Notes under the pieces: generated by a model
Database searches by the model: none
Seen by the model: the letters and a program-made list of their open reading frames with translations, nothing else
Told to the model about the DNA's origin: nothing
DNA from: a virus
IMG/VR virus record: IMGVR_UViG_3300037488_001035
Location: 1-23,891 of that record
DNA length: 23,891 bases
Reading direction: 5' to 3' (one strand)
In this document: positions 1 to 23,891 of the stretch, piece by piece
Numbering within the stretch: position 1 is the first letter of the stretch
How the letters are laid out: each line of letters starts with the position of its first letter
Translations under genes and position numbers: made by a program

Positions 1-162
1 CACTTATCTTTATATTCAGGGTCATTTTTTATTCTTAAATTATGTTTCTGTAAATTTACAGCCCTTTGATGTCCATTTATATATCTATTCCATATTTTCT
101 TGACATTTTTATTAACATGAAAACCGCATCCGCAGGCACATAAAGGCACATTTTCTGACATG
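1..162 (-). pseudogene. Frameshifted N-terminus of a zinc-motif (HNH-endonuclease-like) protein, cut by the window edge
   Basis: ATG at 162 follows a good ribosome binding site (AAGGAG, 170-175, 7-base spacer). The first residues read MSENVPLCACGCGF, and the CxCGCG pattern is typical of the N-terminus of many phage HNH-type homing endonucleases and related small zinc proteins. In the same frame translation then stops after two more codons. Removing one base from the T5 run (plus strand A5, 120-124) restores a continuous frame to the window edge, giving HVNKNVKK... and then RYINGHQRA, which matches the family's usual 'R-[FY]-x-x-GH' segment. So the gene is either broken by one inserted base or carries a sequencing error in a homopolymer. 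An ATG at 152 in the second frame would give an intact ORF but loses the cysteines. The nuclease part would lie outside the window, so the family call is an inference. Confidence 0.5.
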
Positions 163-183
163 ATCTAACTCCTTGTACGTTAG

Positions 184-259
184 CCTTGATTGGTTTGTGC
201 CAGCAGGCGATCAAGGTTTCGCTTTTCAAGACGGATTATAAGTTCGTCTCTAGCTGACA
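184..259 (-). ncRNA. Structured 5' leader RNA, copy A (pseudoknotted, unclassified)
   Basis: Minus-strand RNA directly after promoter 265-293. P1 pairs TGTCAGC (253-259) with GCTGGCA (198-204). Inside P1 come TA, a 6-bp hairpin (GAGACG/CGTCTT), GAAAA, then P2 GCG/CGC (220-222 with 207-209). The P2 loop AAACCTTGAT holds CCTTGAT (210-216), which can pair with ATCAAGG (184-190) downstream, making a 7-bp pseudoknot. The ribosome binding site of the zinc-motif gene follows about ten bases later. The same architecture occurs at 18477-18544 with different helix sequences, which is the main evidence. No named RNA family is assigned. Confidence 0.65.
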
Positions 260-264
260 CTATT

Positions 265-293
265 ATTGTATCATAAATACCTCACAAAGTCAA
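265..293 (-). promoter_or_regulatory. Sigma70-type promoter for leader A and the broken zinc-motif gene
   Basis: On the minus strand the -35 box is TTGACT (288-293) and the -10 box is TACAAT (265-270), with a 17-base spacer. Transcription should begin near 259, exactly where the first strand of leader A's P1 helix starts. The promoter sits just past the end of the tail chaperone extension, so the downstream gene can be expressed apart from the structural operon. Confidence 0.75.
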
Positions 294-306
294 TGTTTAT
301 CTATGT

Positions 307-621
307 CTAAGACTTTTTACTACTCCGTAACCCTTCTGTCTTTGGTACATCTGATAATAGATTAACTCGTGAAATTTTCTTGTTTCCTTCTTGCCAGCTT
401 CGTGTTGTATACAAATCGTTATTTTGTGGCATAGCCCCTGTTCCCATAAGTTGTGATGGCATAAAATCTAAACGCTCAAGCGATTTTTCAAAAAGGTCAA
501 TAAAGCTATCTATCGGCATCCGTGCCAAGCTTTGCACGTCAAGTCCATGTAACATCAATTCAAGCGTCATTTCGTAAACAGTAGGAATCAGGACGGCTTT
601 TCCGTCTGATCCTTCACTGAG
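307..621 (-). CDS. Tail assembly chaperone, C-terminal extension made by -1 frameshift (lambda gpG-T-like)
   Basis: This frame is open from 651 to 307 and overlaps the end of the upstream chaperone. A slip at the A AAA AAC heptamer (621-627) would join the first 156 residues of that protein to 104 residues read here, giving a product of about 260 residues. The overlap, the heptamer and its place after the tail protein genes match the G/GT arrangement of lambda and many siphoviruses, where the long form helps load tail protein on the tape measure. An ATG at 570 lies in frame but has no visible ribosome binding site, so independent translation is less likely. The extension is polar, with a basic C-terminus (GLRSSKKS). 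Confidence 0.75.
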   Translation of the reverse strand, partial: LSEGSDGKAVLIPTVYEMTLELMLHGLDVQSLARMPIDSFIDLFEKSLERLDFMPSQLMGTGAMPQNNDLYTTRSWQEGNKKISRVNLLSDVPKTEGLRSSKKS

Positions 622-1088
622 TTTTTTTCTACCTTCTCCAATGGCACGAACTCACAAGTCACTACAACGCTAAACTTGGCATTTTTATTAGATTTCATAA
701 ACTTGTTGGCTTCGTCAATAACGCTCTGGAATTCCTTATAATCCTCTGTGGTAAATACCTTCCTATTCGGATCGTCTATTGTATCAGCAGACTTGCGAAT
801 CTCTGCAACTTGCTCTCTTGTCAATCTGGTATAACAATAGAGCATCTCATATCCAATCTCTATATCGTTATCCATAGTAATCTGCTTGGATATATCCTCT
901 TTGCTTACCTCTGGATTCTCACGTTTTTGCATTATCCACACTGCATTGACAAGCCCTTCGGATGTTTGCATAACGTCAAATATCTGTTGTGGTAAACGCT
1001 TGCCTGTTAGTTCGGATAACTCGTCAACTTCGCTTGCAGTAGCCTTCTCTGGTGTAACCTTTAATAATAATTCTGATAGTTTACTCAT
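588..1088 (-). CDS. Tail assembly chaperone (short form, lambda gpG-like)
   Basis: A protein of 166 residues, mostly helical and acidic, starting at ATG 1088 behind AAAAGGAGATC. I see no catalytic motif. The assignment rests on position (after the major tail protein and an HK97 gp10-like gene) and on a classic -1 slippery heptamer ten codons before its stop, which leads into the overlapping extension ending at 307. Phage tail chaperones of this size bind the tape measure protein and recruit tail tube subunits during assembly, and are absent from the finished virion. The tape measure gene is not in the window. It would be expected further left, past the inserted zinc-motif gene. Confidence 0.75.
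   Translation of the reverse strand: MSKLSELLLKVTPEKATASEVDELSELTGKRLPQQIFDVMQTSEGLVNAVWIMQKRENPEVSKEDISKQITMDNDIEIGYEMLYCYTRLTREQVAEIRKSADTIDDPNRKVFTTEDYKEFQSVIDEANKFMKSNKNAKFSVVVTCEFVPLEKVEKNSVKDQTEKPS
621..627 (-). promoter_or_regulatory. Programmed -1 ribosomal frameshift site A AAA AAC
   Basis: In the zero frame the codons are GAA AAA AAC, part of a run of seven A residues. Slipping back one base in both P and A sites preserves pairing (AAA to AAA) and places ribosomes in the frame ending at 307. This heptamer is among the most efficient -1 slippery sequences known in bacteria. It lies in the expected place for tail chaperone frameshifting. I did not identify a clear downstream stimulatory pseudoknot. 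Confidence 0.8.
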
Positions 1089-1123
1089 TTTGCGATCTCC
1101 TTTTAACTGTAATTTTACTAATA

Positions 1124-1513
1124 TTAGTTGAATACTTTTGATACCAGTGTCTTTACAGTATCAAAAATATACTCTCGTTTATCATTAACGCTAGGATAGA
1201 GATATGCGTATTTGCCATCCCATCTGGTCTCGACATAATACGCATAATTCTTTCGTTCACCAGAACCCCATCCAACATGCACATAGCCAACTACATTGAT
1301 ACCATCTATCAAGACGGTTGACTTCCAGCTATTGCGTAAGTTGGTAGTTCTATCAGTGAAGCCCTTGCCTGTCGCTGGTCTGGAATAAGCCTTCTTGCCA
1401 TAATTAACAGTCTCTTTAAGGGCATATTTCATTCCTGTAAAGACTGTCTTTCTCAAGTCAGCTTCTTTCTTTGTCAAGTTTGCAAGTATTTTGTCCAGAC
1501 CATCAACGGGCAT
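1124..1513 (-). CDS. HK97 gp10-like tail/neck protein
   Basis: A 129-residue protein starting at ATG 1513 (AAAGG upstream). It opens with a helical, charged segment (GLDKILANLTKKEADLRKTV), continues with a region ending in TGKGFTDRTTNLRNSWKS, and then has aromatic beta-rich residues (YAYYVETRWDGKYAYLYPSV) near 85-110. This layout (N-terminal helices, 'R-T-x-x-L-R-x-S' and 'Y-A-x-Y-V-E') is characteristic of the HK97 gp10 family, small proteins of the head-tail joining or tail terminator region. The gene sits between the probable major tail protein and the tail chaperone. In many siphoviruses this family precedes the tail completion gene, so the order here is slightly different. Confidence 0.7.
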   Translation of the reverse strand: MPVDGLDKILANLTKKEADLRKTVFTGMKYALKETVNYGKKAYSRPATGKGFTDRTTNLRNSWKSTVLIDGINVVGYVHVGWGSGERKNYAYYVETRWDGKYAYLYPSVNDKREYIFDTVKTLVSKVFN

Positions 1514-1522
1514 AATTAACCT

Positions 1523-2428
1523 TTACTTTTCGGCATAATAGAAGAAGAAATGCCTGTTATTATCAATAAACAACTTCCATCCCATATCATGAACAACCCA
1601 TGTCTTTGAGCCAAAGGTCATTGGTATCTGCATAGCTTTACCAGCCGGGCAGAAAATCTGTTCCTGCTTGCCTGTTTCGCTATTGGTGAAATGGAATAAT
1701 AGTTGCAATGTCACTGGACGCATATCGGCGTCTACAATCCACGAGTAAGCCGCACCATCAGATTTGCCTTTCAATGATGCAGTAACGCTATGAGTAGCAC
1801 CCCATAACTTGCGTAAACTGTCAGGACGAAACGCCATCTCTGAGATATTCAACTGAGCATCCATACCAACCGCCGCCGATCCAGCAGGCACTATATCTTG
1901 ACCATTCCACTCGATTGTAGATACCGCATTTGTCATTGATACATTGCCTTGAAAGTCTGCAACGTAAGCACGATCAAATTCCTCGTAGAATGTGATCTGC
2001 ATAGTCGCACCTGCCGCCGCCGTTGTAGTCAATTTAGATGTCCCAAGCGTTCCAAGAGTACCTGCATTTAGTAAGTAATACCCCATTGACATTTTACCAG
2101 AACTAACGGCGGGAAGATCAGCAATTGCCTGTGCCGCTGTCGTATGGCTTGAGCATTTCGTCCCTGCCGCTATTGTAGCATTTTCTGTTATTTCAAGCCT
2201 TATCGTTGCATACTTTGCCGCAGTAATCGTTCCTGAGCCTACCGTTATACCCGTTGCCGCCGAACCCGATATACTGACGTTATCAACAAGATAAGTATAT
2301 GCACTTATCGCTATCTTTGCAGTATTATCCGATATTTCGATCGTTGGCATATTTACCATTGAGTTAGGAACTACTCCGCTAGTAGCAACGTAGAGCTTAC
2401 CATTTTGAGCCACGTAGTTATCAGCCAT
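1523..2428 (-). CDS. Probable major tail protein
   Basis: A protein of 301 residues beginning at ATG 2428 with GAGGTGAG upstream. It is beta-rich, with many Thr, Ser, Ala and Gly, and has no signal peptide or enzyme motif. Position supports the call: it follows the head closure and tail completion genes and precedes the gp10-like protein and tail chaperone, which is where the tail tube subunit normally lies. The N-terminal 150 residues are low in charge and could be an added surface or decoration domain, and the C-terminal half, ending in an aromatic-rich segment, may be the tube fold. I do not see a diagnostic motif, so the call is by context. Confidence 0.6.
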   Translation of the reverse strand: MADNYVAQNGKLYVATSGVVPNSMVNMPTIEISDNTAKIAISAYTYLVDNVSISGSAATGITVGSGTITAAKYATIRLEITENATIAAGTKCSSHTTAAQAIADLPAVSSGKMSMGYYLLNAGTLGTLGTSKLTTTAAAGATMQITFYEEFDRAYVADFQGNVSMTNAVSTIEWNGQDIVPAGSAAVGMDAQLNISEMAFRPDSLRKLWGATHSVTASLKGKSDGAAYSWIVDADMRPVTLQLLFHFTNSETGKQEQIFCPAGKAMQIPMTFGSKTWVVHDMGWKLFIDNNRHFFFYYAEK

Positions 2429-2434
2429 TAAATC

Positions 2435-2869
2435 TCACCTCTGTGTGTGTGCTGTGTAATTATATCTTGCCGAGATATAATATAAGTTCGGGATGTCATC
2501 TTCAGGGATTGCACTTCCCTTGAAGCTTTCGTATATTGTATCTATCCGTATATTGCTATCAGATAGTATGTTTCCTTTGTTGTGAATTATTGCCTTTACC
2601 ACCGCATAAATATCGTCTAAATAGTCACCTACACGCCCCGCCACTGCATTTGTAGTCAATGCGTAGATAGTAAGGTATATGTCACCAGAAATAGCAGTAG
2701 TGAAGTCTTGGGCGTTCCCACCTTCGACCTTGATTGAGATATGCGGATAGCTAGGCTTTGACTGTTGGTCTGCTCTCTTGATATTTGCAGATGATACATA
2801 AGCAGTCACCGCCGCTGATGCTATTAATGCTGTGCGTATTGTGCCTAAAATTGCTTTTGTGGAGTCCAT
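2435..2869 (-). CDS. Tail completion protein (DUF3168 / SPP1 gp17-like)
   Basis: A protein of 144 residues whose ATG (2869) directly follows the stop of the head closure gene. Features fit the tail-completion family: an N-terminal helix (STKAILGTIRTALIA), then a beta strand with 'PYPHISIKVEGG'-type content (here SYPHISIKVEGGNAQDF), then IYLTIYALTTNA with a helix VGDYLDDIYAVVKAIIH. Proteins of this kind sit at the tail end facing the head and complete the joint. Placement between head closure and major tail protein agrees. Overlap with neighbours implies translational coupling. Confidence 0.65.
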   Translation of the reverse strand: MDSTKAILGTIRTALIASAAVTAYVSSANIKRADQQSKPSYPHISIKVEGGNAQDFTTAISGDIYLTIYALTTNAVAGRVGDYLDDIYAVVKAIIHNKGNILSDSNIRIDTIYESFKGSAIPEDDIPNLYYISARYNYTAHTQR

Positions 2870-3238
2870 TTAGATTTCCTCAGTCGTGCATATCAAATAT
2901 TCCTTATGCGTCTGCGGATAAGGTTGCAAGTCTAATACATACCATACATCATCATCATACTGCGTTATCCTGTCACGTACCAGAATGTCAACGTCATATT
3001 CACATATCATAAGCCGATAATTACTCCAATTCGTGCCTTGTGGTAACTGTTTGAAGTTGGCTTTTGACGTGCCAGATAAGGGATGTATTGACGCCTTTAC
3101 GTCTGTATCAACTTCTGTCCACGTATAACCCATTTCACCTGTCGTTGACGCTGTGGTATCAACTTTACGTTCTACCTTGACGTATTCGTATTCCTGAGTA
3201 AGATTCCATTTAGGATAACTATATTTTGGTGCTTTCAT
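2870..3238 (-). CDS. Head closure / stopper protein (SPP1 gp16-like)
   Basis: A 122-residue protein whose ATG overlaps the stop of the adaptor gene by four bases (ATGA), a translational coupling signal. It is mainly beta, with a recognisable closure-protein ending: a strand with 'DVDILVRDRITQYDDDVWYVLDLQPYPQ' features, in which a 'D-x-I-x-x-x-D-x-x-W-Y-V' pattern precedes a short terminal strand. In the SPP1 system the stopper binds the adaptor ring and shuts the capsid after packaging. The family call rests on size, fold pattern and order among adaptor, completion and tail genes. Confidence 0.6.
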   Translation of the reverse strand: MKAPKYSYPKWNLTQEYEYVKVERKVDTTASTTGEMGYTWTEVDTDVKASIHPLSGTSKANFKQLPQGTNWSNYRLMICEYDVDILVRDRITQYDDDVWYVLDLQPYPQTHKEYLICTTEEI

Positions 3239-4089
3239 GAGTCATATACCCGCTTTAATTTCGCAGTCCGAAACCCGCTACCAGACTTTTGACGATATTC
3301 ACGTATCAAGTCTGTCAAATTATATCCTGTCTGTGATATACTCCCACGTGACCAACTAGACGCCCTTGACGGATCAGCCAAGAGTTCAAGTAGCAATTCC
3401 TCAGCAGATGCAAAGATATTATGCGATATACCATCCATATAATATTCATAACCCGGATAAGAACTTGATGCTGGATAGATATTTGTATTCTGCGCCACCG
3501 TGAAGGTAAACTCTCCAACATTCAAATCTGCTGAATATAATGATGTTGATATTGCAGACCCCGAATTATCAGGCATTGTATAAAGTGTAGCTGATTCCAG
3601 ATTCTTTATGCCATTGGTTGAATATATAAGATAATTCCAATCAGGCGTTATTGTCTCTCTGGTATATCTTACCCTATGCCTATCAAGCACCCGTTGCAGT
3701 TCCTCGTCTGTCCAAACAAAATGACGTGACCTTACCTTGAATACATCAGGCTTGACGCTTGCATAAGTAGCAACATCACCTTCGGCTTGCATAGTCCAAT
3801 CACCCGGTGTGCAAGTAGCAGGCACGCTGTAATAATACAAATAAGTACCTACCACGTCTTTTGTTAATGTGCCTGATGATACTCTGATATTGTTTTGGCT
3901 ATCGGTAATCTTGATAGAGGAAGTAAGCGGATCAGCCGCTATGCCAGCATGATCTTTGAAATATATCGTAAACTGAATAGTATCTCCCGGCGGATACTCG
4001 TCTGTATCAAGTGGCTCTGGTAGATAATCAAAGACTTTATGCCGCAAGTCCTTGATTATGTCAAACATAGTTGATCTGATTGTAGCCAT
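3235..4089 (-). CDS. Head-tail adaptor protein with N-terminal Ig-like domain
   Basis: Starts at ATG 4089 after GAGGTGGTC. Two parts can be seen in its 284 residues. Residues about 30-115 look like a bacterial Ig-like domain (PPGDTIQFTIYFKD ..., GTYLYYYSVPAT, GDWTMQAEG). Residues about 120-284 resemble head-tail adaptors of the HK97 gp6/SPP1 gp15 type: WTDEELQRVLDRHR near the start, SAEELLLELLADPSR in the middle, and a C-terminal YNLTDLIREYRQKSG helix. Adaptors form a ring under the portal. Usual adaptors are 100-180 residues, so the first domain is an addition that might project from the neck or capsid. Next gene overlaps by four bases. Confidence 0.6.
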   Translation of the reverse strand: MATIRSTMFDIIKDLRHKVFDYLPEPLDTDEYPPGDTIQFTIYFKDHAGIAADPLTSSIKITDSQNNIRVSSGTLTKDVVGTYLYYYSVPATCTPGDWTMQAEGDVATYASVKPDVFKVRSRHFVWTDEELQRVLDRHRVRYTRETITPDWNYLIYSTNGIKNLESATLYTMPDNSGSAISTSLYSADLNVGEFTFTVAQNTNIYPASSSYPGYEYYMDGISHNIFASAEELLLELLADPSRASSWSRGSISQTGYNLTDLIREYRQKSGSGFRTAKLKRVYDS

Positions 4090-4102
4090 GTGACCACCTC
4101 AA

Positions 4103-4546
4103 TTAAACGACACCAACGGGCCATGTTATCTGTAAAGCATCGGGGACATTCATTAACTGCAATAGCGTAGCATTGGTGCAGAGAACCGTTCCTGTGCCAG
4201 CATGTACCGCCAGACAAGCCTCTGTAATGGTATGCGTAGACGATAACGTAAATGTAGCGACATAAGTCACTGTCTTTGCTGATGCTATATAAGATGTTAC
4301 TGCCTGCCCCTTCTCTAAACTACCTAATGCTATCGTTGTAGGCGTTCCTTTGCCTATCCACATATACTTGACCACGCTTGATGGTGCGGATGATAGTTGA
4401 TTTGCTATATGTCTTTTGCCAACTGCTGTGACTTGATTATGTCCAATATACTGGATCGCTTTCCGATTGCCATCCTTATCGAAAAGCTCCGCAACGATAT
4501 TCCGTCCTTGTATCTCTATCCTATCAGTAATAACTATTTCTGCCAT
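4103..4546 (-). CDS. Small beta-rich virion protein, possibly fibre- or capsid-associated
   Basis: A protein of 147 residues starting at ATG 4546 behind AGGAG. It begins with an EIVITDRIEIQGRNIVAELFD strand region, then NQVTAVGKRHIANQL, a helix-like motif seen in phage fibre-associated and appendage proteins, followed by Thr/Ala-rich strands. No enzyme motif, signal peptide or transmembrane segment is visible. It lies between the LamG-repeat protein and the adaptor, inside a run of structural genes, which suggests a virion role. The exact function is not recognised. Confidence 0.4.
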   Translation of the reverse strand: MAEIVITDRIEIQGRNIVAELFDKDGNRKAIQYIGHNQVTAVGKRHIANQLSSAPSSVVKYMWIGKGTPTTIALGSLEKGQAVTSYIASAKTVTYVATFTLSSTHTITEACLAVHAGTGTVLCTNATLLQLMNVPDALQITWPVGVV

Positions 4547-4558
4547 TTTAATACACTC

Positions 4559-6100
4559 CTAAAGCTTATCAATAGTAGTTTGACCTTTTTTCAAGATATT
4601 ACTACCTTGACCTTTTTTGATATTTACCGTTATCCTAAACCGCCTCGTTGCAACTATTATTGCAGGGTCTGCAACTGTAATACTGAAACTATCGCCATCA
4701 AGATTTAATTGGATTAATAATTGAATAATATCGGTTAATGAAATATTGTCCTCTAATGTTAATGTGATTGACTTTTCTACATTATCAACCATCTCTATCG
4801 TATCAGTTCGTACAATCGTAATGTTTTGACGACTGATTAAGTCCGTTACCTCTATCGTATCAGCAATAGGCATGACATAAGTAATGAACTTAGTCAAAAT
4901 TTCTATTATTTCAACTGAATCATCTAAATTAATATCAATAATCTTTGATAACGAATCAATAATAGCGATTATGTCGTTTATACTTATGCTTATCTGCTTG
5001 GTTATAGTCCCATCGCTTAAACTAACTGAATCACTTATGATAAGATTGACTTGCTTGGTTAATAAGTCAACAATCTCAATAGAATCATTTACTGAAATAT
5101 CTATATCTTTGACTAACGAATCTATCATTGTGACCGAATCTGATTTTACCAACTCCACCGATTGACGACTTATCAAATCTGTAATCTCTATCGTGTCAAT
5201 AATAGTCTGGAAACGAGTAATGAAATAAGAAAGGCTGTCACCAACCTCGAAAGTATCTTGTTTTTCAATATCTATCGCAAGGCGAATCATCTCTGCTAAC
5301 GTTATGCTATCAGATTGTTGGATATTCGATTGTTTATTCAATGACTCAGTAATCGCTATCGTATCATATATGGTAGCCTCGAACAACGTCCCCGTATTGC
5401 GAAAATAATTACGTGGTGGCTTAAAATCACCATATCTATCAACAAATAACTCATTAACCTCCGCCGCACTCAACGCCCTGTTGTATATGCGGACATCGTC
5501 TATGAGTCCAGTGAAATACGTATAATTGCCACCTATTTTTGTGTTGTTTCCTTGATAAATAGAAGTTGAATTTGAAAATGGGCTTTTATCAGATACTCCA
5601 TTCAAATACATGTTTACTGTTCCGCTTACTCTTGTAGCAACAACATAATACCAAGTATCTATAATAAGCTCTGTTTTAGCTATATATGTCGAAATACTTA
5701 TATCAATTTCAAGTTTGCTTGTGTTGGATATTCTAAAAAGAAACCTTCCTGTTTGTAAAGCAGAATATTGCTGAACTATTACTCTTTGACCAGAATTAGT
5801 CATTTTAATCCAAGCTGAAATTGTAAAATCAGCAGTTGGAATAATTTTTGCACCCGCATCCACATAATCATTCACCCCATCAAAACTCAACCCCTGCGAA
5901 CCAGCCCATCCGCTAGTAGCAGTCGGCGGATTAGCCATGTCGGTTAACGTGCCATGATTGCGATTGCCTGAGAGGTCGTAAGCCATGCCACCGCCACCCT
6001 CTTGGAATGGTAGCCATAACTTCAAGTATTGCGGATCATTACGCCAACTTGGTATTATTGGTGTGCCTAATGGTGGTTTTGACGTCCATTTGTTTGCCAT
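4559..6100 (-). CDS. LamG-domain virion protein with tandem beta repeats (fibre-like)
   Basis: A protein of 513 residues starting at ATG 6100 behind CGGAG. Residues about 25-222 form a LamG/concanavalin-A-like jelly roll: LKLWLPFQEGGG, DLSGNRNHGTLT, LSFDGVNDYVD, FTISAWIKM, WYYVVATR and IDDVRIYNRALSAAEVNELF are all hallmarks. Residues about 244-470 are tandem degenerate repeats of 18-19 residues, of the form '[SND]DSIxIxDxLxKxIxIxI', about twelve copies. A short basic tail (about 485-513) follows. LamG domains in phage virions bind glycans or other surfaces. The repeats could form a stiff beta shaft. The gene lies in the head and neck module, not with tail tip genes, so a capsid or neck fibre is possible. 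Confidence 0.65.
   Translation of the reverse strand: MANKWTSKPPLGTPIIPSWRNDPQYLKLWLPFQEGGGGMAYDLSGNRNHGTLTDMANPPTATSGWAGSQGLSFDGVNDYVDAGAKIIPTADFTISAWIKMTNSGQRVIVQQYSALQTGRFLFRISNTSKLEIDISISTYIAKTELIIDTWYYVVATRVSGTVNMYLNGVSDKSPFSNSTSIYQGNNTKIGGNYTYFTGLIDDVRIYNRALSAAEVNELFVDRYGDFKPPRNYFRNTGTLFEATIYDTIAITESLNKQSNIQQSDSITLAEMIRLAIDIEKQDTFEVGDSLSYFITRFQTIIDTIEITDLISRQSVELVKSDSVTMIDSLVKDIDISVNDSIEIVDLLTKQVNLIISDSVSLSDGTITKQISISINDIIAIIDSLSKIIDINLDDSVEIIEILTKFITYVMPIADTIEVTDLISRQNITIVRTDTIEMVDNVEKSITLTLEDNISLTDIIQLLIQLNLDGDSFSITVADPAIIVATRRFRITVNIKKGQGSNILKKGQTTIDKL
4691..5371 (-). repeat. About twelve degenerate 54-57 bp coding repeats
   Basis: This stretch encodes units such as SDSVTMIDSLVKDIDISV, NDSIEIVDLLTKQVNLII and DDSVEIIEILTKFITYVM, each beginning with an acidic D-S/T-[IV] turn and continuing with alternating hydrophobic residues. 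Unit length is mostly 18, sometimes 19-20. Copies are diverged in DNA as well as protein, although DLISRQ occurs twice, hinting at more recent duplication between units. Confidence 0.7.
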
Positions 6101-6709
6101 TTACACATACTCCGAAACTGCCGAATACGACACATGCAACGCATAATTAGCATCATCATCATTATTACTAGCATTGACACTAACGTACCGAATACCATCT
6201 GGTATACTTACTGGTGTTTCTACAAGACCATCATATAGTATTGACGTAGTATGGGCATGTGTTATTTCCAGATTATTCATAGCGATATAATAATCAGCAT
6301 CCGCCCATCCCTTGATTTCAACAACTTCCGAATTTGCTAATGTTGTATCTAATAAGAATAATCGTGTCAACAATCCGTCATCCCAATCGGTAGTTGCCGC
6401 TACTTTGATATTGGGTTGTGCAGAAGCAGATTCAGCATCCAGCGCCTCTGCCACTGCCGTCCCGCCACCCGCTTGGAAAGAGGTCAAGTATTCCCATCTG
6501 CCATCTATAAGCACTTCTACTTTAATGGTAACGTAAGCCGCTCCTGCCGCATTAACATCGGTATGTGCAACGCCGATATTCAAGATAACACCAACCGCAC
6601 CTTCACCAATGTCTAGTGAACCAGAGGTCATGCTCGGTGTGTCAGTAACCAAATCAGGTATCGCTGTCCATGCCAATAATTCATCACTAACTTTTGTCGC
6701 ATTAGCCAA
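6101..6709 (-). CDS. Beta-rich virion protein of unknown role
   Basis: A protein of 202 residues starting at TTG 6709, with GGTGA upstream that overlaps the end of the preceding gene. The composition (Ala, Val, Thr, Asp; few Lys or Cys) and strand pattern (VGVILNIGVAHTDV, AYVTIKVEVLIDGRWEYLTSF) suggest a beta sandwich as in capsid decoration or fibre-associated proteins. It directly precedes the LamG-repeat gene and follows two other small virion-like genes. No enzyme motif is seen. The function is not recognised, and structural is the most reasonable reading. Confidence 0.45.
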   Translation of the reverse strand: MANATKVSDELLAWTAIPDLVTDTPSMTSGSLDIGEGAVGVILNIGVAHTDVNAAGAAYVTIKVEVLIDGRWEYLTSFQAGGGTAVAEALDAESASAQPNIKVAATTDWDDGLLTRLFLLDTTLANSEVVEIKGWADADYYIAMNNLEITHAHTTSILYDGLVETPVSIPDGIRYVSVNASNNDDDANYALHVSYSAVSEYV

Positions 6710-7057
6710 TTATATCACCGCCTTTATGATCTTACTCACATCCAGACTATCAGATATAGCCTTTACATCAACATAACTTTGCAGTTTCTGTTCGGCAGTA
6801 TATCTATCAATTTCAGCTTGGAATTTCAACTTAATTTTCTCTATCGCTCTTTGAGTCAACTGCTGATCGGTCTGTCCTTCAACCTGTCCTTTTACCATCT
6901 CACTTGTTTCCAGCATAATCAAAGGCTCGGCGTTTGCAATATCAGCACCATCCTCAAATACTTTCATCTTCATAACAAGCGTAGAATTAGCTTTTACCTT
7001 TGTCGTATCAACATCCTGTTTTGTCAAGCTTACAAGTTCAATTACTTTTATAGCCAC
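6710..7057 (-). CDS. Small hypothetical phage protein with helical C-terminus
   Basis: A protein of 115 residues starting at GTG 7057 behind a purine-rich GGGGG site. The first third is strand-like (VIELVSLTKQDVDTTKVKANSTLV), the rest is charged and probably helical (QRAIEKIKLKFQAEIDRYTAEQKL). This could be a small assembly or chaperone-like protein for neighbouring fibre genes, but that is inference from position only. It ends one base before the next start. Confidence 0.4.
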   Translation of the reverse strand: MAIKVIELVSLTKQDVDTTKVKANSTLVMKMKVFEDGADIANAEPLIMLETSEMVKGQVEGQTDQQLTQRAIEKIKLKFQAEIDRYTAEQKLQSYVDVKAISDSLDVSKIIKAVI

Positions 7058-7071
7058 AATATTTCGCCCCC

Positions 7072-7467
7072 TTAAATATGTACCTTCGCCACATTACAAA
7101 GATACTGTGTAGCAGACCCGCCAAGAGTTCTTGCACTAATCTTTAACCATTTAGTAGCTATCGGATCAATCGTTATCCTAGAGGCATGTGTAGAGGCTAT
7201 CGTATGCGTTCTAGGCTTATTTACTACCGTCATTGGAGCAGTCGCTATTACTGTTGTCTCTTGGCAATATACCGTGCTATCAACTGATGTTTCAAACTTA
7301 AATTTAATACTCGTTGCTGACCCCGCCTTAGTATAAGACGAATATATCTCAACAATATTCGCACCCTGCACATTGATTGGATTACTTGCAGAATATGCCG
7401 AAGTCAACGCGGCATTATCAAATATTGTCTCAACCTCTAAATTCCCATAATTAAGTAATGTTGCCAT
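7072..7467 (-). CDS. Small beta-rich virion-like protein
   Basis: A protein of 131 residues starting at ATG 7467 after AGAGGTGGA. It is Ala/Thr/Ser-rich and strand-rich (IVEIYSSYTKAGSATSIKFKFETSVD, THASRITIDPIATKWLKISARTLGG), a pattern often seen in phage virion proteins that carry a 'measure with uncertainty'-like beta sandwich. The start overlaps the end of the methyltransferase-like gene, so the two are probably co-translated. No further family is recognised. Confidence 0.4.
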   Translation of the reverse strand: MATLLNYGNLEVETIFDNAALTSAYSASNPINVQGANIVEIYSSYTKAGSATSIKFKFETSVDSTVYCQETTVIATAPMTVVNKPRTHTIASTHASRITIDPIATKWLKISARTLGGSATQYLCNVAKVHI

Positions 7468-8062
7468 TATTCCACCTCTTTAGCTTCATAACTAAGTAAT
7501 ATACAAAAGATCGCCTTGCTGTTAAAAGCCATTCGATAATAAAACCATTATTCTTTGCTAAACCATTATAAGTCATTGTCAATTCGTCATCTGTTACATG
7601 CTCCGGGTCAACTGCATTATAAAAGTCTTTACGTCTGCCAAGATGATACTCACTTGCTAACTCTGGATATTGCTTTACTCTGATAACGTTAGGTATAAGA
7701 TTAAGAATCACCAAGCAATTATCATTCATTATCTTGAATATATCAGGAAATATGTCAAAGTGTTCGCAATGCCCAAATTCCGTCTGTATAGAATTATCAA
7801 CAACGATCATATCATAATGCACCGTATTCTTTTTAATCTGTAAATAGGAATCGCATATCGTGACGTTTGCCTTTGGAACGTTTAACTTTAGACTAATTTT
7901 CAATTCAGGATCGCATTCCCATATATCCAATGACTTGACGCTATCAGCATAATCTTTGGTGTGCATTGTGCCATTACCACCGAAGATTTCTAAAGCCTTT
8001 GCTGATGATAAGTCAAATCCATTTTCAGTTATTAATGGGAGCATGTCCTTTAGTATTGCCAT
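7451..8062 (-). CDS. Class I methyltransferase-like protein
   Basis: A protein of 203 residues with a Rossmann SAM-binding pattern: AKALEIFGGNGTMHTKDYA (motif I region, about 21-39), an acidic end to the second strand (LDIWECDP, about 45-52), then TICDSYLQI and YDMIVVDNSIQ (motif IV region, about 83-93). It has no DPPY or other nucleic-acid amino-methyltransferase signature. Placement directly after the giant glycan-enzyme gene suggests it methylates a sugar or a small polar group in the same pathway, but this is inferred. The gene overlaps a possible 34-codon basic ORF at its start and the next gene at its end. Confidence 0.6.
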   Translation of the reverse strand: MAILKDMLPLITENGFDLSSAKALEIFGGNGTMHTKDYADSVKSLDIWECDPELKISLKLNVPKANVTICDSYLQIKKNTVHYDMIVVDNSIQTEFGHCEHFDIFPDIFKIMNDNCLVILNLIPNVIRVKQYPELASEYHLGRRKDFYNAVDPEHVTDDELTMTYNGLAKNNGFIIEWLLTARRSFVYYLVMKLKRWNNGNIT

Positions 8063-8129
8063 TCTTTCTACGTGCCTTCTTCTTTCTAAGTTTTGCCTTG
8101 TTTTTATGTTTTTTTCTTATTTTTGCCAA
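8025..8129 (-). CDS. Possible 34-residue very basic protein
   Basis: TTG at 8129 opens 34 codons reading MAKIRKKHKNKAKLRKKKARRK followed by NGNTKGHAPINN. It fills the gap between the giant enzyme and the methyltransferase-like gene, overlapping the latter's first 38 bases. Upstream GAGAAG is only a weak ribosome binding site, and the A-rich sequence could give a Lys/Arg-rich frame by chance. If real, it would resemble small basic nucleic-acid-binding peptides. It may also serve simply for translational coupling. Confidence 0.3.
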   Translation of the reverse strand: MAKIRKKHKNKAKLRKKKARRKNGNTKGHAPINN

Positions 8130-8133
8130 CTTA

Positions 8134-11100
8134 TTACTTCTCACAAACCGCCAACATCTGCGTTCCGAATACCTCTATCCTGTCAACCTTGAAATATTGT
8201 GACAATAACGTTCTAAAACTATCGGTATCAAAGAATCTCTTATGACTCCTGACAGCATTCTCACCAATCGGAACGCTTATCAATGCCAAACCTGACGGTT
8301 TCAATACTCTTTTAATTTCACTTAACACTTTATTGGTATCAACGACATGCTCTAAGACTTCACCAAGTATCACAGTATCATAAGTATCATCAAAGTATTT
8401 GAGTTCCTCCGCCCATCCTTGCGTAAAGTAAGCCTTCTTCTGTGCCTTCTCACTTGCTTTCTTGAGATTCTCATTCGCTCTGTCAATATGCTCTTGCAAC
8501 ATATCTATACCGATAACATTCAATCCCTTTTCAGCGATTAGGATAGTTGTTAAACCATCAGAACAACCTATATCTAGCGCGTTACGTGCAGAAAGCTCAA
8601 CTATCCTATCTATACGTGCCTTGATGTTCTCACGAGTTGGCTCATCCCATTCTACTAGGTTATGATAGACTTGGTATGATAGATCGCCCTTGAATCGTTC
8701 CTCTGCAAGCTGATCGTCTCTGGTAACAACCTCTTGAATTTTCTTGATACAGATACAAGCAAGGTGACTATCGAAATTACTTAATTCAGGTTTTATCTTA
8801 GTTCCCATGGTCCAATATTTACCAGTGAAGCATTTGTAAAATTCTGCTTGTATTAATTCACCGCCATTATTTTTACACCATTTCATTATCGAATCATCAT
8901 TAAATACATGACAAGGATAAGGATAATTCTGACCATAACCGGCGTCTGGTAGTTTGTAAACGTTTTCGATATAATCTATCTCATTATAAGGGAACGTCAA
9001 TATCAAATGCCCGCCCATATTCAACAACTTCATCATCTTTGAGATTGCCAAGTCTGGATCACGCATATGTTCTAATGCCGATACGCAGGTGAATACATCC
9101 GTATTCCCAACTATCGCTTTAGGATCGTGAATATCCACCTGCTGTATAAGCCAATGACGATTCAATACTCCTTCTGTCCAGTAATCCTTGAAATTGTCAA
9201 TCGCATGGACGATAAACCCCGAATGACGCATTAATGCTGGTAATGCGGAGGTGCCTGTACCCACGTCTATAATCTCGTTTGGCTCAATCTCATTCAGCAT
9301 TTTGAATATAAAGCTATACTCTACTGGTCTTGTATTCATATCAGCTTTTGACGATATACTCTGCTCGTATTCGTGCCTATTAATCTCATATAGAAACTGT
9401 TTACCTATGTCAACAGGATTAACCGGCATTAAGTTTCCAGTACCACGAATCTTGTTATAGAATTCGATTATCTTTGGTGCTTGGCTTTCCATAGTAAATG
9501 GTGGTATATTTGATACGTCAATATTTTTCAGTGTTTCGATATTTTCGATAATGTCGCCTGGGGTATCATAAATAATACCACAATTCAAGCGTTCAAGTTC
9601 TGCTTTCAGCGCCTTCGTATTGCAAGAGATAACAGGTAAGCCTGCCGCTAGATACTCATAGAACTTGTTACAGATTGCAATATCAAGAAATGCCCTATTT
9701 TTTTCGTTAATGGTAAAGGCTACGATACCAGCATCATATTGAGTCATTTCTTTGATTATCTCAGTTGGCAGTATCGGCTCGTAATAATGGAGATAAGGAC
9801 TGCTTTTTGCCCATTCTACATACTCAGGATTATATGTCGTTGGGTATATATGGACATGGATATGTGCTTCTGCAAGGGCAGAGAATAACGTATGATAATC
9901 CCTATGTGCCGAACCAACGCCACCTTCGTAAACGATATGATATTCACCATCCAGACTTGATAGTTTAGTTTTAAACTCATTCGCTTTTGGTATATCATCT
10001 TCTGAAACGTAATTTGAGATAACCATACTTTTATCTAAATCAATATCATACCTCGCCTTCGCATAAGTCATCATTTCATCAGAGACGTAAATCCTGCCAT
10101 TAGCTCCTGTGTTAGCAATTAGCTCATATAAATCCGTTGTCTGTGTGTCCTTCTCTAAGCCTCGTAGTGCTATCGGATCATGACAATCATGTATAACCAC
10201 CCCATGCGTAAGCAATGCAACTGTGAGTATGTCAGGCTCGTTATGGCTATGGATAATGTCGTATTGTGAAGCGAACTTCTGGAACTGTCCAATATCACCG
10301 ATCTGATAGACGTGATCATAGATTTCCTCGTCTTTGAGATGATAGAAATCAGAAGGCTTGCCATTGAGATATGCTAAATCAACAGTATGCCCGGCGGAAC
10401 GTAACGCCCTTGACATTTTGATATTCCTGATACAAGTAAATGGTTGCACCATCAGAATTTTGAGTTTCTCTGGTACTCCAATCTCTGGTGTATCAATAGC
10501 GCCTGTCATTACTTGATTCGTTATCATCAAGTTCTTATCATACATCTGGACATGACCACCAATTTCGATTGCCTTCTCATAGCATTTCTTGGCTTCTTTA
10601 TAATTCTCTTTATGTGAATAAGCCGTCCCGATATTGTTCCATGACTGATCTATGTTCTGAATAGTGTCCATAGTTGACTTTGAGAATATCTTGCCTTCAT
10701 TATACAGTGTAGCAAGCTCTATATGCTTTCTAAAATGCTCTATGGCATTATCAAGCTGATTGCAAGCAAGATAAGCACCTGCGATGAACTGATGGGCGTC
10801 AAGACACTTTGGCGACTTCTCTAATAATCTTTTACCTATCTCTATAACTTCATTCTCTTTACCATGACATGATTTTCCGAACATCAGGTCAATCATTAAT
10901 CCAGTCCATGCACATTCTGTATCTGAATTAAACTCAAACTTTGATAGTTTGTCTTCACATACCTCTACAAGCTCATCAACACGTTTTTGACAGCGATAAA
11001 TCCTTGCAAGGTTCATCCACGCATACCAATACTCAGGTTGCGATTCTAGTTGACGGAGTAATAAGGTTTCGGTACGTTTCCATTTAATAGCCATCTCCGC

Positions 11101-12327
11101 TTCTGTGAGATTATACCCGGAATGATACATCCGCAGATTAGTAATGACTGTCATGCCTTCCCATATCGGCTGATTATGGATAATATCTTTGTAGCCCGCT
11201 ATCTTTCGTCTAAAGAGTCTTGGTGAGTTCACCATTGACTTGTTGTTGGGTAAATCACTTAATACTTGGAACTGTATGCCATCATGTTCGTCAACATTAC
11301 AGATATGTCGCATTTTGCGTATATCTTCTTTTTCAAGATATTCGTCACTATCAATGATAAGCACCCAATCATCAGGTGAAACAGTCGAAAGTTCAATACA
11401 AGTATTCCGTGCCTCTGAGAAATCCCATGTCTCTTGTGTATAGACTTTCTGATGATAACTTGCCTTTGGATAATTCTTGAAGATTAGAGTATCTATGCCC
11501 TCTCTGGTATCAGTCTGCAATACCACGATCTCGTCAACTGCATCCTTTATACTGTCAAGGCATTTGATAAAGCTATCCTCATACTTATCATTCTCATTGA
11601 ATACGTTGCCAACGATAATACATGCGCTAATCTTTCTCAATCTTCCACCTGTGCCGATAAAGTCAAGGTTTTCGTCCCACCAAATAGGGTGAAACAAGAA
11701 ATGGTAAACCCTGCCATCTTCCATTGTCTCAATATGCTTTATAATGTCAACATCCGTCCATGCAGTATTCTGCTTATCATACTTGACCATCTTCCGTATA
11801 TGCCCGCCATTATCTGCAACGTAACCATCATTTTGACACTGAAAGTCAGGCGATAACAAAGGCTTGACTATGGCTGTTATCTTAGGATTCTGGCATATCT
11901 CAAGGTTTCCTGAATGTGGTACAATCGTTTTGAAGTCTACCTCTGAATATTCCTTCATATTACGGATAACCTCGTCAGCATCATTCGTGCAAGCATGATA
12001 ACCAATCTCATGATCACTACTCACCAGATAAAGCAAAGGATTTTCTTTGTAATATTTCTTTGCCATAACGTAACTGCTAGATACAATACCATATTCGCTT
12101 TCTAACGCTATCATCTTCTGGATGTTAGGCAAACACAAATCAGGCTTGCCTTCAAATCCACCTAGCCCAGTCGTTGGGTCAAGATCATGACGAATGACTA
12201 CAAAAGGTATATCCTGATACTCTATGCCATTTATTACTGAATCATTCCCGCAGGTTAATGCTTCATTTACAGTTCTCGAAATAGCCCCACGTTTTTTTAT
12301 CGCTTCTAGTATGTCTTTGTAATTCAA
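8134..12327 (-). CDS. Multidomain glycan enzyme: deacetylase-like, GT2, TPR, GT4-like, two methyltransferases
   Basis: One open frame of 1397 residues starting at TTG 12327 behind AAAGGAG. Domains in order: about 40-220 polysaccharide deacetylase-like (RHDLD 46-50, HEIGYH 106-111, PHSGN 137-141, FHPIWW 212-217); about 233-420 GT2 glycosyltransferase with DSD at 326-328; about 430-600 TPR-like helices (NNIGTAYSHKENYKEAKKCY); about 622-960 GT4-like glycosyltransferase (ILMVQPF, EGGVGSAHRDYHTL, KFYEYLAAGLPVI); about 1005-1200 class I methyltransferase (IIDVGTGTS, VSALEHM); about 1240-1397 a second methyltransferase (ALDIGCSDG 1250-1258, LGEVLEHV, LKPSG). Together these suggest synthesis and capping of a glycan, on the virion or on the host envelope. 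The gene lies between a FemAB-like transferase and another methyltransferase-like gene. I see no membrane segment. Fusion of this many activities in a phage gene is unusual. Confidence 0.8.
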   Translation of the reverse strand: MNYKDILEAIKKRGAISRTVNEALTCGNDSVINGIEYQDIPFVVIRHDLDPTTGLGGFEGKPDLCLPNIQKMIALESEYGIVSSSYVMAKKYYKENPLLYLVSSDHEIGYHACTNDADEVIRNMKEYSEVDFKTIVPHSGNLEICQNPKITAIVKPLLSPDFQCQNDGYVADNGGHIRKMVKYDKQNTAWTDVDIIKHIETMEDGRVYHFLFHPIWWDENLDFIGTGGRLRKISACIIVGNVFNENDKYEDSFIKCLDSIKDAVDEIVVLQTDTREGIDTLIFKNYPKASYHQKVYTQETWDFSEARNTCIELSTVSPDDWVLIIDSDEYLEKEDIRKMRHICNVDEHDGIQFQVLSDLPNNKSMVNSPRLFRRKIAGYKDIIHNQPIWEGMTVITNLRMYHSGYNLTEAEMAIKWKRTETLLLRQLESQPEYWYAWMNLARIYRCQKRVDELVEVCEDKLSKFEFNSDTECAWTGLMIDLMFGKSCHGKENEVIEIGKRLLEKSPKCLDAHQFIAGAYLACNQLDNAIEHFRKHIELATLYNEGKIFSKSTMDTIQNIDQSWNNIGTAYSHKENYKEAKKCYEKAIEIGGHVQMYDKNLMITNQVMTGAIDTPEIGVPEKLKILMVQPFTCIRNIKMSRALRSAGHTVDLAYLNGKPSDFYHLKDEEIYDHVYQIGDIGQFQKFASQYDIIHSHNEPDILTVALLTHGVVIHDCHDPIALRGLEKDTQTTDLYELIANTGANGRIYVSDEMMTYAKARYDIDLDKSMVISNYVSEDDIPKANEFKTKLSSLDGEYHIVYEGGVGSAHRDYHTLFSALAEAHIHVHIYPTTYNPEYVEWAKSSPYLHYYEPILPTEIIKEMTQYDAGIVAFTINEKNRAFLDIAICNKFYEYLAAGLPVISCNTKALKAELERLNCGIIYDTPGDIIENIETLKNIDVSNIPPFTMESQAPKIIEFYNKIRGTGNLMPVNPVDIGKQFLYEINRHEYEQSISSKADMNTRPVEYSFIFKMLNEIEPNEIIDVGTGTSALPALMRHSGFIVHAIDNFKDYWTEGVLNRHWLIQQVDIHDPKAIVGNTDVFTCVSALEHMRDPDLAISKMMKLLNMGGHLILTFPYNEIDYIENVYKLPDAGYGQNYPYPCHVFNDDSIMKWCKNNGGELIQAEFYKCFTGKYWTMGTKIKPELSNFDSHLACICIKKIQEVVTRDDQLAEERFKGDLSYQVYHNLVEWDEPTRENIKARIDRIVELSARNALDIGCSDGLTTILIAEKGLNVIGIDMLQEHIDRANENLKKASEKAQKKAYFTQGWAEELKYFDDTYDTVILGEVLEHVVDTNKVLSEIKRVLKPSGLALISVPIGENAVRSHKRFFDTDSFRTLLSQYFKVDRIEVFGTQMLAVCEK

Positions 12328-12339
12328 TTCTGATCTCCT

Positions 12340-13305
12340 TTATATCTTAAATAAGCACCGTACTACTGGAATTCCATGAAAGCCCATGGAATGCTTGAAC
12401 TTGTCAACACTATCAACTCCATCAAAGCTATACATTAGTTGATTAATACCTTCGTTTTTGCAATAATGCTGTATCATAAAGTCAAATAAGCCATTATTCG
12501 GTGCGTATTGCCAATACTTAGCATGGCTCAATAGGTTGCTTATAATAGCCTCGTGATAGCTTCTAATAGTGTTTATATAAGCTATCAGCTTGCCTTTATA
12601 AAACGCCCCGAATGATATTGCCTGCTCTTTCTTTTGTATATCATTAGAAAGTATCTCCGCAAGCTGTGTCTGTCTCTGCCTGAATAGCCCTTCATCACGA
12701 TAATAAACAGGCATGATAGAACCATGGCGCTCTGGTTTTGACCATGTACAATCAACAGCGTCACCAACGTAATCAAGGATGTTGATTATCCTGAATTCAA
12801 GCTCCTTCTGCGATTTGCGAACCATATTGCGAGTCTTTGAATCGTAAATCTTCTGCCAAATTTCTTCATAGTTTTTATCCACCTTCATTATTGAGGCTTT
12901 ATGCCATTGTTGACTGTATAGCTTTTGACACAAGTTTAATGATACAATTTCGCCGACTTTATCCGTCTCTAAATACGAAAAAACCATCTTTTTAACACGC
13001 CACTTTTTAGCTATATCTTTGATTGTCAATAACGCCCCGTTGATATTCTTGGCTGTCGTTATGGGTATCAAGCCTGCGTAATATTTATCATGCGATAAAA
13101 GCGTTTCACTGAATAACTCAAAAGGGAATAGATACTGCTCATCCTCGATGGTGATAAGGATGTTAAACCATTGGTTACGTCTGGAATCATTCATCTGGAT
13201 TATCTTCTGGTATTCCATCGAATGTCCGTGCCAAGAATAAGGTGATTGTTGTAATAGCCCCGCCCACTGCGATTCGTCTGTTATGTTTGCAATATTGAAA
13301 CGCAT
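12340..13305 (-). CDS. FemAB/GNAT-fold acyl- or aminoacyl-transferase
   Basis: A protein of 321 residues starting at ATG 13305, with AAAAGGGAG close upstream inside a structured leader. It has the pattern of FemAB-like and BioF2-type GNAT proteins: SKTRNMVRKSQK near 155-166, ISFGAFYKGKLIAYINTI near 230-247 and a C-terminal NNGLFDFMIQHYCKNEGINQ then FDGVDSVDKFKHSMGF. Members move acyl groups or amino acids (from aminoacyl-tRNA) onto cell wall or polysaccharide precursors. The neighbouring giant glycan enzyme supports a role in modifying a glycan. Whether the donor is acyl-CoA or aminoacyl-tRNA cannot be told here. Confidence 0.65.
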   Translation of the reverse strand: MRFNIANITDESQWAGLLQQSPYSWHGHSMEYQKIIQMNDSRRNQWFNILITIEDEQYLFPFELFSETLLSHDKYYAGLIPITTAKNINGALLTIKDIAKKWRVKKMVFSYLETDKVGEIVSLNLCQKLYSQQWHKASIMKVDKNYEEIWQKIYDSKTRNMVRKSQKELEFRIINILDYVGDAVDCTWSKPERHGSIMPVYYRDEGLFRQRQTQLAEILSNDIQKKEQAISFGAFYKGKLIAYINTIRSYHEAIISNLLSHAKYWQYAPNNGLFDFMIQHYCKNEGINQLMYSFDGVDSVDKFKHSMGFHGIPVVRCLFKI

Positions 13306-13398
13306 GATCTCCCTTTTATGATCTCCATGCAGAAAAGGGGGCTAGGACAGGCAAAGGAGATCAGTAACCCATCCTAGCTTGTGTGGGGCTATCCACAC
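13306..13398 (-). promoter_or_regulatory. Structured leader with possible kissing loops and ribosome-site sequestration
   Basis: Between the 274-residue gene and the FemAB-like gene the minus-strand RNA can form three hairpins: GTGTGG/CCACAC (381-398), CTAGGA/TCCTAG (342-377) and CCCTTTT/AAAAGGG (311-339). The second loop holds GATCTCC (356-362). The third loop holds GGAGATC (320-326), its exact complement, and GGAGATC occurs again at 306-312, directly before the ATG, where it includes the ribosome binding site. So GATCTCC could pair with either copy. The first hairpin has no U-run, so it is not a simple terminator. No convincing promoter was found here. Confidence 0.45.
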
Positions 13399-13408
13399 GG
13401 TGTTGTGT

Positions 13409-14233
13409 TTACCATGATTTAGCTGATTCGTCTATATTCAAAGATGGTAAAGCATAGCCTGATGTTAAAGAAGCACCCGGCGTTGACATTGCCGCGGATG
13501 CGATTGAAGTTAGTGCCGCCGCCAAAACGCCCGGAGCATGGTCGTAAAGATAATCAGGAAGACAACTATAATCAATAAAAGTAGTTGTCAATGCTGGATT
13601 TCCTAGCGTTGTCGTTCCACCATTAAACCTTGTCGCACTGCCTGCCTTTATGACTATCTTGCAGACTCCGAATGGGAAGGCGTTTAATGGGATTCTTGGC
13701 ACGATTGGAGCAGATGCCGTACCTGATACTGTCGCACTTGTTGAATGCGAAAACGTTGCAAATGACGTGTAATAAAACGTAAAACATCTTGATACTCTCG
13801 TTGCCGCCGGAGCGAAACTGTCAGTTGGTGTAGCGAATGCCGCTTCCGCCCCTGCCATTGAATACCAGACTCCGTTTATCGTGCCATTGACAACTGTTGC
13901 CGCAACCTGAACCGCAGCAGAACTTGCAGCGCCAATCTTCAAACGTGCCTTATTATAGCTCTGATTTAAAAACCATTTCTTTAGACTTGTTACTGCCGCC
14001 GCATTAGTCGTTGAGTCCGTTCTTAATTCGTTGCACAATGTTGCTACAGTGACACTCTTACTTTTCGCAGAGTTTACAACAGCACGTCCTGACTGTATTG
14101 ACGTCAAGGTAGTCGCATATCGTGATCTATATTCCGCTTCGGATGTATAGACTTTCTGCCACCACGTTCCCATGTTGAACCCTGAGACCGCAGGACAAGT
14201 CATTTCATCTAGTACTGTGACGATGTTTGCCAA
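13409..14233 (-). CDS. Ala/Thr-rich structural protein downstream of the capsid gene
   Basis: A protein of 274 residues. The start is TTG 14233, chosen because GAGGTG lies seven bases upstream. It overlaps the preceding small gene by 29 bases. Composition is typical of virion proteins: Ala, Thr and Ser rich, low in charge, with long stretches of probable beta structure (VSRCFTFYYTSFATFSHSTS) and a helical N-terminal third. No enzymatic motif or known domain is recognised. Its place immediately after the major capsid gene suggests a capsid decoration or minor head protein, which is inference only. Confidence 0.5.
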   Translation of the reverse strand: MANIVTVLDEMTCPAVSGFNMGTWWQKVYTSEAEYRSRYATTLTSIQSGRAVVNSAKSKSVTVATLCNELRTDSTTNAAAVTSLKKWFLNQSYNKARLKIGAASSAAVQVAATVVNGTINGVWYSMAGAEAAFATPTDSFAPAATRVSRCFTFYYTSFATFSHSTSATVSGTASAPIVPRIPLNAFPFGVCKIVIKAGSATRFNGGTTTLGNPALTTTFIDYSCLPDYLYDHAPGVLAAALTSIASAAMSTPGASLTSGYALPSLNIDESAKSW

Positions 14234-14474
14234 TCTGTTTCACCTCGTTTTTATCTTCATTAGATACCAATATAGGAATATCAATATTCTCAATCGTGAA
14301 AGGGCATGCCCTTTCACTCATCTTTGGAGTTTCAATTATCTCTGTCACAAAGCATGTTTTCATTGATTTGAGAATGTCAATTTCTTTAGGATCATCGGTT
14401 TCATAAATACCATGCTTGAACCTTCTGTTTATTTCCGCTATATTGCCATCTATACTTATCTTGAACTTTGCCAA
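14205..14474 (-). CDS. Small phage protein following the major capsid gene
   Basis: I place the start at TTG 14474, with GAGGTG six bases upstream, giving 89 residues beginning MAKFKISI. A GTG at 14483 in the same frame overlaps the ribosome binding site and is less likely. The N-terminal half contains RFKHGIYETDDPKEIDILKS, a 'F-x-x-G-x-Y-x-T-D-D-x-x-E-I-x-x-L' pattern common in small proteins encoded next to phage capsid genes, whose function is mostly unknown. The C-terminal half is polar. It overlaps the next gene by 29 bases. Confidence 0.55.
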   Translation of the reverse strand: MAKFKISIDGNIAEINRRFKHGIYETDDPKEIDILKSMKTCFVTEIIETPKMSERACPFTIENIDIPILVSNEDKNEVKQIGKHRHSTR

Positions 14475-14531
14475 TATAATCACCTCAATATTGACTTGGT
14501 CAGGATTTACCCAACCAAGCTATATTAGTTC

Positions 14532-15647
14532 TTAACTGAATCCATACCTAACCGCATGTGCCTCTTCATTGGCGATCATAAGTGAGTATGCACCACTTAC
14601 CATGCGTTTACTTGCTCTCTTTGTCTTTGCCAATGGTTCTTCTTGGAATGGTATCAGCCATAACAAAGCCAATCTTGCAGTATCAAGAACCATGTAAGTA
14701 CCAACAGGCATTAGCATGTGAGGTATGATTGGTATTGGTCCAGGAGCCAAAGGATCAACAATCGTGTTGATAAAAACTCCGCCGATTGTGTTGACTACAT
14801 CAGTTCTGATTCTAGTCTTATAAATATTTGCCATATCCTGTGCAAGTTTCGTTGAAGCGATTATCACTCGTGGCGTTCCACCAGAATTCTTGATCAGCCT
14901 GAAATCCTCTTGGATTGCCGCTTCATCAATAGAACCAGAATCCGCTGTTTTATGCGTACTGATAGTTCCTAGCAGTCCGCCCATAGACTTTTTCGTACTC
15001 TTAGAGCCTGCCGCCCTTGCTGGATTTAACAATGTTGCTATTTCTAATTGTAAAGCGATTTCTCTTTTTGCTTTATCAATATCGTATTGCAATTCCGAGT
15101 TTATTCCACCGACCTTTTGAACTGCCTCTTGAATGTTGGTAACCTCCACTATCTTTTCAAATTCTTGAATATAGTTGTAGTTCTTGGTACGTCCCTGCAC
15201 GAATGAAGCCTGTGCATTATCATTCTCAAGCAATTCAGGTGCTAGGATATGCACCTCTGCGTTAAGATTATGCGTTGCAGTAGTTGAACTGGCATGTCCA
15301 CGAGTAACTGTCAAGGTAGTCGTTCCTGATATTGCAGTAACAAGCATATACTCATTATCTATCAATATTGGAACATTAAAAGTTGTCACATCGGTTGGTA
15401 TTCTACTTGATGCACCTGTCACAAATAAGGTAACTGCTACCGCTGTGACAGTTGCCGCTACTGCTGATACCTGCGATGTTAGCGTATCTTCATCCCATGA
15501 TGGATCGGTGGATAACACTTGTATCTTTGGTAGCAATAACTGTAACGGAGTATCTGCCGGAGAGATCATGTGTACGCCCGGAGCATACCACGTCAGGTTC
15601 GTTGTGCTTTGATCATAACTTGTCATTAAGTCGTAAATTACAGCCAT
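14532..15647 (-). CDS. Major capsid protein (SU10-like, DUF5309 family)
   Basis: A protein of 371 residues starting at ATG 15647 behind GAGGTGAA. N-terminal ISPADTPLQLLLPKIQVLSTD then WDEDTL (about 29-57) is characteristic of the SU10-type capsid family, as are the central NYNYIQEFEKIVEVT, the KAKREIALQLEIATLLN helix, VIIASTKLAQDMANIY (about 260-275) and the C-terminal YMVLDTARLALLWLIPFQEEPLAKT. The fold is the HK97 type. Residues about 60-130 (Val/Thr-rich with DVTTFNVPILIDNEYMLV) look like an inserted beta domain. Context is exact: scaffold upstream, small head genes downstream. It forms the icosahedral shell. Confidence 0.85.
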   Translation of the reverse strand: MAVIYDLMTSYDQSTTNLTWYAPGVHMISPADTPLQLLLPKIQVLSTDPSWDEDTLTSQVSAVAATVTAVAVTLFVTGASSRIPTDVTTFNVPILIDNEYMLVTAISGTTTLTVTRGHASSTTATHNLNAEVHILAPELLENDNAQASFVQGRTKNYNYIQEFEKIVEVTNIQEAVQKVGGINSELQYDIDKAKREIALQLEIATLLNPARAAGSKSTKKSMGGLLGTISTHKTADSGSIDEAAIQEDFRLIKNSGGTPRVIIASTKLAQDMANIYKTRIRTDVVNTIGGVFINTIVDPLAPGPIPIIPHMLMPVGTYMVLDTARLALLWLIPFQEEPLAKTKRASKRMVSGAYSLMIANEEAHAVRYGFS

Positions 15648-15687
15648 TAAAATTCACCTCTATTATTATCTGAACTCTGTCAAATAA

Positions 15688-16452
15688 TTAACCGGGTGGT
15701 TTTCGTATTCCACCCAACTGGTCTTCTATACGTCTTATCTCAGTTTCGATACGTTGACGTTCTGATATATTGCCTTCGGTAACTGCCTTTAGGTAATTGG
15801 ATTTTAAGGATGTTACCTGCTGCTCAGTAGTCAATATCGGCTTAGGATAATTCTCATTTACTGGATTAGTAGCACCGACAATCGGTGATGGTGCAACAAC
15901 ACCGGGTGCTTGTTGTATTGCTTTTCGTGTAATCGGCATCCCTGCATTCTCCGCTTGAGTAATTACATTTTGTATTTCTTGAATAAAAACATCGTTATTT
16001 GCTAAGTCTAGTGACCTTAGCGTCTCAATACTAATCTGGTTGACAGCGAATTCTGGTATAGCGACATTAAGCATTGATGCAGTATTGACGAGTTTCGACC
16101 TTTTCATTTCCAATTCTCTGGATTCTTTTTCTGTATTATACTGCTTCTCAAGTTCGATTGTCCTTGCTTTTAATCTGTCAATCTCTGACATCTCTGCAAG
16201 TTTTTTGTCATCTTCTGCTTTTGTCATCTGTGCCTTTAGTGATTCTAATGATTTACGATTCTGCTCTGCTTCTTTACGCAGTCCTTCGATATACTTTCTG
16301 TCAACTGTCATTTTATCATCAGAAACTAAAGGTGGATTCGCTATCGGTGAAGGTGTCGTCTGTGCCACTGGATCGCCAATCGGCTCAGGAACGGATTGTT
16401 CTGGTATCTGTCCATGTATCAGCATGGATAAAGTATCAAATAAGTAAATCAT
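15688..16452 (-). CDS. Capsid scaffold protein
   Basis: A protein of 254 residues starting at ATG 16452 (AAAGGAAA upstream). Residues about 50-120 are highly charged and helical (KYIEGLRKEAEQNRKSLES, EIDRLKARTIELEKQYNTEK), predicted coiled coil; the N-terminal 45 residues are Pro-rich; the C-terminal 50 are again helical (QQVTSLKSNYLKAV, SERQRIETEIRRIEDQL). This composition, together with its place directly upstream of the major capsid gene, is typical of phage scaffold proteins, which guide shell assembly and then leave. No protease motif is visible. Confidence 0.8.
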   Translation of the reverse strand: MIYLFDTLSMLIHGQIPEQSVPEPIGDPVAQTTPSPIANPPLVSDDKMTVDRKYIEGLRKEAEQNRKSLESLKAQMTKAEDDKKLAEMSEIDRLKARTIELEKQYNTEKESRELEMKRSKLVNTASMLNVAIPEFAVNQISIETLRSLDLANNDVFIQEIQNVITQAENAGMPITRKAIQQAPGVVAPSPIVGATNPVNENYPKPILTTEQQVTSLKSNYLKAVTEGNISERQRIETEIRRIEDQLGGIRKPPG

Positions 16453-16466
16453 TACTCGTTTTCCTT

Positions 16467-16489
16467 TCGTGAATCATCACGATTTTTTT
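16467..16489 (+). terminator. Hairpin followed by T7, readable as a plus-strand terminator
   Basis: On the plus strand TCGTGA-ATCA-TCACGA (467-482) is a perfect 6-bp stem with a 4-base loop, followed by seven T. That is a small intrinsic terminator facing right, towards the RNA gene. On the minus strand the same palindrome lies 14 bases before the scaffold start and could be an mRNA hairpin or an operator. No plus-strand gene is nearby, so its purpose as a terminator would be to stop antisense transcription. Confidence 0.45.
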
Positions 16490-16494
16490 GACAT

Positions 16495-16540
16495 AAAAAA
16501 AACTCGATACGGATACTATAAAGAGTACTCATATCGAGTT
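16495..16540 (-). terminator. Intrinsic terminator of the tRNA-like RNA gene
   Basis: The minus-strand RNA forms a stem of AACTCGATA with TATCGAGTT (532-540 with 501-509), extended by an imperfect inner stem around GAGTACT/AGTATCC, followed by a run of eight U. This is a strong rho-independent terminator. It ends the transcript begun at 16774-16801, so scaffold and capsid genes must be transcribed by read-through or by another promoter. Confidence 0.8.
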
Positions 16541-16578
16541 TATTAATGCACATAACGTGCTTTTGAATATTCAGTTTT

Positions 16579-16767
16579 TGGTGGAGCTAACTGGAATCGA
16601 ACCAGTATTATGCACCCATGCTACCCCAGAAGGGTGGAATCTCACGTTTGGTGTTGAGGGGAGCAAAGAACCAACGCAAGACTCCGTGCGTGGTAGTTTT
16701 TGCTTGACTGCCAACAAGGGAATTTCAAGGCATATTCTCAACCTTTTTTGGAGAAAAAAATATCTTC
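16579..16767 (-). ncRNA. Stand-alone RNA with tRNA-like T-arm, acceptor strand and encoded CCA end
   Basis: The 3' end reads as a perfect tRNA 3' domain: T stem ACTGG/CCAGT (602-606, 590-594), T loop TTCGATT (595-601), acceptor strand TAGCTCC (583-589), discriminator A and CCA (579-581). No matching tRNA 5' half exists upstream: there is no D-arm, no seven-base anticodon loop with U33, and no 5' strand GGAGCTA. Instead, about 130 bases with other helices precede it: GTTGAG/CTCAAC (737-742, 653-658), GCTCCCC/GGGGTAGC (658-664, 620-627) and GTG/CAC. GGGGTAGC can pair instead, partly by wobble, with the acceptor strand. A consensus promoter and a strong terminator flank it. It is not a tmRNA as far as I can see. 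The 5' end is inferred from the promoter, and 3' processing at CCA is assumed. Confidence 0.65.
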
Positions 16768-16773
16768 AATACT

Positions 16774-16801
16774 ATTATACTACTTTATTTTCTGTTGTCA
16801 A
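16774..16801 (-). promoter_or_regulatory. Consensus sigma70 promoter of the tRNA-like RNA
   Basis: On the minus strand the -35 box is TTGACA (796-801) and the -10 box is TATAAT (774-779), both perfect matches, with a 16-base spacer. It lies at the very end of the nuclease gene, whose stop is at 16809. Transcription should begin near 16767. Confidence 0.85.
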
Positions 16802-16808
16802 TGTGTTT

Positions 16809-17387
16809 TTAAAATAAGTAGAATTGACCTGTTTTTTTGTCTGATGGCTGATCGGGTTGTTGACTTTCTATATTATTTTTATCCAATTCGTTCTGCATTG
16901 ACATTCTAATTTCATTCAACAATATATTGATTGGAATAGCAATATTGGAAGTTTTCCATGTGCTGTTATATGCAAACTTTCTGCCGTATTCCTTTAACCA
17001 GCAATGGTAGTTTTTAATCCAAACCTTTTGTAGCAATAAAAAAGGCAATAAATACAATAATTTAGCAGGCAATACAATATAGGCAATATAGTCAGTATAT
17101 TTCTCTTTACCTAGCCAACCAACAACTTTACGATCATAATCAGAGTATTCCTCTAACAATATATCTCCATACCATTTTCGTCTAATTTTCTCATCAACAA
17201 GAATGCGTTTTCCGCTATCAGTAATAAATATCTTGTCTATACCTTGCTTTTGTAGTTTTAGATCAGTAACTTTCTGTATATCCGATATATGCGGAAATAA
17301 CCGTTTATATACTAAATCAATAAATTGCTCGTTACTGGTGTCTAAAGAAAACTCTAAATCATCTTGAAAGTCATTTTTGATTCCCAT
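16809..17387 (-). CDS. PD-(D/E)XK-like nuclease, partner of the adenine methyltransferase
   Basis: A protein of 192 residues, ATG at 17387, overlapping the end of the methyltransferase gene by 17 bases. Residues 49-67 (GIDKIF, then KRILVDEKIR) fit the PD-(D/E)XK pattern, with Asp51 and an Asp65-Glu66-Lys67 triad on the next strand, followed by basic residues and a Trp/Tyr-rich part. A hydrophobic stretch near 105-120 (LPAKLLYLLPFLLLQ) is too short and interrupted to be a sure membrane segment. Coupling with a DNA methyltransferase suggests a restriction partner or a nuclease guided by methylation. Size is small for a type II enzyme but acceptable. The family call rests on the short motif only. 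Confidence 0.55.
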   Translation of the reverse strand: MGIKNDFQDDLEFSLDTSNEQFIDLVYKRLFPHISDIQKVTDLKLQKQGIDKIFITDSGKRILVDEKIRRKWYGDILLEEYSDYDRKVVGWLGKEKYTDYIAYIVLPAKLLYLLPFLLLQKVWIKNYHCWLKEYGRKFAYNSTWKTSNIAIPINILLNEIRMSMQNELDKNNIESQQPDQPSDKKTGQFYLF

Positions 17388-18456
17388 AGCTAAACCATCC
17401 TAATCGTTCATTTCTTGAAAACAGTTCTATATATTTTTTGTTTGGAAACATTGATTCAATCATACTATAATAATATTCTGGTTTCTTACTATGTTGTCCT
17501 CTTTTTTCATGAAATACCGATGAAAAACGATTTTCTACATCAGGGCACTTAGGATTACCTTTAACGCCTAGTAGCAATATTTCGTGCTGTTGTCGCCACC
17601 AGTACCCAAGACCGATTATTTCTTTATCCCATACTGAACAGGTACGGTATGTAAAACCCCACGCATTTAATACCAGCAGGGCTTCCTCTAGTTTTGGTGA
17701 GGTAGCCCATAATAATAGCACGCAATCTTTATCAGCAGGTATATCTAATGATTTAATTTCACCGAGATCCATGGTTGGATATTGGTTTTCTATTTCCCTG
17801 CTTGGTGATTCTGCAAACTCATATCTCCAGGGGGGATCGGCATAGATAACATCGAATAAACCATCAGGTATTGTTGGTTGAAAAGTTTGATCTTTAATCT
17901 CTTGTTGCTTTTCTTCACGTTGAATATCTTTATATGCCTTGTTGATCGTCAATTCACCATCACGTATTTTCTGGATTATCTCTGGTGAAGATTCTTTATC
18001 TATCTTCTCTATCTTGTCTAATGTCCTACCAGACATGCCTGCTTCTTCTGCTAACTGCTCTCTTGTATTAACTTTCTGTTCTGGTAATATTGCCAAAACA
18101 GATTCAGGCTTTCTTATCTGATTCTCTTTAGCTTTTAATGCAATTATATCTTTTTTCCTTAAAGATAATATGCCACTATCGTAAAGAGATAGATTCCGTC
18201 TGCCTCTTTGGTTATCAATTATCCATATTTCAGCATCGGCTCTGGAATCAAATTCTATCTCTCTGGTATCAAACTCAATCCCATGCTTTTGGCATAGATC
18301 ATACCTGTTGTGCCCATCAACGATAGTATCATTCCACACTTTCAGCGCATCTAAACACCCATGCGATAACAGGCTTTGCTCTAATGAATTATATTCTTCT
18401 GTCGTTAGTTTTGGTATCAAGTTTTGAAATTCTGTATCAATGGTAAGTTCGTTCAC
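17371..18456 (-). CDS. ParB-like / MT-A70 adenine methyltransferase fusion
   Basis: I start this at GTG 18456, since GGAGGT (464-469) stands seven bases upstream. An ATG at 18531 would lie inside the structured leader and has no ribosome site. The 361 residues hold a ParB/Srx-like N-terminal domain (about 1-100, with DGHNRY at 47-52), a helix-turn-helix-like segment near 133-155 (REQLAEEAGMSGRTLDKIEK), and an MT-A70 methyltransferase (about 198-361) with FDVIYADPPWRYEF (DPPW 207-210), LLLWATSP and EHEILL-type and ELFSR segments. It should transfer a methyl group from SAM to adenine N6 in DNA. Phages carry such fusions for self-protection. It has its own promoter and leader, and its end overlaps the nuclease gene. 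Confidence 0.85.
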   Translation of the reverse strand: MNELTIDTEFQNLIPKLTTEEYNSLEQSLLSHGCLDALKVWNDTIVDGHNRYDLCQKHGIEFDTREIEFDSRADAEIWIIDNQRGRRNLSLYDSGILSLRKKDIIALKAKENQIRKPESVLAILPEQKVNTREQLAEEAGMSGRTLDKIEKIDKESSPEIIQKIRDGELTINKAYKDIQREEKQQEIKDQTFQPTIPDGLFDVIYADPPWRYEFAESPSREIENQYPTMDLGEIKSLDIPADKDCVLLLWATSPKLEEALLVLNAWGFTYRTCSVWDKEIIGLGYWWRQQHEILLLGVKGNPKCPDVENRFSSVFHEKRGQHSKKPEYYYSMIESMFPNKKYIELFSRNERLGWFSYGNQK

Positions 18457-18476
18457 GATATGTACCTCCGTAGTAA

Positions 18477-18544
18477 TTCCGATGTAGTAGTTGCCAGCAG
18501 AACACTCGGAATGTGTTTTTTCATGTTGCAATCACTAGCTGGCA
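18477..18544 (-). ncRNA. Structured 5' leader RNA, copy B (pseudoknotted, unclassified)
   Basis: Minus-strand RNA that should begin at the first base of P1. P1 is TGCCAGC (538-544) with GCTGGCA (492-498). Inside come TA, a short GTG/CAT hairpin, GAAAA, then P2 AACAC/GTGTT (513-517, 501-505) with loop ATTCCGA. TTCCGA of that loop (506-511) pairs with TCGGAA (477-482) downstream, making a 6-bp pseudoknot. CT separates P2 from P1, as in copy A. The methyltransferase ribosome binding site GGAGGT follows seven bases on. Conserved parts versus copy A: P1, TA...GAAAA and CT. Differing but still paired: the inner hairpin, P2 and the pseudoknot. Confidence 0.7.
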
Positions 18545-18550
18545 TAGATA

Positions 18551-18579
18551 ATTATAGCATAAAAGTCAAAGATAGTCAA
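18551..18579 (-). promoter_or_regulatory. Sigma70-type promoter for the methyltransferase-nuclease pair
   Basis: On the minus strand the -35 box is TTGACT (574-579) and the -10 box is TATAAT (551-556) with a 17-base spacer. The predicted start is near 18544, the first base of leader B. It lies in the gap after the GHKL-HNH gene, so the pair can be expressed separately from that gene and from the late operon. Confidence 0.85.
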
Positions 18580-18593
18580 TGTTTCCACATTCC

Positions 18594-21185
18594 TCACAAT
18601 CTTGCAATTTCTAATTGTTGATGGAATAGCCCATGACAGGCTTTACAAAGTACGATTACATCACTATCTAGCTCTTCTCCTAGTCGGCTATAATCATTAT
18701 GATGCACATTCAAATTGTCTTTACTTTTACATAGAGAACAAAGATGATTTGATTGTTCTATTGCTTTTATTCGTATCCGTTTCCAATGTGGAGATTGAAG
18801 ATACTGATCGTAAAATGTTCCTTCTTTTCGTAATATGGATTTCCTAACCTGTATAGCCGTAATTGAACGACCTAATTTATTGGCTATTTCCTCTTCGGGT
18901 TTATGCCTTAATGTCATTACTATTAAAGTATCTTCATCGCCACGAGTCCATTTATCATCCCAGGGTTCATTATAAAAAGGCATCCATGAACACTCCGCCG
19001 ATGTATGCTGTCTGATAAACTTATCTTCATCCTCTATATCTGATTGACCATTCTCATAGAAACGTAGCGCCCCAAAGGCACTATGAACCAGAAGCTCTCT
19101 ATAATTTTTATCCATTCTATCTAATACAGGATCGTCATTAGCATATAATCTTTTAGCATATAAATGATCCCTATTATCCATATTGACATATACAAGAATT
19201 TGTCCTTGTGATTTATCAATATAAGCGCCACTACACTTATCAAAATTATGCTTTGCAAAGTCATTTTTATGAACTGGAACAACTTTATAATCAGGAATGC
19301 CTGTTTTTCTAGGAGGTCTTATTTCATCCCCATTGCCTGATATAGTTAGTTTATATGGGATAACTTTTACAAAAAAGTTCCCTGTAAACCTATTCCATCT
19401 TTGCGTAATAATTGAATATTTATACTCAATTAAGTCATCAATTTTTATCCCTTTTGGTAAGTCTAATACGATTACGGCTATTCCGCAATCATGTATATTG
19501 CCAGTTATAAACTTCATATTTTGAGGAAGAATCGAATCGGCAGTGCATACTGTATAAAATTCACCAGGGTCGTCCTCTCTATCAAAAAAATCCGATATGG
19601 CGTCTGTTTTTAGTCTAATCTGGAATTTCCGCCCTATCTCTACCAATTTTGGATTCTCTTTAGCATATTCTGTTTCTAGTTCAAATATCTCTGGATATAC
19701 TTGTTGCGTTATTGGTTCTTTATTACTTATCCCATTATCATCTAATACATATTCTATTTTTTTTCCATTAGCCAATTCACGGAAAGCTGGAACTTTAAGA
19801 AGACATTTGTCTAAATCATATTTTTCGTCTTGGTCAACAATATGACTTGATTTATCATCACGTAATTGTTCTGCTACCTTTATCAGACCTACATGATTAG
19901 TGAGTTCATACTCTAATTGTTCACGAATGGTTTTGGTATATTCGTTATCATAAAATCGGTTTCTATCCTGCATAAATACCTTCTCCTTAATTTGTGCAGG
20001 AAGACCCGTACAATCTACAAATACCTTAATATTATTCCTCAAAATACTAAGTCCAATATCTGTAAAAACCTTTGTCTCGAGGAAATGCTTTTTCTCTGTA
20101 TGGCGTGTCTGACCTGTATCAGTAAAGAAAACAATATCATCACCAGATGGGTACTTATAGCCCAATCCATTTTTGATTACAAATAACTGGTAAGTTACTT
20201 TATAATCGTTACACTTAATAAATCCAGTATAACTACAATACAAATCCTCTTTTTTATAATTAAGATCATTTTGTAATCCATATAAAACAAGTCCATAAGA
20301 ATTAGCTTTTCTATCCTCAACATAAATAGGAAGTCCAAAATTTGGAACTAATCTGTTTATATCAGATAAAATACTACTGTTTTTAACTTGATGATCTTCT
20401 TTGTTTGAAAAGCTTCGTATTCCTACGATTAGATATGCACTGCTCCGCACTTGATAACTAAACAACTTTATAATTGTATTATATCCGGTCTCAAATTCTG
20501 CATTGGTTTCTAATTCTTGTGGGATTAAATATTCATAAGAAGACAATTTCTCATTACCTTTAGGCTCGACACGCCTTGTGATAGTAAATCCCCAGGGATT
20601 AAGAGAATGGCATAACTCAGGGGCTATTCTTGATACTATCATTTTTAGACAATATTCACCAGCAAACTTTATTGAATTAGACCCGCCTGTGTTGTAAGTG
20701 CCTGTAACATAGGGTATTGACTTTTTATTACTATCGGTTACTGACAAAAACGTATTTTCAAATCTATTACAAGGCATTCCTATGCCTTGATCTAAAATCC
20801 ACATATCAGGTCTTTCTTTTGCCCCGCTTGATCTTAATACGGTTTTTTTGGCTAATATTAATCTATCTTTCGGTTCCATAAAACGGACATTCCCATTTTC
20901 TATTCCATAGAATTCTTTCATTGCTTCGTTAAAATCTTTAGGTATAACACCTAAAATTTTGGAATCTTTCATCGAATTTGCATCACGCCCATTAATAAGT
21001 AACTCTACTAAAGCAGACTCTCCATTTGGACAATCTCTCCCTACGTGAGAACCTGAATTAGCAACCCCGCCATAAGGTTGCCACTTTTCACTATCATTAT
21101 ATAATCCACAATCCTCAAGTAACTTTTTGGCTTCAATTTCACCATTCGCATTAAATAAATTCTGCACCAATTCTGTATAATTCAT
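18594..21185 (-). CDS. GHKL ATPase fused to Myb-like segment and HNH nuclease
   Basis: An 863-residue protein starting at ATG 21185 behind AAAGGAGATC. The N-terminal part (about 40-200) has GHKL ATPase motifs: N box ELLINGRDAN (Glu61, Asn65, Asp68), G1 DQGIG (132-136) and a G2-like TGTYNTGGSNS (161-171). The middle (about 200-700) has no recognised domain. Residues about 746-786 (WTRGDEDTL ... LGRSITAIQVRKS) look like a Myb/SANT-type DNA-binding helix set. The C-terminus (about 800-863) is an HNH nuclease: CSLC (816-819), NVHHNDY (826-832) and LCKACHGLFH. An ATP-driven clamp linked to a nuclease fits DNA restriction or defence functions, as in MutL- and MORC-like proteins. It sits upstream of the methyltransferase-nuclease pair but is not overlapping it. 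Confidence 0.8.
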   Translation of the reverse strand: MNYTELVQNLFNANGEIEAKKLLEDCGLYNDSEKWQPYGGVANSGSHVGRDCPNGESALVELLINGRDANSMKDSKILGVIPKDFNEAMKEFYGIENGNVRFMEPKDRLILAKKTVLRSSGAKERPDMWILDQGIGMPCNRFENTFLSVTDSNKKSIPYVTGTYNTGGSNSIKFAGEYCLKMIVSRIAPELCHSLNPWGFTITRRVEPKGNEKLSSYEYLIPQELETNAEFETGYNTIIKLFSYQVRSSAYLIVGIRSFSNKEDHQVKNSSILSDINRLVPNFGLPIYVEDRKANSYGLVLYGLQNDLNYKKEDLYCSYTGFIKCNDYKVTYQLFVIKNGLGYKYPSGDDIVFFTDTGQTRHTEKKHFLETKVFTDIGLSILRNNIKVFVDCTGLPAQIKEKVFMQDRNRFYDNEYTKTIREQLEYELTNHVGLIKVAEQLRDDKSSHIVDQDEKYDLDKCLLKVPAFRELANGKKIEYVLDDNGISNKEPITQQVYPEIFELETEYAKENPKLVEIGRKFQIRLKTDAISDFFDREDDPGEFYTVCTADSILPQNMKFITGNIHDCGIAVIVLDLPKGIKIDDLIEYKYSIITQRWNRFTGNFFVKVIPYKLTISGNGDEIRPPRKTGIPDYKVVPVHKNDFAKHNFDKCSGAYIDKSQGQILVYVNMDNRDHLYAKRLYANDDPVLDRMDKNYRELLVHSAFGALRFYENGQSDIEDEDKFIRQHTSAECSWMPFYNEPWDDKWTRGDEDTLIVMTLRHKPEEEIANKLGRSITAIQVRKSILRKEGTFYDQYLQSPHWKRIRIKAIEQSNHLCSLCKSKDNLNVHHNDYSRLGEELDSDVIVLCKACHGLFHQQLEIARL

Positions 21186-21209
21186 TTTGATCTCCTTTTT
21201 TTTGTTATC

Positions 21210-21413
21210 TCACTTTACCTTCAGCCCCGCATCCAATTCCAACGTCCTTTCAATTTTGGCAATAATGCTATTTGCCTTCTCTATCTCTTTATTCAGCATA
21301 TCCCGATGGTCACGATAAAACATATACTTTTCGCTTATCTGCAACCGTGCCGACTGCGTTAGCGTTGCATTAGCACAGACGATTTGATAAGCTCTCTGGA
21401 TAGTTATTGCCAT
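21210..21413 (-). CDS. Small coiled-coil protein in the head module
   Basis: A protein of 67 residues starting at ATG 21413 behind AAAGGAGGTC, a very strong site. It is mostly helical and charged (YMFYRDHRDMLNKEIEKANSIIAKIERTLELD), with heptad-like spacing from about 34 to 60. It lies between the Mu-F-like minor head protein and the cargo block. It may be a minor assembly factor, but no family is recognised. Confidence 0.55.
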   Translation of the reverse strand: MAITIQRAYQIVCANATLTQSARLQISEKYMFYRDHRDMLNKEIEKANSIIAKIERTLELDAGLKVK

Positions 21414-21427
21414 GTTGACCTCCTTTG

Positions 21428-22381
21428 TTAAATCATATCGATTTTCAACAACCTAGCGATTTCGTCAAGGCTCTTGAGTATATCCGTCAAGAAGCACCAG
21501 CAGTTAGGATGTCTTATAGGCACCTTATCCACTGGATACCCACCTTTTCCAAGCCCATATAAATCCTGACTTGCATATACATCACAAATATCATAAATTT
21601 TATGCGATGCGGACAGATTCCACTTGATACCATCATTCCACGGTTCACGCTTGGCACACTCGATTTGTGACTCAGTGAAGGCATTATTGATCTCTGTCCT
21701 TGCAAGTGTCATTGTCCTTGATATTATCTTCTTAGTATTCCACGGTTGCTTGATAACCATACCACCCTTGACCGCCCTGCCTTCGCCTTGCAAGATAAGG
21801 AATTGACGCAAATCCTTTGATATTTCTCTTGCCGATTTACCCTCTAACATACCAGATGATAGCGTTTTACTGATTAAGTTCTCATTCAAGTCTTTGAGTT
21901 TCCAGAATCGCTGTGAGAATATCCTGTCATCAGACAATGGTCTTACCATCAGTTTCTGGATTACGTCTTCACGAATACCGCTAAATAGACTTGGCAAGTA
22001 AGGGATTAACTCAGGATTAACGTCATTGAGTAAAGCAATAGAAGCCTTCATTTTACCATCTATACCCGCCTGTGACGCTTTCTGCATAGCATCTACCATT
22101 AAAGACTCCAACTCACCACCAACTGCCACCTTACGCCCCTTCCAGACGCCTGTTTTGCCATAGATATTATCCATGATAAATTCAATTTGTTGCTGTGCTG
22201 ATTGTAGTTGTGAGATAAGCAGTTTTTGGGAAGGGTAGGACAATTCGTCAATAACTTTAGAGATTCTCCTATGTTCGTTATTAAGCAGACTCATAATATC
22301 ATCTTGCTGTTTCTGCATGATCTGCATTTCTACAGTACGACTCTGCAAAATCATTGCAACATACGCATTTATTTCAGCCAT
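21428..22381 (-). CDS. Minor head protein, Mu F-like (SPP1 gp7-type)
   Basis: A protein of 317 residues starting at ATG 22381, with only a weak upstream site. The N-terminal 230 residues are largely helical (EMQIMQKQQDDIMSLL, SAREISKDLRQFL). The C-terminal part is the Mu-F domain: MTLARTEINNAFTESQIE, then IKWNLSASHKIYDICDVYA, then IRHPNCWC near 295. These elements (R-x-E-x-x-x-A, 'S-x-x-H-x-x-C-D' and 'P-x-H-P-x-C-x-C') are standard for the family. Such proteins sit inside the head near the portal and may be ejected with DNA. The gene follows portal directly, as in SPP1. Confidence 0.8.
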   Translation of the reverse strand: MAEINAYVAMILQSRTVEMQIMQKQQDDIMSLLNNEHRRISKVIDELSYPSQKLLISQLQSAQQQIEFIMDNIYGKTGVWKGRKVAVGGELESLMVDAMQKASQAGIDGKMKASIALLNDVNPELIPYLPSLFSGIREDVIQKLMVRPLSDDRIFSQRFWKLKDLNENLISKTLSSGMLEGKSAREISKDLRQFLILQGEGRAVKGGMVIKQPWNTKKIISRTMTLARTEINNAFTESQIECAKREPWNDGIKWNLSASHKIYDICDVYASQDLYGLGKGGYPVDKVPIRHPNCWCFLTDILKSLDEIARLLKIDMI

Positions 22382-22426
22382 CTTCTATACCCTATAAAGT
22401 CAATAAAATCAAGCTATTACACCTAA

Positions 22427-23891
22427 TTATTCTGGGATTGCAGTTGGGGTTGCAGATATAACCGCACCTTCCAATGCTTTTTGAACCGCCCCCGCTTCTT
22501 CTGAAATGCGACTTGGTGAACCATAGATTTCTTTATTCGCTTCATTATCAATGCGTCTTAATTCTTCTTCGGTATCTTCAATCCCTAGTTCCTGCATACC
22601 TGTTTCTTGGCTCATAAGTGGCGGACTTGCTGTTACTTTCGCTATTACGTTTTGAGTATTTGCTATCTCGTCAACTGGTAAGCCATCTTGAAATTCAATA
22701 CATCCTTCTAAATCAGTATAATCTATCGCTCCACCACTAAGTCTTTTTATCATCTTGAATATCTTTGAGTTCAACGTTCTAAACTGATTGCGTAGAATCT
22801 CACGTAAAGGACTTGCCTTGCTTTCTAATGGTAGATACTGTACTCTAAGGGCATATCCGCTAAGACCGCCACCATCGGCACGTCCAGCGGCTACCTTCGG
22901 TATCTGTGCCACCATCAGCATATTATCTACCAACTTATCAATGACATTTAAGAATCCAGCCATATCAGCAGGTTGAATAACGTTAAGACTTGCATCGGAA
23001 TCAGCGAATTCTATAACACTTCCCGGTGACATTTCTATCTGTTTACCCGGTGTGGATAATACTCCCGCTGTCCATAGTCTTTGAAAGGCGTCTTGATCCA
23101 TCGTGCATAATAAGTCTGTAAATGCCTTATAAATAGCGTTCTGAAAGTCCTTAACTACATGAATATCTGATACGCCATACGCTAAATCAGAGACGGTATT
23201 TTTGACATGCTGAATCGGTATAAAGCCATCAGGATTGTCTTGTGTATCTACGAGTTCATACATTACTGCCTGAGTATTTGCTTTGCCTTTCGTCTCATAA
23301 AAGTCAACATGATCACGATAAAAGACTTGCAGTTTCATTACTGGATTGCCTATATCGTCAAAATCCTGCGTCTTGATTGCCATATACTCAATTTGTTGAT
23401 AATCATCGTCTTTGTATTTTGGGAATACGTGGGAAGGATTGAGTACTCGTATCTGTATCTGGTCAAGTATGTTCCAATGCTCTATGGGTATCTCTGGATC
23501 GTGATAGAGCTTAATAAAGGCGTCACCTTTCATTGACGTGATATTGACGAGTTTACCCATATTCTCTTGTAGCATAGCATTGGTCTCAAGATTATAAATA
23601 TGGTATAAGTCACGCTCCGCTTCTTTTATACGAGGATCATCAGGATCGGCATCCCTGCTTCCAGAAACAACTATTTGGCATGGTTTACCTGTCAGGTATT
23701 GCACCTTCGCATCCACGATAAGCTTGCAGAAATTAGCCACAACTTTGAGTTCCTGCTTCATTGATTCTTTAATTTTTATTGGCAAGTATTGCATAAGGTC
23801 AACATCACCATAGTAATAATTGTAGTAATCATTATATGCAGTTAGCCTGTCATGCTCCTCTTGTTCGTCTATCCATTTGAGTAACGACTCT
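22427..23891 (-). CDS. Portal protein (SPP1 gp6-like), 5' end outside the window
   Basis: The frame stays open past ATG 23794 to the right edge, and the extra residues (KWIDEQEEHDRLTAYNDYYN, then YYYGDVDL) look like the start of a portal, so the gene is longer than the 455 residues after that ATG and is cut by the window. Portal features are VQYLTGKPCQIVV, the ENMGKLVNITSMKGDAFIKLY strand region, VLNPSHVFPKY, IPIQHVKN, SDIHVVKDFQNAIYKAFTDL helix, and GLSGYALRVQYLPLESKA near the crown end. Portal is a dodecamer at one capsid vertex, through which DNA is packaged by the terminase. The terminase genes would lie to the right, outside this window. Confidence 0.85.
   Translation of the reverse strand, partial: ESLLKWIDEQEEHDRLTAYNDYYNYYYGDVDLMQYLPIKIKESMKQELKVVANFCKLIVDAKVQYLTGKPCQIVVSGSRDADPDDPRIKEAERDLYHIYNLETNAMLQENMGKLVNITSMKGDAFIKLYHDPEIPIEHWNILDQIQIRVLNPSHVFPKYKDDDYQQIEYMAIKTQDFDDIGNPVMKLQVFYRDHVDFYETKGKANTQAVMYELVDTQDNPDGFIPIQHVKNTVSDLAYGVSDIHVVKDFQNAIYKAFTDLLCTMDQDAFQRLWTAGVLSTPGKQIEMSPGSVIEFADSDASLNVIQPADMAGFLNVIDKLVDNMLMVAQIPKVAAGRADGGGLSGYALRVQYLPLESKASPLREILRNQFRTLNSKIFKMIKRLSGGAIDYTDLEGCIEFQDGLPVDEIANTQNVIAKVTASPPLMSQETGMQELGIEDTEEELRRIDNEANKEIYGSPSRISEEAGAVQKALEGAVISATPTAIPE

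Follow-up and report, generated by a model that had tools for sequence, protein, structure and literature searches.

An int-alpA RNA and a divergent relative in one viral record, each with loop-complementary sites in its own leader

The window, the whole stretch of DNA that was analysed, comprises 23,891 nucleotides of a virus (IMG/VR record IMGVR_UViG_3300037488_001035). It contains two units that each consist of a promoter, a leader with a structured RNA, and a protein gene (Table 1). An earlier note made from the sequence alone had proposed that a single promoter-plus-leader unit is present twice, ~18 kb apart. This is borne out: both copies lie on the minus strand and agree in their promoters, in a pair of short motifs and in their fold, and both rank at the top of a covariance model search. 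The promoter and leader are present as described, but the element also includes a structured RNA, and the mRNA contains target sites that match it. The gene behind copy 1 had been taken for a frameshifted, HNH-like gene. It is instead a single open frame that runs off the end of the record, and the fragment has no Pfam, PHROG or phage match and was assigned to no family, though its N-terminus is indeed rich in Cys (MSENVPLCACGCGF).

The product of the gene behind copy 2 matches Pfam MT-A70 (2.5e-24) as well as phrogs of ParB-like proteins and DNA methyltransferases, and the gene belongs to a three-gene insertion between head genes. The insertion consists of an 863-aa ORF immediately upstream of copy 2, the methyltransferase, and a 192-aa orphan, and it falls between the head-morphogenesis and the scaffold/major-head genes. 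The C-terminal part of the 863-aa ORF is HNH-like (phrog_119, 1e-8), and no function was assigned to its N-terminal part. The gap that separates the 192-aa gene from the scaffold-like gene contains what looks like a tRNA 3' end (CTGG-TTCGATT-CCAG followed by TTAGCTCCACCA); neither ARAGORN nor Rfam makes a call there.

Table 1. Positions in the window of the two units and of neighbouring features
Feature	Position	Strand	Remarks
Copy 1, whole unit	163-293	minus	promoter + leader
Copy 1 promoter	265-293	minus	-35 TTGACT 288-293, 17-nt spacer, -10 TACAAT 265-270
Copy 1 int-alpA-type RNA	197-260	minus	Rfam RF02996 and independent model R2
Copy 1 helices and joins	P1 253-260/197-204; UA 251-252; P2 228-250; GAAAA 223-227; P3 207-222; CU 205-206		
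Copy 1 P2-loop palindrome	236-241	minus	TTATAA; candidate self-kissing loop
Copy 1 P3 loop	211-218	minus	AACCTTGA
Copy 1 site A	184-190	minus	ATCAAGG; complement of P3 loop
Copy 1 SD hairpin	165-183	minus	CTAAC-GTACAAGGA-GTTAG; Shine-Dalgarno inside loop
Copy 1 site B	171-175	minus	CAAGG; in SD-hairpin loop, also complements P3 loop
Copy 1 gene	3-161	minus	ATG at 161; ORF of at least 53 aa, Cys-rich start, truncated by record end
Copy 2, whole unit	18457-18579	minus	promoter + leader
Copy 2 promoter	18551-18579	minus	-35 TTGACT 18574-18579, 17-nt spacer, -10 TATAAT 18551-18556
Copy 2 RNA	18492-18544	minus	divergent, architecture of copy 1; structural descriptor; R2 21.9 bits, E 6e-4
Copy 2 helices and joins	P1 18538-18544/18492-18498; UA 18536-18537; P2 18523-18535; GAAAA 18518-18522; P3 18501-18517; CU 18499-18500		
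Copy 2 P2-loop palindrome	18526-18531	minus	TTGCAA; unlike that of copy 1
Copy 2 P3 loop	18506-18512	minus	ATTCCGA
Copy 2 site A	18476-18482	minus	TCGGAAT; complements P3 loop over full length
Copy 2 SD hairpin	18463-18475	minus	TAC-TACGGAG-GTA; weak, 3 pairs
Copy 2 site B	18466-18470	minus	CGGAG; at Shine-Dalgarno
Copy 2 gene	17371-18456	minus	GTG start at 18456; ParB-like N-terminal part fused to MT-A70-type adenine methyltransferase
863-aa ORF	18594-21185	minus	
tRNA 3'-end-like sequence	16575-16610	minus	

Both RNAs fold into a three-way junction of the form P1-UA-P2-GAAAA-P3-CU-P1', and both end exactly 35 nt before the start codon. The motif pair CAGCUAG...CUGCUGGCA (in RNA letters) lies between promoter and gene in each, and the pattern CAGCTAG-N20..50-CTGCTGGCA has two matches in the window where none is expected (100 shuffles). 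The stem of P3 reads AACAC/GTGTT in copy 2 where copy 1 has GCGA/TCGC. The minimum free energy of the copy 1 RNA has a z of -2.67, and copy 2 folded alone is not unusually stable (z -0.55). Within the window the pair escapes both BLAST and a search for gap-free repeats, because what the copies have in common is structure and short motifs. A covariance model (R2) built from 30 relatives, with both window copies left out, places copy 1 at the top of the window (E 2e-7) and copy 2 second (6e-4), the next match having an E of 1.6; the E-values of this model and of model R1 are rough.

Copy 1 is a member of int-alpA (RF02996), an Rfam orphan family of candidate structured RNAs, scoring 37.0 bits (cut-off 35.8, E 3.2e-6) in a focused Rfam scan. 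A gathering scan of the whole window with fast filters missed it, and a scan of a short stretch was required. For copy 2, Rfam returns nothing up to E 5, which leaves it short of the 35.8-bit cut-off, and it is filed as a divergent relative of int-alpA and not as a family member.

A scan of viral contigs with CAGCTAG...CTGCTGGCA returned mainly chance matches in coding sequence, and therefore a structural descriptor with a reversed-sequence control was used afterwards. The descriptor (P1 of at least 5 pairs, TA, P2 of at least 3, GAAAA, P3 of at least 3, CT, P1') has 120 matches in the loci examined and none in the same sequences reversed, and a larger locus set yields 123 distinct elements. 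These derive from viral contigs and from bacterial genomes labelled Proteobacteria, Planctomycetota, Chloroflexota, Nitrospirae, Streptomyces and others; in a 20-locus sample, 15 matches score above the Rfam int-alpA cut-off. Throughout the ~120 relatives the layout is that of the window copies, with an RNA that begins near its own promoter and stops ~35 nt short of the start codon. The three helices covary, with 98.9% of cells paired (33–52% when partners are shifted by 1–3 columns) and double changes in 11 of 12 pairs. This is supporting evidence only, because pairing in P1, P2 and P3 was itself a selection criterion of the descriptor, so that the covariation is not fully independent. The junction UA/GAAAA/CU is nearly invariant, an invariance overstated by the inclusion of these bases in the descriptor. 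Among 299 genomes from the phylum of a Clostridia metagenome genome (G003) there is no match, under strict filters and without a positive control, and a search for the P3 stem type of copy 2 returned one contig, which fails the descriptor. Near the end of one contig (L418, 166-335, minus strand) an int-alpA-type RNA occurs twice in identical form, the two being 120 nt apart. Behind one of them come three ACAGGT repeats that complement its P3 loop and may represent a sponge or an artefact of assembly.

The promoter is a recurrent part of the element. A -10-like hexamer occurs just upstream of P1 in 36 of 86 members, compared with 4 of 86 in an equal stretch farther upstream. An ORF is found at the expected position after the element in 116 of 123 cases. 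The genes behind the leader in relatives, which the earlier note had suggested listing, are mostly nucleases, methyltransferases, phage regulators and other accessory genes, but the commonest single class is primosome/replication-like (DUF1376, 14 of the 113 cargo proteins compared with Pfam). The remainder includes AP2 (8), HNH types (6, 5, 5 and 2, overlapping), T5orf172 (3), MUG113 (3), MT-A70 (2) and pRha (2), in addition to other methyltransferases and a YhcG nuclease, and the cargo of multi-copy genomes adds YhcG, ORF6N and pRha-DUF559 proteins. The idea of a portable cassette for accessory genes is thus largely upheld by the unrelated cargo and the element's own promoter, and has to be widened to genes other than morons. 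Two phage records have the unit as a moron-like insert, which either separates lysis from packaging genes or stands among head genes. A special tie between the leader and the methyltransferase was considered and dropped; distant relatives of the methyltransferase sit in operons without the leader, which indicates that leader and cargo assort independently.

Two groups of relatives are worth describing separately. In a large viral lineage (L017, L022, L031, L058 and relatives) the element precedes DUF1376 primosome-like genes whose products start MHYYQ. The P3 stems are GAG/CTC or GCG/CGC, and the gene is of a replication type and not a moron. In a Planctomycetota genome, the proteins behind two int-alpA copies (L394, L399) are fusions of a pRha regulator with DUF559.

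Two sites in the leader downstream of the RNA complement its P3 loop. In copy 1 the loop AACCTTGA lies opposite ATCAAGG at site A, just 3' of the RNA, and ACAAGGAG at site B, which overlaps the Shine-Dalgarno sequence; in copy 2 ATTCCGA lies opposite TCGGAAT and ACGGAGG, respectively. Pairing was evaluated in the 83 dereplicated members that have a gene, with leaders permuted among members as the control. The P3 loop scores 12.30 with its own site A (permuted 7.91, z 21) and 13.11 with its own site B (permuted 9.58, z 15.5), and the arms of a hairpin that flank site B and present the Shine-Dalgarno in the loop score 11.43 (permuted 7.91, z 15.8). The same loop gives no signal with the coding sequence (z 1.1), with sequence far downstream (0.6) or with the upstream region (0.1). 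The median distance from the start of site A to the start of site B is 13 nt, and that from the RNA to the start codon is 35 nt. Two sequence features expected of c4-like antisense regulation are found in this family: complementarity of an RNA loop to the Shine-Dalgarno region farther along the leader (site B, z 15.5), and a second complementary site beside the 3' end of the RNA (site A, z 21).

The P2 loop, in contrast, shows no complementarity to the leader, the gene, the upstream region or the P3 loop, and matches itself (z 16.5). A palindrome of at least 4 nt is found in 29 of 51 distinct P2 loops (shuffled mean 11.9, maximum 23 in 3000 shuffles) and one of 6 nt in 15 of 51 (shuffled mean 1.3, maximum 7), compared with only 4 of 72 P3 loops with palindromes. 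The self-complementary apical loop expected of a self-kissing dimer is present in this majority of P2 loops. The palindromes vary (TAGCTA, TGATCA, TCATGA, TAATTA, TCGCGA and CACGTG, with TTATAA and TTGCAA in the window). Where a P2 stem carries a 6-nt palindrome, 1–2 extra nucleotides precede it on the 5' side in 34 of 36 cases, with a purine directly before it in 26; extra nucleotides and a purine on the 5' side are a known geometry of kissing loops. Approximately 43% of distinct P2 loops (e.g. GACG, GGCA, TCGCT) are without a 4-nt palindrome, so self-kissing is not essential in every member. A genome labelled Planctomycetota (G002) holds six copies of the element, and its relative G360 holds seven. 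Five of the palindromes in G002 (TGCGCA, CGTACG, GACGTC, CTCGAG, GGATCC) are all different, and three of the copies that differ in this way have a common P3 target, GACAGGAG. Because these copies differ in palindrome despite a common target, the palindrome looks like a copy-specific tag.

Judged from these sequence features, each unit is, on balance, probably a self-contained and self-recognising antisense cassette, similar to c4, that limits translation of its own gene. Transcription would start at or near the 5' base of the three-way-junction RNA (for copy 1 the predicted start is the 5' base of P1). The P3 loop would act as an anti-Shine-Dalgarno towards either of two sites, A immediately after the RNA or B in the loop of its hairpin, and the P2 palindrome of the majority of members would allow kissing with no partner other than a second molecule of that RNA. 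We infer that processing or termination releases a discrete RNA; such an RNA, ending before site A, would target other transcripts of its gene in trans: P2-P2 kissing would dock it on their leaders, and its P3 loop would mask the Shine-Dalgarno. The effect would be repressive, and translation would drop as the number of transcripts increases, making the unit self-limiting. A dimer would have two P3 loops, corresponding in number to sites A and B. Points that weigh against this reading are the share of P2 loops that have no palindrome, the short Shine-Dalgarno hairpin and unremarkable fold of copy 2, and the strongly conserved junction, which other mechanisms would fit equally. It may also be, though this is somewhat less likely than not, that int-alpA-type RNAs are widespread self-identifying riboregulators in which a palindrome homodimer offers two identical anti-Shine-Dalgarno loops to tandem mRNA sites, and in which changes of the palindrome give rise to new, mutually insulated specificities inside a single genome. 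The homodimer on tandem sites A and B may be likened to a dimeric repressor protein on two operator half-sites.

The main rival is a cis-acting switch, which we regard as rather unlikely. Here the leader would be bistable, the P3 loop choosing site A (Shine-Dalgarno free, gene on) or site B (Shine-Dalgarno covered, gene off), and a protein or ligand bound at the UA/GAAAA/CU junction would set the balance in the manner of a riboswitch. Competition of two sites for a single loop on one transcript, at the fixed spacing reflected in the medians of 13 and 35 nt, suits such a switch. The almost invariant junction would also suit it, although a protein-binding RNA would fit as well and the invariance is inflated by the descriptor as noted above. 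The switch leaves unexplained both the self-complementarity of P2 and the differences among palindromes within one genome, features that the antisense cassette would accommodate.

Two further explanations appear much less probable. The palindromes in P2 resemble 6-bp recognition sites, and methyltransferases and nucleases are among the cargo, so they might be promoter-proximal sites in the DNA at which the encoded nuclease, methyltransferase or regulator autoregulates, with the role of the RNA limited to the pairing of P3 with A and B. This is improbable given that much of the cargo does not consist of enzymes acting at specific DNA sites, and that the position of the palindrome, at the tip of P2 and with 1–2 extra nucleotides nearly always on the 5' side, is a property of an RNA loop. 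Least probable of all is that the element is simply a promoter with an RNA stabiliser or a leader for early expression, the loop complementarities being by-products. Such a leader would agree with the promoter adjoining the RNA and with the insertion of units between phage operons, but gene-specific pairing at two sites (z 15–21) with null controls would be unexpected.

An antisense cassette of this kind would offer a testable mechanism for int-alpA. In the open-access literature searched there is no mechanism for this family; the sole mention lists its occurrence in genomes, and the defining publication may have noted a pseudoknot. The cassette would explain how phages and genomic islands could hold several nuclease, methyltransferase and regulator genes, each under tight control. 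If the palindrome is an identity tag, it would represent a simple natural route to orthogonal RNA regulators. The cassette is also a sequence flag for locating accessory genes in phage genomes.

Several known RNAs resemble parts of this arrangement. Copy 1 has the P1/P2/P3 layout of int-alpA and its GAAAAGCG and CCUG motifs, whereas copy 2, like several relatives, scores below the cut-off; the dual target sites, the Shine-Dalgarno hairpin and the P2 palindrome are all absent from the Rfam model in its displayed form. In palindromic kissing-loop RNAs such as the dimerisation site of HIV-1, the apical loop contains 6 self-complementary nt, preceded on the 5' side by unpaired purines. P2, with its palindromic loop and 5' purines, resembles these by analogy only, without homology, and its dimerisation is a prediction from sequence. 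In satellite phage P4, one segment of the small immunity RNA (CI RNA) is complementary to two leader sites, as the P3 loop is to A and B. Homology with the P4 CI and N15 CA RNAs was looked for and not found: neither the descriptor nor R1 has a match in the P4 genome or in the part of N15 that was scanned.

The closest parallel is the c4 RNA of phages P1 and P7 (RF01695). Membership of that family was rejected: neither copy matches RF01695, R1 finds nothing at the P1 c4 locus, and the motifs differ. Like the RNAs described here, c4 is a leader RNA with two hairpins on a basal stem and two complementary sites downstream, the second of them near the start of the controlled gene, and it derives from the same transcript as its target (PMC5320573). 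On binding to target mRNAs, the c4 loops block part of the ribosome-binding site (PMC5320573). The two kinds of RNA differ in that c4 uses two loop sequences for two distinct target sequences, a' and b', whereas int-alpA-type RNAs use the single P3 loop for both sites, the other loop being self-complementary. In the P1 record, a2 is annotated four bases after the c4 RNA and b2 just before icd. The resulting order of RNA, a2, b2 near the start, and gene is the order seen in int-alpA-type units.

Follow-up and report, generated by a model that had tools for sequence, protein, structure and literature searches.

The nearest documented analogue of the RNA gene described here is tRNA-Other of Bacillus cereus, a pseudo-tRNA in which a larger regulatory RNA, located beside an island, contains a tRNA-like element (PMC3399842). 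Both share a tRNA-derived element within a larger RNA (in our case only presumed to be regulatory), a Firmicutes setting and a position beside inserted DNA and outside translation. However, the pseudo-tRNA annotation of tRNA-Other includes an anticodon, whereas our RNA has a T-arm, an acceptor 3' strand and a CCA only and, unlike tRNA-Other, it belongs to a phage and is tightly framed by a promoter and a terminator of its own. Among phages, the single named example of a tmRNA made of its tRNA-like domain only (TLD-only) is that of mycobacteriophage DS6A, and a molecule of this kind has been reported to inhibit the host tmRNA (PMC4131195, PMC11915505). It shares with our RNA its coding by a phage, an end formed by a T-arm plus CUCCACCA and the lack of an anticodon arm. 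The last point of comparison is the attP cores located in the 3' ends of tRNA or tmRNA genes, which, like our RNA, represent a tRNA 3' end without the 5' half but, unlike it, have an adjacent integrase and no dedicated promoter-terminator frame.

Transcription unit and structure of the RNA

The window (the whole 23,891-nt stretch analyzed, from an IMG/VR virus record) codes for an SPP1-like portal, a minor head protein, a scaffold-like protein, an SU10-type major capsid protein (MCP) and tail proteins. The RNA gene (Table 1) starts from a perfect sigma-70 promoter, unique in the window (shuffling predicts 0.08), and is followed by an intrinsic terminator whose hairpin folds at -18.9 kcal/mol, with the T-run next to it. 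The initial annotation had described a consensus promoter, an RNA of about 190 bases ending in CCA and a strong terminator, together forming a complete transcription unit that carries a tRNA 3' domain without a tRNA 5' half, and our analysis supports this description, on the minus strand. An 86-amino-acid ORF on the plus strand covers the RNA gene and runs antisense through the tRNA tail, and we judged it to be spurious. A two-codon frame, ATG CCT TGA, preceded by AAAAAAGG (16733-16725, minus strand), is located close to the RNA 5' end and could be a minigene or a product of chance. A terminator-like hairpin of the plus strand (16467-16482) also separates the RNA gene from the scaffold gene, while all the recognizable genes are on the minus strand.

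Table 1 Features of the RNA gene and its surroundings, and positions of the TLD-only tmRNAs in other phage loci
Feature	Position	Strand	Remarks
Cargo block	16809..21185	-	863-aa HNH protein, ParB-like/MT-A70 methyltransferase, 192-aa protein; upstream of the RNA
Sigma-70 promoter	16801..16774	-	TTGACA-16-TATAAT, 12/12 consensus match
Predicted RNA	~16767 to 16579	-	about 188 nt; predicted from promoter spacing and CCA position
Hairpin S1	16636..16685	-	13 bp + 3 bp past a bulge; GGAGTCTTGCGTT (16685-16673) paired with AACGTGAGATTCC (16648-16636); apical loop UCUUUGCUCCCCUCAAC
GCTCCCC in S1 apical loop	16658..16664	-
Small hairpin ACCC-UUCU-GGGGU	16623..16635	-	directly 3' of S1; probability 0.49
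GGGGTAGC	16620..16627	-	best, yet poor, candidate for acceptor 5' strand
T-stem 5' strand	16606-16602	-	ACTGG
T-loop	16601-16595	-	TTCGATT
T-stem 3' strand	16594-16590	-	CCAGT
Acceptor 3' strand	16589-16583	-	TAGCTCC
Discriminator	16582	-	A
CCA	16581-16579	-
Intrinsic terminator	16541..16500	-	12-bp helix; T-run to about 16493
TLD-only tmRNA	L074:6081-6146	-
TLD-only tmRNA	L116:5423-5488	-
TLD-only tmRNA	L137:4804-4869	+
TLD-only tmRNA	L145:298-363	-
TLD-only tmRNA	L033:7487-7553	+
TLD-only tmRNA	L089:4080-4146	+
TLD-only tmRNA	L071:157-224	-
TLD-only tmRNA	L197:5833-5899	-
TLD-only tmRNA	L036:3031-3110	+
TLD-only tmRNA	L055:46-127	-
TLD-only tmRNA	L063:3678-3758	-
TLD-only tmRNA	L050:4193-4265	+
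TLD-only tmRNA	L039:8793-8854	-

The 3' end of the RNA contains both the T-arm and the CCA of a tRNA. The window has a single 5-bp T-arm followed by NCCA at tRNA spacing, 150 dinucleotide shuffles gave none, and the arm has a mean pair probability of 0.95 in the predicted ensemble. Beyond the T-arm and the acceptor strand there is no tRNA fold, as already noted in the initial annotation. ARAGORN calls no tRNA or tmRNA in the window, and no Rfam family (RF00005 tRNA, RF00023 tmRNA and others) matches the RNA at the gathering threshold; relaxing the thresholds adds just two tRNA-like matches, tmRNA_permuted (14 bits) and beta_tmRNA (8 bits), on the T-arm side. A convincing tRNA or tmRNA model that included this 3' end would have spoken against the claim of an isolated 3' domain, and neither these programs nor our own model R1 (described below) provided one. 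The T-arm and acceptor had also been called canonical, which holds for the T-arm and the acceptor 3' strand but not for the helix, as the best 5' partner is mismatched: with TAGCTCC, GGGGTAG forms three Watson-Crick and three G-U pairs and leaves an A-A mismatch, and the mean pair probability of the GGGG with the acceptor strand is 0.001. No GGRGYTR able to complete a 7-bp acceptor stem is found near the RNA on the minus strand, so we rejected an interrupted tRNA with its 5' half upstream. Since there is no acceptor 5' strand, neither charging of the RNA nor a use in translation is to be expected. Of the functions suggested previously, a mimic engaging RNase P, CCA enzymes, EF-Tu or a synthetase, several lose ground, as without an acceptor helix the RNA is unlikely to be charged by a synthetase, bound by EF-Tu or cleaved by RNase P in the standard way, and our results lend little weight to the proposal as a whole.

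The dominant structure of the body of the RNA is the hairpin S1 (mean pair probability in the predicted ensemble of 0.89), which was absent from the initial annotation. By shuffling, it has a z-score of -4.0 and its best helix a P of about 0.003, while the stability of the whole 192-nt RNA is not unusual (z of -1.38). Instead of S1, two alternative states had been proposed, with GGGGTAGC pairing either with GCTCCCC or with the acceptor strand. Such a switch is not supported thermodynamically, as both pairings are near 0 in the predicted ensemble (mean pair probabilities of 0.0 and 0.001, respectively). A pseudoknot between GGGGTAGC and GCTCCCC would also be sterically poor, because an 8-nt loop must span 13 to 16 bp. 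We also considered that the C-rich loop could be aimed at the ribosome-binding sites of the window genes and discarded it, its affinity being no better than that of shuffled loops (P of 0.25).

An apparently inserted block and the origin of the tRNA tail

The RNA gene forms the downstream edge of a block of roughly 5 kb located between the minor-head and scaffold genes, in which the HNH domain is C-terminal in the 863-amino-acid protein. In Sporosarcina phage Lietuvens, a distant relative with a similar head module, the portal, minor capsid, scaffold and MCP genes are contiguous, so the cargo block and the RNA look inserted. Among the traits that define a moron, an own promoter and terminator (both predicted here) and an insertion between genes that are adjacent in a relative (here a distant one) are found in this gene. 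A known defense system was considered and rejected, only matches to type II methyltransferases carrying weight. The link between the RNA and this nuclease/methyltransferase block that had been suggested finds support only in its position at the block edge, and the bacterial relatives of the 192-amino-acid protein have no such RNA nearby, and we discarded the RNA as a partner of this protein. Elsewhere in the window, between the tail and head genes, a 1397-amino-acid protein (8134-12327, minus strand) combines glycosyltransferase, TPR and methyltransferase domains.

The last 28 nt of the RNA, including the ACCA, are identical in 27 of 28 positions to the tRNA-Val(GAC) of a Peptococcaceae genome (Firmicutes), and the identity to tRNA genes of several other genomes is 89 to 93%. 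Among 398 genomes of one phylum, the similarity to host tRNAs begins exactly at the T-stem and covers these 28 nt only, the best matches being mainly tRNA-Val genes and the others short and weak. The exact 26-nt tail has no match in a genome collection of about 85,000 species; when the T-loop is relaxed, it is found in three genomes, including Veillonellaceae and Peptococcaceae, and always as the end of a tRNA-Val(GAC). The Firmicutes tRNA-Val(GAC) genes (L228, L229, L230, and L241) have almost the same 3' 28 nt, but the window RNA does not have their acceptor 5' strand, D-arm and anticodon arm.

The comparison with related phages proposed in the initial annotation brought no sign of conservation: no homologue of the RNA was found by exact patterns in IMG/VR viral contigs, none that was convincing by blastn among INPHARED phages, and nothing in the 398 genomes of one phylum beyond the 28-nt tRNA tail and short matches at chance level. 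Searches through protein neighbors and prophages gave no direct relatives either. As a result, neither conservation nor covariation supports the RNA, and its function is one that we infer.

Phage tmRNAs reduced to the tRNA-like domain

The patterns used to search for kin of the RNA (a T-arm and then CUCCACCA, with or without an upstream GGGG) gave many phage loci without an ARAGORN call. An acceptor 5' strand with perfect complementarity (all three variable positions Watson-Crick) was present in 29 of 76 loci, against 6.5 expected with swapped acceptor strands. From them emerged a coherent RNA family, mostly of 62 to 82 nt, with a G3-U70 acceptor, a UUCGA D-loop, a short hairpin that stands for the whole mRNA-like domain and a T-arm plus CUCCACCA at the end. 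In an alignment of 15 sequences, 96.6% of the cells pair, covariation is 0.568 versus 0.142 in the shuffled control, and double changes are seen in each of the six hairpin pairs. The Rfam tmRNA model recognizes 10 of the 13 family loci scanned above the gathering threshold, so we consider these RNAs tmRNA tRNA-like domains. All of them are missed by ARAGORN, and some lie within or beside tRNA arrays. In L116, a group I intron match of 82 bits (5277-5565, minus strand) overlaps and contains the TLD-only tmRNA.

Model R1, built from this family, gives 45 to 83 bits to clear members, 31 to 35 to ordinary tRNA-Val, 19 to an attP and 26.4 to the best match in the window, the segment 16627-16579. 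With this score, the window RNA is not a member of the family. In the R1 alignment it lacks the UUCGA(C) D-loop and the H2 hairpin, and it also lacks the full acceptor pairing, as the G-U position that corresponds to the tmRNA G3-U70 is present but in a weak, mismatched helix; RF00023 was not reached. We therefore rejected the RNA as a TLD-only tmRNA, in contrast to the found family, which has the full G3-U70 acceptor, the UUCGA D-loop and a covarying hairpin.

Several other tRNA-like phage RNAs appeared in the same searches. Two very short standalone RNA genes of 52 to 61 nt, L097:927-987(-) and L024:246-297(+), lack an anticodon arm and have a perfect 7-bp acceptor with G3-U70; directly 5' of the former there is a perfect TTGACA-17-TATAAT, and the latter has a TATAAT 8 nt upstream. 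Eight loci (L086, L108, L153, L154, L158, L185, L193, and L217) code for tRNA-Ala(UGC)-like RNAs with an odd D-arm (such as CATGTTCCAAGGGGGCGA) that ARAGORN does not call, and nine (L101, L163, L168, L173, L202, L203, L205, L223, and L090) for genes that resemble tRNA-Tyr and have no clear D-stem; in these, the TTCCCC after the acceptor could pair with the GGGG of the variable region. A tRNA-like RNA of high-GC phages, L007:4235-4334, contains three long hairpins, and its T-arm ends in CCGCTCCACCA; ARAGORN does not call it, and there are near-identical copies in L009, L015, L020, L021, L023, L025, and L027. Lastly, L014:4935-5070(-) has a layout like that of the window RNA, with a 9-bp hairpin (GGGCTCGTG/CACGAGTCC), 7 nt and a GGGGCGT mini-RNA that has a T-arm and a CCA, and is directly upstream of a gene resembling the small terminase subunit.

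Candidate roles of the RNA gene

The reading we prefer, tentatively and at a little less than an even chance, is that of an autonomous cargo RNA gene, that is, a moron inserted between late genes with its own promoter and terminator, which would code for a regulatory RNA whose 3' end derives from a tRNA. The consensus promoter would let the host RNA polymerase transcribe it independently of the late program, with the terminator insulating the scaffold and capsid genes. In the presumed transcript, the stable 13-bp hairpin with its C-rich loop would precede a T-arm, an acceptor 3' strand and a CCA, a 3' module taken over from a tRNA of Firmicutes type, e.g., a tRNA-Val. The RNA would be neither charged nor used in translation; most likely, the tail would serve as a handle for 3' maturation or stability, while the hairpin body would carry the putative regulatory function. 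The ordinary stability of the whole fold, the unremarkable affinity of the loop for ribosome-binding sites and the absence of homologues count against this interpretation, and so does the fact that a tRNA 3' fragment without the 5' half also fits an attP site or a tRNA relic.

In this last case, which we regard as possible but clearly less probable, the tail would be the attP core of a tRNA-Val integrase or what is left of a phage tRNA after recombination had replaced its 5' half, with the promoter and terminator belonging to a lost or neighboring unit. The restriction of the host tRNA match to 28 nt would agree with such an origin, and pattern searches found several attP-like sites of similar form beside integrases (L005, L177, and H68-H71), as well as a truncated tRNA-Val 3' half in a Firmicutes genome (L244). 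However, there is no integrase among the window proteins scanned (the record is incomplete), the site is inside the head module, and the tail is framed tightly by a perfect promoter and a strong terminator. The exact 26-nt sequence is also absent from about 85,000 genomes, the best match being 27/28 in one genome, and the T-stem is fully paired, while several attP-like sites have broken 5' T-stem strands (e.g., L087 and L148).

Two further readings are less likely. It is improbable, in our view, that the last 49 nt or so (16627-16579) act as a very short tRNA-like RNA with a long leader, an RNA that would receive alanine and act as a competitor of tmRNA or tRNA. Its parts would be GGGGTAG:TAGCTCC with a G3-U70, a short D-loop-like linker (GG 3 bases past the acceptor strand) and the T-arm; the GGGG:CUCC with G3-U70 and the N3-GG spacing fit the phage mini RNAs found, this very segment is the best R1 match in the window, and L024 and L097 are examples of short RNA genes with their own promoters. 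Yet the acceptor helix would contain the A-A mismatch and two further G-U pairs, with a probability of 0.001, the 26 bits are below ordinary tRNA-Val and far below true members, and neither the UUCGA D-loop nor the H2 hairpin is present. Quite improbable as well is a 5' leader of the scaffold-capsid operon, in which read-through of the terminator or processing at the tRNA-like element would control capsid expression. The only perfect promoter of the window is indeed about 320 bp upstream of the scaffold and MCP genes and on the same strand, but it is followed by the strong terminator and T-run, the predicted structures contain no antiterminator fold, and no function of a tRNA 3' end in such a leader is known to us, which also counts against it. 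We are just as doubtful about a phage decoy or regulator of a new kind, whose T-arm elbow and CCA would engage tRNA-handling factors without an acceptor helix, the adjacent UGGG mini-hairpin (GCA-UGGG-UGC) possibly docking on the elbow and the 13-bp hairpin providing a second function.

TLD-only tmRNAs are seen in many uncultivated phages, beyond the one named example of DS6A, and ARAGORN misses them, so phages may commonly interfere with ribosome rescue. As for the cargo RNA gene, if it is expressed, it would mean that phages join tRNA tails to unrelated RNAs and have noncoding RNAs among their autonomous cargo genes.

What the first reader, a model, noticed from the sequence alone, without database searches (positions are those of the whole stretch)
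18464..18579. Promoter-linked pseudoknotted leader RNA before the methyltransferase, one of two covarying copies
The RNA is predicted to begin exactly at helix P1 (TGCCAGC/GCTGGCA). Compared with the copy at 184-259, P1, the TA...GAAAA frame, the CT linker and the distance to the -10 box are conserved. The inner hairpin (GTG/CAT versus GAGACG/CGTCTT), P2 (AACAC/GTGTT versus GCG/CGC) and the pseudoknot (TTCCGA/TCGGAA versus CCTTGAT/ATCAAGG) change in sequence and keep pairing. P1 itself has one C-to-U change that still pairs with G. Three covarying helices in two copies is hard to get by chance. The last strand lies just before the ribosome binding site, so translation control of cargo genes, perhaps by a ligand or as a ribozyme, is possible. 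I recognise no named class.
Basis: seen in the sequence. Interest (0 to 1): 0.88.

Follow-up and report, generated by a model that had tools for sequence, protein, structure and literature searches.

The report
Phage leader RNA, likely translation switch
Two short folded RNAs in this phage sit just before genes and belong to a barely studied RNA family (Rfam int-alpA) that turns out to be common in phages, where one loop is complementary both to a decoy strand and to the ribosome-binding site, so it probably switches protein production on and off.

Summary
Both copies fold as described, and a descriptor of the fold finds exactly these two places in the window and none in 5.9 Mb of simulated sequence. 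It is not an unnamed class: Rfam places copy 184-260 in RF02996 int-alpA (37.0 bits, cut-off 35.8). The copy at 18464-18579 fails Rfam but scores E = 4e-5 with a model built without window sequences.

int-alpA is filed as an sRNA. Roughly 190 public loci show instead a leader that usually sits 25-45 nt before the start codon of very diverse phage and mobile genes. Three features beyond the core are new here: (i) the P3 loop is complementary to two strands, a proximal pseudoknot strand and the Shine-Dalgarno region (both in 76% of leaders versus 20% permuted; 83% versus 12% for loops unlike an anti-SD); (ii) the SD strand usually lies in the loop of a hairpin, P4; (iii) the P2 loop is self-complementary (6-nt palindromes 49.5% versus 6.4% shuffled; some exceptions carry GACG, the retroviral kissing tetraloop).

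Best reading: a portable cis-acting translational switch with two mutually exclusive pairings, probably homodimeric. Trigger unknown; nothing measured.

The parts
18551..18579 (-). promoter of copy 2: -35 TTGACT (18574-18579), 17 nt, extended -10 TATAAT (18551-18556); predicted start at or next to the first base of P1
   Evidence: 11 of 12 consensus positions; sequence
18492..18544 (-). copy 2 core: P1 18538-18544/18492-18498; UA 18536-18537; P2 hairpin 18523-18535; GAAAA 18518-18522; P3 18513-18517/18501-18505; CU 18499-18500
   Evidence: R2 model 25.9 bits, E 4.2e-5
18526..18531 (-). P2 loop palindrome UUGCAA of copy 2 (proposed self-kissing loop)
18506..18512 (-). P3 loop AUUCCGA of copy 2, complementary to two downstream strands
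18477..18482 (-). proximal pseudoknot strand UCGGAA of copy 2
18465..18470 (-). distal strand CGGA(G) overlapping the Shine-Dalgarno sequence CGGAGG of copy 2; weak P4 hairpin UAC-GGAG-GUA at 18463-18472
   Evidence: sequence
17371..18456 (-). gene controlled by copy 2: ParB-like N-terminus plus MT-A70 DNA methyltransferase, GUG start 18454-18456
   Evidence: Pfam MT-A70 2.5e-24; PHROG 359 2.7e-55 and ParB-like 1.8e-14
265..293 (-). promoter of copy 1: -35 TTGACT, 17 nt, extended -10 TACAAT
197..260 (-). copy 1 core: P1 253-260/197-204; P2 228-250 with loop palindrome UUAUAA 236-241; GAAAA 223-227; P3 219-222/207-210
   Evidence: Rfam RF02996 37.0 bits; R2 35.4 bits
184..190 (-). proximal pseudoknot strand AUCAAGG of copy 1 (pairs loop CCUUGAU 210-216)
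165..183 (-). P4 hairpin of copy 1, CUAAC/GUUAG, with distal strand CAAGG (171-175) and SD AAGGA in its loop
3..161 (-). gene controlled by copy 1: start of an ORF with a CxCGC...GH N-terminus, cut by the window end (endonuclease-like by eye only)
   Evidence: no Pfam or PHROG match

Best explanation
Both RNAs are 5' leaders of the int-alpA class (RF02996) and act in cis as translational switches for the gene that follows. The three-way junction (P1, P2, P3 with conserved UA, GAAAA and CU joints) presents the P3 loop as a private anti-Shine-Dalgarno. In one state the P3 loop pairs with the proximal decoy strand after P1, so the SD in the P4 loop is free and the gene is translated. In the other state the same loop bases pair with the SD strand and block initiation. 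The P2 loop lets two leaders kiss, so the working unit is probably a dimer. Shown from sequence: the core fold, covariation, double complementarity, P4 and loop self-complementarity. Inferred: which state is ON, dimerisation, and that an unknown signal acting on the conserved junction sets the balance.
For: Rfam match for copy 1 and for 16 homologous copies across 14 of 15 scanned loci. Core covariation score 0.64 versus 0.14 +/- 0.02 shuffled; 12 of 14 pairs change on both sides; sliding the strands destroys it. P3-loop complement of at least 4 nt at both the proximal strand and the SD region in 76% of 117 leaders versus 20 +/- 3% with permuted loops; 83% versus 12% for the 29 unique loops without CCU or UCC. 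The two complements share at least 2 loop bases in 88 of 89 leaders, so they exclude each other. Pairing energies are close: median difference 0.4 kcal/mol; window copies -8.7/-6.5 and -7.8/-5.8. P4 region MFE -3.8 versus -1.8 shuffled, p = 5e-11, distal strand 81% unpaired where a hairpin forms. Six-nt palindromes in P2 loops 49.5% versus 6.4%, 11 different ones; an E. coli and Pseudomonas type carries GACG, a known self-kissing tetraloop. One planctomycete genome holds copies each with its own private loop, proximal and distal strands.
Against: No expression, probing or binding data. The distal complement of copy 2 is only 4 bp (5 with a G-U pair) and its P4 is weak. Nested folding of the full copy 2 leader prefers another fold. 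About 13% of P2 loops have neither a 4-nt palindrome nor GACG. No ligand or protein partner can be named. In many genomes the RNA lies between genes without its own promoter, so a start at P1 is not general.
Confidence: 0.7

Rival explanations
1. A constitutive translation enhancer or mRNA-stabilising 5' structure: the core plus proximal pseudoknot simply insulates the SD from upstream sequence, and no switching occurs.
For: Very diverse downstream genes with no common pathway; portable promoter-leader-gene units; proximal pairing slightly stronger in both window copies.
Against: A mere insulator gives no reason for the P3 loop to stay complementary to a private distal strand overlapping the SD in 92% of unique loops versus 43% permuted.
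Confidence: 0.13
2. A trans-acting small RNA, as Rfam files int-alpA ('Gene; sRNA').
For: Rfam type label.
Against: Nearly all copies lie about 25-45 nt before a start codon on the same strand and pair with their own SD region; no terminator was found near the window copies.
Confidence: 0.06
3. A leader bound by the downstream protein itself (autogenous control, as for T4 gp32).
For: Precedent of a phage pseudoknot leader bound by its gene product (PMC3014915).
Against: The same core stands before at least 55 Pfam families in 88 genes; nearly identical leaders precede unrelated ORFs.
Confidence: 0.04
4. A self-cleaving ribozyme.
For: Compact pseudoknotted three-way junction with an invariant joint.
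Against: No known ribozyme model matches, and conservation of SD complementarity is not explained.
Confidence: 0.03

Closest known systems
Rfam RF02996 int-alpA RNA
   Same: Same three-way junction, CUA / GAAAAGCG / CGCCUG core and tail strand; copy 1 scores above the gathering threshold; E. coli copies lie between int and alpA-type genes.
   Different: Copy 2 lacks the GCG/CGC P3 and is below the Rfam report limit. The Rfam model as printed by cmscan does not show P4, the second SD complement or loop self-complementarity, and types the RNA as an sRNA. The original description was not held, so whether it drew the pseudoknot could not be checked.
RBS-sequestering hairpins of phage homing endonucleases (T4 I-TevI and segB, Aeh1 mobE; PMC3014915)
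   Same: Phage leader that restrains translation of an often selfish nuclease gene; some homologues here precede GIY-YIG, HNH or Seg-like endonucleases.
   Different: Those are local helices over the RBS without this conserved fold, decoy strand or pseudoknot, and are described there for single genes.
Translational riboswitches with SD-pairing pseudoknots or kissing loops (preQ1-III, glutamine-II, guanidine-II; PMC7357161 and own knowledge)
   Same: Conserved junction plus loop-SD pairing as output; some crystallise as dimers through loops or pseudoknots.
   Different: No ligand known; gene set is not metabolic; two explicit alternative strands for one loop; different fold and sequence.
T4 gene 32 leader pseudoknot (PMC3014915)
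   Same: Phage 5' pseudoknot that controls translation.
   Different: Single gene, bound by its own product; different structure.
Retroviral dimer initiation loops (HIV-1 DIS palindrome, MoMuLV GACG tetraloops; PMC7357161)
   Same: Palindromic or GACG apical loops that self-kiss.
   Different: Genome dimerisation in animal viruses; here only inferred from loop sequences.

Membership tests
RF02996 int-alpA | score at or above the gathering threshold (35.8 bits) | tested here: met
   copy 1: 37.0 bits
RF02996 int-alpA | same threshold for the copy in the finding (18464-18579) | tested here: not met
   no RF02996 match at E <= 10; so copy 2 is called a divergent homologue, not an Rfam member
int-alpA class in the wider sense (model R2, no window sequences) | core sequence-structure model | tested here: met
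   copy 1 35.4 bits, copy 2 25.9 bits (E 4.2e-5), next hit 8.4 bits
int-alpA class in the wider sense | P3 loop - tail pseudoknot with covariation | tested here: met
   both window copies; 86% versus 32% permuted
RF02996 int-alpA | location between int and alpA | tested here: not met
   window copies precede an MT-A70 methyltransferase and an endonuclease-like ORF; the location holds only for some E. coli copies
riboswitch | specific ligand binding by the conserved core | not testable with these tools
   needs binding assays
riboswitch | mutually exclusive structures coupled to the SD | tested here: met
   as sequence potential only
homodimeric RNA | self-complementary apical loop | tested here: met
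homodimeric RNA | dimer in solution | not testable with these tools
   needs native gels or ultracentrifugation
self-cleaving ribozyme | match to a known ribozyme model | tested here: not met

The most novel reading that the evidence does not exclude
A general phage control element that senses its own transcript level: as phage genomes and transcripts multiply, leaders kiss through the P2 palindromes, the dimer shifts the P3 loop from the decoy strand to the SD (in the same or the partner molecule), and translation of that one gene is capped. Private palindromes and loops in each paralogue would keep leaders from cross-talking.
Probability: 0.15. Interest if true: 0.92.

Novelty: new variant of a known kind. 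Interest (0 to 1): 0.74.

Why it matters
A class filed as an obscure sRNA appears to be a widespread, portable translation-control module of phages, satellites and prophages in at least Pseudomonadota, Planctomycetota, Actinomycetota, Bacillota, Chloroflexota and Nitrospirota. It stands before replication, nuclease, methyltransferase, tail and accessory genes. The duplicated complement makes ON and OFF states predictable for any copy, so the mechanism is directly testable with a reporter. Palindromic loops that differ between paralogues in one genome would be a rare natural case of a bacterial mRNA leader that dimerises, and the element could also be useful in synthetic biology.

Tried and rejected
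blastn of the copy 2 region against named phages: no match. Rfam on copy 2 alone: only chance snoRNA hits. First pattern with the window's own P1: 2 of 11 loci real. Relatives of the window's own genes: one distant methyltransferase locus and none for the copy 1 ORF, so conservation at orthologous positions could not be tested. Idea that the conserved UAG is the stop codon of the upstream gene: one case in 109, rejected. Idea that the RNA is specific to homing endonucleases, suggested by L007 and L009: rejected after the wider scan. The genome search first pass missed the copy in the window itself because of its filter. Pattern for AC-type P3: 120 mostly chance loci, one real. Papers: int-alpA in one open paper as a table entry only, RF02996 in none; the 2017 source paper is not held.

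Full report
WHAT WAS CHECKED. The window is a 23.9 kb tailed-phage record from IMG/VR with SPP1-type portal, SU10-type capsid and head morphogenesis genes, on the - strand. Both leader RNAs are on the - strand as described. A strict descriptor (P1 of at least 5 bp around UA/CU, P2, GAAAA, P3 of at least 4 bp, pseudoknot of at least 5 bp) finds exactly the two copies in the window, 0 hits in 4.42 Mb of simulated locus sequence and 0 in 1.43 Mb simulated from the window. In about 1 Mb (2.02 Mb counting both strands) of mostly unrelated viral sequence a relaxed form finds one, which looks genuine. Promoters with 11/12 and 10/12 consensus matches, the same 17-nt spacer and extended -10 boxes sit directly upstream; the start of the RNA at P1 is thus likely within 2 nt, inferred.

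WHAT IT IS. Rfam assigns copy 1 to RF02996 int-alpA at 37.0 bits (gathering 35.8) and does not report copy 2. A covariance model made without window sequences (R2) scores copy 1 at 35.4 bits and copy 2 at 25.9 bits (E 4.2e-5); the next hit in the window has 8.4 bits. The core shows strong covariation: 12 of 14 pairs with changes on both sides, score 0.64 against 0.14 shuffled and at most 0.13 when strands are slid. P3 itself varies (CCGA/UCGG, CUG/CAG, GGGG/CCCC types), so the AACAC/GUGUU of copy 2 is within the range of the class. Copy 2 is called a divergent homologue, not an Rfam member.

DISTRIBUTION AND CONTEXT. With model R1 at E <= 1e-4, matches occur in 9 of 200 sampled genomes of the phylum of a Zoogloea (Pseudomonadota), 8 of 149 Planctomycetota (three of the eight, G004, G007 and G008, were already known to be positive), 2 of 150 Actinomycetota (one of them the seed) and 1 of 200 Bacillota (the seed itself). 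Named carriers include Edwardsiella GF-2, Enterobacter Tyrion, Salmonella BIS08P22, Pseudomonas phPA-G, several Vibrio phages, Rhizobium RHph_X2_25 and deep-sea phage D6E. The RNA mostly lies about 25-45 nt before a start codon. 88 distinct downstream proteins hit 55 Pfam families, among them DUF1376 (other members hit PHROG replication initiators), HNH, AP2, NUMOD3, methyltransferases, tail tube and chaperone proteins, integrase and YhcG nuclease. In E. coli islands it lies right after int and before an uncharacterised gene ahead of a small helix-turn-helix regulator, which fits the Rfam name. 82 of 109 copies follow a co-directional gene ending a median 14.5 nt before P1, while about 20 have a -10-like box 10-11 nt before P1. 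Nearly identical leaders precede unrelated ORFs in enterobacterial phages, so leader and gene behave as exchangeable modules.

THE NEW OBSERVATION: ONE LOOP, TWO PARTNERS. In 117 non-redundant leaders the P3 loop is complementary (at least 4 nt, Watson-Crick) to a proximal strand in 86% (permuted 32%), to the SD region in 88% (permuted 46%) and to both in 76% (permuted 20 +/- 3%, maximum of 200 permutations 29%). This is not merely anti-SD composition: for the 29 unique loops without CCU or UCC, both are present in 83% against 12%. The two complements use overlapping loop bases in 88 of 89 cases and thus exclude each other; median spacings are 9 nt (P1 to proximal), 13 nt (proximal to distal) and 7 nt (distal to start codon). 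Energies of the two pairings are close (median difference 0.4 kcal/mol; copy 1 -8.7 and -6.5, copy 2 -7.8 and -5.8). Planctomycete genome G004 shows the logic within one genome: loops CUAGC, CUGUC, CUGAC, CUCUGA and CCUCUGA each meet their own repeated partner, e.g. UGACAGcauacuuuUGACAGGag. A hairpin P4 presents the distal strand in its loop (region MFE -3.8 against -1.8 shuffled, p 5e-11). In the window: copy 1 AUCAAGG then CAAGG inside P4 CUAAC/GUUAG; copy 2 UCGGAA then CGGA at a weak P4.

SECOND NEW OBSERVATION: SELF-COMPLEMENTARY P2 LOOPS. 82% of distinct P2 loops contain a 4-nt palindrome (36% shuffled) and 49.5% a 6-nt one (6.4% shuffled, maximum 12.8%), with 11 different hexamers, among them UUGCAA (copy 2) and UUAUAA (copy 1). 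Six of the exceptions carry GACG, the tetraloop by which gammaretroviral hairpins kiss each other (PMC7357161). Because the palindromes change while self-complementarity stays, kissing dimers are the simplest reading. It remains inferred; loop conservation for another reason (for example a UNGCN pentaloop fold) is not excluded for the short loops.

MECHANISM. Committed view: a bistable cis-acting translational switch, probability 0.7. Steps shown by sequence statistics: fold, covariation, position before the gene, two exclusive complements, P4, palindromes. Steps inferred: loop-proximal = ON, loop-SD = OFF; dimerisation; an unknown signal read by the UA/GAAAA/CU junction. A passive insulator (0.13), trans sRNA (0.06), autogenous protein control (0.04) and ribozyme (0.03) are less likely for the reasons given in the rivals.

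KNOWN OR NEW. The class has a name but, in the open papers searched, no function (the source paper is not held). The window copies are one regular and one divergent member. The reinterpretation as a widespread translational switch with a decoy SD strand and probable dimerisation appears new, with the reservation that closed-access papers could not be searched.

Noticed in passing
18594-21185 (-): 863-aa ORF with a C-terminal HNH domain (PHROG 119, 1.1e-8) and, by eye, an N-terminal GHKL-ATPase-like motif (ALVELLINGRDAN, DQGIGM); looks like cargo between head genes.
   Followed up: partly
16809-17387 (-): 192-aa ORF after the methyltransferase with a PD-(D/E)xK-like stretch by eye (ILVDEKIR); no Pfam, PHROG or PADLOC match. 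Possibly a partner nuclease of the methyltransferase.
   Followed up: partly
L021 4621-4676: Rfam GP20-b RNA (RF03003, 50.6 bits) at the end of the contig whose start carries an int-alpA copy; two orphan phage RNA classes next to each other if the contig is circular.
   Followed up: no
L431 (G007 contig 35, 165-216 and 285-336): Two int-alpA-class RNAs in tandem, 120 bp apart, in a planctomycete genome that holds about eight copies.
   Followed up: no
L029, L042, L054, L066, L086, L118: Enterobacterial phages with nearly identical leaders (loop AUCGUCA) but unrelated downstream ORFs: the leader looks like a recombination joint for gene exchange.
   Followed up: partly
L424-L433 (G004, G007) and L173: Planctomycete copies precede ORF6N/antirepressor-like and YhcG nuclease genes, i.e. 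phage-derived mobile genes.
   Followed up: partly
307-1088 (-): Two adjacent ORFs (166 and 87 aa) in the position of tail assembly chaperones, with a T-rich run between them; a programmed frameshift is possible.
   Followed up: no
8134-12327 (-): 1397-aa multidomain ORF with glycosyltransferase- and methyltransferase-like parts (by eye) within a phage structural region.
   Followed up: no
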